Origin: an uncultured Bacteroidales bacterium
GTDB taxonomy: Bacteria > Bacteroidota > Bacteroidia > Bacteroidales > Bacteroidaceae
Direction: 5' to 3'
Length of the DNA: 64,000 nucleotides
Assembly: GCA_902778625.1 (NCBI GenBank)
Contig: CACYYM010000005.1
Span: forward strand, 124,001-188,000
Positions within the stretch are counted from its first letter, which is position 1. Each line of letters begins with the position of its first letter. The notes beneath the pieces were generated by a model. It was not told the origin of the DNA and did no database searches. It saw only the letters and a list, made by a program, of their open reading frames with translations. A program made the translations under genes and the position numbers. Below are positions 1 through 64,000 of this stretch, piece by piece.

Positions 1-1
1 A

Positions 2-1390
2 GTCGTGCAGCAACGCTTCAACGACCATTGGGGACAGACTAATCCCTGGCAGAACGCCAATCGTCAAGAGTTGCGAGGCTTTGCAGAGGACATTGCACGA
101 CGCTCTCCTTACGGCAGGTATCTCAAGGCAAAGTTCTCCTCCTTAGGTGAGGCGGGGGGCGCAGCTGACTCCATCGACTTCTATCTTAGGCAACCTCACA
201 CAGTTCGCCTTTTCAGCTACAACGGTCCCATCGAGCGCGAGATGAGCACCATCGACTCAGTCCGCTATATGCTTCGCTTTATGCACACCGGCTTTGTTGC
301 CATCGAGCCTGACACACGTTTCGTGCGCGCTTGGGTGGGCGACATCGACTTCCGCAGCTGGCAGGTGGATAACGTGCGCGCAGTGCATCAGCCCGGTTCG
401 ACGTTCAAACTCTTCGTCTATACCGAAGCCATGAACCAGGGACTCAATCCCACCGACCGTCGCCTCGACTCATACATTTCTTATACAGATAACATCGGCG
501 GCGGAAAGCAGAAAGTCTGGGCTCCGCACAATGCCAACGGCACATACAGCTACCGGGAGCTCACCCTCATGAATGCCTTTGCCATGAGCGTCAACACCAT
601 CGCCGTGCGTGTCGGAATGGAATGTGGCGTCCATAACATCGCCCAAACTGCCTACGCGATGGGCGTAAAGACCAAACTCAACGAGACACGCTCCCTGACA
701 CTGGGCAGCAGCGAGGTCAACCTGCTGGAGCTCGTCAACAGCTACTGCACCGTTGCCAACGATGGTCGCTACGCCATGCCCCTGCTCGTGGAGCGCATCG
801 AGGATCGCGACGGCAACCTCATCTACACTGCGCACAAGCGCGAGAAGAAAGCCATCCCTTACCGCTCGGCCTACCTTATGCAGAAGATGCTCCTTGGCGG
901 ACTATCGGGCACGAGCAGCAGCCTGTGGAACTACATTCGCCCCTTCTATGCCGACACTGAGTTTGGCGGCAAGACAGGCACAAGCAACAATCATGCAGAC
1001 GCTTGGTTCGTGGGCGTTACGCCAGGACTGGTGGGCGGTGCTTGGGTTGGCGGTGAATATCCCAGCATCCACTTCCGCACGGGAGCCCTCGGGCAGGGTA
1101 GCAAAGCAGCTCTTCCCATCTTCGGTGAGTTCATCCATAGCGTCCTTTCCGACGAAAACTTCAGCAAGTATCGCAAAAAGTTCCCGCCGGCAAAAGGCCT
1201 TGACTCACGCCTCTGGACAGGTTCCGGCTATACATATAGCAAACCCGACACGACATCCTACGACTACGACTACACTGATCCGGTCGATGATGTAGAGGAA
1301 ACAGGCAACCCCTTCGCTCTCGAAGAGCAGGAACAGGCAGCCGAGGCGGATGAAGAGACTGGGCAGACCGAAGTGGAGGAAACGCCCTGA
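2..1390 (+). CDS. Class A penicillin-binding protein (PBP1A-like), 3' part
   Basis: This is the transpeptidase half of a bifunctional peptidoglycan synthase; the N-terminal membrane anchor and glycosyltransferase domain lie before the window, and the reading frame is open from base 2. Counting from the GTG at 5, the penicillin-binding motifs are STFK (132-135, acylated serine), SVN (195-197) and KTGT (323-326), in the normal order and spacing. The protein would work outside the inner membrane, cross-linking peptidoglycan. The last 60 residues are rich in Asp, Glu, Tyr and Thr and look disordered, which is common at the C terminus of Bacteroidetes PBP1A. A repeat array follows, and the next gene converges from the right. 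Family assignment is firm; the paralogue is not. Confidence 0.93.
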   Translation, partial: VVQQRFNDHWGQTNPWQNANRQELRGFAEDIARRSPYGRYLKAKFSSLGEAGGAADSIDFYLRQPHTVRLFSYNGPIEREMSTIDSVRYMLRFMHTGFVAIEPDTRFVRAWVGDIDFRSWQVDNVRAVHQPGSTFKLFVYTEAMNQGLNPTDRRLDSYISYTDNIGGGKQKVWAPHNANGTYSYRELTLMNAFAMSVNTIAVRVGMECGVHNIAQTAYAMGVKTKLNETRSLTLGSSEVNLLELVNSYCTVANDGRYAMPLLVERIEDRDGNLIYTAHKREKKAIPYRSAYLMQKMLLGGLSGTSSSLWNYIRPFYADTEFGGKTGTSNNHADAWFVGVTPGLVGGAWVGGEYPSIHFRTGALGQGSKAALPIFGEFIHSVLSDENFSKYRKKFPPAKGLDSRLWTGSGYTYSKPDTTSYDYDYTDPVDDVEETGNPFALEEQEQAAEADEETGQTEVEETP

Positions 1391-1436
1391 GGAAGGTCTC
1401 AGACAGGGCTGACGGACAACGACGAGTGCAAATGTT

Positions 1437-1526
1437 AAAAACGCCGCACGCGGGGATTGCAATTTCCGCGTGCGGCGTTGGTCATTTCCGCGTGCGGCGT
1501 TTGCAATCCCCGCACGCGGCGTTTAG
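1437..1526. repeat. 22-bp dyad array, 4 GC-rich units
   Basis: Four CCGC-RY-GCGG cores start at 1444, 1466, 1488 and 1510, exactly 22 bp apart. The central dinucleotide reads AC, GT, GT, AC, so the array is symmetric end to end. Midway between cores, 11 bp from each, lies a second dyad (TTGCAA at 1457-1462). The array fills the gap between two convergent genes, 46 bp after the PBP stop and 13 bp before the stop of the leftward gene. Confidence 0.9.
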
Positions 1527-1538
1527 AATTTTCCTTTG

Positions 1539-3902
1539 CTATTTCTTCTTTGTGAGGTCGAGAACACGGACGGCACGGAACTTAAGGCCTGCGCCGTGAC
1601 CGAGGAAACCAATGTGGCCCGTCTTGTTGAACATGCCGGGATGGTTGTGGTGGTCGACCGTATAGGGATTGTTGTTGCTTCCGTCGGGAGCCACGTTGTG
1701 GCCCTTACAAGCTTCCTTGATGTCGCCATCCACGATGACTTCGCCGTTAACCGTTACGGTGATGTGGTTGCCCTGAACGCGGATTTCCTCTTCGCTCCAC
1801 TCGCCAAGAGGCTTGTGCTTGATGCGCTTTGCAGGAATGACGCCGTAGACAGAGCCGTGCACTTGATACTCGCGAAGGCCGGCATAGATGGGGTCGTCGT
1901 GGTCAAGTATCTGAACCTCGCACATGCCGTCGTAAGCAGCATCGACGCCCATCGGGGTGCGGATGCCGACACCGTTGTTCACGCCCGGACGCAAGAAGCA
2001 GAACTCGAAGCGGAAGATGAAGTCGCGGTATTCCTTCTTGGTATAGAGGTTGCTCTCGTTGCCGTAGTTGGCCGTAACGTTGATGCAACCATTGATGGGC
2101 ACATAGCCCACCTTGTTGCCCACGAAGTTGTCGAGGTTCGTGCCGTCGAAGAGGAGCTCAAAGCCCTGCTTCTTCTCCTCATCGGAGAGAACGTAAGGCT
2201 CCACGGGCTTCATCTCGGAGAGCTTCTGGCGGAGTGCATCGACAGCGTAGCCGTCGTCGGCATCACCTGTGGCCTTGAATATGCTCATGCACTTCTCGAG
2301 GCTGCTCTTAGCGACATCGTACTCGATGTCCTCGGTTGTCTTCGTGATGATTTCCTTGCAAGCCGTGGCAGCGGTGTAGCCCAACTCCTTGTTGTCGAGC
2401 TGCTTGCTGGCGAGCAGGAAGGCGTTGCGGGTCGGTGTGCCGGCAAGCTTCGAGAGGATGTCCTTCTGGTCGCCCACAGACTTGGCGAGCGCGAAGGCCT
2501 CACTCAGCTTGGCCGAACGGCTGTCGAGGTTTCCCTCCTTAGCATTGACGAGGTTGACATAGCTCATCAGAGCCTTTTCGCTACCCTTCTTGGCAGCATC
2601 GAGGAGAGGCTTCGCAGCCTTGTAGTTGGTGCTCTTCCCGAGGGCTTCGATTGCAGCGACATCGCCTATCTTCTCAAGTGCAGCGACCGAAGCGTCGGTT
2701 CCAGTTGCGGCGAGCAAGGGATAGAGACGCTCCTTGTTCTGAAACATGGGAGCATTAAGGAAGTTGTATATCTCGGTATACTGCTGGTCGGGAGTCAGCG
2801 TCTGCAAGGCAGCGGTAGCCACTTTTTGCCATTTTGGCGTGTTTGCTTCGTCGGTCGTAGATGTCAAGGCGCCTAATGCAACCTTCGACTGGTCGGATGT
2901 TACGACGCCAGGCAGAGCATCGAGAGCTGCGCTTTGGTAATCGCCTTTCACGGTATACTTGAATATCTCATTGACTGCGTCGGTGTAGTGGCGTGCAGAA
3001 GCGAGTTTCATGAGCGAGAGCTTTTTGTTGCCAGTTGCGGCTTTCAGGGGCTCCAAAAGGTTCAGCTTGCCCGGGAAGGAACTGAGTGCCCGGAAGGCTT
3101 CAGCGTCGTTCTCGCCGCCCAGTTGGTCGATGAGAGCCTTCTGTGCATCGTCGCCTCCAATCTTGCCCAAAGCCTCGATGGCTGCCTTTGCGGGCTTGCC
3201 ACCCTTTGCGGCAACGTCAGTCAGCAGAGACTTCTGGCTGGCAATCTTGTTGTCGCCAAGCCAGTATAGCACGTCACTCTTGGCTTCGTCGCTAAGGGAC
3301 TTGAACTTCTTCGTCACGCTGGCTGCCAGTTCGTCAGTGGCAAGGCCGTTAGCTGTGGCAAACTTGAGGGCCTGCATTCGAAGGGCATTATCCTTGCTCT
3401 TGACGGTTTTTGCGATGACTTTGCCTGCACCGTCGCCGAGGCTGACGAGCTTATCGTATGCCTTGGCGTAAGGCGTCGAAGCAGCAGGTGCAACGTAAGT
3501 AACGTCTTCCTGCTTCGAGAGCAGGCGGAGCTCGTTCTCAAGGAACTGCTTGGCATCCTTGTCGCTTTGTGCGGCAATGGCTTGCTTAAGGCCTTCGCTC
3601 ACCTTTGCTGCCCAAGAATCGTTCGTTCCGGCAAGGGCAACAGCACCATGAATAGCGTATTCCACCTTAGCATTAACGCGTTGAGCGGCGGGCTTGAGCA
3701 TGGCGGCAAGCGTTGTGATTGACTTCGGAGCAGCTTGGACAAGGGGTTGCATCTCGGCATTGAAGTCGGCCTGATTCTGTATGGGCACGAGTGCGAGCAC
3801 ATCCTGTACGATGGTCTCGGTAGAGCGATTGCGTGCGTCCTGTGCAAAGACAGGCAGGTTCAGCATAATCGCTGCTATAATAATATATAATGTGCGTTTC
3901 AT
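1539..3902 (-). CDS. HEAT-repeat / DUF1080 (3-keto-disaccharide hydrolase-like) secreted protein
   Basis: The 787-residue protein has a signal peptide (about 1-21, ending VFAQ) and a long Ala/Lys/Leu-rich helical region (about 25-570) made of HEAT/ARM-like repeats. A C-terminal DUF1080 domain starts near residue 578 with GFELLFDGTNLDNF. DUF1080 is a concanavalin-like jelly roll; characterised members cleave 3-keto-glycosides after an oxidoreductase has oxidised the sugar at C3. A Gfo/Idh/MocA oxidoreductase lies just upstream (75 bp), so the two probably form one operon with oxidation first and cleavage second. The site is probably the periplasm. Most DUF1080 proteins are about 250 residues, so the HEAT fusion is large; it may be a binding or scaffolding part. 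Substrate unknown. Confidence 0.85.
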   Translation of the reverse strand: MKRTLYIIIAAIMLNLPVFAQDARNRSTETIVQDVLALVPIQNQADFNAEMQPLVQAAPKSITTLAAMLKPAAQRVNAKVEYAIHGAVALAGTNDSWAAKVSEGLKQAIAAQSDKDAKQFLENELRLLSKQEDVTYVAPAASTPYAKAYDKLVSLGDGAGKVIAKTVKSKDNALRMQALKFATANGLATDELAASVTKKFKSLSDEAKSDVLYWLGDNKIASQKSLLTDVAAKGGKPAKAAIEALGKIGGDDAQKALIDQLGGENDAEAFRALSSFPGKLNLLEPLKAATGNKKLSLMKLASARHYTDAVNEIFKYTVKGDYQSAALDALPGVVTSDQSKVALGALTSTTDEANTPKWQKVATAALQTLTPDQQYTEIYNFLNAPMFQNKERLYPLLAATGTDASVAALEKIGDVAAIEALGKSTNYKAAKPLLDAAKKGSEKALMSYVNLVNAKEGNLDSRSAKLSEAFALAKSVGDQKDILSKLAGTPTRNAFLLASKQLDNKELGYTAATACKEIITKTTEDIEYDVAKSSLEKCMSIFKATGDADDGYAVDALRQKLSEMKPVEPYVLSDEEKKQGFELLFDGTNLDNFVGNKVGYVPINGCINVTANYGNESNLYTKKEYRDFIFRFEFCFLRPGVNNGVGIRTPMGVDAAYDGMCEVQILDHDDPIYAGLREYQVHGSVYGVIPAKRIKHKPLGEWSEEEIRVQGNHITVTVNGEVIVDGDIKEACKGHNVAPDGSNNNPYTVDHHNHPGMFNKTGHIGFLGHGAGLKFRAVRVLDLTKKK

Positions 3903-3977
3903 TATAGGTTGTTTGTTATAGGTTATTGTTTATTGAAGCGTTAGCAAATTATTCTCTCTTCATTCTTCACACTTCAC

Positions 3978-5282
3978 TTAGATGAGCTTTCCCCATTCGC
4001 CACGCATCGGCTGGTTGACGAGACGGTTTGCTTCGTCGTCGTTGATGAAGGTCTGTGTCTTTGGGTCGAAGTTGAGTGTGCGGTTGAGCCTGAGAGCGCA
4101 TACACCGATGTTGACGATGGTTGCACTGTGGTGGCCGTTGCTTTCGTTGAGGGCGAACTGACGGCGATTGCGCACACAGTCAAGGAAGTCTGTGTTGCGT
4201 TCCTCGGGATCGGGAAGCTCGTTGATGATTTGTTGTACGTTAGGTATCGTGCATTCGAAGCCCTTGTAAACCTTGCCCTTAGGTCCTTCGATGTATGGCA
4301 CCTTGCCCTGACTCTCGAAGCCTTCGCCCTCGAGGATAATCTGGCAGCCGTCGGCGTAGGTGTAAGTGATGTTCCTCCAGATGCCAACTGCATCGGGGTG
4401 CTGCTGCGGAGCGTCAATCTCGACCTTGATGGGGAACTCCTCATCCTTGCCGAGGATGTACTGTACGGGGTCGATGTAGTGCTGACCCATGTCGGCCAAG
4501 CCGCCGCCGTCGTAGTCGAAGTAGCCGCGGAAGGTCTGGTGTGTACGATGAATATTGTAGGGTTTGTAGGGAGCCGGACCGAGCCAGAGGTCGTAGTCGA
4601 GTTCTTTGGGGATGGGCTGAACCTCGAGGTTTTCCTTACCTACCCAGAAGAACTTCCAGGCGAAGCCTGTTGCTCCGGAGATGCGAACCTTGAGTGGCCA
4701 GCCAAGAAGGCCGCTGTCCACGAGTTTCTTCAGTGGCTTAACCTCTGTGCCGAGGCCGTAGAATGTGTCCTTGAAGCGGAACCAAGTGTTGAGGCGGAAC
4801 ACTCTTCCGTTGCGCTTGATTGCTTCTTCCACACGTTTGCCCTCACCGATTGTACGGGTCATGGGCTTTTCGCAGAAGACATCCTTGCCTGCATTGGCAG
4901 CGATGACCGACATGAGTCCGTGCCAATGGGGTGGAGTAGCGATGTGTACGATGTCGACATTGGGATCGTTAATCAGTTCGCGGAAGTCGTGATAGGCTTT
5001 GATGTCGTCGCCCCATTTCTGTTTAGCTGCGCTAACGGCAGAGTCGAGATGCTTCTGATCCACGTCGCACAGAGCAACGAGACGGCAGTTCTGGTCGCTA
5101 ACGAAGTGAGAGGCGGAGCGACCGATACCGCCCACGCCAATCAAACCTCGCGTCAACTGGTCGCTGGGAGCAATGTACGAGTTGTTGCCTCCCATTTTGC
5201 CCAGCACTTCGCGGGGCATGATGCTGAAAAGCGCAGCTCCTGCTGCACCTTTCGTGATAAAGGAACGTCTGTTCATTTTCAT
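3978..5282 (-). CDS. Gfo/Idh/MocA-family oxidoreductase with Tat-like leader
   Basis: This 434-residue NAD(P)-dependent sugar oxidoreductase has a leader with a twin-Arg motif (NRRSFITKG) and then an Ala-rich stretch, suggesting Tat export with its cofactor bound. The Rossmann glycine motif is GVGGIG, and the EKP motif with the conserved lysine is in DVFCEKPMTRT. A second start 33 bases upstream (5315) is in frame, but it would sit against the promoter TAATTTTG (5317-5324), so I chose the ATG at 5282. It pairs with the DUF1080 protein downstream. In gut Bacteroides such pairs act on glycosides through a 3-keto intermediate, and I infer the same here; the substrate is not readable from sequence. 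Confidence 0.88.
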   Translation of the reverse strand: MKMNRRSFITKGAAGAALFSIMPREVLGKMGGNNSYIAPSDQLTRGLIGVGGIGRSASHFVSDQNCRLVALCDVDQKHLDSAVSAAKQKWGDDIKAYHDFRELINDPNVDIVHIATPPHWHGLMSVIAANAGKDVFCEKPMTRTIGEGKRVEEAIKRNGRVFRLNTWFRFKDTFYGLGTEVKPLKKLVDSGLLGWPLKVRISGATGFAWKFFWVGKENLEVQPIPKELDYDLWLGPAPYKPYNIHRTHQTFRGYFDYDGGGLADMGQHYIDPVQYILGKDEEFPIKVEIDAPQQHPDAVGIWRNITYTYADGCQIILEGEGFESQGKVPYIEGPKGKVYKGFECTIPNVQQIINELPDPEERNTDFLDCVRNRRQFALNESNGHHSATIVNIGVCALRLNRTLNFDPKTQTFINDDEANRLVNQPMRGEWGKLI

Positions 5283-5316
5283 GGTTAATATAGTTAAAAA
5301 CAATTGTTTTCGCACC

Positions 5317-5347
5317 CAAAATTACTCTTTTTTCACAATACTTCCAA
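5317..5347 (-). promoter_or_regulatory. Bacteroidetes-type promoter for the oxidoreductase/DUF1080 pair
   Basis: Reading leftward, TTG (5347-5345), a 20-bp spacer and TAATTTTG (5324-5317) match the Bacteroidetes primary-sigma consensus. The ATG at 5282 follows after a short leader. Confidence 0.75.
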
Positions 5348-5406
5348 ACTTTGCTGTCGAAAACTTAAAGCAGAGAGGCAAGAAAGATAAAATTGTAAAT
5401 TGTAAA

Positions 5407-5438
5407 TTGTCAAATTGCAAATAAAAGTTGTACCTTTG
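5407..5438 (+). promoter_or_regulatory. Bacteroidetes-type promoter for the rRNA methyltransferase
   Basis: TTG at 5407-5409, a 21-bp spacer and TACCTTTG at 5431-5438. It overlaps a possible TTG start at 5428 and so rules that start out. Confidence 0.8.
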
Positions 5439-5457
5439 TGGCGAAATGAGACGCATA

Positions 5458-6657
5458 ATGGAGAAGCAAGTGAGTTTACCGGAGGAGTTTGTTCAGTTGA
5501 TGTGCGAACATTATGATGAGGCAACGGCTGATGCGCTCTTGGAGGCTTTGACGATGACCGAACCGGAAGTGTCCGTTCGCCTCAATCCCCGCAAATTCTC
5601 TGCCCAGGAGCTGCTCGCCTTTCGTCCTGACCTTGAGCGAGTTCCGTGGTGCCCCAATGCGTTCTACCTCCAGGGAAGGCCTGCTTTCACCTTCGACCCC
5701 TTGCTTCATGCCGGAGCCTATTACGTGCAAGAGGCTTCGTCGATGTTTGTGGCGGAGGTCTTGAAGCAGTTTGTGCCTCTCGACAAGCCTTTGGTTGCGC
5801 TCGATCTCTGTGCCGCTCCAGGTGGAAAAAGCACGCTTCTGCAAAGTCTTTTGCCGGATGGGTCGCTCCTTGTCAGCAACGAGCCGGTTGCCAAGCGAGC
5901 CCAAGTACTGGCGGAGAACATGCAGAAGTGGATGACGGGACAGCCCGAGACGGCTCCGACGAGCATTGTGACGCAGAATTATCCCTCGGACTTCGGGGCT
6001 CTCACAAATAGCGTGGATGTCCTCCTGACAGACGTTCCCTGTTCAGGCGAAGGGATGTTTCGCAAGGATGAGGACGCCAGAAAAGAGTGGAGCCTTGACA
6101 ATGTCTGGATGTGTCAGCAGCGACAACGGGACATCCTGCACGACATCTGGCACGTTCTCAAACCCGGTGGCCTGCTCATCTACAGTACTTGCACTTTCAA
6201 TCGCTATGAGGACGAAGACAATGTACGTTATTTTTGCGATGAAATGGGCGCTTTTTGCATCTTCGAGCGACATTTTCTGCCTGGTCGCGACCGCGGTGAA
6301 GGCTTCTATATTGCAGCTTTGAGAAAGGAAGATTCCCTCCCTGCTTACCCTCCAGGGGAGTGCCAAGATGCTATTGCTAAAGCGCGACGGACCCTTCGAC
6401 TGCTCTTCGACTCGGCCAATACTCCAGAGCCCGAAGGTCCTCGCATTGAGTTGAGTTATAGTGAAGCCCTGCAATACCTGCGTCGTGAAGCCCTTCGGGT
6501 AGAGGCTCCTCGCGGGCCAGTCACGCTTTGCTATCGTGGCTTGGTGCTCGGTCCGGGCAAAGGCGTCGGCTCTCGCATCAATAATCTCTACTCGGAGCAA
6601 TGGCGCATCCGAACCACTTATACAAAGCCTTTCTCCCTGCTCGGCATTGGGAATTGA
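5458..6657 (+). CDS. rsmF: 16S rRNA m5C methyltransferase, RsmF/NOL1-NOP2-Sun family
   Basis: A 399-residue SAM-dependent methyltransferase that makes 5-methylcytosine in rRNA, by family most likely 16S. Motif I, DLCAAPGGKST (116-126), binds SAM. The two cysteines of the mechanism are in PCSGEGM (194-200) and in the STCTFNRYEDEDNV segment (Cys 245). The C-terminal 130 residues resemble the PUA-like tail of RsmF. I chose the ATG at 5458 because the promoter ends at 5438; the in-frame ATG at 5446 would be nearly leaderless, and a TTG at 5428 lies inside the promoter. The gene is alone, between a divergent oxidoreductase and a long 22-bp array. Confidence 0.9.
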   Translation: MEKQVSLPEEFVQLMCEHYDEATADALLEALTMTEPEVSVRLNPRKFSAQELLAFRPDLERVPWCPNAFYLQGRPAFTFDPLLHAGAYYVQEASSMFVAEVLKQFVPLDKPLVALDLCAAPGGKSTLLQSLLPDGSLLVSNEPVAKRAQVLAENMQKWMTGQPETAPTSIVTQNYPSDFGALTNSVDVLLTDVPCSGEGMFRKDEDARKEWSLDNVWMCQQRQRDILHDIWHVLKPGGLLIYSTCTFNRYEDEDNVRYFCDEMGAFCIFERHFLPGRDRGEGFYIAALRKEDSLPAYPPGECQDAIAKARRTLRLLFDSANTPEPEGPRIELSYSEALQYLRREALRVEAPRGPVTLCYRGLVLGPGKGVGSRINNLYSEQWRIRTTYTKPFSLLGIGN

Positions 6658-6666
6658 CGCTTTTCC

Positions 6667-6824
6667 CGTGGTGTGTTGCCAAACTCAGCGTGCCGTGTTG
6701 CCAAACTCGGCGTGCCGTGTTGCCAAACTCAGCGTGCCGTGTTCGTTATAGATACATGTATGTATAATTAAATGTACATGTATGTATAATTGTAGATACA
6801 TGTATCTATAACGAACTTAACGTG
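6667..6824. repeat. 22-bp dyad array, 8 units of mixed flavour, with 74-bp palindrome
   Basis: Cores of the form C(G/A)TG begin at 6667, 6689, 6711, 6733, 6755, 6777, 6799 and 6821, every step exactly 22 bp. The first four are CGTG units with CCAAACTC spacers; the next three are CATG cores in ATACATGTAT context; the last is CGTG followed by CGGCGTTTTG. The CATG part is a 74-bp near-perfect palindrome (6742-6815) bounded by TTCGTTATA and its reverse complement. A second copy lies at 15448-15521. The array starts 10 bp after the rsmF stop. The rest of this 389-base gap (6825-6983) shows nothing recognisable before the next promoter. Confidence 0.92.
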
Positions 6825-6983
6825 CGGCGTTTTGAAAGCCCTCGTGTCGAAACAAGTAATGTCACGTTTTGAAGCACCTCCGCCCTTGCTTCGTGAAACG
6901 GCTCCAAGCGTGTGGTAATTGGCCTTGTGCAGGGGCGACTGAAGTTGTTTCTCCATGTTTAAGCACATTTTTTTCTCGCTTTC

Positions 6984-7015
6984 TTTGTCCAAAAGCGCAG
7001 AAAGTGTTATTTTTG
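6984..7015 (+). promoter_or_regulatory. Bacteroidetes-type promoter for the GDP-fucose operon
   Basis: TTTG at 6984-6987, a 20-bp spacer and TATTTTTG at 7008-7015, about 30 bp before the manC ATG. Confidence 0.8.
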
Positions 7016-7046
7016 CAACTCATTCTTCTAGATAATAAGGTACGCT

Positions 7047-8111
7047 ATGGAAGTACACGATCATTTGGTAATCATGGCAGGCGGCATTGGAAGTCGCTTC
7101 TGGCCGATGAGTACACTCGAGAAACCTAAGCAGTTCGTCGATGTCCTAGGTTGTGGAAGGACACTTATTCAACTGACCGCAGACCGCTTCAAACCGCTCA
7201 TTTCAGTAGAAAACATGTGGGTTGTAACGTCGGCAAAGTACGTCAACGTTGTTCGCGGGCAACTGCCCGAGATACCTTGGAACCATATCCTTTTGGAGCC
7301 TTGCCGCAGGAACACAGCTCCCTGCATTGCCTATGCCAGTTGGCGCATCAAGTCGCAAGACCCGAAGGCGAATATCGTGGTCACTCCAAGCGACGCCATT
7401 GTGATGGATACTGCTGAGTATCAGCGTGTCATCAAGTCGTGTCTGAAGTTCGTGGCAGAGAGCGATGCGATGGTTACACTTGGCATGAAGCCCACACGAC
7501 CCGAGACGGGTTACGGCTACATACAGGCCGACCTTTCCTATTCGACAGCCCGCAACAAGGAAATCTTCCGTGTGGATTCCTTCAGGGAAAAGCCCGACAT
7601 CGATACTGCGAAGCGTTACATACAGAAGAACAATTTTTTCTGGAACTCTGGCATCTTCATCTGGAACGTCGGCACGATTGCCAATGCCCTTCGTGTTTAC
7701 CAGCCAACTCTCTCGAAGATCTTCGAGGACTTGCTTCCCATATACGGCACAGAAAAGGAGCAAGACGCGATAAACAAGGTCTTCCCAGAGTGCGAAAACA
7801 TATCCATCGACTATGCCATCATGGAGAAGGCCGAGGAGATTTATGTCTTCCCTGCAAGCTTCGGCTGGAGCGACCTTGGCACTTGGGGCTCACTTCTCGA
7901 GAACTCGGAGCGCGACATCCACGGCAACTCGCTTATCGGAGAGAACATCGATGTCTATGAGACCACGAACTGTATCGTTCACGCCACGCAGGAAAAGCGA
8001 GTCGTCGTGCAGGGCCTCGACGGCTTCATCGTTGCAGAATGCGACAATACATTACTTATATGTCGCCTCTCAGACGAACAACGCATCAAGCAATTCAGCG
8101 AAAGCAAGTAA
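7047..8111 (+). CDS. manC: Mannose-1-phosphate guanylyltransferase
   Basis: The 354-residue enzyme makes GDP-mannose from mannose-1-phosphate and GTP in the cytoplasm. The nucleotide-binding signature is near the N terminus ([14 protein letters not shown], then EKPKQF); the product-binding region includes NFFWNSGIF and later GWSDLGTW. Only the guanylyltransferase domain is present; the fused isomerase domain of longer ManC proteins is absent, as is common in Bacteroidetes. It is the first gene of a tight operon with gmd (1-base gap) and fcl, so its GDP-mannose is probably meant for GDP-L-fucose, the donor for fucosylated surface glycans and glycoproteins in this phylum. Confidence 0.95.
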
Positions 8112-8112
8112 T

Positions 8113-9222
8113 ATGAGCAATAAGATAGCGCTAATAACGGGCGTTACAGGACAGGACGGCTCGTACCTGAGCGAGTTTCTTCTCGAGAAAGGTTACGAGG
8201 TGCACGGCATTATCCGTCGCTCCTCTGTTGACTTCCGTGAACGTATCGCCCATCTGGAAGGACAACCACACTTCCATCTGCATTACGCCGACATGGGCGA
8301 CTCGATGTCCCTCGTCAAGCTTGTCGGTTTAGTACAACCTACTGAGATATATAACCTGGCTGCCCAAAGTCACGTACAGGTCAGCTTCGACGCGCCAGAA
8401 TTCACGGCCGATGTGGATGCCGTGGGCGTGCTTCGTGTCCTAGAAGCCGTGCGAACCAATCATCTGGAGAATACTTGCAAAGTCTATCAGGCATCTACTT
8501 CCGAACTTTATGGCAAGGTGGAAGAAGTCCCGCAGAACGAGAACACGCCCTTCCATCCCTATAGCCCTTACGCCGTTGCCAAGCTTTATGGCTTCTGGAT
8601 CGTCAAGGAATATCGTGAAGCGTACGGCATGTTCTGCTGCTCTGGCATTCTCTTCAACCACGAGAGCGAGCGCAGAGGCGAGACTTTCGTGACCCGTAAG
8701 ATTACCCTTGCCGCAGCTCGTATCGCCCAAGGCAAGCAAGAGAAACTCTTCTTGGGGAACCTCGACAGCCTTCGCGACTGGGGCTATGCCAAGGATTATG
8801 TGGAGTGCATGTGGCTCATCCTGCAGCACGAAACGCCTGAAGACTTTGTAATTGCCACAGGTGTGCAGCACTCGGTTCGCGAGTTCACAGACCTCGCCTT
8901 CCGTCACGTCGGCATAGAGTTGAAGTTCGAAGGCAAAGGCATCAACGAGAAAGGCATTTGCGTGAAAGGTCCTGAGCAACTGATCGGCAAGACGTTGGTC
9001 GAGGTGAGCGAAGACTTCTATCGTCCCACCGACGTCGTCAACCTTTGGGGTGACCCGACGAAGGCAAAGGCAAAGCTCGGTTGGAACCCTAACAAGACCA
9101 CTTTCGAGCAGTTAGTAAAGCTCATGGTGGAGCACGATATGGCCAAGGTCGCTGCCGAAGGTGCTGCAGCTAAAGTAAGGACAAACCTCGCAGAATACCT
9201 CGAGAAGGGCGTAGTAAAATAA
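8113..9222 (+). CDS. gmd: GDP-mannose 4,6-dehydratase
   Basis: A 369-residue short-chain dehydrogenase/reductase that converts GDP-mannose to GDP-4-keto-6-deoxymannose with bound NADP. The cofactor loop is GVTGQDG (10-16); the catalytic STSELYGKV segment supplies the Thr/Glu pair, and YAVAK the Tyr/Lys pair. The ATG at 8113, one base after the manC stop, fits the family N terminus ([13 protein letters not shown]). The frame is open upstream through manC, but that part has no counterpart in Gmd. Its stop overlaps the fcl start (TAATG), suggesting translational coupling. Confidence 0.96.
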
Positions 9223-10163
9223 TGGAAAAGAGTTCAAAGATTTATGTCGCAGGCCACAGAGGCATGGTCGGCTCTGCTATAGTCAGGGAGCTGCAGCGGC
9301 AGGGATACACCAATATCATAACACGAACGCATAAGGAACTCGACTTGACCAGGCAAGATGCCGTCGAGAAGTTCTTTGCCGAAGAGAAGCCCGAGTACGT
9401 CTTCCTCGCCGCAGCTAAGGTGGGAGGCATCGTAGCCAACCAAAGTGCTTTGGCAGACTTCATGTACGACAACATGATACTTGAGATGAACGTCATTCAT
9501 GCTGCTTGGCAGAACGGGTGCAAGAAGCTGGAATTCCTTGGGAGTTCCTGCATCTATCCGCGTATGGCGCCGCAGCCCATGACGGAAAGCTGCTTGCTGA
9601 CTGGCGAGTTGGAGAAGACAAATGAAGCGTATGCCTTGGCGAAGATTAGCGGCCTCAAGTATTGCGAGTTCCTGAACCGCCAGTACGGCACCGACTACAT
9701 CAGCGTGATGCCAACGAACTTGTATGGCCCTAATGACAACTATCATCCCGAGCATAGCCACGTTTTGCCGGCATTGATACGCCGTTTCCACGAAGCAAAG
9801 GTAGCAGGACTTGAATCCGTTACCTGTTGGGGCGATGGTAGTCCGCTCCGAGAGTTCCTTTACGTGGATGACTTGGCGAACCTCTGTGTCTTCCTGATGA
9901 ACAACTACTCGGGCAATGAAACCGTTAATGCAGGAACAGGTAAAGAGCTAACCATTAAGGCACTCACAGAGTTGGTGGCAAAGGTCATCGGCTACAAGGG
10001 CAGGATAGAGTGGGACACCACCCGTCCGAACGGTACACCGCGCAAACTGCTCGACGTAAGCAAAGCCGCAGCACTCGGATGGACTTATAAAACTGAGCTG
10101 GAAGATGGCATTCGCCTAAGCTATGAAGACTTCCTGAATAATCCGATGCGTGCAGAAAGATAA
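9222..10163 (+). CDS. fcl: GDP-L-fucose synthase
   Basis: A 313-residue bifunctional epimerase/reductase, the last step to GDP-L-fucose. The N-terminal Rossmann motif is GHRGMVGSAIV. The SSCIYPRMAPQPM segment holds the catalytic Ser/Cys region, and YALAKISG gives the YxxxK pair. It overlaps the gmd stop by one base. A GH10 xylanase follows after 30 bp and may share the transcript, though its function is unrelated. Confidence 0.95.
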   Translation: MEKSSKIYVAGHRGMVGSAIVRELQRQGYTNIITRTHKELDLTRQDAVEKFFAEEKPEYVFLAAAKVGGIVANQSALADFMYDNMILEMNVIHAAWQNGCKKLEFLGSSCIYPRMAPQPMTESCLLTGELEKTNEAYALAKISGLKYCEFLNRQYGTDYISVMPTNLYGPNDNYHPEHSHVLPALIRRFHEAKVAGLESVTCWGDGSPLREFLYVDDLANLCVFLMNNYSGNETVNAGTGKELTIKALTELVAKVIGYKGRIEWDTTRPNGTPRKLLDVSKAAALGWTYKTELEDGIRLSYEDFLNNPMRAER

Positions 10164-10193
10164 TTCCCTAAACCCTATTAAATTCTTTGACAA

Positions 10194-11231
10194 ATGAAAA
10201 AAGGCACACTTTTACTTCTCATGTTCGCTTTGGCTTTGCAAGGCCAGGCACAAGGTTTGAAGGACGTCTTCAAGAAAGACTTTCTCATGGGCGTCTCATT
10301 GAATCCTCGTAATGTGCGTAATGCAGCAGAGCAGGATCTTATCCGAAAGGAGTTCAACAGCGTGACCTGCGAGAACGCCATGAAGCCCGGTCCGCTTCAC
10401 CCTTCGCCAGGTGTGTGGAAGTGGGAAGAAGCAGACCGCATCGCCAACTTCTGTCGCGAAAACGGCATCAAGATGCGAGGCCATTGTCTTGTTTGGCACA
10501 ACCAGTTCGCAGACTGGATGTTTTATGATGAATCGGGCAATCCTGTCGATAAGGAAACCTTTTATGTTCGCCTTAAAGACCATATTCAGACCGTCATGAA
10601 TCGCTACAAGGACGTCATCTATGCTTGGGATGTCGTGAACGAAGCAATGTCCGACGGAGGCGACAATCCCTATCGTAATTCCAAACTCTACCAGCTTTGT
10701 GGCGACGAGTTCATTGCCAAAGCGTTCCAGTTCGCTCGCGAAGCAGACCCGAACGCCATTCTCTTCTATAACGACTACAACGAGTGCGACCGCCGTAAGA
10801 GCCGCAATATATATAATATGGTACTGAAGATGCGGGCAAATGGCGTCCCCATCGACGGTATCGGCATGCAGGGACACTATAACATCTACAAACCAACGGT
10901 CGAAGAGCTCGACGCCGCGCTTGCCCTCTATGCACCGCTTGTGGAACACATTCACGTTACGGAACTCGACGTTCGAGTCAATCAGGAAATGGGTGGACAA
11001 CTGCGTTTCAGCACCGATGGCGCAGCGCTGAGCGATAGCATACAGGCTCTCCACACGCAGCAGTACGAGCGGCTCTTCAAAACCTTCCAGAAGTATGGCG
11101 ACAAGATAGACTGCGTCACCTTCTGGAACCTGCACGACGGCTGCTCATGGCTCGGCGAAAGGAATCATCCGCTCCTCTTTGATAAAAATCTTCAACCCAA
11201 GCCGGCATACTACCGCCTCGTCGGGAAGTAA
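10194..11231 (+). CDS. Endo-1,4-beta-xylanase, glycoside hydrolase family 10
   Basis: A 345-residue secreted GH10 enzyme: signal peptide (1-20, ending GQAQ), then a single TIM-barrel catalytic domain with no binding module. The acid/base glutamate is E150 in DVVNEAMSDGG, and the nucleophile is E257 in HVTELDV. WHNQ and HGCSWLGE-type segments of the active site are also present. It should cut internal xylan bonds at the cell surface or in the periplasm. No susC/susD pair is near, so this is not part of a typical polysaccharide utilisation locus in this window. It lies 30 bp after fcl and 33 bp before a small lipoprotein gene. Confidence 0.93.
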   Translation: MKKGTLLLLMFALALQGQAQGLKDVFKKDFLMGVSLNPRNVRNAAEQDLIRKEFNSVTCENAMKPGPLHPSPGVWKWEEADRIANFCRENGIKMRGHCLVWHNQFADWMFYDESGNPVDKETFYVRLKDHIQTVMNRYKDVIYAWDVVNEAMSDGGDNPYRNSKLYQLCGDEFIAKAFQFAREADPNAILFYNDYNECDRRKSRNIYNMVLKMRANGVPIDGIGMQGHYNIYKPTVEELDAALALYAPLVEHIHVTELDVRVNQEMGGQLRFSTDGAALSDSIQALHTQQYERLFKTFQKYGDKIDCVTFWNLHDGCSWLGERNHPLLFDKNLQPKPAYYRLVGK

Positions 11232-11264
11232 CTTGTGAGGGCAATACTAAAAAAAGATACGTTT

Positions 11265-11738
11265 ATGAGAAAATCCCTGTTTATGCTTGCTGCGGCCATC
11301 GTTGTTGTGATGACTGCGGGAATGACGAGCTGTGCAGATGCAGAGAAGGGCGAGTCCTGGTCAGATTGGGAGCTTCGCAACTCTATCAATGGATTTGGAT
11401 GGCATGTGGATATGCTGAAGGATGCTAACGGAAATTGGGTGAGGTGGGAAAACTCACTTACACTTTATTTCGAAGTGAAGTTCAGTGCCAGTAACCATAA
11501 CTTCTCGTCGCGGAAGTTCCACTATAATAAAGATGGCGTTAGCGATGAGGCAACAAAAGAGGAGTACAGTTCCAGCAACACCGCCTACACCATCAAGGAT
11601 GCTAAAATCATTGAGGGCACCGTCAATGGCGAACCTTACTTCCGCATTACGCTTAGCAAAAAGCCTTCCTCATCGATGGAATGCTCGCTCTATTTCTATA
11701 GGGAGAACAAGAGTTACGAGGTCATCATGACACGATAA
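11265..11738 (+). CDS. Small predicted lipoprotein, family unknown
   Basis: A 157-residue protein with a lipoprotein signal (MRKSLFMLAAAI..., lipobox GMTSC, Cys 23). The mature part is rich in Ser, Asn and aromatic residues and probably beta-rich; I do not recognise a domain. An upstream in-frame GTG (11235) would put ten charged residues before the signal peptide, so I chose the ATG at 11265. It follows the GH10 xylanase by 33 bp and ends before a strong terminator, so it is likely the last gene of the manC operon or of a shorter GH10 transcript. A role in xylan binding is possible but unsupported. Confidence 0.7.
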   Translation: MRKSLFMLAAAIVVVMTAGMTSCADAEKGESWSDWELRNSINGFGWHVDMLKDANGNWVRWENSLTLYFEVKFSASNHNFSSRKFHYNKDGVSDEATKEEYSSSNTAYTIKDAKIIEGTVNGEPYFRITLSKKPSSSMECSLYFYRENKSYEVIMTR

Positions 11739-11763
11739 TAAAGCTGTAACATAACCGATAATG

Positions 11764-11795
11764 GCACGTTCTCGTCAAGAGGGCGTGCTTTTTTT
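11764..11795 (+). terminator. Intrinsic terminator
   Basis: GCACGTTCTC, loop GTCAA, GAGGGCGTGC (10-bp stem with two G-T pairs), then seven Ts. It separates the xylanase transcript from the B12 locus. Confidence 0.85.
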
Positions 11796-11805
11796 GCCTT
11801 TTCAC

Positions 11806-11836
11806 TTGCAGCATTGCGTAAATAATCGTAACTTTG
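11806..11836 (+). promoter_or_regulatory. Promoter of the B12 uptake locus
   Basis: TTG at 11806-11808, a 20-bp spacer and TAACTTTG at 11829-11836. It lies just before the cobalamin riboswitch. Confidence 0.8.
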
Positions 11837-11849
11837 CAGCGCAAATGGT

Positions 11850-12032
11850 GATATCCGAGGACCTCGTAACCCCGTTTGGGGAAGTGAGGGACGAGGGTAG
11901 AGAGGGAATCCGGTGCAAGGCCGGAGCAGTGCCCGCTACTGTATTTGCCTTATTGGTGCAGCGCACACAACGTCACTGGGACAGCTTCCTGGGAAGACGC
12001 GCTGCCGGGCAAGAGCCAGGAAACCTGCCGTT
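11850..12032 (+). promoter_or_regulatory. Cobalamin (adenosylcobalamin-class) riboswitch
   Basis: The conserved aptamer core is readable: GGGAATCCGGTGCAAGGCC then GGAGCAGTGCCCGCTACTG (11905-11941), the CACTGGG arm (11973-11979), GGGAAGACGCG (11990-12000), and the B12 box AGCCAGGAAACCTGCCG (12014-12030). The order and wording match the family closely. It sits between a promoter and a BtuB-type receptor gene, so bound cobalamin should shut down expression. The first 55 bases contain an extra hairpin (CGAGGACCTCG and CCCCGTTTGGGG). Confidence 0.96.
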
Positions 12033-12083
12033 TCGCAAGAACATAACATGTGTCCTCGGGACAAGGGCGACGTAATAATAATG

Positions 12084-12138
12084 AAGTTAAAAGAGGGAGT
12101 TAAAAAGGAAGTTAACTCGCTACGCTCGTTGGAGTTAA
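12084..12138 (+). repeat. AGTTAA repeats and inverted repeat in the btuB leader
   Basis: Four AGTTAA copies (12084, 12098, 12110, 12134) lie between the riboswitch and the btuB start. A perfect 7-bp inverted repeat, TTAACTC (12112-12118) and GAGTTAA (12132-12138), encloses 13 bases. It may be part of the riboswitch expression platform or a translation-control hairpin. The stretch is open in the btuB frame from an ATG at 12081, so it could instead be coding. Confidence 0.5.
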
Positions 12139-12182
12139 AATTGACGACAGCTTTCCCTGCGAAAGTCGTGTCATTATGCATT

Positions 12183-14156
12183 ATGCTTAATATAATAAGG
12201 AATTACTATCTGCAAGCGATTCTGGCTATCGTATTGGCATTTGCTGTGAAAGCAGGTGCCAATGCGCAGAGTCCAACAGACAGCATAAAACAGTTAAATG
12301 AGGTGACAATCACGTCGAAGCTGCCGGTTCGCACTATTGCGACGTCTCAGACACTTAGCGGTGCTGACCTGCAAGCCTTGAGTACCACGTCGGTTGCTGA
12401 TGCCTTGAAGTACTTTTCGGGCGTACAGATAAAGGATTACGGCGGGCTTGGAGGCTTGAAGACCATCAACGTCCGTTCGCTCGGTGCACAGCATGTGGGC
12501 GTTTACGTCGATGGTATTCGGCTGACGAATGCGCAGAACGGAACCGTCGACCTTGGCAAGTTCTCCCTTTCCTCAATGGAAAGTGTGTCGCTCTACAACG
12601 CCAACAAGCTCGACTACTGCCAGTCGGCAAGCGAATATGCTTCGGGTGCGACGGTATACTTACAGACTAAACGGCCTACGAACGACTCGTTGTCTGTTCA
12701 GCTTCGCAACGCTTCCTTCTATACTTGGATGGCAAAGGTGAACGGACAGTTCAATTGGAAAGGCTGGCAAGGCTTTGTTGATGGCGAGTATTGCTCAAGT
12801 CGAGGTGACTATCCCTTCCGTTACCATTCCGAATATGAAGACACCGTAGGGCGTCGCGCGAACAGTGACATCCGCTACGGTCGCGTTGAGGCTGCGCTGT
12901 TTCGAGGTGGCTTCTCTTCACACATTTACTATTACGACAGCGAGCGCGGCTGCCCGGGAGGTATCGTCCGGCGTTTGTCGGACAAGTACACGAATGTAGG
13001 CAGGGAGTGGGACCGCGATTTCTTTGTGCAGGCAAGCTATCAGGAACAGTTCCTCAAATGGTTCCGCTTCAAGGCGAACGCCAAGTACACCAACGAATAT
13101 CTGCGTTACAACACAAAGTATCCGGAGAATCAGAACACCGCTCGCGTCGATAATCATTATCGCCAGCAAGACGCTTACGGAGCCCTTTGCGCTGCCTTTA
13201 TGCCTTGGAGCTGGCTGTCGCTCTCGACGAGTTATGATGCCAGATATAGTATCATGAAAGCCGACCTGAAGCGTTTCGAAGACGTAAAACGAGTGGATCA
13301 AAAGCTTGTGTTTGCCGCTCAAGCGAGCTGGAAAGGCATACAGGCTGCGGCGTCGGCATTGCATCAAAGGTATAGCGACTGGACTTTTGTGCAGGCAGGT
13401 GCAGCAGAGCCTATCGACAGATGGACGCCTGCGGTGTCGCTCGCCTACACCTTCTACGGCATAACAGTGCGCTGGTGGTACAAGGAAATCTTCCGCGTGC
13501 CGACCCTCAACGACCTCTATTACACGCAGGTAGGCAACAGAAGCCTCAAGCCGGAAGACACCAAGCAACTCAATCTCGGCTTGGAATACCATTGGAACAA
13601 GAAGGCGTGGGCTATCGATGCGCAAGCCGACATCTATCGAAACAAGATAGACAACCGCATAGTCTGCCTGCCGCTAAAGGGTACGTACACCTGGTCGATG
13701 ATGAATTACGGCAAAACCTTCTGCCGAGGATTGAACGCGACACTCAAGGGACACTACAATGCGAAGCAGTGGCACGCTTCGCTGCTCTCGTCGATTACGT
13801 GGCAGAAGGACGTCGACCGCACCGACCCGACTGACGAAGACATGTATAATAAAGCGATATGTTACTCGCCGACCTTCTCGACAGGCCTCACTGCAATAGC
13901 AGGTTGGCGGGCACTTCAGTTCACGACGTCGTACCTTTATGTTGGCGAAAGAATGTGGAGCAAAGCAGACCCCGAGGACATTCTCGAGCCGTACCACAAC
14001 ATCGACATGAAGCTCTCTTATACCCACAACATAAAGAAGACATCGATTGGCCTTTGCATGGAGGTCTGCGACGTGCTCGACATACAGTACGAACACATTC
14101 CGCGCTACCCGATGCCCGGTCGTAACTATAAACTCACGCTATCTTTCGGAATATGA
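12183..14156 (+). CDS. btuB: TonB-dependent outer-membrane cobalamin receptor
   Basis: A 657-residue TonB-dependent receptor that carries corrinoids across the outer membrane. Signal peptide about 1-28 (ends GANAQ), TonB-box-like LNEVTIT (38-44), plug domain to about 160 (NVRSLGAQHVGVYVDGI), then a 22-strand barrel ending in LTLSFGI with the usual C-terminal aromatic. The function is set by the cobalamin riboswitch directly upstream. I chose the ATG at 12183 because a signal peptide follows at once; an in-frame ATG at 12081 would add 34 charged residues. The stop overlaps the BtuG-like gene by 4 bp. No btuCDF is in the window. Confidence 0.93.
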   Translation: MLNIIRNYYLQAILAIVLAFAVKAGANAQSPTDSIKQLNEVTITSKLPVRTIATSQTLSGADLQALSTTSVADALKYFSGVQIKDYGGLGGLKTINVRSLGAQHVGVYVDGIRLTNAQNGTVDLGKFSLSSMESVSLYNANKLDYCQSASEYASGATVYLQTKRPTNDSLSVQLRNASFYTWMAKVNGQFNWKGWQGFVDGEYCSSRGDYPFRYHSEYEDTVGRRANSDIRYGRVEAALFRGGFSSHIYYYDSERGCPGGIVRRLSDKYTNVGREWDRDFFVQASYQEQFLKWFRFKANAKYTNEYLRYNTKYPENQNTARVDNHYRQQDAYGALCAAFMPWSWLSLSTSYDARYSIMKADLKRFEDVKRVDQKLVFAAQASWKGIQAAASALHQRYSDWTFVQAGAAEPIDRWTPAVSLAYTFYGITVRWWYKEIFRVPTLNDLYYTQVGNRSLKPEDTKQLNLGLEYHWNKKAWAIDAQADIYRNKIDNRIVCLPLKGTYTWSMMNYGKTFCRGLNATLKGHYNAKQWHASLLSSITWQKDVDRTDPTDEDMYNKAICYSPTFSTGLTAIAGWRALQFTTSYLYVGERMWSKADPEDILEPYHNIDMKLSYTHNIKKTSIGLCMEVCDVLDIQYEHIPRYPMPGRNYKLTLSFGI

Positions 14157-15445
14157 AACGACTCTTTACAATCCTCTGCTTTACATTATATATATATAAC
14201 GCGTGCGCGCAAGAGCGGATTATTCTCCTCAACGAAGGCATGTGGCAAGCAGACAACGGCAAGATCTCCTACTTTGAGGGCGGCTCGATTATCAGCAATC
14301 AGTGGTTCCGCGACAAGAACGGCTACAAGATTGGCGACACGCCGAACGACATCATACAGGTCAACGAAAACCTCATCGCCATCGCCGTCAACTGGTCGAA
14401 CATTGTGCAGTTCATCCGACCTGACGGCACTGCAGTTGCTGCCACAGAGGACATTCCCAACAATCGCAGGCTATGCAGTGACGGCTCATACGTCTATGTG
14501 ACGAGCTACGGACACGAGTGCGAGACCATCTACGGCACAGTATATTTCGACAGAGGCTTCGTCGCGAAGATAGACCTGAGCAGTTTCAAGGTCGTTGCCA
14601 CCTGCGAGGTCGGCTACGAACCTGAGGGCATAGCGCTCTACGACGGACGCCTCTTTATCGCCAACACCGGCGGATATGCTGAACAGGAGGGCGATCACGA
14701 GTTCGAGACGACAGTGAGCGTCGTCAATGCCGCCACGATGACTTTGGAGAAGAACATCGACACGGGCATTCCCAACCTGTTTGGCGAGATGTCGCAGAGC
14801 GGGCGATACCTGTGCATCAACTCGCCTGGAGACTACTACGAGGTGCCCCCTTGTGGCCTAATCTTCGATTGCAAGAGGGCGCTGCAGGGCGAGCCGTGCT
14901 TCGTCGTCTTCAATTATCCTGCCACTTACAGCACGAAGACTCGCGACGGACACTTCCTCGCAATCGGTTCCGCATTCAGCTACATCACCGGAGAATACAC
15001 GTTCTCTTACCTCACCATCGAGCCTTGGACGTTCATCCGGACAGGTGGTACGAGCGGACTCAGCATGTCGCTACCAGGTAATATGCTCGCCGACATCATG
15101 AACATGGCACAGCCTTATGGCATTTACGTCAATCCATACTCGGGCTACATCTACGGCACCGACGCCGGTTCCTTCGAGGGAGCAGGCTATCTCTACCAGT
15201 GGTCGCCCGAAGGTCAACTGCTTGGCACACACAAAGTTTACATTAATCCCGGGCACTTCCTCGCTTTGCCGCCATACGATTGGGCAAGTGGCATCGAAAC
15301 AAATCACAAATCACAAATCACAATAAAAAATGACGTTTACGACCTTCAAGGACGTCGAATCGACAACCTCCACCAAAGGAAAAAGGGAACTATATACGTC
15401 GAGAATGGCAAGAAGACACTCTGCAATACTCAACCCCGCAAGTGA
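14153..15445 (+). CDS. btuG: BtuG-like beta-propeller surface protein
   Basis: A 430-residue secreted protein of the YncE/DUF5074 propeller type. BtuG of gut Bacteroides is a seven-bladed propeller that binds vitamin B12 extremely tightly and sits on BtuB; coupling to btuB (4-bp overlap) under a cobalamin riboswitch makes that role likely. Seen here: signal peptide (1-19), repeated propeller segments (GYEPEGIALYDGRLFIANTG; YGIYVNPYSGYIYGTDAGS), and a C-terminal tail (NDVYDLQGRRI...YVENGKK) of the sorting-signal type common in Prevotella. The only early cysteine (NACAQ, residue 18) is a poor lipobox, so lipidation is uncertain; BtuG itself is a lipoprotein. Confidence 0.82.
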   Translation: MKRLFTILCFTLYIYNACAQERIILLNEGMWQADNGKISYFEGGSIISNQWFRDKNGYKIGDTPNDIIQVNENLIAIAVNWSNIVQFIRPDGTAVAATEDIPNNRRLCSDGSYVYVTSYGHECETIYGTVYFDRGFVAKIDLSSFKVVATCEVGYEPEGIALYDGRLFIANTGGYAEQEGDHEFETTVSVVNAATMTLEKNIDTGIPNLFGEMSQSGRYLCINSPGDYYEVPPCGLIFDCKRALQGEPCFVVFNYPATYSTKTRDGHFLAIGSAFSYITGEYTFSYLTIEPWTFIRTGGTSGLSMSLPGNMLADIMNMAQPYGIYVNPYSGYIYGTDAGSFEGAGYLYQWSPEGQLLGTHKVYINPGHFLALPPYDWASGIETNHKSQITIKNDVYDLQGRRIDNLHQRKKGTIYVENGKKTLCNTQPRK

Positions 15446-15447
15446 GG

Positions 15448-15552
15448 TTCGTTATACATACATGTATCTATAATTATACATACATGTACATTTAATTATA
15501 GATACATGTATGTATAACGAACTCAACACGCCAAGTTGAGCAACACGGCACG
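15448..15552. repeat. 22-bp dyad array, 5 units, AT-rich palindrome plus CACG units
   Basis: CATG cores at 15461, 15483 and 15505, then CACG cores at 15527 and 15549, all 22 bp apart. The first three form a 74-bp palindrome (15448-15521) that is about 70/74 identical to the reverse complement of the one at 6742-6815. It starts 3 bp after the btuG stop. The remaining 77 bases to the next gene show no clear promoter. Confidence 0.9.
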
Positions 15553-15629
15553 AAGAAAAGAGCAAAGCAAACTGTCAAAAGAAGCAACAAGAAACAATAG
15601 ATATACTGATAACCTTAATTATTAGCAAC

Positions 15630-18600
15630 ATGAAGAAGTATTTACTGAGCATTCTCGGGCTGACAATGTTGGCCACGAGTAATGTCTTTGCCACCGAAGT
15701 GACGGTGACAATGAATGCGAAAAGCAAGCTGATTCAGTCGTTGGTCAACATTGCGACCAGCGAAAGCGTGAGTGTGGGCGAGCCCACCAGCAACAAGTAC
15801 ACCTTCGAGGCTGCCGACGGCTCCTACCTGCTGACAGCCACGGCAGGCGACGGCGAAACGGTGAGCGGCACCATCCAGCTCGACATCGATGCCGACCACA
15901 CCGCCTTCACCATCTATTCCCCCGAGGTGCGTGTGAAGAACACAGATTGGGTCTATGGCACCGACTACAGTCTGAACCTCCTGGTTACCACGAAGGAAGG
16001 CCAGACGGTGAACACTACGATGGGTGAGTACACCAGCGGCAACAAGATGTTCCTCGTCTTCGACGGCAACACCTACTACCTCGACCTGGTTCCCTCCGAA
16101 GCCCGTCAGGCAGAAGGTTACCTGCCGGTAAGCTACACAGGCACCGTCAACTTCAACAACACCATACAGGCCGAGGCTCCGATGGGCTACGCATACAGCG
16201 TCACGGTGCCTGCTGGAGCCACCTGCTTCATTGGCACCAAGTCGGCTCACTTCGTGAAGTTCAAGGAGGTAGCGCCTGAAAGCATCACCGACGGCGGCAC
16301 GGTCTATAACTACATCCTTGCTGACAAACAGCAGTACAACTACCGTGTTATGCAGGAAGGCAAGCTGACGCAAGCCGGCATCTTCACCATGAGCGGCGAC
16401 GAGACAAAGCGTCCCGTGCTCGCCTTCACCGATGCCGACATGGAGGCGCGAAGCCCCAAGGCCATCGATCACGACGTGACCTCCAACGGCGGCTACAACG
16501 TGGGCGACCTCTTCCTCAACATCAACCCCGCCGGCTTCCTGCAACTCAGCAGCGTGGGCGACACGTACGACATCCTGCCGATGCGCAACTGGGAGCTCAC
16601 CAACAGCACTACTGCCAACTACTTCATCGAGCCGGACTTCCACTTCACCGTCGTTAACCTCAACGGCGAGACGGATGAGAGCGTCGTGAAGGTCGAGAAT
16701 GAACTGCTGACGGCAGTGGGCGAGGGCACGGCCATCGTGCTTGTCACCTACGACGGCATCCACTTGGATTACTACAACAATAGCGCCACCTCGAGCAGCT
16801 TCGCAGGTGGCAACGACTGGGGCGCCATCTGGCCCGAGAACACCGGAGCGTTCGTCGTAACTGTCGGACAGCAGGCCACGGGCATCGTCCCCAACATGAC
16901 CATCAACAAGGAATACCTCAGCACCGTGACGCCTTGGGGTGGCGGCGACCCCATCGACACCAAGCTCTCGATGGAGAATGTCGATGCCGAGTTCGACGTG
17001 CTCTATTACCTCGACACGGAGGACGGCTTCAGCTACACCTTCACACCCGAAGGCGTCAGCTCTGTCACGCTGGCCCGCCCCGTCATCGGCGAGACGATGG
17101 CCTCCTACACAGGCTTCTCCTCTGAAGGCGTCACCGATAACGGCGACGGCAGCTACACGCTCCTCCTCACCGAGGGCCGCAATATCGTCTGCCTCACCAA
17201 TGCGGAGGGCAAGAGCGTCTATCAGGTGATGACCGCCAAGCCCTGCCATCGCGACATCAAGGTCGGCGACGAGGTGGTGGAGATTGTAAAGCCTGGCGAC
17301 GCCGTGACCGTGCAGTACTCGGGCCTCTATCATCCTGCAGGCAAGCTGGCAGGCATACACAACTTCCAGGGATTCCTTGATTACAAGAAGCCTGCCGAAG
17401 GCGTAAGCGTGACGAAAGGCAGGGGCAACCAGTACACGATGGCTGCCAATGCAGCGCCGCAGGCCGTGACTTTCACGGTGCCCGACGACTGGTCGGCAAA
17501 GACGATAGAACTCGCCGACGGCGTGATGTGCATCAGTGGCTTCGGTGACCCCATCGGCAACCACCGCGCCACATCTAAGACGACAGGCCGCGCTCCCAAC
17601 TTCACCGCCATTCAGCAGAACGCAGTCTTCGGCCGCGTGCCTACTGTGAAAGTGGCTGTCGATGTGCCTTCCATCCCGCCCGCTGTCGCTACGTTCGAGG
17701 ACGTGACTGACGTCACAGAGCCCGTTGACGGCCATATGAGCGTCGGCACTGAGGAGGACGACGACCGCGAGTTCTTCGTCAGCGGCGACTACGCCTTTGC
17801 AAGCGGCTGCATGCACGACTGGGACTACTGGTACTGGTTCGGCTATGCCAACCGCGCCGACAACAGCTACGCTACGCTCGACGACCAGTGGAACAACATC
17901 GTGGGTGGTGGCTACGACGGCTCCGCAACCTATGGCGTTGCCTTCGCTGCCGAGTTCAACGGCCCCTGCTACGTGACGCTGCTCACCGAGCCTGCCGTCG
18001 TTCCCGGCTTCTACATCACAAACAGCAGCTACGCCTACGACTCGATGACGAATGGCGACGGCAGCGCCAAGAAGTTCGCGAAGGGCGACTGGTTCAAACT
18101 CACCATCACGGGTTATGATGCCGACGACAATGAGACCGGCTCGAAGGAGTATTACCTGGCCGATTTCCGCGATGAGGCTAAAGCCTTCATCATCAATGAC
18201 TGGCGCTACGTTGACCTTTCGTGCCTCGGCCAGGTTGCCAAGCTCGGCTTTGCTCTGAGCAGCAGCGACAACGGCGCCTACGGTATGAACACGCCCGCCT
18301 ACTTCTGCTTCGACAACTTCGGTGCTGAAGGCACGGAGGTTCTGCCCGAAAAGAACGTCGCTTTGCCTCTCGAGGTTGCTACCTTCGAAGAGCTTGAAGT
18401 GCCTGCCGACGGCCATATGAGCGTCAGCACCGAAGAGGACGACGACCGCACGGAATTCGTCAGCGGCGACTTCGAGTTTGCTACCGGCTGCATGCACGAC
18501 TGGGACTACTGGTATTGGTTTGGTTATGCCAACCGCGTCGACACTAAGTATGAGACTCTCGACGACCAGTGGAACAACGTCGTGGGTGGTGGCTACGACG

Positions 18601-19574
18601 GCTCCGCAACCTATGGCGTTGCCTTTGCTGCCGAGTTCAACGGCCCCTGCTACGTGATGCTGCTCTCCGAGCCTGCCGTCGTTCCCGGCTTCTACATCAC
18701 AAACAGCAGCTACGCCTACGACTCTATGACGAACGGCGACGGCAGTGCCAAGAAGTTCGCGAAGGGCGACTGGTTCAAGCTCACCATCACGGGTTATGAT
18801 GCCGACGACAATGAGACCGGCTCGAAGGAGTATTACCTGGCCGACCTCCGCGATGAGGCTAAAGCCTTCATCATCAATGACTGGCGCTACGTCGACCTTT
18901 CTTGCCTCGGCCAGGTTGCCAAGCTCGGCTTCGCTCTGAGCAGCAGCGACAACGGCGCCTACGGTATGAACACGCCCGCCTACTTCTGCTTCGACAACTT
19001 CGGTGCTGAAGGCACGGAGGTTCTGCCCGAAGGCAACGTGCTCCTCGTCTCTTCGATAGGCTATGCTACTTATGTGGCTCCGAAGGATGTGGGCTTCTCC
19101 GAGGCAGAGGTTGAAGCATATGCTGTAACAGAGTCAACTGTGGAGGGTTATGTGCACTTGACACCTGTCACTGAGGTTCCTGCAGGCGAGGCTATTCTCG
19201 TGAAGGCTGCTGAAGGTGCTTACGTTATTCCTGCTGCCCAAACGACTCCTGCTGCTCTGGAAGGCAACCTGCTGAAGCCTGCAGTGGAGGATGTGACTGC
19301 CGATGGTACTCAGTACATCCTTGCAGAAGGCACTGAAGGTATTGCTTTCTATCAAGCTACATCAGGAACAACTATTGCTGCCGGCAAGGGTTATCTCGAG
19401 ATAGATGGTTCTGCTGTTAAGGCATTCCTCTTCGACGACGGCAATGCAACTGGCATCGACGATGTTAACCAAAACACCAACCTCAATGCACCCATTTACA
19501 ACGTTGCAGGTCAGCGCTTGCAGAAGATGCAGAGAGGTATCAACATTATTGGTAACAAGAAAATACTCAAATAA
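15630..19574 (+). CDS. Large surface protein with two DUF4465 domains (BtuH-like, B12 locus)
   Basis: A 1314-residue secreted protein: signal peptide (1-21), a long beta-rich N-terminal region of unknown fold (about 25-690, with a PEST-like DUF4430-type stretch not excluded), two DUF4465 domains (about 701-910 and 928-1137), and a C-terminal region ending IYNVAGQRLQKMQRG, a cell-surface sorting-type tail. DUF4465 proteins recur in BtuB operons of Bacteroidetes, and as I recall the B12-binding BtuH proteins are of this kind. I therefore infer corrinoid capture at the cell surface. The two domains are nearly identical in DNA and protein (681-bp period, no indel). The gene follows btuG by 184 bp containing a 22-bp array and is followed at once by a small peptide gene. 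Confidence 0.8.
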   Translation: MKKYLLSILGLTMLATSNVFATEVTVTMNAKSKLIQSLVNIATSESVSVGEPTSNKYTFEAADGSYLLTATAGDGETVSGTIQLDIDADHTAFTIYSPEVRVKNTDWVYGTDYSLNLLVTTKEGQTVNTTMGEYTSGNKMFLVFDGNTYYLDLVPSEARQAEGYLPVSYTGTVNFNNTIQAEAPMGYAYSVTVPAGATCFIGTKSAHFVKFKEVAPESITDGGTVYNYILADKQQYNYRVMQEGKLTQAGIFTMSGDETKRPVLAFTDADMEARSPKAIDHDVTSNGGYNVGDLFLNINPAGFLQLSSVGDTYDILPMRNWELTNSTTANYFIEPDFHFTVVNLNGETDESVVKVENELLTAVGEGTAIVLVTYDGIHLDYYNNSATSSSFAGGNDWGAIWPENTGAFVVTVGQQATGIVPNMTINKEYLSTVTPWGGGDPIDTKLSMENVDAEFDVLYYLDTEDGFSYTFTPEGVSSVTLARPVIGETMASYTGFSSEGVTDNGDGSYTLLLTEGRNIVCLTNAEGKSVYQVMTAKPCHRDIKVGDEVVEIVKPGDAVTVQYSGLYHPAGKLAGIHNFQGFLDYKKPAEGVSVTKGRGNQYTMAANAAPQAVTFTVPDDWSAKTIELADGVMCISGFGDPIGNHRATSKTTGRAPNFTAIQQNAVFGRVPTVKVAVDVPSIPPAVATFEDVTDVTEPVDGHMSVGTEEDDDREFFVSGDYAFASGCMHDWDYWYWFGYANRADNSYATLDDQWNNIVGGGYDGSATYGVAFAAEFNGPCYVTLLTEPAVVPGFYITNSSYAYDSMTNGDGSAKKFAKGDWFKLTITGYDADDNETGSKEYYLADFRDEAKAFIINDWRYVDLSCLGQVAKLGFALSSSDNGAYGMNTPAYFCFDNFGAEGTEVLPEKNVALPLEVATFEELEVPADGHMSVSTEEDDDRTEFVSGDFEFATGCMHDWDYWYWFGYANRVDTKYETLDDQWNNVVGGGYDGSATYGVAFAAEFNGPCYVMLLSEPAVVPGFYITNSSYAYDSMTNGDGSAKKFAKGDWFKLTITGYDADDNETGSKEYYLADLRDEAKAFIINDWRYVDLSCLGQVAKLGFALSSSDNGAYGMNTPAYFCFDNFGAEGTEVLPEGNVLLVSSIGYATYVAPKDVGFSEAEVEAYAVTESTVEGYVHLTPVTEVPAGEAILVKAAEGAYVIPAAQTTPAALEGNLLKPAVEDVTADGTQYILAEGTEGIAFYQATSGTTIAAGKGYLEIDGSAVKAFLFDDGNATGIDDVNQNTNLNAPIYNVAGQRLQKMQRGINIIGNKKILK
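17730..19038 (+). repeat. Tandem in-frame duplication of the DUF4465 domain
   Basis: Copies at 17730-18357 and 18411-19038 keep a constant offset of 681 bp (227 codons) throughout. The first third differs at scattered positions; the last 480 bp or so are almost identical even at third codon positions, which suggests recent duplication or gene conversion. Confidence 0.9.
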
Positions 19575-19575
19575 T

Positions 19576-19725
19576 ATGAAGTACATAAAACCAGCTGTTG
19601 AAATCAGTGAGCCTCAAGTTGTGCAGATGCTTGCAGAGAGTCTGCTTATCAGCAGCGAAACTGTAGATGGCAGTAAAGCCCTCACGAAGGAGGACGATGC
19701 CTGGGACATTTGGGGTGAGGACTAG
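19576..19725 (+). CDS. 49-residue conserved-type peptide
   Basis: The peptide begins MKYIKPAVEISEPQVVQMLA and ends with an acidic, Trp-rich tail, DAWDIWGED. It has no signal peptide and no transmembrane segment. Its start is one base after the stop of the DUF4465 gene, and a strong terminator follows, so it is the last gene of the locus. From general familiarity with Prevotella-type genomes, short proteins with this layout (basic start, LAxSL middle, VDG, acidic Trp tail) recur downstream of surface-protein genes; their function is unknown to me. The tight coupling and coherent sequence argue that it is real. Confidence 0.7.
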   Translation: MKYIKPAVEISEPQVVQMLAESLLISSETVDGSKALTKEDDAWDIWGED

Positions 19726-19756
19726 CTTCTCACATCCTATTATATAAAAAGAAAGA

Positions 19757-19776
19757 GGGAGAGCAATTGCTCTCCC
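19757..19776. terminator. Bidirectional intrinsic terminator
   Basis: A perfect 20-bp palindrome, GGGAGAGC-AATT-GCTCTCCC. Rightward it is followed by TTCTTCGTT; leftward by TCTTTCTTTTT. It lies between the convergent B12 locus and the nucleotidyltransferase gene. Confidence 0.85.
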
Positions 19777-19802
19777 TTCTTCGTTATGTAAGCTTTATAA
19801 GT

Positions 19803-20537
19803 TTAGTAGAGATCTGCAGGTATCCGCTGCTTGGCGTTCTCGAAGTCCTCGATTGTGTCGAGCTCGCATGAGAAGAGGTCCGTGACGTCCAGCACGCTGA
19901 AGGTAGAGCCCTTTGCAATGAGACGCAGGAATGCCAGTTCGTAGAACGTGTTTTCAAGGTGCTCCTCGTTCATCATACCGTCCAACTCCTTGTAGAGCGC
20001 CGTCGTATATGCCTTGCCCATTCGCTCGATGCCGAGACTTTCGCCGGCAGCCGAAGCAGGGTCGCATGTCTTGCTTATCTCGGTGATATCGCCATCTCCG
20101 TTCATCACGACCTTCATCTCCTCTTCCCCAAGTTCGTGACGAATCAGGGTGAGCACATTCTCGTGCTTATCTGCGAGGACGCGCTTCACGATTTGTCCGT
20201 CGTAGAGCAGGTCGCTGTCGAGGAGCAGAACCTCTTGTCCGTCGGCTTGCGGACGCGCCAGCCAAAGGGAATAGATGTTGTTGGTCGTCTCGAAATCCTT
20301 GTTGTGGATGAAACAGACGTCGATGCTCCCGCCATAAGTCTGCTCGACGAAATCCTCGATTTGCTCATGCAAGTAGCCTGTCACGATACAGAATTCGCGG
20401 ATGCCTGCCTTGATGAGTGCATCCATAGAGCGTTGCAAGAGCGTGCGTTCGCCCACCTTGAGGAGGCATTTCGGCGTGTGAAGTGTGAGCGGACGGAGTC
20501 GTGAAGCTGTGCCCGCAGCAAGGATGATGGCCTTCAT
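19803..20537 (-). CDS. LicC-like (phosphocholine cytidylyltransferase-type) nucleotidyltransferase
   Basis: A 244-residue nucleotidyltransferase with the N-terminal signature LAAGTASRLRPLT...PKCLLKVG and the metal-binding DSDLLYD segment. The closest family type is the LicC group, which activates phosphocholine and related small phosphate or phosphonate compounds with CTP; a sugar-1-phosphate substrate cannot be excluded. It starts one base after the stop of a PLP-dependent enzyme, and both are divergent from a CDP-alcohol phosphatidyltransferase gene. Together this suggests it makes a CDP-activated amino-alcohol head group. Confidence 0.8.
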   Translation of the reverse strand: MKAIILAAGTASRLRPLTLHTPKCLLKVGERTLLQRSMDALIKAGIREFCIVTGYLHEQIEDFVEQTYGGSIDVCFIHNKDFETTNNIYSLWLARPQADGQEVLLLDSDLLYDGQIVKRVLADKHENVLTLIRHELGEEEMKVVMNGDGDITEISKTCDPASAAGESLGIERMGKAYTTALYKELDGMMNEEHLENTFYELAFLRLIAKGSTFSVLDVTDLFSCELDTIEDFENAKQRIPADLY

Positions 20538-20538
20538 C

Positions 20539-21570
20539 TTAGAGGCATTTTTTGATGGTATCCACTACGGTCTGTATCTGTTCGCGGCGTCCGAGGGTGA
20601 TGCGCAGACAGTCTTCGAGGCCTTTGTCCGTCATGAACTTGATCTTGTAGCTCTGGTCGGCAAGCGCCTTCTGCAGTCTCTCCTTGATGGCTGTCGGGTA
20701 CTTGATGAGGATGAAGTTCGCCACGCTCTTATAGACCTTGAAGCCCGGCTTGTCGCCCAACTCTTTTTGGAAGAGCTGGCGGTCCCATTCCATCTCGTCT
20801 GCCACGCGGCGATAGTGGTCGTCGCTCTCGAGAGCCGCCAGCGCGACTGCCTCCGAGAAGCGGTTGTAGCCCAGATACTTGTTGCAGTAGCTGAGGAACT
20901 GGTCGTGGCCGGCGCCAATGAAAGCGAAGCCTACACGCAGGCCTGGCAGTCCGTAGAACTTGGAAAGTGTACGCGAGATGATGAGGTTGTTGTACTTGTT
21001 CACCAGAGGCGCGATGTAGTCCACATCGGTCGTGATGAAGGAAGCGTATGCCTCGTCCACCAGCACCATTGTGTCGGACGGGATGTTCTCCATGATGCGG
21101 CCAATCTCTTCGCTCGTCAGGCTGTTTCCCGTCGGGTTGTTGGGCGAGGCGAGGAGCAGCATGCGGGGGTGAATGCGATTAGTGTAAGCGATGACCTCGT
21201 CCACATTGTAGGCAAAGGTGTCGCCTGTCTCATAGAGTGGGTACATCTCGAACGATCCGCCACACTCGCCGGCAACTCTGTTGTAGTACCACCAGGAGAA
21301 CTCGGGGATGAGGATAGTCTTGTTGTCGCCCTCCATCAGGAAATAGTGGATGGCATTCTTCAGCATCTCCTCTCCGCCGTAACCCAGAAGCACCTGGTCC
21401 TCGGGAACATTGTAAATCTCACTCAGTCGTACACTTATGACACTCTTCTTCCCCTGGTCGTAGATGCGGGTGTAGAAACAGAGTGTGCGTGGGTCGAAGT
21501 TCTTTATCGCTTCGATGACCTTCTCGGAAGGCTCGAAATTGAATTCGTTTCTGTCTAAGAAATTCATCAT
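20539..21570 (-). CDS. PLP-dependent aminotransferase/decarboxylase, HisC/CobD-like
   Basis: A 343-residue fold-type I PLP enzyme. The cofactor lysine is in SRTLSKFYGLPGLRVG; SPNNPTG binds the cofactor and VDEAYASF holds its Asp. By sequence type it could be histidinol-phosphate aminotransferase, but there is no his operon, and it is coupled (1-base gap) to a LicC-like nucleotidyltransferase. Related enzymes include CobD-type threonine-phosphate and serine-phosphate decarboxylases and aminoethylphosphonate transaminases. I infer that it makes a phospho- or phosphono-amino alcohol for that enzyme. Start: Met-Met at 21570, after the promoter TAACTTTG (21602-21595); an upstream in-frame ATG at 21624 lies before the promoter. 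Confidence 0.8.
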   Translation of the reverse strand: MMNFLDRNEFNFEPSEKVIEAIKNFDPRTLCFYTRIYDQGKKSVISVRLSEIYNVPEDQVLLGYGGEEMLKNAIHYFLMEGDNKTILIPEFSWWYYNRVAGECGGSFEMYPLYETGDTFAYNVDEVIAYTNRIHPRMLLLASPNNPTGNSLTSEEIGRIMENIPSDTMVLVDEAYASFITTDVDYIAPLVNKYNNLIISRTLSKFYGLPGLRVGFAFIGAGHDQFLSYCNKYLGYNRFSEAVALAALESDDHYRRVADEMEWDRQLFQKELGDKPGFKVYKSVANFILIKYPTAIKERLQKALADQSYKIKFMTDKGLEDCLRITLGRREQIQTVVDTIKKCL

Positions 21571-21594
21571 CTTCTTTAGATTTATTTTGGCGTG

Positions 21595-21602
21595 CAAAGT
21601 TA
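21595..21602 (-). promoter_or_regulatory. Promoter -7 box, leftward head-group genes
   Basis: TAACTTTG read leftward, 25 bp before the Met-Met start of the PLP enzyme. Confidence 0.65.
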
Positions 21603-21675
21603 CGACTTTTCTATCGAACCACAAAGCAAAACGAAAAAAAACACGAAAGATGTGGCATAATTGGGAAAGAAGTTG

Positions 21676-21683
21676 TACTTTTG
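21676..21683 (+). promoter_or_regulatory. Promoter -7 box, rightward head-group genes
   Basis: TACTTTTG, 29 bp before the phosphatidyltransferase ATG. No good upstream TTG is visible at the usual distance. Confidence 0.65.
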
Positions 21684-21712
21684 CAGGTTGAACAAAGGTT
21701 ATAAAGTAGAAT

Positions 21713-22717
21713 ATGTTTCAAGACCTCAAGAAAAAAGTACAGGCGACGTTGAAGTCATCGGAGACCGAGGACTGGCTCGACTACCGAGTTGTGCGACCGC
21801 TCAGTTACCTTTGGGCTTTGCTCTTTGCCAAGCTCGACATGCATCCCAACACCGTCACCATCATTTCTATGATAGTAGGCGCTGCCGCCAGTGTCTTCTT
21901 CATGCACGGCAGTTTTTACTACGAGGGTTGGCACGGACTACTGATGAACATCATCGGCGTCCTGTTGCTCTGCCAGGCAGATATCTTCGACTGCACCGAC
22001 GGTCAGCTGGCTCGCATGACGGGCAAGAAGAGCCGCTTGGGCAGAATCCTCGATGGAATGGCGGGTTTTGTGTGGTTTGTGCCCATCTATGTCCTCTTGA
22101 TGGTGCGCTTCTACAACCACCATTCTTTGGAGTTTGGATGGCTTGGAATACCCGACACGGAACAGAACGCCATCATAGCAACCATCGTGGTTGTCTGCCT
22201 GGCACTCTATTCGGGCTTCGTAGGAATGGGCGGCCAGCAACGACTTGCCGACTACTACATCCAAGTGCATCTCTTCCTCCTGAAAGGCGAGAAAGGCAGC
22301 GAGCTGGACAACTCCGCGCAGCAGCAAAAGGTCTATGACGAGACGCCCAGCGAAGGCAACCGCCTCTGGAAGCACTTCCTCAAGACCTACATCAACTACA
22401 CACGCAAACAAGAAAAGGCGACACCCGAGTTTCAGAAACTGATGGCCGTGCTGCGAGAGAAGTATGGCAGTGCCGGCAACATGCCCGACCAGATTCGCGA
22501 GGAACTGCACCGCGAGTCGAAGGCTCTGATGCCGCTCAATGCGATGCTCACCTTCAACTTCCGCTCCGGCATGTTCTTCCTGTTCTGCCTCATCGACCTG
22601 CCCGTCTGCAACTTCCTCTTCGAGATAGTCTGCATGGGGCTCCTCACATGTTATATTAACCGTCGCCACGAAGCGTTCTGCCGCAGGGTTGCAGAAAAAG
22701 TAAGACTCGAAGCATGA
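21713..22717 (+). CDS. CDP-alcohol phosphatidyltransferase family membrane protein, altered active site
   Basis: A 334-residue integral membrane protein. The family motif is D-x2-D-G-x2-A-R-x8-G-x3-D-x3-D. Here D93, D96, G97, A100, R101, G110 and D114 are present, but position 118, normally the last Asp and catalytic base, is Gly (DGMAGFV). The enzyme would transfer a phospho-head group from a CDP compound to a lipid or glycan acceptor; the missing Asp may mean changed chemistry. It shares a divergent promoter region with the PLP enzyme/nucleotidyltransferase pair and overlaps the next gene by 4 bp. Candidate products, all inferred: ethanolamine-phosphoceramide, phosphatidylethanolamine, or a phospho-decorated glycan. 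Confidence 0.82.
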   Translation: MFQDLKKKVQATLKSSETEDWLDYRVVRPLSYLWALLFAKLDMHPNTVTIISMIVGAAASVFFMHGSFYYEGWHGLLMNIIGVLLLCQADIFDCTDGQLARMTGKKSRLGRILDGMAGFVWFVPIYVLLMVRFYNHHSLEFGWLGIPDTEQNAIIATIVVVCLALYSGFVGMGGQQRLADYYIQVHLFLLKGEKGSELDNSAQQQKVYDETPSEGNRLWKHFLKTYINYTRKQEKATPEFQKLMAVLREKYGSAGNMPDQIREELHRESKALMPLNAMLTFNFRSGMFFLFCLIDLPVCNFLFEIVCMGLLTCYINRRHEAFCRRVAEKVRLEA

Positions 22718-23751
22718 AGTGGAGCTGGAATAACTTCTTCTTTGTCCTCGGCATCGTGTGTGTCGTGGTGATGCTCTTCACGTTCGACGTCAGTTTTGTT
22801 GAGCTTTGGGGCCATATCTGCCGTGCAGGTCTGTGGCTCATACCCATCGTGGGCATCTGGATTGTTGTCTATGGCATCAATGCTCTCGCATGGATGTCGG
22901 TCATCCGAGGCAATACCGATCCCGACGAGGAAGTGGGCTTTTGGCGAATCTACAAGCTGACCATCACGGGCTATGCGCTCAACTATGCCACTCCTGTTGG
23001 CGGCCTCGGCGGAGAACCTTACCGCATCATGGAGCTGAGCAAGGATATCTCGAAGCAGCACGCCACCTCCAGCGTCATCCTTTATGCGATGTTCCACGTC
23101 TTTGCGCACTTCTGGTTCTGGTTCACATCCGTCTTCCTCTACCTTGCCCTTGCGCTGGTAGGCGACCTGCCATTCGATACGACGGTCGGCATCGTGCTTG
23201 GCATCATCGTGGTCTTCTGCCTGATTGCCTTCTACCTCTTTTATAGGGGATACAAGTATGGACTTGTAGTGAGGCTGATTCGCTGGTTGGGCCATCTGCC
23301 GGGGCTCGGAGGATGGAGCGACAGGTTGCTCAAAGCGCATGCAGAAGCCTTGCATAATGTCGATGCACAAATAGCAGCCCTGCATCAGCAGAGCCGCAAG
23401 AACTTCTATGCAGCCTTGGGCTTGGAGTACCTTTCGCGCATCGTGCAGAGTGCCGAGGTGCTCTTCATGCTCCTGCTTTTCGGCATAGATGGCGGCGGAG
23501 GGTTCGAGGGCATCACGCTCACCTTCTTGCACAGCATCCTCATCGTCTCGCTTACCACGCTTCTTTCGAACCTGATAGGCTTCCTGCCGATGCAGCTCGG
23601 CGTGCAGGAAGGCGGCTTTGCTATCTCCACGAAAGCAATGGGCTTGACCATCGAGCAAGGCTTCTTCGTCAGCATCATCTGCCGTGTCCGTGAAATCATA
23701 TGGATCATCATCGGCATCGCATTGATGAAGGTCGGCAATAAGCGAGAGTAA
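22714..23751 (+). CDS. Lysylphosphatidylglycerol synthase TM-region (UPF0104/YbhN-like) membrane protein
   Basis: A 345-residue integral membrane protein with about eight hydrophobic segments and the family segment NYATPVGGLGGEPYR (PxGGxGGEP), then PMQLGVQEGG near the C terminus. Family members lack the synthase domain of MprF and are thought to flip lipid intermediates. It overlaps the phosphatidyltransferase by 4 bp (ATGA), so it may move that enzyme's product across the inner membrane. Confidence 0.85.
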   Translation: MKWSWNNFFFVLGIVCVVVMLFTFDVSFVELWGHICRAGLWLIPIVGIWIVVYGINALAWMSVIRGNTDPDEEVGFWRIYKLTITGYALNYATPVGGLGGEPYRIMELSKDISKQHATSSVILYAMFHVFAHFWFWFTSVFLYLALALVGDLPFDTTVGIVLGIIVVFCLIAFYLFYRGYKYGLVVRLIRWLGHLPGLGGWSDRLLKAHAEALHNVDAQIAALHQQSRKNFYAALGLEYLSRIVQSAEVLFMLLLFGIDGGGGFEGITLTFLHSILIVSLTTLLSNLIGFLPMQLGVQEGGFAISTKAMGLTIEQGFFVSIICRVREIIWIIIGIALMKVGNKRE

Positions 23752-23851
23752 AGCAGAAGCGAATCCAATAATTTGTTTATGCTTTACCGAGTGCCCCTGA
23801 CCTCGAACGCAGTTCAAAGTCGGCAACAAACGAGAATAAAGCAGAAGCAAA
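23731..23851. repeat. Imperfect direct repeat of the gene end
   Basis: GTCGGCAATAAGCGAGAG (23731, last codons of the UPF0104 gene) continues into TAAAGCAGAAGCGAA. An imperfect copy begins at 23819 (GTCGGCAACAAACGAGAA then TAAAGCAGAAGCAAA). The 88-bp offset suggests a small tandem duplication after the stop. Confidence 0.75.
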
Positions 23852-23856
23852 CAAAA

Positions 23857-23884
23857 AGCTCCCACGTTTCACAACGCAGGAGCT
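23857..23884 (-). terminator. Intrinsic terminator of the sigma-factor operon
   Basis: Read leftward: AGCTCC, a two-base internal loop, CGTT, loop, AACG, GGAGCT, then TTTTTGTTTG. It lies 50 bp past the stop of the leftward 171-residue gene. Confidence 0.75.
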
Positions 23885-23934
23885 ATATGGCGCCGATATT
23901 AATTCTAAAACTAACTAACAAGTTTTTCCTGATA

Positions 23935-24450
23935 TCAGTCTTTAGGGTAAAGCTTCTTGAAGACTTCTGTCAGCGCCTCCACCTCGGGCAGCAATGCCTT
24001 CAGTTCGTCTTCGTCCTGGTTCCTGACGGCCGTCATGGCTTTCTCCAGCACATCCGTCAGTCGCTTGCAGTTGCCAGCGCCTGGCGACCATATTGTGGCG
24101 ACACGAATATGGTTCCCAAAGAAGTATGTTGTTCCGTCGAACCCAAGTCGATCGTCATTGAACATACATGTCTTGACAGCATGTTCAATTAAGTCAGCAA
24201 ACTTCAAAGCCGTGGCCTTGTCTGTCTTGACCTCTATAGAGTCCAACCTCAGTTTCGGCTCACCCGGCTCGGCCTCCTTCACCTCGCACCACTTCACCTG
24301 CAGCCGTTCGCTTTCCCCATAACCGTAATACACATACAGTGCAGAGGGGAAGCTGAATGAAGGGAATATGAGCATCTGCTGAATTGCTCTCTCGGACAGC
24401 CAAGTCCCGAAATACTTTTCTCCCCACAGCTTCTGCTGAGTTTGTGTCAT
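23935..24450 (-). CDS. Hypothetical protein, 171 residues
   Basis: A soluble-looking protein with no signal peptide or transmembrane segment. It is aromatic-rich in the first third (FPSFSFPSALYVYYGYG) and has an acidic helical C terminus (DEDELKALLPEVEALTEVF). I do not recognise a family. It lies 27 bp after the membrane partner of the ECF sigma factor and before a terminator, so it is probably the third gene of that operon. Its middle reads like a beta-sheet domain with KLRLDSIEV and VKTDKATALKFADLIEHAV segments. No function can be proposed from sequence alone. Confidence 0.65.
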   Translation of the reverse strand: MTQTQQKLWGEKYFGTWLSERAIQQMLIFPSFSFPSALYVYYGYGESERLQVKWCEVKEAEPGEPKLRLDSIEVKTDKATALKFADLIEHAVKTCMFNDDRLGFDGTTYFFGNHIRVATIWSPGAGNCKRLTDVLEKAMTAVRNQDEDELKALLPEVEALTEVFKKLYPKD

Positions 24451-24477
24451 AGGTTCCAGTTCATGTTCATAAGTTTT

Positions 24478-26502
24478 TTATTTCATGCTCCGCTCCGTGG
24501 CTTCGGGCAGAAGATAGATTGTATGGAACGTATCGGTTGCCTCAACGACGACTGCCTTATAGCCAATGTATTTGAAGTGAAGCGTGGCATCTGTGCGAGG
24601 AACCCAGAAGACGAAATGGCCTGTGGAGTCAGTCGTTTCTGTTCCCCATATCCTTCTATCATGAAATATATGAATCATGGTATGCTCTAAAGGCTCGTCG
24701 TTTTCGTCATACACTACGCCCGTCACACGACGGCGGCTTGCTTTCAGTTCCTCATGCTGGTCCATATAGTAGTCGCATAGTGTGTCCTCTACACAGATGT
24801 ACTCTATGACGCCGTGCTTTGCTGCCTCTCCATACTTCTCGATGTAGCGTTGCTTGACATTCATGTAATCCATTACTCTGCTGACAAGCAAATGCTGCCC
24901 TTTGAAGTAGTCGAGATAAGACCTCTTGTCCAACCACTTGTTGTTTTCCTTTGGTTGAGGCACTCCGTTGATAAGGTAAAGGATGGAGTCATTGGGAGGA
25001 CTGTTATGTGAACCACGTATGACACCTTGGGGAAGAAGCCGTACCTCGTTTTCTTCGGGCACATATTTAGGCAAACCGGCGATTTGCTCTTGTGAGTTTC
25101 CTCGCAGCCGCATGTTGTGGGTCTTCTCGAGATGATGCGTGACAATGTCCTTGTCGGAGGGCGAGAACTCGAAGGACTTGTAGCCTGCTTGCTCGGCACG
25201 AAGCATGATGTCTGCGTCTTTGGGAAGCCAGAGGACGTAGTGCCCTGTGGAGTCTGTCGCTGCACCTGCCAAATCCAATTCGGGATGCTTCTTCAGTACA
25301 GCGCGTTCCCGTTTGACATGCACCCAAGCTTCCGTCAAAGGCTTGCCGTTGTTATCAAACATGTAGCCCTCAACACGGTGATACTTCTTCTTCAGTTTCG
25401 GATGCTTACAGACGTAAGCGTCGCTATAGGTGTCGGGCACGGTCGTTATCTCTATCACGCCATACTTGGCACGTCCGCCATACTTCTCGGTATAATAACT
25501 GTCTTTGTGGACGTACACGCTGTCAATCATCAGTCCCTGCTGAGAAAAGTACCGAGGCATGTATGTGTCAATGTCGTCCATGTCGTTCCCCATAATCTTA
25601 TGTTTCAAGGAATCGGGCAGCGGCTCGCCATTCACCAGGATAAGCGTGGAGTCGATTCTGTCCTTGTCGCTTGGCCCGTCGCCTGTTCCCCTAAGTCGCA
25701 TGGTGGTACCTGAACCCAAATCTGCCGAAGTGGGAACGATAGTAGCATTGGCTATCATGCGTTGAAGTTCTTCCCTTTCCTCTGGAGTGGAGGCCATAAT
25801 TACTATTGCACCGTTATTACAAGGTATCTTTATGTCTTGCAAAAGACCTTGCTCTTTGAGGTACTCTTCAATGCGTCTGTCGATTTCTTCTGACGCCATG
25901 CCACGTGAGTCAAACAGAGTCTTGCCGTTGACCACCACGAGAAATGAATCCGTTTTGCCAATCTGGTCGATGATGCTATCTCCTATCCCCCGGAGGTGCA
26001 TAGTGGTGCCTGAACCTAAGTCTGCCGAAGCGATGTCCCGTTCTGCAATCTGCCCTTGAAGAGCCTGGTCAACAGACTCGAAGGCGAGATCTTCGATGTC
26101 GTCCATCTTGAATTTCTGAACTGCACCTGTATATTCACGGGCAGGAATATCAAGTCCCGTAGTGGCCGAGGCATCAGCTTTCGCTAAAGCCAGTTCTTTG
26201 CGTGGAGTAGCGACGGGCTTTGAGACTTCTGCAACCACTTCCTTTGCAGGCACTCTTGCGGGCTTGGACACATGCTCGGGCTGTGCCGGTTGTACTTGCG
26301 CTACTAAAGGTTGCTCTGCCTGTTCCTTCCCTATATTATATATAATGAGTAGCGCCACGGATGCTGCGATACCGATGCCCAAAGCCCAAGCGAGTGCAGA
26401 GTGCCTCTTTGTCTCCTTGCCGATGACTTCCTGCTCGAAGCGTGTCCACTCCTTGTCCACGTCGGGCATGCCGATTCTCTTGTCGATGTCTTCAGTCTTC
26501 AT
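24478..26502 (-). CDS. Membrane-anchored sigma-factor partner with TonB-plug-like and carboxypeptidase-regulatory-like modules
   Basis: A 674-residue protein: short cytoplasmic head (1-37), one transmembrane segment (about 38-56), a Pro/Ala/Lys linker (60-110), then repeated modules. Module 1 (about 141-238) begins SVDQALQGQIAERD and continues SGTTMHLRGIGDS and LVVVNGKTL. Module 2 (257-356) has SGTTMRLRGTGDG, LILVNGEPL and EKYGGRAKYGVIEITT. Module 3 (463-570) has MRLRGNS, LYLINGVPQP and EKYGEAAKHGVIE. These copy the plug-domain signatures of SusC-type receptors. Two Ig-like carboxypeptidase-regulatory domains lie between and after (about 374-460, 590-665). The start is one base after the sigma gene stop, so I infer an anti-sigma-type role. 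No classical anti-sigma zinc finger or FecR domain is visible. Confidence 0.75.
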   Translation of the reverse strand: MKTEDIDKRIGMPDVDKEWTRFEQEVIGKETKRHSALAWALGIGIAASVALLIIYNIGKEQAEQPLVAQVQPAQPEHVSKPARVPAKEVVAEVSKPVATPRKELALAKADASATTGLDIPAREYTGAVQKFKMDDIEDLAFESVDQALQGQIAERDIASADLGSGTTMHLRGIGDSIIDQIGKTDSFLVVVNGKTLFDSRGMASEEIDRRIEEYLKEQGLLQDIKIPCNNGAIVIMASTPEEREELQRMIANATIVPTSADLGSGTTMRLRGTGDGPSDKDRIDSTLILVNGEPLPDSLKHKIMGNDMDDIDTYMPRYFSQQGLMIDSVYVHKDSYYTEKYGGRAKYGVIEITTVPDTYSDAYVCKHPKLKKKYHRVEGYMFDNNGKPLTEAWVHVKRERAVLKKHPELDLAGAATDSTGHYVLWLPKDADIMLRAEQAGYKSFEFSPSDKDIVTHHLEKTHNMRLRGNSQEQIAGLPKYVPEENEVRLLPQGVIRGSHNSPPNDSILYLINGVPQPKENNKWLDKRSYLDYFKGQHLLVSRVMDYMNVKQRYIEKYGEAAKHGVIEYICVEDTLCDYYMDQHEELKASRRRVTGVVYDENDEPLEHTMIHIFHDRRIWGTETTDSTGHFVFWVPRTDATLHFKYIGYKAVVVEATDTFHTIYLLPEATERSMK

Positions 26503-26503
26503 G

Positions 26504-26998
26504 TTACTTTACAATTTTAAGGTTCGACCTGATTTTGACCAAAGAGCGCGTGATGTGTTTGTTGACGGCCGACAAGCTGATGCCGAGCACGGTGGCTGTT
26601 TCCGCGTAGGTCATCTCTTCCTCGTAGTGGAGCTGGAGTACTCGGCGGTCCTGCTCCGTCAGGTTGTCGTCGATGACCTGCTGAAGTTGCTGCAGCAGCT
26701 CCTCCCGTTCCTCATCCTTCTGCCAGGCCGTTTCCTTCTGAAGTTCTTCCTTCAGTCGCCTTTGCAGTTGTCTGTCTCGCAGGATGTGCAGGCATTGGTT
26801 TCTTGTGGCAGCGAGCAGATAGCCTCGGATGCTTTCCGTGGCTATTTCAGGCTTGCCTCTCCACATTTGGACGAACACCTGATGCACGGCATCCTTAGCG
26901 TCCTCGGCATTTTCTACCAGGGAGAACGCCATGCGATACATGTGCGGATAGCTGTCCTTGAATAGCCGTTCGAACTGTTGTTTGCTGTAGTCCATCAT
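26504..26998 (-). CDS. ECF-type RNA polymerase sigma factor
   Basis: A 164-residue sigma-70 family protein with region 2 (about 10-75, AFSLVENAEDAKDAVHQVFVQMW) and region 4 helix-turn-helix (about 110-158, MTYAETATVLGISLSAVNKHITRSLVKIR). It would direct RNA polymerase to a small regulon in response to an envelope signal passed by its membrane partner, encoded one base downstream. No canonical TAnnTTTG box is visible in front of it, so it may be self-activated. The gene upstream ends 159 bp away behind a 22-bp array that probably stops its transcript. Confidence 0.92.
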   Translation of the reverse strand: MMDYSKQQFERLFKDSYPHMYRMAFSLVENAEDAKDAVHQVFVQMWRGKPEIATESIRGYLLAATRNQCLHILRDRQLQRRLKEELQKETAWQKDEEREELLQQLQQVIDDNLTEQDRRVLQLHYEEEMTYAETATVLGISLSAVNKHITRSLVKIRSNLKIVK

Positions 26999-27061
26999 GT
27001 CTTTTTGGCCTCGTTACATCTATAAGACCATCGAGCTGCGAAATCAAATACCCCTAATCGC

Positions 27062-27152
27062 AAAAAAAACGCCGCGTGCGGCGATTGCAATCCCCGCGTG
27101 CGGCGTTGCTGGTTTCCGCGTGCGGCGTTTGCGATCCCCGCGTGCGGCGTTT
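27062..27152. repeat. 22-bp dyad array, 4 GC-rich units, with leftward terminator
   Basis: CCGCGTGCGG cores at 27072, 27094, 27116 and 27138, exactly 22 bp apart, with GATTGCAATC, TTGCTGG and TTTGCGATC spacers. The array begins 4 bp past the stop of the leftward oxidoreductase. Read leftward, the last unit is CGCCG-CACG-CGGCG followed by eight Ts (27083-27062), a usable intrinsic terminator. Confidence 0.92.
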
Positions 27153-27156
27153 TTTC

Positions 27157-28152
27157 TTATATCTTTTCGAGAATGCGGTCCATCACCCAGTTGACGCTGG
27201 TGGCACTGATGCTGTCGGCGGTGCAGATGCTGCTTTGCTGCAGGTGCTCCACTACGCTCTGTATGAGAGGCAACTGGACATGCTCGGGGTTCTCGACATG
27301 AAATTCCTGTCGCCCTTGCTCATTACGCAAGACGATGGGCTCGTAGGTGAAGACCGAGAAGTGCAGTTGTCCCCGGTCGCCTATGAGCTCTATGCGGTCG
27401 GTGCGTGCGCTCTCGTGGCTGACGAAGCACCACGAGCCGCTGCCGGGCAAACCGTCGGAGAACTGGAAGGCCGCGCTCACGGTGTCTTCCGTCTCATAGA
27501 GTCCGCCGCGATTGCTGCTGAAGCCTTTCGCCCTGACAATCGGCCCGAAGATCTCTTGCAGCAGGTCAATCTGATGAGGAGCGAGGTCGTAGAAGTAACC
27601 GCCGCCGGCAATGTCGCGCTGCACACGCCAGGGAAGGGCTGTGCTGTTGTAGTCGAGGTCGCGAGGCGGGCAGGCAAAGCGTATCTGAACAGACGTGACC
27701 TTACCGATGGCACCGTTCTCCACCAGTTCCTTCACTTTCTGGAAGTAAGGCAGGCAGCGCCTGTAGTAAGCCACAAAGCATGGGACACGCGTCTGTTCGC
27801 TGACACGGTTGATGCGCTGGCAGTCGAGGTAGCTGCTGGCGAGAGGTTTCTCTACATAGACGGGCTTGCCTGCCTTCATCGCCATAATGGCATAGGTGGC
27901 GTGCGAGGAAGGTGGGGTAGCGATGTAGATGGCGTTAACCTCGGGGTCGTTGATGAGCTGCAGGGCGTCGGTGTACCAGCGCGGGATGTTGTGCCGCTCG
28001 GCATAAGAGCTTGCCTTCTCCTTGCTGCGACTCATCACGGCCTGTATGCGCGAGCCAGGCACAAGGTTGAAAGCCGGGCCGCTCTTCTTCTCGGTTACTT
28101 CACCGCAACCGATGAAGCCCCAGCGTATTTCTTTGTATATAGGTTGTGGCAT
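27157..28152 (-). CDS. Gfo/Idh/MocA-family oxidoreductase
   Basis: A 331-residue cytoplasmic NAD(P)-dependent oxidoreductase with no leader peptide. Rossmann motif FIGCGEVTEKKSG near the N terminus, catalytic-lysine motif VEKPLASS, and the typical C-terminal sheet. It starts directly at the end of the porin gene (no gap) and is the last gene of the beta-galactosidase operon, so it probably handles a sugar or sugar acid released there. It is not closely similar to the exported oxidoreductase at 3978-5282. Confidence 0.9.
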   Translation of the reverse strand: MPQPIYKEIRWGFIGCGEVTEKKSGPAFNLVPGSRIQAVMSRSKEKASSYAERHNIPRWYTDALQLINDPEVNAIYIATPPSSHATYAIMAMKAGKPVYVEKPLASSYLDCQRINRVSEQTRVPCFVAYYRRCLPYFQKVKELVENGAIGKVTSVQIRFACPPRDLDYNSTALPWRVQRDIAGGGYFYDLAPHQIDLLQEIFGPIVRAKGFSSNRGGLYETEDTVSAAFQFSDGLPGSGSWCFVSHESARTDRIELIGDRGQLHFSVFTYEPIVLRNEQGRQEFHVENPEHVQLPLIQSVVEHLQQSSICTADSISATSVNWVMDRILEKI

Positions 28153-30411
28153 TTAATTGAAAAAGTTCCAGCTAAGGCCGAAGTGGATTGTCATAGGATT
28201 GATGGGGTAGTGCGGAACGAGGAACATGTGGCCGGAGCCTGCGTTGACATGCTTTGCCGAGACATATATGCGGCAATGCTTGAGGTGCAAGTTGGCATAA
28301 GCGCCTATGATGGGATAGTTTCCTATCTCCATTCGCTCGTGGTTTGTGTCTTGCACGGCAAACTGCTGGATGGCAGGGCTGTAGTCAGGCGCATAGTACG
28401 ACGTGAAGTAGCGCATGTCGGCACCAATCTGCACTCGCAATACTTTTGCAATGCCAATACGGAAAAGCAAATAGAAGTTGGAGTAGATGTTGAACTTTGG
28501 CAGGGGCAACGCGTCCTGATTGCTGCTCGTCTGGAAACTTGCTTGATTATCCCAATGGATGAACTTCCAGTTGAGGTCCTGAGCAAGAGTGGCGCCGAAT
28601 ACTTGCACGCTGCCTGCCTGCATGACGCCGACGGCATGGCTGAAGTCCGTCGGCTGAAGGCTCGCTGCATCCTTTCCCTCGCGCAACGTGTTCTGCATGC
28701 CGAAGTAAGTGTAGTTCGATACATTCTCGAAGCCTATCTGTAGCCTTGTGCCGAACTTCTTGAGGCGCAGGTTGCCGTCAACTTTGAAGCGTACCTCGCG
28801 GCTCAGGTCTGTGTTGTCCCACCAAGCAATCTGCGAGTGATAGTGACGGAAGAAGAACGACGGTTTGCGGTGCATAAAGCTGACGTGAACGTCAGCGAGC
28901 AATGTGTCACGTTTGCCGAGATGCTGTTGCAGGTCGGTCTTGCCGTCGATATTCAAGTCGCCGAGATGTTCGCCGATGAGCCAGAACTCGGCCGACGTGT
29001 TGAAGTGGAAGCGGGAACCTTGCGTTCGAGCCAGCTCACCACCTACTGAGACGTCGCTTTCCGTGTAACGCGTTGCGCCCCACTGCTCATTCATCAATTG
29101 ATAAGTACGCAACTTGTGTGTGCCGAAAAGCGTTATGCCAAACTGTGCCCACTTGTTGAAACCCTCGCGAAGAGCAACGCCAAACGTGTTCCGTACGGAA
29201 AGGGCTCGCGAGATGTCGGCCATCTTCTTGCCGTCTCCAAAGTAGAGGTTTGTGTAGTAATCCTTTGTCGTGTTGTGCGACAGGTATTCGTGCTTAAGGT
29301 TGCTGACGTCAAAGGTGTGGATGATGCTTGTGACGGGCACGAACTCCTTTGGCACCTCCTGCTTGTCTTGCCACGCTTGCAGGAGCGAATCGACAGCAAG
29401 CTTCCGTGCTAGCGTGTCTTGCCGTAGCACAGTCTGTATGCTGTCGGGCAAGTCAGAAATAAGCTCCGAGGCAGATGGGGGTACAGGCTTCAGCGAGTCA
29501 GGCACTTCGATGAGGCGCGTAAAGCCGAGATTGTAGCGATGTGTCAGGTAATAGTGCTGTTCGTGATTGCGGTTCCACGTCTGGTCGAGCATCGTTGGAA
29601 TGTTGCCCGGACTGTACGACTGCCCGAGGCTCAAAGGGTTCTCAATGTAGCGGTCGTCCTCGATGCCGCCGTTCTCGCCCATCTTCATGTGGTTGATGCC
29701 GATGTATGCATGCAGGTTGTAGCGGTCGCCACGATAGTAGCCATAGAACGTACTGCCGAACATGCTGTTTGGCTGAGCATAGTAATAACCGACGCCATAA
29801 CTGTAGTCTATCTTGAGACCCAAGCCGGCAATCTTGTTGATGTTCGTTGCGAAGTATGCCCTGACGCGGTCCTCGCCCGTCTGCCTGTTGCCGCACGAGT
29901 GATAGGCGAGGTTTGTGATGGGGCTCTTCGTGTTGGTGAAGCGGAAGTCGGATAGCGAGCCTCGGAAAAAGCTGAGGGGTTGCAGAAAGAGGAACTCGTC
30001 GGACGTGTTGTCGCGGTTGAAGTAGAGACGGTTCAGGCGCGGCGAGCCGATGTTGGCAAGGTAGTTGTATTCGCCCGCGTAACCGTCCGTGGCATTAAAC
30101 TTCTGGAAGTCGTGCACGACAGTATCGTTGTTCTCTGCATCGACGACGGTGCCCAGGCGAGGCTCCAAGACCCATTGAAACTGCCCGATGGGAATGTCCT
30201 TCTTGTTCTTGAAGCGCGTCGTGTCACGTCCCCAAGTGGTGCGATTTCCAGCACCGTCAATGTAGGACCCGTTTTCTGGTGCCACCATATACGTCTCGCC
30301 ATCATCATAAAGGGCAGCGTTGCTTCCGTCCTTATTGACGCGATGCACTTGTGCACTTGCTGGCAGCAAGAGGCATATAATACAGAATAATATGTATAGC
30401 CTGCGGTTCAT
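28153..30411 (-). CDS. Putative outer-membrane porin (Porin_10 family)
   Basis: A 752-residue protein with signal peptide (1-20, LLLPASAQ) and a long series of amphipathic, aromatic-rich beta-strands ending in a C-terminal Phe (HFGLSWNFFN), as expected for an outer-membrane barrel. It matches my memory of the Bacteroidetes putative-porin family. A soluble, charged insert (about 300-350, PPSASELISDLPDS...) probably forms a loop. It lies 8 bp after a small membrane protein gene and directly before an oxidoreductase gene. Export of hydrolysis products or nutrient uptake are both possible. Confidence 0.82.
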   Translation of the reverse strand: MNRRLYILFCIICLLLPASAQVHRVNKDGSNAALYDDGETYMVAPENGSYIDGAGNRTTWGRDTTRFKNKKDIPIGQFQWVLEPRLGTVVDAENNDTVVHDFQKFNATDGYAGEYNYLANIGSPRLNRLYFNRDNTSDEFLFLQPLSFFRGSLSDFRFTNTKSPITNLAYHSCGNRQTGEDRVRAYFATNINKIAGLGLKIDYSYGVGYYYAQPNSMFGSTFYGYYRGDRYNLHAYIGINHMKMGENGGIEDDRYIENPLSLGQSYSPGNIPTMLDQTWNRNHEQHYYLTHRYNLGFTRLIEVPDSLKPVPPSASELISDLPDSIQTVLRQDTLARKLAVDSLLQAWQDKQEVPKEFVPVTSIIHTFDVSNLKHEYLSHNTTKDYYTNLYFGDGKKMADISRALSVRNTFGVALREGFNKWAQFGITLFGTHKLRTYQLMNEQWGATRYTESDVSVGGELARTQGSRFHFNTSAEFWLIGEHLGDLNIDGKTDLQQHLGKRDTLLADVHVSFMHRKPSFFFRHYHSQIAWWDNTDLSREVRFKVDGNLRLKKFGTRLQIGFENVSNYTYFGMQNTLREGKDAASLQPTDFSHAVGVMQAGSVQVFGATLAQDLNWKFIHWDNQASFQTSSNQDALPLPKFNIYSNFYLLFRIGIAKVLRVQIGADMRYFTSYYAPDYSPAIQQFAVQDTNHERMEIGNYPIIGAYANLHLKHCRIYVSAKHVNAGSGHMFLVPHYPINPMTIHFGLSWNFFN

Positions 30412-30419
30412 GCTTTAGG

Positions 30420-30653
30420 TTAGAGGAGACGCAATATGAATTCCACTACCTTGAATGCCATGCCGATGGCGATGACAATGAGTGCTGGCACGTGATTCGC
30501 ACTGCCGAAGAAGTACATGCATAGCCCGACGACAGCAAGGATGAGGAATAGGAAGTTGAGCACTATCCTGACCTTTGTGCTGTCGAAACGGCTTGCACGT
30601 TTCTTGCGAATGCGTTCCACTTGTTCTTCTAGGGAAAGTTCTTCCTGTTTCAT
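30420..30653 (-). CDS. Small membrane protein, 77 residues
   Basis: A charged N-terminal helix (EELSLEEQVERIRKKRASRF) is followed by two transmembrane segments (about 29-48 and 54-74). It lies between the GH2 enzyme (11 bp) and the porin (8 bp) in a leftward operon. Small proteins of this type are common beside the putative porin in Bacteroidetes; no function is known to me. Confidence 0.75.
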   Translation of the reverse strand: MKQEELSLEEQVERIRKKRASRFDSTKVRIVLNFLFLILAVVGLCMYFFGSANHVPALIVIAIGMAFKVVEFILRLL

Positions 30654-30664
30654 GTCTGTTTAGC

Positions 30665-34348
<3,684 letters not shown>

Positions 34349-34417
34349 TCAAGGCACGAATAAATGGGTACAATACAAAAGAAAAACAAGTTTTCCGTGC
34401 TCTTCTTGGAAGGATAC

Positions 34418-34602
34418 TGTGGTGTGTCGGCAAACTCGGCGTGCTAAGTTGTCAAACTCAACGTGTTAAAATGGTCAACTTAACGTGCTGAAAAAATTTT
34501 TTAGCGTGGTGCAATTTCAAACGCCGCCTGCGGAGATGTAAAACGCCGCGTGCGGCGATGGCAATCCCCGCGTGCGGAAATGGCAATCCCCGCGTGCGGC
34601 GT
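34418..34602. repeat. 22-bp dyad array, 8-9 units, CGTG/CAAACT units running into GC-rich units
   Basis: Cores at 34440, 34462 and 34484 (CGTG), 34505 (CGTG, one base short), then 34527 (CCTG), 34549, 34571 and 34593 (CGTG of CCGCGTGCGG). A weaker TGTG lies at 34418. The CAAACT-type and GC-rich families thus share one uninterrupted 22-bp phase. The array fills most of the 378-base gap between two leftward genes and ends 5 bp before the stop of the transglycosylase gene. The rest of the gap holds the promoter and inverted repeat listed above. Confidence 0.92.
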
Positions 34603-34606
34603 TTTG

Positions 34607-35740
34607 TCACTCTTCTGGCGTCCATTCCTCGGCAGGCTTGACGACGCTCTTGTATTCGCCGTCCTGAAGGCTTTTGCGGGAAGGCGATGGGGTGCTGCCA
34701 CTACTGTAAGAGCGAGCACTTCCGCGATACTGGTTCCATCGGTTCATGATGAGGCGTACGTAAGCCTCCGTTTCGCTGCCCCGCATATAACCGTTCACGA
34801 CGTCCGGGTCTCTATAGTAGCGAGGCTCGGCGAGGCGCAGAATGTAGGGTGCCACTTCGTGCCAAACCTGATGGTTTCGCCCAGCTTTTCGAGCCAAAGT
34901 CTGTGCGTCCTGAACGTGTCCGACACCGCCATTGTAAGCTGCCAGCGTGAAGCGGATGCGCTCTTCGCTGTCCCTGATGTCGGAGAACGACTGGCTGACT
35001 TTCCTGATGTAACGTGCCGAAGCGGCAATGTTCTGCTCCGGGTCGAAGCGTTTGTCCGAGGGAACTCCCATGGCATCGGCTGTGAAAGGCATCAACTGCA
35101 TGAGTCCCATTGCCCCCATCGACGAGACGGCATTGGGGTCGAAGCCTGATTCCTGATAACACATGGCAGCAAGCAACCGCCAGTCCCAGCCGGCAGCCGA
35201 GCTGTAACGGCGAAAGAGGTCGTCGTATGCGGAGATGATACCGTGCGCAGCATCCTGCATGACGGGCCGCATGTGGCGTCGGACGGTGACGGTCGTGTTG
35301 TTGGCCGCGCTCTCGATTTGCTTGATGCGCTCGGGTTTCCACCATTCCGCGATGGCCTGGCTCAGCAAGGGCTCGTTGTCGCGCGTCTGCCAGTTCGGCA
35401 TCTCGAGGGCGATGAAGTCGATTTGCCCTTGCTTCAACTTTTGCAACAAGGACGCAGTATCAGGGGAAATCTCCATTTGCAGGACAACGCCGATGCTTTG
35501 AGCAAAGGCTTCGGCAAGCATGTACTGAGCGCCCATGCCCTTGCCGTGATACTCGTAGTAGGTGTCCGGCCCGCTTAGCGTTCCTGCGATAATCGTGCCG
35601 CTATGCTGTATCTCGTGCAGGTCGTAGTACTGCAATGTGTCCGCTTTATCCGCATCATCGGCAAAGAGAACGGATGTTTCTTTCTCTTGCTTTGCAGTAC
35701 AAGAAACAAGGAGGAAAAGGAGAAGAAGGTAGGGCTTCAA
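34607..35740 (-). CDS. MltF-like membrane-bound lytic transglycosylase (lipoprotein)
   Basis: A 377-residue lipoprotein: signal with lipobox LLVSC (Cys 14), a solute-binding-protein-like domain (about 40-155, SGTIIAGTLSGPDTYYEY...), and an SLT goose-lysozyme-type catalytic domain (about 170-330). The catalytic Glu is E197 in YQESGFDPNAVSSMGAMGLMQ. It cleaves peptidoglycan glycan strands to 1,6-anhydro ends, probably at the outer membrane. Order of domains and length match MltF. Its start overlaps the udk stop by 4 bp. The Ser-rich tail after about 340 is probably disordered. Confidence 0.9.
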   Translation of the reverse strand: MKPYLLLLFLLVSCTAKQEKETSVLFADDADKADTLQYYDLHEIQHSGTIIAGTLSGPDTYYEYHGKGMGAQYMLAEAFAQSIGVVLQMEISPDTASLLQKLKQGQIDFIALEMPNWQTRDNEPLLSQAIAEWWKPERIKQIESAANNTTVTVRRHMRPVMQDAAHGIISAYDDLFRRYSSAAGWDWRLLAAMCYQESGFDPNAVSSMGAMGLMQLMPFTADAMGVPSDKRFDPEQNIAASARYIRKVSQSFSDIRDSEERIRFTLAAYNGGVGHVQDAQTLARKAGRNHQVWHEVAPYILRLAEPRYYRDPDVVNGYMRGSETEAYVRLIMNRWNQYRGSARSYSSGSTPSPSRKSLQDGEYKSVVKPAEEWTPEE

Positions 35741-36348
35741 GGCTTAATCCTATGAATGATGTAGGTCCTCATGATCTCGATGGCTTGCTGGTTGTTGCCG
35801 CCTTGCGGGATGATGAGGTCGGCATAGCGCTTCGTCGGCTCGATGAACTCTTCGTGCATCGGCTTCAAGACGTCGAGATAGCGGTCGAGCACCATTTGAG
35901 TTGTGCGGCCTCGCTCAACTGTGTCGCGTTGGATGACACGTATGAGGCGCTCGTCCGGGTCGGCATCAACGAATATCTTCAAGTCCATGAGGTCGCGCAA
36001 CTGCTTCTTCCAGAGCGCCATAATGCCTTCGATGATGATGACTTCGCAAGGCTCGACATGCACCGTTTCAGGCAAGCGGTTGCTGATAATGTAGCTGTAA
36101 GTGGGCTGCTCGATGCTCTTCCCCTGCCGCAACGCCTGTATCTGCTGGGTGAGAAGCTTCCAGTCGAAGGCGTCGGGATGGTCGAAGTTGATGCGCCTGC
36201 GCTCCTCGGGCGTGAGGTGCGACGTGTCGTTGTAGTAGGAGTCCTGCGGGATGAGTGCTACTCTGTCTGTGGGAAGCGTCTCGAGTATCTTCTTTACGAC
36301 TGTTGTTTTGCCAGAGCCTGTGCCTCCGGCGATGCCGATGATATACAT
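35737..36348 (-). CDS. udk: Uridine kinase
   Basis: A 203-residue P-loop kinase that phosphorylates uridine and cytidine in the salvage pathway. Walker A is GGTGSGKTT (8-16); other family segments are PQDSYYND and the FDHPDAFDW nucleoside site. Typical bacterial Udk length. It overlaps the lytic transglycosylase by 4 bp, so the two share a transcript although their functions differ. The 66-bp gap upstream holds a small hairpin (CCGCC-TGAT-GGCGG at 36393-36406) just past the GH29 stop. Confidence 0.95.
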   Translation of the reverse strand: MYIIGIAGGTGSGKTTVVKKILETLPTDRVALIPQDSYYNDTSHLTPEERRRINFDHPDAFDWKLLTQQIQALRQGKSIEQPTYSYIISNRLPETVHVEPCEVIIIEGIMALWKKQLRDLMDLKIFVDADPDERLIRVIQRDTVERGRTTQMVLDRYLDVLKPMHEEFIEPTKRYADLIIPQGGNNQQAIEIMRTYIIHRIKP

Positions 36349-36414
36349 CTTCGTTATTTACGATTTGACAATTTACGATTTACTATTTCATTCCGCCTGA
36401 TGGCGGATAGGGGG

Positions 36415-37707
36415 TCACTTCAGTGTTGCCCGCAGTATGTAGTCAACAATGCAGGGCTCTGCGGGCAGGAAGATGCGGTAGCCTTCCTTCTCGCGCTTGA
36501 AGGTGAGCTTCGTTCCGCCAGCGAACGTCTCGACCTTCGCGAGCTTCTGTCCTGTGAGGGGCAGGAAGATTTGTCTGTCCTCTACCTTATTTAATATATG
36601 TATATAGAGCGTGTTCTCCTTTTGAGTCGTGACGCCCCAGCTCTGTGGAGGGACGCATCCGCCACGGGTGCAGTAGATGCTTGAGCCGTTGAACTTCATA
36701 AAGGAACCGATGTGCTTCAGTATCTTGACGGCCTGATCGGGCAGCGTGCCGTCGGGGCGCGGGCCAATGTTGAGCAGGAAGTTGGCGTTCAAGCCTGCCG
36801 CCGTGACGAGACGTCGAATGAGTTCATCGCCATCCTTATAGTTCTTGTCGGTGATGCTGTAGCCCCAGGTGTTGTTCATCGTCATGCATGTCTCCAGGGG
36901 AAGCTGCGACACCTTCTGTTCTCCGGAGAAACCGGCGGTGTTCTGTCCCGGCAGGTCTTGCTCGAAGAGTTGGAAGTCCTCGAGCCCGATAGGCGAACCG
37001 TGATGGTTGTTCCCTATGAGGCAAGTGGGCTGCAAGCGCTTGATGAGGGCATACTGTTCCTCGAGTCGCCAGTCAAACTCCTTCTCCTTATGGTCCCACA
37101 TGCCGTCGAACCAGATGGCGCCTATCGGGCCGTAGTTTGTCAGGAGCTCTGTGAGCTGACGGTTCATAAAAGCATAATAGGTGTCCCAATTCGTGGTCGA
37201 AGGGTCGTGAGGGCAGTTCTGGCAAGCTCCCGTGGGGTAGTCCAAACGCTGCCAGTCCATGTGGCTGTAGTAGAAATGGAGTTTAAGGTTTTGCTCCCTG
37301 CAAGCCTGCGAAAGCTCGCCAATAATGTCGCGCTTGAAGGGAGTGGCATCCACGATGTTGTAAGGGCTAGCCTTCGTTGCCCACATCGAGAAACCGTCGT
37401 GGTGGCGGCTGGTGAAGGTGACGTACTGAGCGCCTGCCTCCTTGAAGAGCTTTGTCCATTCGCGGGCGTCGAAGCGGGAAGGGTAGAAGCCACCGGCCAG
37501 CTTGGCGTACTCGTCGCGGTCGAGGTGACGGTTATGCATGACCCACTCGCCGTCGGCCAGCATGGAATAGATGCCCCAATGGAGGAAGATGCCGAACTTG
37601 CGGTCCTGGAACTCTTCGCGGATGCGACGCGTGTCGTCCGTGAGGCTCTGTGCCGCAGATAAAAGTGCAACCAGAGACAGGATAAAGGAAAAGGCAAAGC
37701 GTTTCAT
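36415..37707 (-). CDS. Alpha-L-fucosidase, glycoside hydrolase family 29
   Basis: A 430-residue secreted GH29 enzyme: signal peptide (1-19), TIM-barrel catalytic domain (about 22-340) and a short C-terminal beta domain. The nucleophile is D201 in IGAIWFDGMWD; HWGIYS, RHHDGFSMW and NIGPRPDG are typical family segments. It removes L-fucose from host or dietary glycans. The organism also makes GDP-fucose in this window, although from mannose, and no free-fucose salvage gene is present here. A terminator upstream separates it from the nucleotidyltransferase gene. Confidence 0.93.
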   Translation of the reverse strand: MKRFAFSFILSLVALLSAAQSLTDDTRRIREEFQDRKFGIFLHWGIYSMLADGEWVMHNRHLDRDEYAKLAGGFYPSRFDAREWTKLFKEAGAQYVTFTSRHHDGFSMWATKASPYNIVDATPFKRDIIGELSQACREQNLKLHFYYSHMDWQRLDYPTGACQNCPHDPSTTNWDTYYAFMNRQLTELLTNYGPIGAIWFDGMWDHKEKEFDWRLEEQYALIKRLQPTCLIGNNHHGSPIGLEDFQLFEQDLPGQNTAGFSGEQKVSQLPLETCMTMNNTWGYSITDKNYKDGDELIRRLVTAAGLNANFLLNIGPRPDGTLPDQAVKILKHIGSFMKFNGSSIYCTRGGCVPPQSWGVTTQKENTLYIHILNKVEDRQIFLPLTGQKLAKVETFAGGTKLTFKREKEGYRIFLPAEPCIVDYILRATLK

Positions 37708-37722
37708 GAGCAGAAATAAATA

Positions 37723-37749
37723 GCCTCACCCTCCAAAAGAGAGTGAGGC
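37723..37749 (-). terminator. Intrinsic terminator of the nucleotidyltransferase gene
   Basis: Read leftward: GCCTCAC, a 13-base loop region with further pairing (TCTCTTTTGGAGG), GTGAGGC, then TATTTATTT. It lies 12 bp past the stop. Confidence 0.8.
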
Positions 37750-37760
37750 CGAGTTTGTTT

Positions 37761-38675
37761 TTAGAACATTTGTGCGGGATATTGACCTGCCTCGTGAAGT
37801 GCTGCAAGCTTTGCAACGACCTCAGGACGGTCTTCAGGATAGGTGACGCCAAACCATTTGCTGGTCGTGTCGAGCACTTCGCAAGTGGCCTGCCCTGTTT
37901 TGATGAGGTGATCCACCATTAGAGGAATGAAGAACTCGCTCTTGAGGTTCTCCTGATTCTTCGGGTCGGAGAGGAACTTCTTAAAGAAGTCTTCGCTGTA
38001 CTCGAAGTAGTCGGGCGTGAATCCCCAGAAGTTCATGCTGACGGGAGTGGTGTCTGGAATGCTTACCCACTCGTCGTTCTCGTCGAGATACTGCACGACA
38101 CCATTGTGACGTTCAATCTTCGTGCGTTCTACGACGCCAGTAAGAAGATGCGTCTGCTCGTCGTTTTCGCAGATGCCGCGACTAACTGTGCCGCTTTCGC
38201 TCAAAGTGTTATCTACGCGGAAGCCCACCATAGCGTACTTGCCTTTACTGCCTTCGGGAAGCTCGCTCAAGAACTTCGCCATCACACGGAACGCGTCGCG
38301 ATCATAGAAGTCGTCGCAGTTGAGGACTGCAAAGGGCTCCTTGATGACGTCCTTACCCATCATGACAGCATGGTTGGTGCCCCAAGGTTTCTGTCTTCCT
38401 TCAGGTACTGTGAAGCCTTCAGGCAGTGCGTCGAGGCTCTGGAAGCACAGTTCGCAAGGAATGTGACCCTGATACTTCGACAGTATCTGTGTGCGGAACT
38501 GGTCCTCGAAGTCGTGACGGATGACCCACACGACCTTTCCAAAGCCAGCTTGAATGGCGTCGTATATGCTGTAATCCATAATGCTCTGACCCTGAGGACC
38601 GAGCGTATCGAGCTGTTTCAGGCCGCCGTAACGGCTGCCCATACCTGCAGCGAGGAGAAATAATGTCGGTTTCAT
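37761..38675 (-). CDS. Sugar-phosphate nucleotidyltransferase family protein
   Basis: A 304-residue NTP-transferase-fold protein with signature LLAAGMGSRYGGLKQLDTLGP and metal-site segment LNCDDFYD. It resembles the stand-alone nucleotidyltransferases of Bacteroidetes that activate hexose- or N-acetylhexosamine-1-phosphates; sequence alone does not fix sugar or base. It forms a single-gene unit ending in a terminator. Upstream, toward the V-ATPase genes, a short AT-rich gap contains TAATCCCTAATCT twice (38704, 38724) and no clear promoter. Confidence 0.85.
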   Translation of the reverse strand: MKPTLFLLAAGMGSRYGGLKQLDTLGPQGQSIMDYSIYDAIQAGFGKVVWVIRHDFEDQFRTQILSKYQGHIPCELCFQSLDALPEGFTVPEGRQKPWGTNHAVMMGKDVIKEPFAVLNCDDFYDRDAFRVMAKFLSELPEGSKGKYAMVGFRVDNTLSESGTVSRGICENDEQTHLLTGVVERTKIERHNGVVQYLDENDEWVSIPDTTPVSMNFWGFTPDYFEYSEDFFKKFLSDPKNQENLKSEFFIPLMVDHLIKTGQATCEVLDTTSKWFGVTYPEDRPEVVAKLAALHEAGQYPAQMF

Positions 38676-38741
38676 AATTTCATTCTTAATGGTTAGAGTA
38701 TAATAATCCCTAATCTCGATTCTCTAATCCCTAATCTTTTA

Positions 38742-39203
<462 letters not shown>

Positions 39204-39380
39204 TCATAATTCATCGTTCATAATTCATGGTTAGGCAGTGCTTGGCCAGGCTTTGCAACCTTATTTATTAGTATGTTTTCTGTTTTTGCTTCGCTTGCTT
39301 CACTGTGGATGCAGAACTATGTCTTATGAGAAATTAATAATTTATGTGTTTAACTTTTAACTTTTCAGCCTTTTAACATT

Positions 39381-41264
39381 TCAATTTTCAACTGTCTTGA
39401 ATGGTGTGTACTCCTTGCCTCCGCCGCTGAAGTCCGCGTTCTTGAAGAACTCGACAAACGTCAGTCGCATCGGATGAACGAATGCACTTATCATGCTCAA
39501 AGCGAAGGTGATGCTGTGACCTGCAAGCAGGATGAGCACCATCGGCAGCCAACGAATAGCCCAAGGCAGGCTTGAAGTCATGTCGTAAGCCAACGAGTTG
39601 AACACGCCACCAAGTACACCGCCTGTCAGACCCAGGGCGAAGAGGCGGATGTAGCTCAGCAAGTCGCCAAGCAAGCCTGTTGCCATTCCGTAAGTTGCCC
39701 AGACGCCTCCGCCGATATTAAGCAGCGGACCGGTTATCGGGTTCTTATAAGCCGAGGGATTATTATAAAGGAATATACCGACGACACTTATTGCGATGAG
39801 TCCGTAGAGCGCATAGGTGAGCCATTGTGGCAGGTTAACTCCGCAAGCGGGCAAGCCGAAGAGGGCAATCGCAGCGAGTAGTGCCACCACCCAACTAAAG
39901 GTGCCGATGGCGTAGCCAAAGCCGAAGTTCTTCCACGCTTTACAGCCTTTGAGCACCATTCCCAAGAGAACTTGCACGAAGCCGATAATGACGGAGATGA
40001 CCATCATTGGTGAATAGCCGAAGAGCGGCCCGACACCATTGTCGTTCAGGAAGTATGGCTTGACCGGAGCAAGGAATGCCCAGTCCTGTTTCGACAGGTC
40101 GATGCCGAAGAAAGTACCTGTCAGCAGACCGCAGACGGTTGTTGCCAAGCCCAACCAGATGCCGAGTCGTCCGTAGCTCTTCACTTCGTCGCTGCCCTTC
40201 AAAGCAAGATAAATGCCGCCGAGCAACACGAGAAGTCCGTAGCCGCCATCGCCCAGACAGAGTCCGAAGAAGAGCATGAAGAAGGGAGCGAAAAAGAGGC
40301 TCGGGTCGATGTCGTGATAGTTGGGGAGCGAGTACATGCGCAGAATGGGCTCGAAGAGGCTGGTATAGCTGTCGTTCTTTATCTTTATGGGCACATCGTC
40401 CTCGTAGGCCGGGTCTTCCAACTCATAGTAAACTTGCTTTTCGTCAAGCCATTTGGTGAGCTCCTCAGCCTTTTCTTCCAGCGTCCAACCCACCATGAGT
40501 CGAACGGCACCCTCAGCGATGCTTTCGTCCGAAAGCTCCACTTGTCGCAGCTGAATCTCGCCTTGAGCTTGCTTCAGGCCTTTCTCAAGCTCTTCTCTGT
40601 ACTGACGAGCGATCTCGCAAGTCAGGTCGTGATTCTGCTGAAGGGCAGCCTTGGCTTCTTCTGCTTCCTTTTTATATTGGTCGAGCGAGCCGTTTGGCAG
40701 TTCAAGACGCTCAGCCTTGATGTCCGGCTCAACGTCGGAGAATGCCAGGAAGTACGTGCGTTTGCGGTACTCGTCAATGGGTGTGGCGAAGTACTTCTCG
40801 GCCCATTCCTGTTGGAACGACTTGGCAGCACAGGCATAGAAATACACCTGCATGCCCGTCTTCTCCTGGAGTTCCTTCACCTTTTCCCAGTCGAAGTTGC
40901 CCCAAGGTTCAAGTTTCTGGGCATTCTTCTCTGCTTCGTCTATTTCGTGGCGAATAGAAACTTCCTCAGCTTTCAGCTTTTCTACAAAGTCGAGCAGCGA
41001 GCCTTCTTGGCCTTCGTGCCATTCCTTGAGGGGATTGGCAGCGTTCGTTACTTCTTTTTCCCACGCGCTAAGCGAGATGTTGAGGTAGTCGAGAGCATGC
41101 TGATAACGCAGCCTTTCGTCGAGCGCTTTCTGCAGAGCAGGACTCGTCTGCCCTTGTTTGAGCTGCTGCACATGCACAACTCCTTGCTCGCGAAGCCCTT
41201 CGATAAAGCTGTCGTACTCTTTCTGAGTCACCAGGAAGGTGAGCTTTTTCATTTTCTCAATCAT
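39381..41264 (-). CDS. ntpI: V-type ATP synthase subunit I
   Basis: A 627-residue membrane stator subunit (a-subunit equivalent). The N-terminal half (1-330) is charged and coiled-coil-rich; the C-terminal half has about seven transmembrane helices, starting near DPSLFFAPFFMLFFGLCLGDGGYG and including LLSYIRLFALGLTGGV, which carries the arginine facing the c-ring. It overlaps the ntpD stop (ATGA). A downstream Met (MKKLTF, 41252) is an alternative start. Confidence 0.94.
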   Translation of the reverse strand: MIEKMKKLTFLVTQKEYDSFIEGLREQGVVHVQQLKQGQTSPALQKALDERLRYQHALDYLNISLSAWEKEVTNAANPLKEWHEGQEGSLLDFVEKLKAEEVSIRHEIDEAEKNAQKLEPWGNFDWEKVKELQEKTGMQVYFYACAAKSFQQEWAEKYFATPIDEYRKRTYFLAFSDVEPDIKAERLELPNGSLDQYKKEAEEAKAALQQNHDLTCEIARQYREELEKGLKQAQGEIQLRQVELSDESIAEGAVRLMVGWTLEEKAEELTKWLDEKQVYYELEDPAYEDDVPIKIKNDSYTSLFEPILRMYSLPNYHDIDPSLFFAPFFMLFFGLCLGDGGYGLLVLLGGIYLALKGSDEVKSYGRLGIWLGLATTVCGLLTGTFFGIDLSKQDWAFLAPVKPYFLNDNGVGPLFGYSPMMVISVIIGFVQVLLGMVLKGCKAWKNFGFGYAIGTFSWVVALLAAIALFGLPACGVNLPQWLTYALYGLIAISVVGIFLYNNPSAYKNPITGPLLNIGGGVWATYGMATGLLGDLLSYIRLFALGLTGGVLGGVFNSLAYDMTSSLPWAIRWLPMVLILLAGHSITFALSMISAFVHPMRLTFVEFFKNADFSGGGKEYTPFKTVEN

Positions 41265-41866
41265 GCAATCTCCTCCTTTCTCTTTGCCTGAAGTGACTTC
41301 AGAATCTTTTGTGATGACTTGGACAAGTTCTCTTCGTCCTCCATGAAACGCTTGATTTTGCGCACAGCCTCCTGGTATCCAGGGATTTGCACCTTCTCGA
41401 AAAGGTTCACTTTCTGCGTCGTTTTCTTACGGGCATGCTCAAGAAGATGGAGCTTTGCAAAGACGAACTCGCGCTCGACAGCAGTCTTTGCGAGGCCTTG
41501 CAGCAGTTTGATGCCGTCGAAATACCACTTCGGAGCGCTGAACAGGCCGAAGGGCTTCACCTTCAGGCTAATGTTGTTGAGGATAGGGACACGTACGCCG
41601 GCAATCTTCTTGACGCCTAATTCTACGTCGTCCAAGCTGACAAGTGAGGTGTCGAATTCGCCCCAAAGCGCGTACATCTTCTCGTATCCTTCGATTTGAC
41701 TCTGCAATTTCCGCTCCAGTTCGTCAGCTTCCTGCTTGCATTTCTTTACCTCCAGTCGCAGCGCTGTCTCTTTGCTCTTGATGATTGGAAGGGTGCGCTG
41801 ACGCATCTTCAAAGCCTTCTCAATCTGCTGCAACGAGGTCTTGTTATATTGAAACTTTATCGCCAT
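41261..41866 (-). CDS. ntpD: V-type ATP synthase subunit D
   Basis: A 201-residue central-stalk subunit with long N- and C-terminal coiled-coil helices (NKTSLQQIEKALKMRQRTLPI; RKIKRFMEDEENLSKSSQKILK), the usual D-subunit plan. It has its own promoter 20 bp upstream and is the first gene of a D-I-K operon. In most Bacteroidales, D follows E, A and B; here the upstream DNA is non-coding for about 700 bp and then divergent, so those subunits are elsewhere. Confidence 0.94.
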   Translation of the reverse strand: MAIKFQYNKTSLQQIEKALKMRQRTLPIIKSKETALRLEVKKCKQEADELERKLQSQIEGYEKMYALWGEFDTSLVSLDDVELGVKKIAGVRVPILNNISLKVKPFGLFSAPKWYFDGIKLLQGLAKTAVEREFVFAKLHLLEHARKKTTQKVNLFEKVQIPGYQEAVRKIKRFMEDEENLSKSSQKILKSLQAKRKEEIA

Positions 41867-41885
41867 AGTTATTTAATTGCGGGTG

Positions 41886-41915
41886 CAAAGGTACAAAATT
41901 TAATTCAAAATTCAA
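41886..41915 (-). promoter_or_regulatory. Promoter of the V-ATPase D-I-K operon
   Basis: Read leftward: TTG (41915-41913), a 19-bp spacer and TACCTTTG (41893-41886), 20 bp before the ntpD ATG. Confidence 0.82.
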
Positions 41916-42207
41916 AATTATTAAATTCAAATTTGTCCGAAAAAGTTTCGTGGGCTGACGATTAGCGTTATGTTCGGGTGGATTTCTAATTTGACCATAT
42001 TATATATAGCGATTTGTAATCCGTCATTCTTTGTTTGACAAAATGTAATGCAAAACTTCAAATCTGCTTACACTTTGTGTTTCTCCGACTCGCCGAGAAT
42101 GGCGCGAAATAGCTCAACTCGTGTCGAGGCCAAATTCATCGCAGTTTTTCGCCAAAATCATTTCTCCTTGAAACAGAACAGGTTACATTTCCTGGTCCTC
42201 GAAACAA

Positions 42208-42387
42208 CCTGCCAAATTGCCAACTTTACCTTGCAAAAATGCCCCATTTCACCGCAGAAAATGACTTTTTTCACCTGAGAAAATCGCAATTTTCACGTGT
42301 TAAGTTTGCAAACTTCACGTGTTAACTTTACAAACTCGACGTGTCGAGTTGCCAAACACACCCTGTTAAGTCCCCCAATTCGATCTG
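42208..42387. repeat. 22-bp dyad array, about 9 units, in a divergent gap
   Basis: Cores at 42208 (CCTG), 42230 (CTTG), 42252 (CCGC), 42274 (CCTG), 42296, 42318 and 42340 (CGTG), 42362 (CCTG) and 42384 (TCTG), all 22 bp apart. The best units are 42296-42345: TTAAGTTTGCAAACTT is a near-palindrome centred exactly 11 bp after a CGTG core, and CTCGAC-GT-GTCGAG has 6-bp arms. The outer units are decayed. This is the only array not next to a gene end; it lies in the 697-base gap between the divergent ntpD and flippase genes. The rest of the gap (41916-42207) shows no gene or clear signal. Confidence 0.85.
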
Positions 42388-42491
42388 TTTAACTCTATTT
42401 TGCTTCACTTTGTGTCAATTCCTGAAATGGCAAATAGAAAGAGAAATGGCAAAACGAATGACAAATAGACATATGCTTGAGAATGCGCCTC

Positions 42492-42511
42492 AAAAGGTCG
42501 AATGACCTTTT
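42492..42511. repeat. Perfect inverted repeat upstream of the flippase promoter
   Basis: AAAAGGTC-GAAT-GACCTTTT, 8-bp arms with a 4-base loop, followed by TCG. It lies 37 bp upstream of the -7 box and could be an operator or a weak terminator. Confidence 0.55.
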
Positions 42512-42548
42512 TCGTTTAATGAAGTGCGGCGAATTATTATTTTTTTCG

Positions 42549-42556
42549 TACCTTTG
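42549..42556 (+). promoter_or_regulatory. Promoter -7 box of the flippase operon
   Basis: TACCTTTG, 7 bp before the ATG at 42564. It excludes an in-frame start at 42477. Confidence 0.7.
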
Positions 42557-42563
42557 CATCGCA

Positions 42564-44021
42564 ATGGAAGAGAAATCATTAAAGCAAAAGACTGCTGGCG
42601 GCATGCTTTGGGGCGGGCTTTCTAACGGCTTGATGCAGGTGATAGCTGCTGTCTTTGGGCTTGTTCTGCTGCGTTATCTTACTCCAAACGACTACGGAAA
42701 GGTTGCGATGCTGAACATCTTTGCAGCCCTCGCAAACGCCCTTCAGGAGAGTGGTTTCATGGCGGCTCTCTGCAATCGAAAGGAGCCGACTCACGAAGAA
42801 TACAATGCCGTCTTTTGGTTCAACCTGTTGGTGAGTGCTTCGCTCTACATCATCTTGTGGTTCCTCGCGCCTCTCATCGCCGATTTCTACGGGAACGACG
42901 AGCTGATTCCACTTGCCAGAGTGCTCTTCTTGGGCTTTCTCCTTTCTGGTCTTGGCACGGTGCAAAGGGCTTATCTATTCGGGCATTTGATGGTCAGGCA
43001 GTCAAGTCTTTGCTCTCTTACCGCGATGCTTCTCTCAGGTATAGTCGGCGTAGCGATGGCCATGAAAGGTTTCGCTTATTGGGCCATCGTGACTCAGGCA
43101 GTCACTTTTGTGCTCATCACGCAACTCATGGCGTGGTTCTTCTCTCCTTGGAGGCCGTCGCTTTCGTTCAATCTAAAGCCTGCGTGGCAGATGTTCGGCT
43201 TTAGCAGCAAGCTGATGCTCACGAATATCGTCAACATTTGCAACCTTCATGCCTTCTCCGTCCTGCTTGGCAAGTTCTTTGGCGACCATACTGCCGGTGT
43301 CTATTCAAACGCCAAAAAGTGGAACGACATGGCTTCCAGCACGATAAACGGCATGGTGACAAGTGTGGCGCAACCCACGTTGGCACAAGTTGCAGAAGAT
43401 GAAGGCCGCTATCGTCAAGTGTTCCGTAAAATGCTTCGATTCGTTTGCTTCGTCAGTTTCCCGGCTATGCTTGGCTTGGGACTCGTGGCTCAGGAGTTCA
43501 TTCTACTTGCCGGAGGAGAGAAGTGGAAAGAAAGCGGTTTGATACTTGCTCTGTTGTGCATTCATGGAGCATTCGTTCCGATAACCACTTTGTACAGCAA
43601 TCTCACCATCAGCAAAGGGCGAAGTGACATCAATATGGCTTGCACGATAGGTCAGTGCCTTGCAGTCTGGGCCGGTCTCATCCTGCTTTATCCTTACGGA
43701 TTTCTGCCTATGGTCATCTATTTCGTCTGTCTCAACATCGCTTGGCTCGTGATTTGGCAATGGTTTGCATGGCGTTTGACAGGTCTCACGTACTTTGAAG
43801 CCTTGAAGGACATCGTGCCCTTCCTCATCTTTACCCTCGCCGTGCTTGCCCTCACGTGGTGGCTCACAAAGGGAATCGACAACCTGTGGCTGCTCCTTAT
43901 CAGTCGCGTCCTTATTGCTGCAACACTTTATGCCGGCACGATGTGGCTGAGTGGAGCGAAGATTATGCGTGAGGCCATACATTATATATTTAATAAAGGA
44001 AGAGATGAAGACGCGCAATAA
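42564..44021 (+). CDS. Wzx-type polysaccharide flippase / lipopolysaccharide export protein
   Basis: A 485-residue integral membrane protein of the MOP/MATE-like polysaccharide-transporter superfamily, with 12 or more transmembrane helices and the family N terminus (GMLWGGLSNGLMQVIAAVFGLVLLRYLTPNDYG). It should flip lipid-linked oligosaccharide units across the inner membrane. It is first in an operon with an acyltransferase (17-bp overlap) and a glycosyltransferase, which fits a small surface-glycan assembly unit. A Wzy polymerase is not visible. Confidence 0.9.
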   Translation: MEEKSLKQKTAGGMLWGGLSNGLMQVIAAVFGLVLLRYLTPNDYGKVAMLNIFAALANALQESGFMAALCNRKEPTHEEYNAVFWFNLLVSASLYIILWFLAPLIADFYGNDELIPLARVLFLGFLLSGLGTVQRAYLFGHLMVRQSSLCSLTAMLLSGIVGVAMAMKGFAYWAIVTQAVTFVLITQLMAWFFSPWRPSLSFNLKPAWQMFGFSSKLMLTNIVNICNLHAFSVLLGKFFGDHTAGVYSNAKKWNDMASSTINGMVTSVAQPTLAQVAEDEGRYRQVFRKMLRFVCFVSFPAMLGLGLVAQEFILLAGGEKWKESGLILALLCIHGAFVPITTLYSNLTISKGRSDINMACTIGQCLAVWAGLILLYPYGFLPMVIYFVCLNIAWLVIWQWFAWRLTGLTYFEALKDIVPFLIFTLAVLALTWWLTKGIDNLWLLLISRVLIAATLYAGTMWLSGAKIMREAIHYIFNKGRDEDAQ

Positions 44022-45018
44022 TGCCTTCGACCTGCTGTGTGGATTGTGTATTATCCGAATGGTAACGCTTCACGCCATCTGTCAAACGCAGCTCCGGCAA
44101 ACGCCTTGGTGGAAGGAGATAATGCTTTGGACATTCTTCTTCATGAGCTTTTTCTTCTTCAAGGCCGGGTATTTCAACAAAGGCATTACTGGCAAAACAC
44201 TTCCTTACCTTAAGGACCGCATCCGTCGCCTCTTTGTGCCTTACCTTTCCTGGGGCATCATCGGCTTCATCTTGGCATTTTTCTGGCTGTGTCTTTTCCC
44301 GGAACACCTTGATAAAGCAATCGGGAAAGTGCAGAAGTTCACGTGGCTGGAGAGCGGTCTCACCTTTGGAAACGGCCCGCTTTGGTTCTTGCTTTCCTTC
44401 TTCACGACCTATGTTCTGATGCATTTCATCGAACGAGTTCGCCATCTTCATTGGGTCGTGTTGGTCTTCCCAGCCATTGGTTATTGGCTCTTCAAGCAGG
44501 GAAATCCGCTTTGGTTCTTCTTGAACAACGTCTTTTGCGGCACTTTCTTCTTCTATATCGGCAAGGTGTGGCGACAGGTTCTCGACGTTATCTCGAAGCG
44601 TTCAGCACTTCTCGTCAGTTCACTTCTCTTTATAGGCTTTATCTTTGCAAACATCTATTTGCACGGCGAATACGAGATGAAGACCAATCTTTGGGTGGGA
44701 CCTTTCTGGCAAGTACTGCTCATCATGCCTCTCTCGCTGTTGGGCATCTCTGGTATCTTCCTTTCGATACCGACGCCTCGACTGCCTTTGGTCAACTACA
44801 TAGGCGAACACAGTATGGTCTTCTTCGTGATGCATTACCCGATTGTACTCAGCTATGCTTACGCCAGCATATTGCTTGAACACCCGTTTCGCAAGAGTAT
44901 TCCGGACCTCATCATCATCCTCATCATCACCTTCACGCTTTGCTTCATCGCTGTTCCCTTTGTGGAAAGAGTGCCTTGGCTGAGCGGAAGATGGCAGACA
45001 ACAGGCAAAGACAAATGA
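44005..45018 (+). CDS. Acyltransferase family 3 membrane protein
   Basis: A 337-residue integral membrane acyltransferase (about ten transmembrane helices) of the OafA/NodX/WcaG-like O-acetylase type, with N-terminal DLLCGLCIIRMVTLHAI carrying the conserved Arg and His. It probably O-acylates a sugar of the glycan exported by the neighbouring flippase. The start at 44005 overlaps the flippase end by 17 bp; the stop overlaps the glycosyltransferase by 4 bp. Confidence 0.87.
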   Translation: MKTRNNAFDLLCGLCIIRMVTLHAICQTQLRQTPWWKEIMLWTFFFMSFFFFKAGYFNKGITGKTLPYLKDRIRRLFVPYLSWGIIGFILAFFWLCLFPEHLDKAIGKVQKFTWLESGLTFGNGPLWFLLSFFTTYVLMHFIERVRHLHWVVLVFPAIGYWLFKQGNPLWFFLNNVFCGTFFFYIGKVWRQVLDVISKRSALLVSSLLFIGFIFANIYLHGEYEMKTNLWVGPFWQVLLIMPLSLLGISGIFLSIPTPRLPLVNYIGEHSMVFFVMHYPIVLSYAYASILLEHPFRKSIPDLIIILIITFTLCFIAVPFVERVPWLSGRWQTTGKDK

Positions 45019-46049
45019 CGATATACTTCTATCATACTCAGGACACAGAACGGATCGTTCGAGAATGGCGGCAAGGAACCTTTCCTTCGCACTTCCTCTA
45101 TGGCGCTTTGCAACTTGAAGAAGAGGGTTTCGATGTGGTTTGGCACCATCAGAAACACACCTACAAGCGGCTCAAGGACATGCTTGTCGCTACTTGGAAA
45201 GTGTTGACTTGTCGCGAACATTACGACGTCCTTTATGCCACACACAGTTTAGGCATCGAGCCTGTCATTTTGCTTCGGGCATTGAGACTCTACAAGCATC
45301 CAATCGTGGTTTGGCATCATCAGCCAATCGTCAAGGCGAAGAACCCGATTCGAGAGGCTTTGGCGCGTCTCTTCTATCGTGGAATGGACCACCTCATCTT
45401 CTTTTCCGAGCAACTTATACAGGACAGCCTTCTCTCCGAGAAAGCCGACAAGAGCCGCATGAGTATGGTGCATTGGGGCGCAGACCTTGAGTACTATGAT
45501 GGTCTGAAGTCTAACGGGAACCATTCAAACCAGTTTATCTCCACCGGCAAAGAGCTGCGTGACTTCGAGACACTCATAAAAGCCTTTCACGAGACAGGTT
45601 TGCCCTTGACGCTTTATGCCGAAAAGAAGCGACAGGCATACTTCGAGAGCCTTCTTCCGAAAGCAAATATCGAACTGCATTACGGCAATCGTCCTATTCC
45701 GCACGAAATCGCGTTGAAGGTTGCAAAGAGTCGTTGTGTCTGCATTTGCTGCCAAAAGAGCAACTATACAGTCGGCTTGACAACCGTTGTGGAAGCTCTC
45801 GCCCTCGGCCTTCCCATTTTGTGTACACGCAACCCACAAATGCCGATGGACATCGAGGCTGAAGGTTGTGGCTTCTGGCTTGAGGTGGAAGACGTAGAGG
45901 GCTGGGTCGAAAAGCTTCGCTACATTGCCGACAATCCCGAAGAAGCCGAGGCGATGGGCAAGAAGGGACGTGCATTGGCGGAACGATACTACAATGTCAA
46001 GCAGTGTGGAAAAGAGGTAGCAAACATCATCAAACGTTATGAAACATAA
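45015..46049 (+). CDS. Glycosyltransferase (GT4-like)
   Basis: A 344-residue GT-B enzyme. The C-terminal nucleotide-sugar site includes VGLTTVVEALALGLPILCT, with the usual E-x7-E-like pattern, and RALAERYY at the end. The start overlaps the acyltransferase stop (ATGA), which fixes it at 45015. It likely adds a sugar to the glycan handled by the flippase in the cytoplasm. Donor and linkage are not readable. It overlaps the cyclophilin gene by 11 bp. Confidence 0.88.
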   Translation: MTIYFYHTQDTERIVREWRQGTFPSHFLYGALQLEEEGFDVVWHHQKHTYKRLKDMLVATWKVLTCREHYDVLYATHSLGIEPVILLRALRLYKHPIVVWHHQPIVKAKNPIREALARLFYRGMDHLIFFSEQLIQDSLLSEKADKSRMSMVHWGADLEYYDGLKSNGNHSNQFISTGKELRDFETLIKAFHETGLPLTLYAEKKRQAYFESLLPKANIELHYGNRPIPHEIALKVAKSRCVCICCQKSNYTVGLTTVVEALALGLPILCTRNPQMPMDIEAEGCGFWLEVEDVEGWVEKLRYIADNPEEAEAMGKKGRALAERYYNVKQCGKEVANIIKRYET

Positions 46050-46722
46050 ACTTTTATTCATCTTGGTCGCTTTCCTTTGCTTTGGAACGCTCTTTGTCGA
46101 AGGAAAGAAAAAGGAGAAGCGGCACGTTGTCCGCATCGAAACGACTGTCGGTAACATTCGTGTCGCCCTTTCTGAAGACACACCTCTGCACAGCAAGAAC
46201 TTCCTCAAACTTGCTCGTGAAGGCTACTACGACGGGACGCTCTTCCATCGTTGCATCAAGAACTTCATGATTCAAGGCGGTGACCCTGACAGCCGAAACG
46301 CGGAGCCAGGCAAGCTTTTGGGTGACGGAGGACCTGGGTACACGATTCCTGCTGAGTTTTGCCTGCCGTATCTCTATCATTGGCGAGGTGCTTTGGCAGC
46401 CGCAAGAGAACCCGATGATGTCAATCCTGAACAGGAAAGCAGTGGCTCTCAGTTCTACATCGTTTATGGCAAGAAACAGGCCGCAGCCGACATGAAAAAG
46501 GTGCGTGCCATGCTGGAAGAGAAGGGAATTGAGCTCACGTCGCAGATGATTGACGACTATTATATGCGTGGCGGCACACCTCACCTCGACGGACAATACA
46601 CCGTCTTTGGCGAAGTTATCGAAGGCATGGAGGTGGTCAAAGCCATTCAAAATGTTGAAACAGACAAGAACAATCGCCCTTTGGAAGATATCCTCATTAA
46701 GCGTATGGTAGTGGAGCAATAG
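46039..46722 (+). CDS. Cyclophilin-type peptidyl-prolyl cis-trans isomerase, exported
   Basis: A 227-residue protein with signal peptide (1-22) and one cyclophilin domain. Catalytic arginine segment FHRCIKNFMIQGGDP and the GSQFYIVYG segment are intact. An insertion near residue 150 (MKKVRAMLEEKGIELTSQMI) is seen in other Bacteroidetes PPIases. It should act in periplasmic protein folding. It is the last gene of the flippase operon by overlap. Confidence 0.92.
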   Translation: MKHKLLFILVAFLCFGTLFVEGKKKEKRHVVRIETTVGNIRVALSEDTPLHSKNFLKLAREGYYDGTLFHRCIKNFMIQGGDPDSRNAEPGKLLGDGGPGYTIPAEFCLPYLYHWRGALAAAREPDDVNPEQESSGSQFYIVYGKKQAAADMKKVRAMLEEKGIELTSQMIDDYYMRGGTPHLDGQYTVFGEVIEGMEVVKAIQNVETDKNNRPLEDILIKRMVVEQ

Positions 46723-46787
46723 AACAAAAAAAGAGTAGTAAAGCACATTTGTACCGTAAACATGCCTCGTTATCGATAAAAAAGTTG

Positions 46788-46795
46788 TATCTTTG
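46788..46795 (+). promoter_or_regulatory. Promoter -7 box for the PCMD gene
   Basis: TATCTTTG, 35 bp before the ATG. No matching upstream element at the usual distance. Confidence 0.65.
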
Positions 46796-46830
46796 CACCC
46801 AAAATTAAGAAAAAAGCAGTTTTAAACAGC

Positions 46831-48042
46831 ATGAATAAAACATCTCTTGTGGCACTTGCGGCAGTTCCCATTCTTCTGGCTTCTTGTATTCCTGCAGAAG
46901 AGCCGAACACGGAGTGCGACATCGAAGCCGTTTCGCTTCACCTCGAATCACCTACCGACATTTTCTATCACGACTACGACACGATGCAGACAGTCATATC
47001 GACTGAGACAGACATCGAGTTCACGATTCGCAGTTATGCCAACGTGCAGAGCATTCCGACCACGCTCCGCATCACGGAGGGCGCAACGGCATACATCAAG
47101 TCAGCCGATGGCACGGACGTTCCTTTCCTTAACGGATCGGCTGTTGACTTCTCGAACGAGAAGGTGCAACGCTTCCACATCGTTTCTGAGGACAAGGCGT
47201 GGAGCCGCGATTATACTATCTCGGTTGTGCATGAAGCACCTAGCGAGGGCAATCTCTTCTTCGATTTCGAGTCATATGCTCTCGATGCTTCGGGCAAGTA
47301 CTATGTGTGGGATGCTCCGGAAGTCTTCACGGACGGGCAATGGAAAAATGGCAACCCAGGTTTCAAGATTAGCAAGTCGTCGGCAAAACCTTTGGAGTAT
47401 CCTTCGACGCCCGTGGCTAACGGCGGTCCCGACGGAAGCGCCTGCATTAAGCTCGAGACGTGTGATACGGGTCCATTCGGCAGGATGGTGAATATGCGTA
47501 TTGCTTCGGGCTCTTTGTTCAATGGCATCTTCGATGTTGGCAACGCGCTGACGGATGCCCTTAAGGCAACGCAATTCGGTACGCCTTACCTTCACAAACC
47601 TGTCATGTTGCGTGCTTGGCTTAGCTACGAACCGGGCAGTGTCTTCCAGGACCGCGATGGCAATACGGTGGAAGGTGTTATCGACGAGCCTGATGTTTAT
47701 GTTGTGTTCTACCGTAACGAGGATGCGGAAGGCAACAAGGTGCAGCTCGATGGCAACGATGTCCTGTCGAGCCCCTATATTGTTGGCTTGGGTCGTCTGC
47801 CGCACAACTACAATGCGGATGGTACCGACCAGCTTTCCGCCAACCCTATTCATGGCCTGACAAATCAGTGGCAAGAGGTGACAATTCCCGTCGAATATCG
47901 TGCTGAACTCGATGCCAACATCTTGCAGAACAAGGGCTACAGCCTTATCATCGGTTTTGCCAGCAGTTGGGGCGGTGCTCACTTCAAGGGAGCCATCGGC
48001 AGCAAGTTTCTTATCGACAACGTTCAACTGTTCTGCGAATAA
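46831..48042 (+). CDS. PCMD-domain lipoprotein
   Basis: A 403-residue lipoprotein (lipobox LLASC, Cys 19) with an N-terminal Ig-like domain (about 30-135) and a C-terminal PCMD (putative carbohydrate metabolism) domain of jelly-roll type (about 145-403, starting LFFDFESYA). PCMD proteins of Bacteroidetes are surface proteins next to glycan or adhesin genes; their exact role is unclear. It is followed after 13 bp by an outer-membrane barrel, so the two may form a surface pair. Confidence 0.82.
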   Translation: MNKTSLVALAAVPILLASCIPAEEPNTECDIEAVSLHLESPTDIFYHDYDTMQTVISTETDIEFTIRSYANVQSIPTTLRITEGATAYIKSADGTDVPFLNGSAVDFSNEKVQRFHIVSEDKAWSRDYTISVVHEAPSEGNLFFDFESYALDASGKYYVWDAPEVFTDGQWKNGNPGFKISKSSAKPLEYPSTPVANGGPDGSACIKLETCDTGPFGRMVNMRIASGSLFNGIFDVGNALTDALKATQFGTPYLHKPVMLRAWLSYEPGSVFQDRDGNTVEGVIDEPDVYVVFYRNEDAEGNKVQLDGNDVLSSPYIVGLGRLPHNYNADGTDQLSANPIHGLTNQWQEVTIPVEYRAELDANILQNKGYSLIIGFASSWGGAHFKGAIGSKFLIDNVQLFCE

Positions 48043-48055
48043 AAAAGACAAACAC

Positions 48056-48850
48056 ATGAAACACATTATCTATACTATTGCAGCTCTCTTCTTCTTTGCT
48101 ATATCAGTAAATGCACAGGAGGATTCTTGGGAAAAATGGGGACCAACAAAAGGTCTGAAAAGCGGCGGATTCATTGCCCGCGCAGGTTATGTCATCGGTG
48201 GTACAACGCCGCTTCCACTGCCTGCCGAGGTCAGAAAGATTAATGGCTTCAGGCCGAGAGGCGGCGTCAGCTTGGGCATCGACGGTTACCGCATGTTTTC
48301 GAAGCGATGGGGCATCAGCGCAGGAGCTCACTTCTTCTGGGAAGGCTTCCATACGGATGCTGACGTAAAGAATTACTACGTTTGGCTCGAGCAGGAAGGC
48401 GAAATTACAAAAGGCTATTTCACGGGCACCAACGTCACCAACACCGAGATGTGGGGCGTAACGCTTCCTTTGCTAGCCACCTTCCGCATGAGTCCAAGAT
48501 GGAATGTCAGCGCAGGTCCTTACTTGAGTCTTTACTTCGATCAAACGTTCTCGGGCGAGGTCTATGACAACAGCGAAGGCATCGGTTACCTCCGCGAGGA
48601 CAAGCCGACGGGCACTAAGATACTCATGTCGCGCGAGAATCCAACACCTTATCCCGACAATTTCCCCGAGAAGATGCAGCCTGTAGCAGTCGGCATAGAG
48701 ATTGCTTTCGACTGGAAAGCGATGAAGCACCTGAACGTGTTCGGATTGCTCGACTGGGGTATGACCGACATCTGGGATCGCAACTTCGAAGCCATCACTT
48801 TCAAGATGTATCCCATTTACGCTACATTGGGCGTCGCCTACAGGTATTAA
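48056..48850 (+). CDS. Outer-membrane beta-barrel protein (PorT-like)
   Basis: A 264-residue protein with signal peptide (1-20, ISVNAQ) and alternating amphipathic strands ending in Tyr (TLGVAYRY), the hallmark of a small outer-membrane barrel. It is coupled to the PCMD lipoprotein gene and may anchor or export it. A 22-bp array starts within 10 bp of the stop. Confidence 0.82.
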   Translation: MKHIIYTIAALFFFAISVNAQEDSWEKWGPTKGLKSGGFIARAGYVIGGTTPLPLPAEVRKINGFRPRGGVSLGIDGYRMFSKRWGISAGAHFFWEGFHTDADVKNYYVWLEQEGEITKGYFTGTNVTNTEMWGVTLPLLATFRMSPRWNVSAGPYLSLYFDQTFSGEVYDNSEGIGYLREDKPTGTKILMSRENPTPYPDNFPEKMQPVAVGIEIAFDWKAMKHLNVFGLLDWGMTDIWDRNFEAITFKMYPIYATLGVAYRY

Positions 48851-48952
48851 AAAAACGCCGCGTAGGGAGATTTCAAACGCCGCGTGCGGCGATGACCATT
48901 TCCGCGTGCGGGGATTGCAATCTCCGCACGCGGCGTTTTTTACCCCCCTGCG
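48851..48952. repeat. 22-bp dyad array, 4 GC-rich units
   Basis: Cores at 48858 (degenerate CCGCGTAGGG), 48880, 48902 and 48924, exactly 22 bp apart; a looser CCCC-CTGC-GGGG hairpin follows near 48945. The outer ends pair with each other (AAAAAACGCCGCGT and ACGCGGCGTTTTTT), so the transcript could fold into one long hairpin ending in Ts. It fills the gap between two convergent genes. Confidence 0.92.
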
Positions 48953-48965
48953 GGGCGATTTTCTT

Positions 48966-50429
48966 TTAAGTCTTCTTTACGGGGTCGCAAGTCAGGTCAA
49001 CACCAAGCTTTTTGAATATCTTGCGATCCACCTCACCGAGCATAATGGTTGTGTGCGCTTGCAGACCTGCCAGACTGGGCAGCTGAGCAAGTGCCCGGCG
49101 GCAGTTCTCGTCCTGACGGCTAAGTACGGAAAGAGCTACGAGCACCTCGTCGGTATGCAGGCGTGGGTTGTGTCCGCCCAAATACTCAATCTTCGTGCGT
49201 TGTATGGGCTCAATGAAGTCCTGAGAGATAAGCTTGAGGCTGTGGTCGATGCCAGCAAGATGTTTGGTGGCATTGAGCAGGAGCGACGATGCTGTGCCGA
49301 GTAGAGGAGAGGACGCTGCCGTGATGATGGTACCGTCCTCCAGCTCCATAGCAGACGACGGAACGCCCGATTCTTCCAAACGACGGCGTGCTTCGACGGT
49401 CACGCGGCGGTCGTCGGTGCTGATCTTCGCCTGCTTGAGCAGCAGGTCAATCTTGTTGACCTCGGCATCGTTGCAAGCCCCGTCAGCCATTTGGTTGAGG
49501 GCTGTGTAGTAACGTCGAATGATTTCGTCCTTTCCAGCCTGTTGGCAAATCTCGTCGTCGCAAATGCAAAAACCCACCATGTTCACGCCCATATCGGTCG
49601 GCGACTTGTAGGGACACTCGCCGTAAATGCCTTCGAAAAGGGTGTTGAGAACGGGGAAAATTTCTACGTCGCGGTTGTAGTTGATGGCCACCTCGTTGTA
49701 GGCATCCATGTGGAAAGGGTCGATCATGTTCACGTCGCCCAAGTCGGCCGTTGCAGCTTCGTAGGCGATGTTCACCGGATGCTTCAGCGGAAGGTTCCAG
49801 ACGGGGAAGGTTTCAAACTTCGCATATCCGGCTTCGATACCACGCTTGCGTTCGGCATAAAGTTGACTGAGGCAGACAGCCATCTTGCCACTGCCTGGAC
49901 CTGGAGCTGTCACGATGACCAGCGGACGTGTCGTCTCGACATAGTCATTGCGGCCAAAGCCCTCGTCGGAGTTTATCAGCTGAACGTTATTGGGATAGCC
50001 CTCGATGTTGTAATGGTAATAAGCGCGGATGCCAAGATGCTCCAAGCGATGGCGATAGATGGCAGCGCTGCTCTGTCCGTTGTAGTGCGTGATGACAACG
50101 CCGTTTACCATGAAGCCTCGCTTCTGGAACTCGCTGCGCAGACGGAGCACATCTTCATCATAGGTGATACCCAAGTCCTGACGAACTTTGTTCTTTTCGA
50201 TGTCGAGCGCGCTGATAACGATAACTATCTCGGCGCTTGAGCTGAGTTGTTGGAACATGCGCAATTTGCTGTCGGGCTGAAAGCCAGGAAGCACACGGCA
50301 TGCGTGATAATCGTCGAAAAGCTTGCCGCCAAGTTCCAGATAAAGCTTGCCTGAGAACTGCGCAATACGCTCCTGAATGTGCTGCGACTGAATGGAAATG
50401 TATTTGTCGTTGTCGAATCCGTACTTCAT
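48966..50429 (-). CDS. DUF1846 family protein
   Basis: A 487-residue cytoplasmic protein that matches the DUF1846 family along its length (start KYGFDNDKYI..QS..HI.ERI). A glycine-rich APGPGSGKM segment near residue 190 looks like a P-loop-type phosphate site. The biochemical role of the family is not established as far as I know. It has its own leftward promoter (50463-50456), divergent from the HD hydrolase. Confidence 0.88.
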   Translation of the reverse strand: MKYGFDNDKYISIQSQHIQERIAQFSGKLYLELGGKLFDDYHACRVLPGFQPDSKLRMFQQLSSSAEIVIVISALDIEKNKVRQDLGITYDEDVLRLRSEFQKRGFMVNGVVITHYNGQSSAAIYRHRLEHLGIRAYYHYNIEGYPNNVQLINSDEGFGRNDYVETTRPLVIVTAPGPGSGKMAVCLSQLYAERKRGIEAGYAKFETFPVWNLPLKHPVNIAYEAATADLGDVNMIDPFHMDAYNEVAINYNRDVEIFPVLNTLFEGIYGECPYKSPTDMGVNMVGFCICDDEICQQAGKDEIIRRYYTALNQMADGACNDAEVNKIDLLLKQAKISTDDRRVTVEARRRLEESGVPSSAMELEDGTIITAASSPLLGTASSLLLNATKHLAGIDHSLKLISQDFIEPIQRTKIEYLGGHNPRLHTDEVLVALSVLSRQDENCRRALAQLPSLAGLQAHTTIMLGEVDRKIFKKLGVDLTCDPVKKT

Positions 50430-50455
50430 CTTATTACCTTTTTATCTTTCGCGTG

Positions 50456-50463
50456 CAAAGTTA
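50456..50463 (-). promoter_or_regulatory. Promoter -7 box for DUF1846
   Basis: TAACTTTG read leftward, 26 bp before the ATG at 50429. Confidence 0.7.
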
Positions 50464-50508
50464 CGAAAAAAATCTTACTTCTTGCTTCTTACTTCTTACT
50501 TTTTTGTG

Positions 50509-50516
50509 TAATTTTG
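50509..50516 (+). promoter_or_regulatory. Promoter -7 box for the HD hydrolase
   Basis: TAATTTTG, 9 bp before the ATG at 50526. This excludes an upstream in-frame start at 50379. Confidence 0.7.
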
Positions 50517-50525
50517 CGGTGGGAA

Positions 50526-51059
50526 ATGATAAATGAACTGATACACAAGTATTGCGAAGGCAACGAACCACTTGAGCAGATACTGCTTCGGCATAGTACG
50601 GATGTGGCGCGGCGAGCCTTGAAGATTGCAAAAGCGCATCCGGAACTGAAGGTAGACGAGACTTTCCTTTGGGAAGCCGCCATGTTGCACGACATCGGTT
50701 GCGTTCGGGTCGATGCGCCTTCCATATATTGTTACGGCACAGAGCCTTACATCCGTCACGGCATTTTGGGAGCAGAGATACTCCGTGCCGAAGGACTCCC
50801 CCTGCATGCTCGTGTGGCAGAGCGTCATACGGGAACAGGACTCACGGCCGCAGAGATAATCCATCAGAACCTGCCCTTGCCTCAACAGGACTTTACGCCG
50901 CAAAGCATTGAGGAGCAAATCGTATGTTATGCCGACAAGTTCTACTCCAAGACACGCCTTGATGTCGAAAAGACACCGGAGCAAGCTCTTCGCAGTTTAG
51001 AGAAGTTCGGAAGCGAAGGTTTGGACGTCTTCAGGGCTTGGATGACGCGCTTTGAGTGA
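50526..51059 (+). CDS. HD-domain phosphohydrolase
   Basis: A 177-residue single-domain HD hydrolase. Metal ligands: H23 (RHSTDVA), H55-D56 (MLHDIGC) and a later Asp (CYADKFYS). Family members cleave phosphate esters of nucleotides or act on cyclic nucleotides; the substrate cannot be told here. It is a single gene, 81 bp before lptD with a separate promoter in between. Confidence 0.88.
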   Translation: MINELIHKYCEGNEPLEQILLRHSTDVARRALKIAKAHPELKVDETFLWEAAMLHDIGCVRVDAPSIYCYGTEPYIRHGILGAEILRAEGLPLHARVAERHTGTGLTAAEIIHQNLPLPQQDFTPQSIEEQIVCYADKFYSKTRLDVEKTPEQALRSLEKFGSEGLDVFRAWMTRFE

Positions 51060-51109
51060 AAAAATCATAATAATGAAGGAAAAAGGCACGAAGTGTCGGA
51101 AAATAATCT

Positions 51110-51117
51110 TACCTTTG
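51110..51117 (+). promoter_or_regulatory. Promoter -7 box for lptD
   Basis: TACCTTTG, 23 bp before the TTG start at 51141. Confidence 0.7.
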
Positions 51118-51140
51118 CAAATTGGAATTAATGTATAGCG

Positions 51141-54002
51141 TTGAAGGCAAGGTTATTATTGATACTGACAGCATGCTACGTTCTGGCATCTTTGGCAGCG
51201 CGTCCTACAGGAAGAATGGTCTTCTGGGCGGTCGGTGCCGACTCGTTGCATGTTGACTCGCTTCGTGCAGACAGTTTGCCCGATTCGCTTCGGACAGACA
51301 GCTTGCCCGACTCGGCCAGGGTGCAGCCCTTGCCCTTGCAAGCATATACCATCATGCCCGATAGTGTGCCGCCGGACACTGTACCTGTCGATACGACGCC
51401 CAAGAGCAAGAATGCCCTCGACCTGCCTGTCAACTATTCCGCTGAGGACTCAATCACCTTCGACTACGTCAACTCCCGTGCCAACCTGTATGGAGGTGGC
51501 AAGGTGCAGTACCAGAATCTGGAACTCGAAGCCGATATCATAAACATTGCTATCGACAGCAGCCTTGTCCATGCGACAGGTCGTGCGGACTCGACAGGCG
51601 TTGTCAAAGGCAAGCCTCTCTTCAGGCAAGGTACCGACGAGTACGAACCCGACAGCATCAGCTATAATTTCCGTAGCCGTAAGGCCTTCATTTCGAACGT
51701 CTATACCCAGCAAGGCGAGGGCTATATGAAGAGTATGGACGGCAAGCGCGACAGCACGGGCACGATGTATGTGAAGAAAGCTTTCTACTCGACCTGCGAT
51801 GCTGAACATCCCCACTTCTACTTGAACATGACGCGAGCCAAGATGCGTCCGGGCAAGGACGTAGTGTTCGGTCCGACCTATCTCGTTGTCGAGGATGTTC
51901 CGTTGCCGCTGGCTATTCCGTACGGTTTCTTCCCCTTCAAGGACAAGTACAGCAGCGGTTTCATCATGCCAAGCTATGGCGACGAGACAACGCGAGGCTT
52001 CTATTTGCGTGAGGGCGGCTACTACTTCGCTTTCAACGACTATGTCGACGCAAAGGTCTTGGCCGATATCTACACGAAGGGTTCCTGGCAGCTCTCGGCG
52101 CAATCCACCTACAAAAAACGCTATAAATTCAGCGGCAACCTCTTCATCAGCTATCAGTATACACAGACAGGCGAGAAGAACATGCCGGACTTTACCGTCT
52201 CGAAGGACTTCAGAATTGCATGGACACACAGGCAAGACCCAAAGTCCAATCCTACACAATCGTTCTCGGCAAGCGTCAACTTCGCCACGAGCAGCTACGA
52301 GCGCAACAACCTTGTCAGCATGTACAATCCGGCGAGCTACACCCAAAGCACTCGAACCAGCAGCCTCTCTTACAGCAAGTCGTTCCCCGATTTAGGCCTG
52401 ACGATAGGCACCACATTCAACCTTTCGCAGCAAGTTCGCGACAGCAGTATCTCCGTCACTCTCCCCAACCTAACCATCCAGCTCAACCGCTTTTATCCCT
52501 TCAAGCGCAAGAAGATGGCAGGCAAGGAGCGGTGGTATGAGAAGATTGGCATGAGCTATTCGGGCTCGCTCACAAACAGCATCAACACCAAAGAGAACTT
52601 GCTGTTCAAGAGCAGCCTTGTGAAGGACTGGCGCAATGGTATGAGGCATCAGCTCCCTATCAGCGCCACATTCCCAATCTTTAAGTACATAAACATAACG
52701 CCGAACTTTACCTTCACCGACCGCATGTACACGAAGAAAGTCATGCAGTCGTGGGACGAAGACAACGGGAAGGTGCTGCGCGACACCATCAACGGCTTCT
52801 ACAACGTTTATAACTTTGCGTTGGGTCTTACAGCCAACACCAAGTTCTATGGTTTTATTACGCCAAAGCCTTGGTTCGGCGGAAAGAAGATAAAGATGAT
52901 ACGTCACATGGTAACGCCTACCATCAACTTCAACTTTGCGCCCGACTTCAGCAAGCCCATGTGGGGCTTCTACGACACGTATGTCCGCACAGACAAGGAT
53001 GGCAACGTCTCAACCGTCAGCTATTCGCCCTTCTCGGACGGCGTGTATGGCACTGCGCCCAACGTTATGGCGGGAAGTGTGCAGTTCGACCTCTCGAACA
53101 ATCTTGAAATGAAGTGGAGAACGGATCGCGACACGACGGGGACTGGCGAGAAGAAAATCAGCCTAATCGACGAGCTGGGAGCCTCAATGAGCTACAATAT
53201 GGCTGCGAAGAGGAAACCCTGGAGCGACCTCAACATGCACATCCGACTCAAACTCACAAAGACCTACACCTTCTCTATGAATGCGGTCTTCGCCACCTAT
53301 GCTTACGAGTTCGATAAGAACGGCAATGTCTTTGTCAGCGACCACACCGAGTACGGCAAAGGTCGCTTCGGACGCTTCCAAGGCATGACGCAGAACCTCC
53401 ACTACACCTTCAACAACCAAACCTTCAAGAAGCTTCTGGGCATGCGGGACAAGTTCCGGGGGCGCTTCACTAGCAGCTCTTACGATGACGACGAAGAAGA
53501 TGACGAGTACGACGACGAGGAGGACGAGGTTGACCCGACGATGCAGAACGTTGACCCAGACCGAGCCAAGGGCGAGCGAGGAGCCAAGAAGACAGAAAAG
53601 AGCGACGTTGACGAAGACGGTTATCTCAAGTTCCAAATGCCGTGGAGCTTTACCGTCAGCTATGGCATCTCGATGCGTGAGAACACCAGTGCACAAATCA
53701 ATCCCAAGCGAATGCGCTATCCCTACATGTTCACCCAGACCCTCAACTTCTCGGGCAACGTCCGCCTTGCCGAGGGTTGGAACATCAATTTCTCGTCGGG
53801 CTACGACTTCAACTACAAGAAGATGTCGATGACCACCATGTCCCTCTCGCGCGACCTCCACTGCTTCTCCATGTCGCTCAGCATGGTCATCAGTCCATAC
53901 ACCAGCTTCAACTTCCTATTTGCCGCCAAAGCAGGCACGCTTGCAGATGCCCTCAGGTGGAAAAAACAGAGCTCCTACAGCAGCAATGTTGAGTGGTATT
54001 GA
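51141..54002 (+). CDS. lptD: LPS-assembly protein LptD (OstA-like)
   Basis: A 953-residue outer-membrane protein that inserts lipopolysaccharide into the outer leaflet. Signal peptide (1-20), a Ser/Asp/Leu repeat linker (DSLxxDSLPDSLRTDSLPDS, about 34-57), an OstA/LptA-like jelly roll (about 95-240) and a large barrel to the C-terminal Tyr. The start is TTG: no ATG in this frame precedes the signal peptide, and the promoter ends 23 bp upstream. An acidic loop (YDDDEEDDEYDDEEDEVD, near 780) is unusual and probably a periplasmic or surface turn. The gene ends in a 22-bp array converging on engB. Confidence 0.9.
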   Translation: MKARLLLILTACYVLASLAARPTGRMVFWAVGADSLHVDSLRADSLPDSLRTDSLPDSARVQPLPLQAYTIMPDSVPPDTVPVDTTPKSKNALDLPVNYSAEDSITFDYVNSRANLYGGGKVQYQNLELEADIINIAIDSSLVHATGRADSTGVVKGKPLFRQGTDEYEPDSISYNFRSRKAFISNVYTQQGEGYMKSMDGKRDSTGTMYVKKAFYSTCDAEHPHFYLNMTRAKMRPGKDVVFGPTYLVVEDVPLPLAIPYGFFPFKDKYSSGFIMPSYGDETTRGFYLREGGYYFAFNDYVDAKVLADIYTKGSWQLSAQSTYKKRYKFSGNLFISYQYTQTGEKNMPDFTVSKDFRIAWTHRQDPKSNPTQSFSASVNFATSSYERNNLVSMYNPASYTQSTRTSSLSYSKSFPDLGLTIGTTFNLSQQVRDSSISVTLPNLTIQLNRFYPFKRKKMAGKERWYEKIGMSYSGSLTNSINTKENLLFKSSLVKDWRNGMRHQLPISATFPIFKYINITPNFTFTDRMYTKKVMQSWDEDNGKVLRDTINGFYNVYNFALGLTANTKFYGFITPKPWFGGKKIKMIRHMVTPTINFNFAPDFSKPMWGFYDTYVRTDKDGNVSTVSYSPFSDGVYGTAPNVMAGSVQFDLSNNLEMKWRTDRDTTGTGEKKISLIDELGASMSYNMAAKRKPWSDLNMHIRLKLTKTYTFSMNAVFATYAYEFDKNGNVFVSDHTEYGKGRFGRFQGMTQNLHYTFNNQTFKKLLGMRDKFRGRFTSSSYDDDEEDDEYDDEEDEVDPTMQNVDPDRAKGERGAKKTEKSDVDEDGYLKFQMPWSFTVSYGISMRENTSAQINPKRMRYPYMFTQTLNFSGNVRLAEGWNINFSSGYDFNYKKMSMTTMSLSRDLHCFSMSLSMVISPYTSFNFLFAAKAGTLADALRWKKQSSYSSNVEWY

Positions 54003-54029
54003 TTATCAGCCCGTTAGCAAATGTTAAAA

Positions 54030-54113
54030 TCCCCGCGTGCGGCGATGGCAATCCCCGCGTGCGGCGTTTGCAATTTCCGCGTGCGGCGTTTGCAATCTCC
54101 GCGTGCGGCGTTT
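54030..54113. repeat. 22-bp dyad array, 4 GC-rich units
   Basis: CCGCGTGCGG cores at 54033, 54055, 54077 and 54099, exactly 22 bp apart, all in the GT orientation. It starts 28 bp after the lptD stop and ends 28 bp before the stop of the leftward engB gene. Confidence 0.93.
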
Positions 54114-54140
54114 GGATTTCCTGTCTTCCGAAAGGGGGAA

Positions 54141-54734
54141 TTACGACTTGATGATGCTCTCGATGTAGTCGAGGAGTTCGTCTTTGCCCAGTTTCGTCTC
54201 GCTGCTCGTGATGAAGTGCGGCGGGAGTTCTTCCCATTGCTTCGAGAGCTCGGCGAGGTAGTGCTTGACGTTCGCGGCGAGCTTGCCCTTCGAGAGCTTG
54301 TCGGCCTTCGTGAAGACTATGCTGAAGGGAATGCCGTTCTCGCCGAGCCATTCGATGAACTCGAGGTCGATGCGTTGCGGCTCATGGCGCGCATCAATAA
54401 GAAGAAAGAGGTTCATCATCTGTTCGCGACGCAGGATATAGCCCGTTATCATCCGTTGCAGTTCGTCCCTTTGCTGCTGCCCCCGCTTGGCGTAACCATA
54501 GCCAGGAAGGTCCACAAGGTACCACTCATTATTAATAATAAAGTGGTTGATGAGTATTGTTTTGCCTGGCGTTGCAGAAGTCTTGGCGAGGCCCGCTCTG
54601 CCTGTCAGCATGTTGATAAGGCTGGACTTGCCCACGTTGCTTCGCCCGATGAAAGCGAACTCCGGCAAGCCTCCCTGCGGACATTGGTCCACACGGGCAC
54701 TGCTGATGACGTATTCGGCTGATTTGATGAGCAT
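54141..54734 (-). CDS. engB: Ribosome-biogenesis GTP-binding protein EngB/YsxC
   Basis: A 197-residue Ras-like GTPase needed for large-subunit assembly. G1 is GRSNVGKS (30-37), the G2-region threonine is in TPGKT (55-59), G3 is DLPG (75-78) followed by the family hallmark YGYAKR, and G4 is TKADK. Length is typical. It lies 19 bp after the DUF3078 gene and may share its promoter. Confidence 0.96.
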
Positions 54735-54753
54735 AGGTAAATAGGTAAGTGCC

Positions 54754-56091
54754 TCAGAAGTTATAGGTTAAGCCCAGACTTAGCAGTTCCTTGAACATCA
54801 AGTAGGTGCCGTCGTGATCCTTTCCGGAACGATAATTCTTGTTGCTATTATCGAAGCGAGGATAGAGATGAAGGTCTGCGGTGATGAGTTTGGTGACGGA
54901 GAAATGGATCTTATTCTCCCATTCCCAGATGTGATAGTCAAAGTTGCTGAACCAATACATGCGGTTTGTCCAAGTGATTTGCTTGCAAATCTTCCACGTT
55001 GTATTGAGGGTGATGTTGGGACCAAACGTGGTCTTCTGGTGCTTCCCCTTGTCTATGCCGAAGTTCGTGACAAGTTCATCATCGTTGACATACACAATTT
55101 TCATGGCAAGGGGGGCAATGTTGAGTTGTCCCGTGAACTGCTTCTTCTTGCCCCATGCTATTTCGTACTTCATATTGGGGGCAATCGTAACTTCCAACGG
55201 AGACATAATCTTCGACGTGATATTATCGGTGTTCCTCTGATAATTGGGTGCAATCTGAGTCTGCATTATGACCAGTAGAGAGTAATACCAGTTCTTCCAA
55301 GCCTTGTAGCCGGCATTTCCGGTGTAGCGAAGAAGGTTGTGGCTCGGTCGGAAAGTGCGCTTTTCGTCGGTCTCCGTCGTTTGGAAACCCAGTTGCGCAT
55401 CCAGCGTGTTCTCCCAGGTTATCTTGCGTTGGTCGTTGTAGTTGGCATGCAATGTGAGGTCGAAATTGCCTATCCAGTTGGTTTCGCCGCCTTTATACCA
55501 GTTGTCCGAGATGTAGTTTTGAGCAAACTGCAACGAGGTGGTGCCCGAGAATTTCCAGAAGTTTGGCCGACGTGTGATGACGCCAATCTGCTCGTCTATA
55601 TCGGGGAGAAGTGTGGCGGCAGCAACTTTGTCGGCAAGTTTGTCCGAGACTTGCAGCATGTCGTTTATGTCGCTGCGGATGCCAGCTTGTCCCAAGATGT
55701 CGCTTTCGGTGTATGGAACGAACTGTGGAGCTCTGGCGTAAAGCGTTGAGAGCATCTTGCGGGAAGCGAAGATGCGCTGCAGTTGCGGGTCAGGGTTTGA
55801 TGTGTCTGTCTGCCCCAATGCTTGATGGAGCGACGAGCTGTAGAGCGCAGGGTTGGAGAGGATTTGGTAGTAGTAGGCATTGGGCGCAGGATAGGCGGAG
55901 TTTGTGTTCAGCGAATCACGTTCCTTTGCCAACGTTTCGATAGCATGCAGATAATTCTTGAGCAATTGCGATGTGTCGGGTTGTTCTTCGTGTTGCTTCG
56001 TTTTTTGTCTCTCGTCAGCCCTTGTCTCTGTGGCATAAGTGACACAAAGAGCCATCAAACATATAAAGAAAAGTCTTGTAAGGCGCTTCAT
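54754..56091 (-). CDS. DUF3078 outer-membrane protein
   Basis: A 445-residue protein with signal peptide (1-25), a helical N-terminal region (about 40-180) and a beta-barrel-like C-terminal part with the DUF3078 pattern ([33 protein letters not shown]-terminal GLTYNF). The family is widespread in Bacteroidetes outer membranes, function unknown. Promoter TAACTTTG (56114-56107) lies just upstream, divergent from yidC. Confidence 0.85.
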
Positions 56092-56106
56092 TTCGTTTAT
56101 TTTTCT

Positions 56107-56114
56107 GCAAAGTT
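56107..56114 (-). promoter_or_regulatory. Promoter -7 box for DUF3078/engB
   Basis: TAACTTTG read leftward, 15 bp before the ATG at 56091. Confidence 0.7.
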
Positions 56115-56158
56115 ACGAAGAATTTACGGAATATAGATGAGAGATTAGGGAATTTTAT

Positions 56159-56166
56159 GTATTTTT
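56159..56166 (+). promoter_or_regulatory. Promoter -7 box for yidC
   Basis: TATTTTTG, 32 bp before the ATG at 56199. Confidence 0.7.
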
Positions 56167-56198
56167 GTGCGCCTAAAGAAAAAAACGACTTATAATAT

Positions 56199-58055
56199 AT
56201 GGATAAAAACACAGTTACAGGATTTATTCTCATTGCCCTCGTTATCATCGGCTTCACTTGGTACAGTCAGCCGAGTAAGGAAGAACTTGAAGCGATGTCA
56301 AAGCAAGACAGTATTGCTGCCGTAGAACACGAGAAACAAGCAGAAGCAAAGGAAGCAGAGGCAAAAGTGGTTGCTGCAACTCCGGCAACTCCTGACAGCA
56401 GTTCGCTTTTCTTCTCTCAAATCGGTGGCGAAGAGCAGCGTATAGTCTTACAAAATAATAAGGTAAAGGTAGGCATCAACAGCAAAGGAGCTGTGGTGGA
56501 GGATGCCGAGATTATCGGTTACAAGAGCCGCCGAAGGGATGGAGATGTGCTGATTCTCGGCAAGGAGGACGCTTCGATGAAGCTCACATTACCTCTCAAG
56601 CAGGAGAACATCTGCTTTGCCGACCTTTGCTTCAACGTTACAGAGCAGACCGACTCGAGCGTCATCTTTGTTGCTGAGCAGGAAGGAAAGCAGTTGCAGG
56701 TCAGCTATAAACTTCGTCCGGAATCTTACATGCTTGACATGGACATTGCTTGCGAAGGCATGGAAGGTTTGTCGATGCCTGGCGCAAGTAACTTGCTCAT
56801 CGAATGGAAAGCGCGAATTCCTCAGCAAGAAAAAGGCAGAGACTTCGAGAATCGTTACAGTTCGCTCACCTACAAGAGACAAGGAAAAGGCGTAAAGAAG
56901 CTTAGTGAAATGAAGGACGATAGCAAGGAGCCCGAAGAAGCTCTCGAGTGGGTTGCCTTCAAGAATCAGTTCTTCAGCGCCGTTCTTATCGGAAGTCAGC
57001 CGATGACTCAGGCTTCGCTTGCGACTGAGCAAGTTCAAGACGAGGAAGGTTACCTGAAGCATTACGAGGCTTCGCTGCAAGTGCCGTTCGATGCTACAGG
57101 CAAGGACGCTACGCATCTGCAGATGTATCTCGGTCCCAATGACTTCCACATTCTCAAGGCACACAGCAAGATGACGGCTTACGGCTCGAAAGCCGACCTC
57201 GACGAACTCGTTTACTTGGGCTGGTGGATATTTCGTTTCATCAATCGTTGGTCGATACTTTACATCTTCGATTGGCTCAAAGCGTTCGGTTTGCCAATGG
57301 GCATCGTCCTTTTGCTCTTGACAATCATCATCAAGGTACTCGTCTTCCCAACACAAAAGAAGAGCTATTTGAGTAGCGCCAAGATGCGTGTCCTCAAGCC
57401 GAAGCTTGACGAGCTGAACAAGCAGTACCCAAATCCTGACCAAGCTATGCAGAAGCAACAGGCCATGATGCAGATGTACAGCCAGTACGGCGTCAGTCCT
57501 ATGGGCGGTTGCTTGCCGATGCTCATACAGATGCCTATCTGGATAGCGATGTTCAACTTCATTCCAAATGCCATTGACCTTCGCGGAGAGAGTTTCCTTT
57601 GGGCAGACGACCTCAGCGCTTACGACGATGTAATCCGCTGGGGGAAAAGCATTTGGCTCATCGGCAATCACTTGAGCATCTTCTGCTTATTGTTTAGCTT
57701 GACCAACATTGTCAACACTTGGATATCGATGCGACAGCAGCAGAACCAGTTCTCAGGCGAACAAGCGCAGCAGATGAAGATGATGCAATGGATGATGTAT
57801 CTGATGCCCTTGATGTTCTTCTTCTGGTTCAACAACTACTCGAGCGGTTTGAGCTACTTCTACTTCATTTCGGGCTTGCTCAACATCATCACGATGTGGT
57901 ACCTCAGATGGAAGACCGACGACAAGAAGTTGCTTGCAGGACTTGAAGCTTATCGCGAGCAACACAAGAACGACCCCAAGAAAGCGTCTGGCCTTCAAGC
58001 ACGCCTCGAGGCTCTACAGAAGATGCAACAGGAACAAGCAAGGAAAGGCAGATAA
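56199..58055 (+). CDS. yidC: Membrane protein insertase YidC
   Basis: A 618-residue insertase: N-terminal transmembrane helix (TGFILIALVIIGFTWYS), a Lys/Glu/Ala linker, a periplasmic beta-supersandwich domain (about 80-340), and the conserved 60-kDa inner-membrane-protein core with five helices (about 355-585, including FPTQKKSYLSSAKMRVLKPK and PMGGCLPMLIQMPIWIAMF). The Lys/Arg-rich C terminus is typical. It inserts and folds inner-membrane proteins with or without Sec. A 22-bp array begins 6 bp after the stop. Confidence 0.96.
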   Translation: MDKNTVTGFILIALVIIGFTWYSQPSKEELEAMSKQDSIAAVEHEKQAEAKEAEAKVVAATPATPDSSSLFFSQIGGEEQRIVLQNNKVKVGINSKGAVVEDAEIIGYKSRRRDGDVLILGKEDASMKLTLPLKQENICFADLCFNVTEQTDSSVIFVAEQEGKQLQVSYKLRPESYMLDMDIACEGMEGLSMPGASNLLIEWKARIPQQEKGRDFENRYSSLTYKRQGKGVKKLSEMKDDSKEPEEALEWVAFKNQFFSAVLIGSQPMTQASLATEQVQDEEGYLKHYEASLQVPFDATGKDATHLQMYLGPNDFHILKAHSKMTAYGSKADLDELVYLGWWIFRFINRWSILYIFDWLKAFGLPMGIVLLLLTIIIKVLVFPTQKKSYLSSAKMRVLKPKLDELNKQYPNPDQAMQKQQAMMQMYSQYGVSPMGGCLPMLIQMPIWIAMFNFIPNAIDLRGESFLWADDLSAYDDVIRWGKSIWLIGNHLSIFCLLFSLTNIVNTWISMRQQQNQFSGEQAQQMKMMQWMMYLMPLMFFFWFNNYSSGLSYFYFISGLLNIITMWYLRWKTDDKKLLAGLEAYREQHKNDPKKASGLQARLEALQKMQQEQARKGR

Positions 58056-58141
58056 AAATCTCCGCACGCGGCGATGGCAATCTCCGCACGCGGCGATGGC
58101 AATCCCCGCACGCGGCGTTTCAATCCCCGCACGCGGCGTTT
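58056..58141. repeat. 22-bp dyad array, 4 GC-rich units
   Basis: CCGCACGCGG cores at 58062, 58084, 58106 and 58127 (steps 22, 22, 21), all in the AC orientation. It lies between yidC and the S9 peptidase gene in the same direction, so it could attenuate transcription between them; no promoter is visible after it. Confidence 0.92.
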
Positions 58142-58178
58142 AGCATCCGATAACAGTCAAGAATCAATTGAAAGCAAT

Positions 58179-60369
58179 ATGAATTATAAGTTATGTATGG
58201 CGGCAGTCTTACTTTGCGCGGCTTGCAGCACACAGAAGGATAGTGAGAAAGTGAACATCGAGAAACAAACCGTACAGCTCGAAGGCGACCTGATGACGCC
58301 CGAAGCGCTTTGGGCAATGAGCCGCATTGGCGGCTATCAGGCATCGCCCGACGGCAAGCACATCGCCTTCCAGATGGGTTACTACAGCGTGAAGGAGAAC
58401 AAGAGCCATCATGTCCTTTGGATGATGAACGCCGACGGCAGCGAGCAGAAACAGCTGACAAGTGATGCCGAGAACGAGACCGACGTGCAGTGGCTCGACA
58501 ACAAGACCATCGCTTTCCTCCGTGGTGGCGAGGTTTGGAAAATGGGCTTGAACGGCAAGAGCCGCAAGCAAATGAGCAAGACCGACGGCAAGGTCGAAGG
58601 CTTCCTCTTCGCTCCCGACGGCAAGAAAGTCATTCTCCTGAAGAGCATCGATTTCAATGAAATCATTCAGAAGAACCCCGAAGACCTGCCCAAAGCGACG
58701 GGCCGCGTCGTGAACGACTTGATGTATCGCCATTGGGACCACTACGTGGAGAGCATCCAGCATCCTTTTGTACTCGATCTCAAAACGGGTGAGGAGTTCG
58801 ACATCCTCGAGGGAGAACCCTTCGAATGCCCCATGGAGCCCTTCGGCGGCATTGAGCAATTGGCTTGGAGCCCTGATTCAAAGTTTATTGCCTTTACTTG
58901 TCGCTGTAAGACCGGCTTGGAATATAGTATCTCGACCGATAGCGACATCTTCCTTTATGACGTTGAAGCTCGCGACCTTAACAATATTGAGCACACAAAG
59001 AACCTGTGTAAGCAGTTCAGAGAGTTTGGTATACTTGGCTGCAATGAGATGGCTTATCATGGCGATGGAAAGCAGTTGAATCCCACCAAGACACTGAAAG
59101 ATCAGGAAATCAACGTTAAGCATAAGGGTGAGAACGTGGGCTACGACCTCAATCCGAAGTTCTCGCCCGACGGACGCTACGTGGCTTGGCTCTCGATGGA
59201 GCGCGACGGCTAGCCTTTGCATCTACGACTTGAAGGAGAACACCAAGACCTACGTCACCGAGTCGTTCGACTCCAGCGTGGACGACTTCTGCTGGGCGCC
59301 CGACTCCTATACATTATATTATATAGGGGTTTGGCACGCCACGGAAAATCTCTACAAGACTAACCTCAAGGGCGAAGTCAAACAACTTTCCAACGACTGG
59401 GCCGACTTTGGTTCTTTGCAGATGCTCGACGAGAAGACGCTCGTTGCAGAACGTCACAGCATCACGGCTCCTGCTGACCTCTATGCCGTGACGCCAGGCG
59501 ACAGCATCGCTAACACGCAGATAAAGCAGCTGACCGAAGTGAACAAGGACATCCTCGACCAGCTCGCAAAGCCCAGCATCGAGCAGCGCTGGGTAAAGAC
59601 CACCGACGGAAAGGAGATGCTGACCTGGGTTATCCTGCCTCCTCACTTTGATGCTTCGAAGAAGTATCCCACGCTGCTCTTCTGCGAGGGCGGCCCGCAG
59701 AGCGCCGTCTCGCAGTTCTGGAGCTACCGTTGGAACTTTATGATCATGGCATCGCAGGGCTACGTGGTGATAGCTCCGAACCGTCGCGGCGTGCCGGGCT
59801 TCGGGCAAGAATGGCTCGAGGAAATAAGCGGCGACTGGACCGGACAGTGCATGAAGGACTATCTTTCCGCGATAGATGATGCCACGGAGAACTTGCCGTA
59901 CGTTGATAAAGACCGTCTCGGCGCCGTCGGTGCCTCGTTTGGCGGCTTCTCGGTTTACTATCTGGCAGGGCATCACGAAGGTCGCTTCAAGTGCTTCATC
60001 GCGCATGACGGCGCCTTCAATCTCGAGGCAATGTACACCGAGACAGAGGAGAACTGGTTCTCCAACTGGGAGTATGACGATGCATACTGGAACAAAGACC
60101 AGACGGCACGCGCCCGAAAGACCTACGAGAACAGTCCTCATCTGTTCGTCGACAAGTGGGACACGCCCATCCTTTGCATACATGGCGAGAAGGATTACCG
60201 CATTAACGCGACTCAAGGCATGAGTGCCTTCAACGCTGCTCGCATGCGAGGCATCGAGGCGCAGCTGCTCATCTTCCCCGACGAGAACCATTGGGTGCTC
60301 AAACCACAAAACGGTATCTTGTGGCAGAGGACTTATTTTGCTTGGCTCGACAAGTGGCTGAAGAAGTAA
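58179..60369 (+). pseudogene. S9 prolyl-oligopeptidase family protein, frame broken at 59211
   Basis: A dipeptidyl-peptidase-like serine peptidase in two frames. Part 1 (58179-59213, 344 residues) has a lipoprotein-type leader (LLCAACSTQK) and most of the beta-propeller, ending WLSMERDG-stop. Part 2 (from 59212 in the next frame, 385 residues) resumes SLCIYDLKEN and holds the complete catalytic domain: Ser in GASFGGFS (codon 59935), Asp in HGEKDYRIN and His in DENHW. Family members have a few more residues between MERDG and the next strand, so a short deletion rather than a single-base slip is likely. Both halves are otherwise intact, so the lesion is recent or is a sequencing/assembly error. 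The ATG at 58179 is preferred; an in-frame ATG at 58074 lies in the repeat array. Confidence 0.85.
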
Positions 60370-60412
60370 TTCGACCTGAGAAAATAACGAAATAACACAA
60401 TAACATCATATT

Positions 60413-61972
60413 ATGACACAAGCAATTCAAAAGACTTTACGCGACAGTGCTGGAATGCGCTGGACGGCGTTGCTGCTCTTGGCGCTTGCCATGTTCTGCA
60501 GCTACATCTTCATGGACATCCTTTCTCCCATTAAGGACCTGATGCAAGAAACAAGGGGATGGGACAGTACGGCCTTCGGAACGATGCAAGGCTCCGAGGT
60601 GTTCCTCAATGTTTTTGCTTTCTTCCTCATCTTCGCAGGCATCATTCTCGACAAGATGGGCGTGCGTTTCACGATGGTTCTTTCTGCCGTTGTGATGCTC
60701 GTTGGTGCCTGCATCAAGTGGTACGCCGTGGATGAATCTTTCATGGGAAGTGGCTTGGAGGCATGGTTCACCAATCATTTGAACTACATTCCTGTGTTCG
60801 AGGAACTCGGTGTTTCTCCTTTCTATGAAGGCATGCCAGCCTCTGCGAAGTTTGCTGCCTGCGGTTTCATGATATTTGGCTGTGGCGTGGAGATGGCCGG
60901 CATTACCGTAAGTCGCGGTATCGTCAAGTGGTTTAAGGGCAGAGAAATGGCTTTGGCAATGGGTTCGGAGATGGCTTTGGCCCGTCTTGGCGTGGCAACC
61001 TGCATGATCTTCTCGCCCTTCTTCGCCCGCTTGGGCGGTCAAGTCAGCGTTTCTCGCTCGGTTGCTTTTGGCGTGGTGCTGATGTGCATTGCCCTCATTA
61101 TGAGCATTGTTTACTTCTTTATGGATAGGAAACTCGACGCGCAGACTGGTGAAGCCGAGGAGAAGGACGACCCCTTCAAGATCAGCGACTTGGGACAAAT
61201 CCTCACTTCGAGTGGTTTCTGGCTTGTTGCCCTGCTTTGCGTGCTTTACTACAGCGCAATCTTCCCCTTCCAGAAGTACGCCGTGAACATGCTGCAATGC
61301 AACCTCACACTTGTAGCGCCCGATGCTAATTCCTTCTGGGCAAAGCCCGATGTCACCATCGTTCAGTACCTCATCATGCTCTTTGTTGCGGCAACTGGTT
61401 TTGCAAGCAACTTCCAGAAGAAAGCCGGAGCGAAGTACGGCTTGCTTTGCGTCAGCATCCTCGCCCTCGTTACCTATTGCTACATGGGTTACATGAGGCA
61501 GTCTGCCGAGAGTATCTTCGCGGTCTTCCCACTTCTGGCCGTGCTCATCACACCTATCTTGGGCAGTTATGTTGACCACAAAGGCAAGGCAGCCACGATG
61601 CTGATACTCGGCTCGTTGCTCCTCATCTTCTGCCATCTTACCTTTGCCTTCGTGTTGCCTTTGTTCAAGGGCTCAGCCATCGGAGGCATCGCGATAGCCT
61701 ACATCACCATTCTTGTGCTGGGTTCAAGCTTCTCGCTCGTGCCCGCAAGCCTTTGGCCAAGTGTGCCTAAACTGGTGGATGCCAAGGTTATAGGCTCTGC
61801 TTATGCGCTCATCTTCTGGATTCAGAACATAGGTCTTTGGCTCTTCCCACTGCTTATCGGCAAGGTTTTGGACAAGACAAATCCTGGCGTTACCGACCCG
61901 ACTCAGGGTTTCGTCCTGAAGGTCGTTGACAAGAAGAAAGGTCTGGGCCTCGAGGAGCCGAACATCAAGTAA
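60413..61972 (+). CDS. MFS transporter
   Basis: A 519-residue major-facilitator protein with 12 predicted transmembrane helices and a larger soluble loop after helix 3 (about 108-140). N-terminal segment IFMDILSPIKDLMQETRGWDSTAFGTMQG resembles the Bacteroidetes nitrate/hexose-phosphate-like MFS group that commonly follows yidC-S9 peptidase. Given the S9 peptidase upstream (43 bp), a peptide or amino acid substrate is possible but not shown by sequence. Confidence 0.88.
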   Translation: MTQAIQKTLRDSAGMRWTALLLLALAMFCSYIFMDILSPIKDLMQETRGWDSTAFGTMQGSEVFLNVFAFFLIFAGIILDKMGVRFTMVLSAVVMLVGACIKWYAVDESFMGSGLEAWFTNHLNYIPVFEELGVSPFYEGMPASAKFAACGFMIFGCGVEMAGITVSRGIVKWFKGREMALAMGSEMALARLGVATCMIFSPFFARLGGQVSVSRSVAFGVVLMCIALIMSIVYFFMDRKLDAQTGEAEEKDDPFKISDLGQILTSSGFWLVALLCVLYYSAIFPFQKYAVNMLQCNLTLVAPDANSFWAKPDVTIVQYLIMLFVAATGFASNFQKKAGAKYGLLCVSILALVTYCYMGYMRQSAESIFAVFPLLAVLITPILGSYVDHKGKAATMLILGSLLLIFCHLTFAFVLPLFKGSAIGGIAIAYITILVLGSSFSLVPASLWPSVPKLVDAKVIGSAYALIFWIQNIGLWLFPLLIGKVLDKTNPGVTDPTQGFVLKVVDKKKGLGLEEPNIK

Positions 61973-62031
61973 GGAAGACTCATTTCCTAAGCCTCTGATT
62001 TTCAGGCGGCGAGCCTCGCTGGAAAAGATGG

Positions 62032-62123
62032 CACGTTAAGATGCCAAACTTAACGTGCCATCTTTGCAAACTTAACGTGTTAAATTGACCAACTTAACGT
62101 GCCGAGTTGAGAGACTCGGCACG
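62032..62123. repeat. 22-bp dyad array, 5 units of TTAACGTG type
   Basis: CACG at 62032, CGTG at 62054, 62076 and 62098, CACG at 62120: exactly 22 bp apart. Spacers contain CCAAACTTAA or CAAACTTAA, with TTAAC-GT-GTTAA a clean dyad. A weak first unit may lie at 62010. It starts about 60 bp after the MFS stop. The rest of the 294-base gap up to 62267 holds the terminator and promoter listed here. Confidence 0.9.
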
Positions 62124-62132
62124 CTTTGTTTT
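62098..62132 (+). terminator. Intrinsic terminator built from the last array unit
   Basis: CGTGCCGAGT (62098-62107), loop TGAGAG, ACTCGGCACG (62114-62123), then CTTTGTTTTTTATT. The two stem ends coincide with two array cores 22 bp apart. Confidence 0.9.
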
Positions 62133-62196
62133 TTATTGTCCCGCGTCAAGTCAAATGAAAAGGCACGCGTTTTTGTTTTTTTTCCTAAATAAAAAG

Positions 62197-62226
62197 TTGG
62201 ATGTTATCATTTTCTTTGTATCTTTG
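62197..62226 (+). promoter_or_regulatory. Bacteroidetes-type promoter for the terminal surface-protein gene
   Basis: TTG at 62197-62199, a 19-bp spacer and TATCTTTG at 62219-62226. Confidence 0.8.
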
Positions 62227-62266
62227 TCGCGAAATTATGTATGAATTTAACCAAATCTAAAAGCAT

Positions 62267-64000
62267 ATGAAGACAAAGATTTTTACCCTTTTAATGACGC
62301 TCTTCGCATTCGCATGGAGTGCAAAGGCCGATGAAATACAGGGCTTCACGATAACGATGAGCCGTAATGGCGGTGAGTTCGAAAACGTGTCATTCTCTGC
62401 CGAAGGCGAGTCGGACATAGATTTCTCCGAGGACCCAACCACATCTTTGATAATCAAGAAAATTGAGGCTCATGCCGATGGAACAGTAAGCAACGTGGTC
62501 TTTAGTGCCACGATGTACAAGACGGCGAATGGCTTGAGGCCTGATGACGGCTGGCGTTCCTTCGACTTGGTGGACAGGCACGGAGGCAAGTGGGTGCTCG
62601 ACCTTGGCGACGGTGTCGACCTCATCGACGAAGAGATGGGCGGTTCGCCCAGGACTTTCCAGTTTTATCTCAAGGGGCAAGACGGCTCGGGCAATGATAT
62701 CTATTGCAACAATGGCGGACAGGACTACAAGATTCTCTTTTCGAAAAGCGGGACTTCGCTGCCAATAAAGAACCTGATATTGACCGTTAGGCTCAACGGA
62801 GGCGAGGCTTTTACGCAGGAAATCCCTGCCGAAGGCTTCCCCGTGGTTGATTTGACTGACGAACAAACCACTTCCCTGATTATCGAAAAGATAGAAGTTC
62901 AGGCCATCGAATCTGTTTCCGATGTCTCTTTCTTAGGGACGATGTACTCGACAAATAGTGGCTCTTCTGGTGATGAATGGCGCGAATACAATATGGAATA
63001 CAAGAGTAATGGCCGATGGATGCTCTATTTCGGAGAAGGCGTGGAACTCGTCGAAGAGGATTGGATTGGGCAGAACAAGACGAAGACCTTCGAGTTCTAT
63101 GCCCAGGCATATGACGGCTCGGGCAGTCAGTTCCTCTACAACAATGGCGGAGCGAACTACAAAGTGACCTTCTCCACAGGCGAAGGCGGTGATTGGAAGA
63201 TTAAGTTCCTCGAAGAATCTACTGCAGACTTGCTTCTGAACGTTGGTGGCGAGGGACGGAGCTACTCTTTCAACGGTGATGGAAGTCGCACACCTGAGGA
63301 TCAACTGGGACAAATCAGCTCGCTCGCTATCGATCAGTTCGCTCTTTGGTTCCGCTATAACGAGGGCGTGAGCACAAACGACGTGAGTCTTCAGTACAGA
63401 GTCTATGAAGAGGGACAAGAGCCGGAAGGAGGCTGGAGCCGAATAGATGCTCCGCAGTTCTACGACCAGGGCAGCAACACGATGTTTTTCTATACCGACA
63501 TGATGGGACTTGACGTGACAAGCGGACTGGAACCAAACAGAGTCTATATTCTTGAGGTGAATTATCAGGTTGTAGTCGGCGAGGAATACTTCTTCTTGGG
63601 TAAGAATAAAGAAAGCAGCAAGTTCAGGTTCACCCTCACGGAAAACGTGGTTCAGGATGAGATATACAGCGTGATATTGACGCTCAAACACAATGGCGGC
63701 GAGCCTTTCGAAATGTATTTCGACCACGAGAATGCAGTTCCGTTGAACCTGGAAGGACAGACAACCTCCCTGAAGATAATGAAGGCTGAGGTCTGGACCT
63801 CAGAAGGTGTGCAAAGCGTGAACGTAGTCGGCACGATGTACAACACGGAGAATGGCGGTCCGACTGGTGGCGATGAATGGCGTTCAATGCCTTTAACTCA
63901 ATCGGACAACGGGTATTGGCTGCTCGATTTCGATAAAGAAGGATACGAGATTGTAGAGGATGAATGGATCAATAACGACAAGTCAAAGACCTTCCAGTTC
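62267..64000 (+). CDS. Repeat-containing secreted protein, 5' part
   Basis: The reading frame opens with a signal peptide (MKTKIFTLLMTLFAFAWSAKA) and runs off the window after 578 codons. It holds at least three homologous modules of about 140 residues: about 22-165, 167-305 and 464 to the end. Each has ...LTxxxNGGExF, TTSLxIxKxE, GTMYxT...GDEWR and KTFxFY..DGSG..YNNGG segments. An unrelated beta-rich stretch (about 310-460) lies between modules 2 and 3. I do not recognise the domain; the layout suggests a surface adhesin or structural protein of the Prevotella type. The C-terminal sorting tail, if any, is outside the window. Confidence 0.8.
   Translation, partial: MKTKIFTLLMTLFAFAWSAKADEIQGFTITMSRNGGEFENVSFSAEGESDIDFSEDPTTSLIIKKIEAHADGTVSNVVFSATMYKTANGLRPDDGWRSFDLVDRHGGKWVLDLGDGVDLIDEEMGGSPRTFQFYLKGQDGSGNDIYCNNGGQDYKILFSKSGTSLPIKNLILTVRLNGGEAFTQEIPAEGFPVVDLTDEQTTSLIIEKIEVQAIESVSDVSFLGTMYSTNSGSSGDEWREYNMEYKSNGRWMLYFGEGVELVEEDWIGQNKTKTFEFYAQAYDGSGSQFLYNNGGANYKVTFSTGEGGDWKIKFLEESTADLLLNVGGEGRSYSFNGDGSRTPEDQLGQISSLAIDQFALWFRYNEGVSTNDVSLQYRVYEEGQEPEGGWSRIDAPQFYDQGSNTMFFYTDMMGLDVTSGLEPNRVYILEVNYQVVVGEEYFFLGKNKESSKFRFTLTENVVQDEIYSVILTLKHNGGEPFEMYFDHENAVPLNLEGQTTSLKIMKAEVWTSEGVQSVNVVGTMYNTENGGPTGGDEWRSMPLTQSDNGYWLLDFDKEGYEIVEDEWINNDKSKTFQF

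Follow-up and report, generated by a model that had tools for sequence, protein, structure and literature searches.

Modular intergenic arrays of 22-bp dyad repeats in an uncultured Bacteroidales genus: a retained register with changing arm sequences

Plasmid iterons are tandem protein sites with a spacing of about two helical turns. Among dispersed chromosomal repeats of the Bacteroidales, the BrickBuilt element of Porphyromonas gingivalis, a MITE/minisatellite, features a 23-nt unit and 19 copies in strain ATCC 33277 (PMC4596501). Families of REP elements with a GTAG tag are linked to RAYT transposase genes (PMC3733652). It is usually the sequence that defines intergenic palindromic repeats, while the conserved trait of the arrays presented here is their geometry; a description of 22-bp-phased, interchangeable dyad arrays was not found in a literature search that extended to few subscription journals.

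The window, i.e., the whole stretch of 64,000 nt that was analysed, contains arrays of three main flavours, namely an A-type unit AAC-N4-CRYG-N4-GTT with a CGTG/CACG core, a GC flavour with CCGCRYGCGG and a triple-CATG block. Two of them meet in the gap between the following two genes:

5458..6657, + strand: upstream gene, 16S rRNA methyltransferase of the RsmF family (Pfam PF01189, PF17125, PF13636)
6658..6745, + strand: four 22-bp units with CGTG cores (6667, 6689, 6711, 6733), A-type flavour CAAACTCRGCGTGCCGTGTTGC, the first unit only half matching
6746..6811, + strand: triple-CATG block with units 6746-6767, 6768-6789 and 6790-6811, GTTCG / CGAAC on its sides
6812..6833, + strand: A-type dyad, in phase, beside the CATG block, CGTG at 6821 and CGGCGTTTT at its end
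6834..6855, + strand: degenerate ninth unit, in phase, CGTG at 6843
7047..8111, + strand: downstream gene, nucleotidyl transferase, mannose-1-phosphate guanylyltransferase-like (Pfam PF00483)

The four CGTG cores from 6667 onward follow each other in exact 22-bp steps, and the CATG cores at 6755, 6777 and 6799 continue this register in the same steps, as do the eighth core at 6821 and a ninth at 6843, where the register stops (6865 is CGTT). The initial annotation, which had listed eight cores in exact 22-bp steps, was thus right about the steps and overlooked the core at 6843. Tandem Repeats Finder (TRF) gave period 22 for both halves of the run (6673-6743 and 6746-6811), and the arms of the units are seldom perfect complements. 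Throughout the window, runs of CGTG, CATG or CACG in 22-bp steps comprise 9, 5, 5, 4, 4 and 4 cores, plus six runs of 3, compared to a longest 22-step run of 3 in 200 block shuffles; every other step from 19 to 25 gave at most one run of 3. The initial observation is thus confirmed, with the correction that the flavours do not have separate origins, as they follow a common 22-bp dyad plan and recur throughout the genome.

Ten intergenic places of the window carry period-22 arrays, and a scan of periods 15 to 39 yielded no array at any period but 22. Besides the run at 6667, these are:

1450..1531, unstranded: GC-flavour array in a convergent gap, period 22; the orthologous gap of relatives has 22-bp arrays of other flavours
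15452..15517, - strand: second triple-CATG block of the window, period 22
27072..27152, unstranded: GC-flavour array of four CGTG units, period 22
34431..34599, unstranded: A-type array (34431-34494) and GC-flavour array (34519-34599) in one gap, period 22
42233..42371, unstranded: degenerate A-type array in a divergent gap, many diverged units, 22-bp register retained
48858..48947, unstranded: GC-flavour array in a convergent gap, period 22
54028..54114, unstranded: GC-flavour array in a convergent gap, period 22
58057..58138, unstranded: GC-flavour array in CACG orientation, period 22
62045..62116, unstranded: A-type array of AACTTAACGTGTTAAGTT flavour, period 22

Repetition of another kind was seen in coding sequences of the window, i.e., two long, nearly identical internal domains (FEDVTDVTEPVDGHMSVGTEEDDDRE... 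and FEELEVPADGHMSVSTEEDDDRT... copies) in a large secreted-type protein (15630-19574) and a 27-bp direct repeat (51255-51314) within the coding sequence 51216-54002.

The same period dominates the genome from which the window derives. In 459 kb, 58 period-22 arrays were detected, while no further period up to 60 gave more than six, apart from the double, 44, and period 23 gave none; 859 kb contained 108 period-22 arrays. The detection of arrays is based in part on 22-bp autocorrelation, while the measurement of dyad-to-dyad distances assumes no period and gave intergenic peaks at exactly 11, 22, 33, 44, 55, 66, 77, 88 and 99 bp, with 226 pairs at 22 bp, 20 at 21 bp and 8 at 23 bp (shuffled mean 2). 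Pairs of dissimilar dyads peak at 22, 44 and 66 bp as well, and thus the different flavours have one common register. Furthermore, the two arms of A-type units covary (z = 5.9, one unit per array).

With respect to genes, which were called by a home-made procedure (645 genes), as was orthology, all but one or two of the 108 arrays in the 859 kb fall between gene calls. They are dispersed, with 271 gaps of at least 100 bp available. The 60 arrays of codirectional gaps lie at a median of 21 bp from the upstream stop and 162 bp from the next start, the upstream stop being the nearer end for 50 of them. Convergent gaps hold 29 arrays (45 such gaps of at least 100 bp exist) and divergent gaps 17 (66 such gaps).

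Comparison with relatives was based on metagenome-assembled genomes (MAGs), the genome of the window being 89% complete. The near relatives are uncultured MAGs from rumen, cecum and other gut samples, called Prevotellaceae, Bacteroidaceae or Bacteroidales bacterium (RUG606, RGIG4467 and others). Synteny around the RsmF gene is maintained in about ten species, and in most of these the gap after it carries 22-bp arrays with clearly different units, i.e., CAGTACTCCCACGGGAAAACTC in L098, CAAACTTCACACTAGTAAATCG in L102 and L104, TTTTACCCACGTGATAATTTCA in L101, AACTTAACACGTTAAAATCGCA in L099 and three copies of TTGCTTCTACATGTAAAAGCAA in L106. Likewise, a triple-CATG block occupies the gap that follows the gene 14153-15445 in the genome of the window, in L098 and in L100, with different arms in all three. 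Of the seven checkable sites at which the species G242 and G035 carry CATG blocks, six are occupied in the genome of the window by 22-bp arrays of a different flavour. Phase and dyad symmetry hence persist at the same chromosomal places while arm sequences turn over. This bears out the initial annotation, which had proposed from the run at 6667 that phase and dyads are kept while the arms change; the orthologous gaps gave no picture of flavours inserted independently and in random phase. In another Bacteroidales family, two period-23 arrays with a unit like CTCACAATCTTGTCAATTTTTAT were observed (L145, about 8224-9763), their unit length being that of the P. gingivalis BrickBuilt minisatellite.

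The way in which arrays change can be followed in the sister species G012 and G024, whose orthologous proteins are 97% identical (median) and for which about 320 kb entered the statistics. An exact 22-bp unit is inserted in one gap, a 22-bp unit is absent from another, and a third shows a difference of 44 bp. In one gap, a unit was swapped in place for another flavour without any indel. According to gene coordinates, the gap after RsmF has a length difference of 88 bp when L104 is compared with L102, and of 44 bp for L098 against L103/L105. In addition, L219 and L163, the latter from the genome of the window, differ by 66 bp (three units) between alignable flanks, both of which lie in one 22-bp column. 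Turnover thus proceeds by whole 22-bp units. The gain, loss and exchange of units in 22-bp steps which the initial annotation had expected of strain comparisons was observed (22, 22 and 44 bp, and the in-register swap), with species compared instead of strains.

The triple-CATG block is a discrete subtype with nearly always three units, many near-identical copies and species-specific arms. The strict three-unit CATG pattern has 39-44 copies in the genome of the window, and all 21 blocks sampled there consist of exactly three units. A pattern free of arm sequence, comprising three TT-N7-CATG-N7-AA units, matched in 35 of the 139 genomes of the genus (0-1 matches for the reversed control), with 44 copies in the genome of the window, 116 in G035, 115 in G020 and 78 in G242. 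None of 294 further genomes of the order, representing 183 other genera, contained the CATG triple, and the double A-type pattern was missing from 150 other genomes of the family; the patterns searched are thus restricted to the genus. Within each species, one portion of the arms is fixed, whereas 2-4 nt adjoining CATG vary. Exact matches between the arms of one unit are rare (2 vs about 35 by permutation, summed over five species; the copies are related, and no formal p-value applies). The outer arms of the block are complementary, with a base identity of 0.72-0.97, and most G242 copies have a third unit that reads as the exact reverse complement of unit one (0.73 and 0.91 of copies, compared to about 0.3 upon permutation). 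The rarity of exact arm matches together with the inverted outer units indicates that long perfect palindromes are interrupted inside a block with inverted ends.

Around the CATG blocks of the genome of the window, A-type dyads continue in phase and fade outward, their symmetry reaching 5.8 and 5.1 of 8 positions at 22 bp and about 3.2 at 44 bp (chance 2). In G242 and G035, the flanking dyads are less pronounced, with about 3 of 8 positions at 22 bp. Similarity between the flanks of different copies fades symmetrically over about 66 bp, and this comparison revealed neither sharp ends nor duplications, which in general argues against a longer mobile element around the block. In G242, the blocks at L216/L217, L221, L211 and L185 were observed to share a right flank of about 100 bp (AGTATCTCAG...CTGAG...TTCTGAGTGCCGGACA); accordingly, this species may possess a longer composite element.

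Whether the phase itself is under selection was addressed in 90 aligned gaps of G012 and G024. Substitutions per site amount to 0.086 in arrays and 0.088 elsewhere, and these equal rates point to no clear sequence constraint at this time scale. For small indels, the ratio to substitutions is 0.019 within arrays compared to 0.041 outside of them; with p = 0.28 this deficit is not significant and leaves active selection for phase unproven. The array indels measure 1, 1, 8, 22, 22, 24, 25, 35 and 36 bp, of which 24, 25, 35 and 36 bp are not multiples of 22 and are partly alignment splits, as at least the pair of 8 and 36 bp is the 44-bp event which the aligner had divided. The dissimilar dyads that stand in phase suggest direct selection for phase, but do not prove it.

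Based on these comparative data, the arrays are tentatively read as genus-restricted, modular REP/MITE-like repeats of 22-bp dyads with whole-unit turnover, which probably serve on the DNA level as a two-turn-phased scaffold for a putative protein; confidence in this preferred reading lies slightly below even. Arrays trade, add and drop 22-bp modules, probably by slippage and by unequal or ectopic recombination among hundreds of copies, and one flavour thus takes the place of another at a given chromosomal site. Dimers of the putative DNA-binding protein would then sit on one face of the helix every two turns, just past genes, with an occupancy that may be strongest at the array centre and weaker outward. 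Candidate roles of such a scaffold are nucleoid organisation, insulation and supercoil handling. As several flavours occur per genome, it would need either a permissive protein or several proteins. The weaker dyads flanking the CATG blocks of G242 and G035 count against the scaffold, as do the equal substitution rates, the insignificant small-indel deficit and the array indels that are not multiples of 22.

A strong rival, which is quite possible, is the passive inheritance of unit length. Here, the arrays would be tandem or MITE-like repeats whose ancestral unit happened to measure 22 bp, slippage and ectopic recombination would shift whole units, the phase would be inherited without any reader, and arrays would accumulate past stop codons because insertions are tolerated there. 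The indels and swaps of whole units are in line with it, as are the substitution rate equal to that of other intergenic DNA, the position far from starts and near stops, and the many near-identical copies in species-specific subfamilies. Moreover, since slippage or recombination of whole units in tandem arrays would keep the phase too, the mechanism that corrects geometry or the reader that counts helical turns, both put forward in the initial annotation, is not demonstrated by the register. Nevertheless, passive inheritance accounts for the phase but not for the persistence of the dyads, the arm covariation and the count of three: it predicts neither dyad symmetry across different flavours nor covarying arms, free slippage should yield CATG blocks of two, four or five units instead of the fixed three, and dissimilar dyads hold exact distances of 22, 44 and 66 bp. 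A more far-reaching form of the scaffold, which would span the chromosome and be read by its geometry through one or several putative proteins of fast-evolving specificity, with selection keeping phase, dyad and the CATG count of three while flavours replace each other genome-wide between species, appears rather unlikely.

A role at the RNA level, with the tandem stem-loops past stop codons acting as (bidirectional) terminators or protectors of 3' ends, is improbable, and a function as RNA hairpins is disfavoured. It draws on the 3'-end placement, i.e., the codirectional arrays nearer to the upstream stop and the frequent occupation of convergent gaps, and on the GC-flavour arrays, which fold strongly and show A- or T-runs at 46% of their edges vs a baseline of 8%. 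T-runs of at least four occur at 27-46% of the outer array edges, on both strands, vs 8% in other intergenic DNA; this fits a terminator role for some arrays, some GC arrays possibly being bidirectional terminators, and was counted against the scaffold. Still, the T-runs show no preference for the sense-downstream edge, the sense strand features no excess of G-U pairs (88 G-U vs 119 A-C mismatches), and the sense RNA of the arrays folds no better than the antisense RNA, the latter even being slightly more stable (p = 0.02; 18 of 26 codirectional GC arrays, p = 0.019). The mismatch counts and the folding comparison speak against selection for RNA hairpins. In addition, CATG units, like many A-type units, have a high AT content and mismatched arms. 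In L163:19280-19600 and L219, inspection by eye revealed that the gene end is followed first by a conserved GC hairpin with a T-run and then by the 22-bp array, which is therefore located downstream of a probable terminator. In the codirectional GC arrays of the genome of the window, T-runs are commoner at the edge toward the upstream gene, and antisense terminators are possible. Rfam covariance models matched no family at the arrays of the window, their sole match being a cobalamin riboswitch at 11847-12046 (RF00174, 79.8 bits), which lies upstream of a TonB-dependent receptor gene (12183-14156).

Finally, that the arrays are REP/BIME elements mobilised by a RAYT (Y1) transposase, and possibly bound by gyrase, is very improbable, as their nature of short dispersed extragenic palindromes with 3'-end clustering and species-specific sequences is opposed by the lack of any match to the Y1_Tnp profile (PF01797) in the 89% complete genome of the window, on which RAYT membership was rejected, and by long, strictly 22-bp-phased arrays vs the mostly single or dimeric GTAG REPs described in PMC3733652.

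The register shared by orthologous gaps with different sequences, and the directly visible gain, loss and replacement of units, make two questions testable, i.e., whether helical phase across dispersed chromosomal sites is read by bacterial proteins, and in what way a family of repeats swaps its sequence at orthologous sites yet retains its layout. The large genus with its 139 genomes from ruminant and gut samples provides plentiful comparative data for both.

Compared to known systems, the arrays share the two-turn spacing of tandem sites with plasmid iterons, but they are scattered over the chromosome in hundreds of gaps and not located beside a replication gene; as an iteron array requires clustering by a replication initiator gene, this dispersal rejects the assignment. 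Intrinsic bidirectional terminators likewise lie between convergent genes, as do GC-flavour arrays with A/T runs at their edges, whereas the arrays consist of several tandem units without sense-strand bias and include many AT-rich members. With REP/BIME elements of the GTAG and CGTC families they have in common the many copies of short extragenic palindromes, mostly 3' of genes, and the species-specific expansion; those elements are mostly singletons or dimers, and the part of PMC3733652 considered reports no fixed 22-bp phase for them, while the arrays are strictly phased and their unit consensus AAC-N4-CRYG-N4-GTT carries no fixed GTAG/CGTC tag upon inspection. A trait of MITEs is present in the complementary outer arms of the CATG blocks, which correspond to terminal inverted repeats. 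BrickBuilt is an intergenic tandem repeat of the Bacteroidales that lacks spacers, ends in small inverted repeats and has many copies and a limited host range (PMC4596501), and the arrays resemble it as intergenic tandem arrays with inverted outer arms in CATG blocks and GC arrays. A unit of 23 nt is not that of the same family, and membership fails on unit length, given the dominance of 22 and the complete lack of period 23 in the 459 kb. In contrast to BrickBuilt, the arrays are built from 22-bp dyadic units, occur in hundreds and comprise several interchangeable flavours, with a register that is conserved across the genus.

Follow-up and report, generated by a model that had tools for sequence, protein, structure and literature searches.

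The array at 62027-62135, like its relatives in the 64,000-nucleotide stretch from an uncultured Bacteroidales bacterium analysed here (the window), is built on a CGTG core that recurs in 22-bp phase; this phased core, and not a terminator, is the invariant of the arrays. The bacterium, of a gut type, carries hundreds of these short sets of near-palindromes. Such arrays tend to mark the ends of transcription units, since they are placed flush with the 3' ends of genes and a TAnnTTTG motif often lies downstream of them. An unvarying period without directionality points mainly to a two-way boundary role in DNA rather than to ordinary terminators. The best explanation, still a tentative one, is that they are two-way boundary elements at transcription-unit ends that would act mainly as DNA, with one phased dimer-binding site per unit; the protein, the block it would form and any effect on transcription are putative. 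What the sequence itself shows is the phase, the core, the placement at unit ends, the symmetry, the absent RNA-level signature and the replacement of one unit family by another at orthologous gaps.

Phase, core and ends of the arrays

Successive cores of the array at 62027-62135 (no strand assigned; T-tract included) are exactly 22 bp apart, at 62032 (CACG), 62054, 62076, 62098 (CGTG) and 62120 (CACG). The terminal pair of units lies head to head and folds on the + strand (62098-62123) as CGTGCCGAGTT-GAGA-GACTCGGCACG, a stem of 11 pairs, one of them G-U, with a GAGA loop. Both ends of the stem are array cores, and the T-rich tail CTTTGTTTTTT (62124-62134, + strand) follows directly on its 3' side. 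The minimum free energy of 62090-62135 is -20.8 kcal/mol, whereas 200 shuffles averaged -8.1 and none was as good (z = -5.25), and 62098-62134 has the G+C-rich hairpin and immediately adjoining T-tract of a Rho-independent terminator. The design given in the preliminary description, a stem with array cores at its ends and a T-rich run behind it, therefore holds, and only its length of 10 bp has to be corrected. A second stem in the same array, absent from that description, is formed by the inverted units 1 and 2 (62027-62062, no strand assigned) and has 13-14 bp, an 8-nt loop and no T-run. Upstream lies the gene for an MFS transporter of 519 aa (60413-61972, + strand), which ends at 61972, and the next gene (start at about 62267) is preceded by a TAnnTTTG-type promoter motif, TATCTTTG (62219-62226, + strand).

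In intergenic DNA, 22 bp is the dominant tandem period. At least three CACG, CGTG or CATG cores stand in 22-bp phase in 101 of 112 arrays, as against 0-1 at other periods of 17-25 bp, and exact AACGTG pairs number 227 genome-wide at a spacing of 22 bp and 2 at the control spacing of 24 bp; because of these two results, the 22-bp spacing is beyond chance. Several unit families have this phase in common: A (CGCCG-CGTG-CGGCG), B (AACTTAA-CGTG-TTAAGTT), C (TTATACATA-CATG-TATGTATAA) and D (AAATCCA-CGTG-TGGATTT). Mixed arrays maintain one phase across families, as in the B-C-B hybrid at 6657-6825 (no strand assigned), located 3' of a stop codon. In most arrays the units all have one orientation, and flips occur chiefly at the ends: the terminal unit is inverted at 52 of 168 junctions and internal units at 11 of 108 (p = 6e-5). 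T-runs are also commoner at ends with an inverted terminal unit (46/76 versus 85/220, p = 0.001). Because terminal inversions are both more frequent and tied to T-runs, the site at 62098-62134 is an example of a recurrent end design.

The array statistics come from sampled stretches, about 860 kb in total, of the 3.08-Mb assembly that contains the window. Genes were called with an in-house caller, terminators were scored with our own scripts, and all genomes are draft assemblies. Loci L029-L092 had been selected by the type-A pattern and some stretches (L009-L028) around type-B hits; array placement was the same in unselected stretches as in selected ones.

The persistence of one phase despite different arms argues for the boundary explanation, although tandem duplication alone would give a similar phase within any single array. 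In this explanation, a putative DNA-binding protein would bind as one dimer to each 22-bp unit, whose near-palindromic arms flank a CGTG-type core. Since 22 bp is about two helical turns, the constant phase would place all dimers on the same side of the helix, where they could act as a cooperative block or as a topological insulator that separates neighbouring transcription units in both directions. An inverted unit with a short A/T tract is often present at the outer ends, which would make a minority of arrays, including 62098-62134, bidirectional intrinsic terminators as well. Points against the proposal include the still hypothetical status of the binding protein and arms that differ so much between families that a single sequence-specific protein would read little beyond the core.

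Position relative to genes and promoters

Among gaps of at least 60 bp in the sampled ~860 kb, arrays occupy 32 of 58 convergent (55%), 67 of 202 tandem (33%) and 16 of 70 divergent gaps (23%; p = 5e-4). The preliminary description had named an even distribution between 5' and 3' gaps as an outcome that would refute its reading; in this sample the distribution is not even, arrays being enriched 3' of genes. It had also correctly placed nine of ten window arrays 3' of a gene, the exception being the B/D-type array in the divergent gap at 42213-42379. Type-A arrays occur in convergent gaps at 1431-1536, 48850-48963 and 54004-54138 (the last filling the whole gap) and immediately 3' of a stop codon at 58055-58138. 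A type-C array (TTATACATACATGTATGTATAA-like) at 15445-15533 and a type-B array followed by a type-A array at 34416-34606 likewise lie 3' of stop codons; none of these arrays was assigned a strand.

Between 46 and 51% of tandem-gap arrays begin no more than 30 bp past the stop codon. Placement nulls in which up to 150 bp before starts was excluded gave about 14%, so the idea that promoter avoidance fully accounts for the 3' bias was rejected. Near stop codons in tandem gaps, arrays are typically followed by a new promoter: the last 100 bp before the next start contain the TAnnTTTG motif in 28 of 37 long tandem gaps with arrays and in 5 of 24 without (p = 5e-5). Both the flush placement and the association with a downstream promoter motif support the boundary explanation; the 16 divergent gaps that also hold arrays do not.

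That occupancy is highest between convergent genes and that arrays sit at unit ends would likewise be expected of topological sites comparable to E. coli BIMEs: by binding gyrase or nucleoid proteins, such sites might relax supercoils where genes converge or follow one another. In E. coli, BIMEs are bound by gyrase and IHF, and Rho-dependent termination is favoured by REPs (PMC2817692); chromosome organisation and transcription termination are among the roles proposed for REP/BIME sequences (PMC2817692, PMC3733652). BIME units alternate in orientation, whereas most arrays here are uniform, and we regard a BIME-like role as very improbable.

Terminator-like ends and RNA-level signals

The preliminary description suggested transcription termination or 3'-end protection as one possible function; the corresponding account, with tandem intrinsic terminators or 3'-end-protecting hairpins acting in RNA, we consider doubtful. 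The strong stem and T-run at 62098-62134, the flush 3' placement and the tie between terminal inversion and T-runs all speak for it, as does the better folding of arrays compared with shuffles (mean z -3.25). An array-borne hairpin followed by a T-run was found at 21 of 64 convergent and 14 of 41 promoter-followed tandem gene ends, or roughly one in three gene ends with an array. These real terminator-like ends weigh against a pure boundary role, yet most arrays have none. In type-A arrays, T-runs accompany 42-51% of ends but 3% of internal units, and in G025, where the unit sequence is different, 12 of 12 arrays have at least one T-run end. The four-unit type-A array at 27060-27156 (no strand assigned) is bounded by A8 and T6 tracts. 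Read leftward, the distal end of its 27062-27152 portion is CGCCG-CACG-CGGCG-T8, as the preliminary description stated, and A/T tracts flank both sides. The array does begin about 4 bp past the leftward gene's stop codon, whereas the T8 lies about 90 nt past that stop, not directly behind it.

None of these features is aligned with transcription. Runs of five or more Ts were found at 16 distal and 19 proximal ends of 107. Most arrays have no distal T-run, and T-runs also occur at the ends of family-A arrays located in divergent gaps. Hairpin-plus-T sites in tandem-gap arrays showed no strand preference (35 sense, 40 antisense), converging inverted ends were no more frequent distally (9) than proximally (14), and core orientation was independent of gene strand (57 versus 42 arrays). 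A gene-oriented design was thus ruled out for core orientation, T-runs and terminal inverted pairs. The missing directional signal, the lack of a distal T-run in most arrays and the arrays in divergent gaps all argue against terminators acting in RNA, as does the fact that termination needs neither a fixed 22-bp phase nor a core. The same absence of gene-related orientation, and of end or strand preference in T-runs and hairpins, favors boundary arrays.

Independent terminator-like sites are fewer beside arrays, at 18 of 64 convergent gene ends with arrays and 31 of 52 without, which favors a boundary role for arrays in convergent gaps and also speaks for the terminator reading. Per length of free sequence, 39 such sites were found in 7.6 kb with arrays and 54 in 5.9 kb without (pooled p = 0.006), a scarcity per kb that was not significant in this genome alone (p = 0.21).

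If RNA hairpins were under selection, G-U pairs should exceed A-C mismatches on the sense strand, and one would expect covarying arms as well as more stable folding of that strand. Arm mismatches comprised 141 G-T and 151 A-C (p = 0.60), without a G-U excess. In families A and B, swapped arms paired about as well as native ones, with no clear covariation within units; in a small mixed remainder, native arms paired better than swapped ones. Of 132 arrays, 60 folded more stably on the sense strand (p = 0.24), which gives no consistent sense-strand stability; only G000 leaned antisense (p = 0.04), and G027 (n = 15) leaned sense (p = 0.02). Arm swapping, mismatch counts and strand-specific folding thus gave no consistent support for RNA-level constraint. 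Because the G-U excess, covariation, sense-strand stability and gene-linked core orientation are all missing, the evidence favors a DNA-level element, with the qualification that a two-way terminator would be symmetric too. Judged from sequence, 62098-62134 and a minority of arrays could terminate transcription, yet this capacity is not the defining trait of the arrays, and the terminator or 3'-protection reading is partly supported.

A search of the window against Rfam at the gathering score gave no match to the arrays; its only match was a cobalamin riboswitch (RF00174, 79.8 bits) at 11847-12046.

Relatives and known repeat systems

The repeat of the window is also present in named public metagenome-assembled genomes of Bacteroidaceae, Prevotellaceae or Bacteroidales, those from goat and yak among them. 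Many relatives in the same genus have 22-bp palindromic arrays of different sequence, and some other genera of the family have either AACGTG pairs in phase or tandem palindromes repeated at about 22 bp. Several array-rich species reach densities of about 100-170 arrays per Mb. G000, G027 and G120 are array-rich, whereas G004 and G031, of the same genus as the window, hold few arrays. Comparison of orthologous gaps between this genome and its relatives gave 19 gap pairs with arrays in both; some co-occurrence would arise by chance, since arrays occupy about half of the convergent gaps. The family differs in about six of these: B here is replaced by A in L080 or L062, A here by another family in L058, and D here by a GGGACGCGTCCC family in L136. 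The 22-bp period is retained despite the change of family, and the persistence of the period with other sequences in relatives, like the presence of different families in orthologous gaps, supports the boundary explanation. At two convergent gaps (L100/L057 and L020/L178), an array in one species corresponds to an ordinary bidirectional terminator in the other, which favors the terminator account; L077, a second relative for the L100/L057 gap, has both. A broader proposal, that these arrays form a class of boundary elements in which the 22-bp helical phase and the dyad are conserved but the sequence is not, a phased-dimer filament at transcription-unit ends insulating in both directions while the core changes between species, is possible but somewhat doubtful.

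Type-C elements consist of three 22-bp CATG units, often with the ends GTTCGTTATA...TATAACGAAC, and are near-identical at many sites (window 6746-6811 and 15452-15517; L018 5791-5857; L025 13893-13959; L026 18391-18539). They sometimes sit in phase inside other arrays, and the element looks like a small dispersed repeat. Different three-unit CATG elements with the same architecture occur in G035 (L158, L170 and L136; TTGCACATACATGTATATTCAA and TTGCAGGTTCATGAATATTCAA).

The near-identical ends of type-C elements, together with high copy number, lineage-specific families and gain or loss between relatives, would fit selfish or nearly neutral palindromic repeats of the REP or MITE kind, copied and then tolerated just after genes, where they do least harm. 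We consider this origin unlikely, since copying alone leaves a constant period with changing sequence, and the family swaps, unexplained; in addition, a clean target duplication was not seen. A RAYT-type (Y1) transposase (PF01797) was not found in the assembly, which is 89% complete, in a search whose positive controls matched, and membership in the RAYT/REP system was rejected on this basis. No GTAG or CGTC tag was constant at unit edges on reading of the units and their consensus. Enterobacterial REP/BIME sequences share with the arrays a high copy number, short extragenic palindromes and clustering mostly near gene ends, but the arrays consist of strictly phased 22-bp units around a 4-bp core, mostly in one orientation, and they change sequence between species while the period stays constant.

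Among other systems, the BrickBuilt repeats of Porphyromonas gingivalis are 23-nt intergenic tandem repeats, 10 of 19 of which lie near predicted Rho-independent terminators (PMC4596501). They resemble the arrays in order, intergenic location and repeat length, but by their description have a long leader and tail, terminal inverted repeats and 19 copies, as opposed to 3-5 bare units and more than 100 copies per Mb. In another family of the order, L192 carries 23-bp palindromic tandem arrays with a ACAAGCTTGT core (8231-8298 and 9647-9736), hinting at a wider Bacteroidales theme that is perhaps linked to BrickBuilt. Rho-independent terminators share the stem-loop and T-tract just 3' of a transcription unit seen at 62098-62134, whereas array ends are symmetric and undirected, mostly lack the T-tract and have in addition a fixed period and core. 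The TAACTGA direct repeats of Beggiatoaceae and some Bacteroidetes are heptamers mostly just upstream of start codons (PMC4679880); they too have a short conserved core in intergenic repeat sets, but the arrays are palindromic and lie mostly 3' of stop codons.

The open-licence literature searched contained no account of palindrome arrays phased at 22 bp in Bacteroidales. If arrays of constant period but freely varying sequence do separate transcription units, they would constitute an abundant layer of genome organisation in gut and rumen Bacteroidaceae, undescribed as far as that literature goes, and the orthologous swaps, of one array family for another or of array for terminator, would make their function directly testable. 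Apart from the 22-bp arrays, a second strong intergenic tandem period of 7 bp (also 14 and 21) is present in the window and in relatives of the genus, with TTGTAAA/TTATCTA-like runs at 5390 and 50473 as examples.
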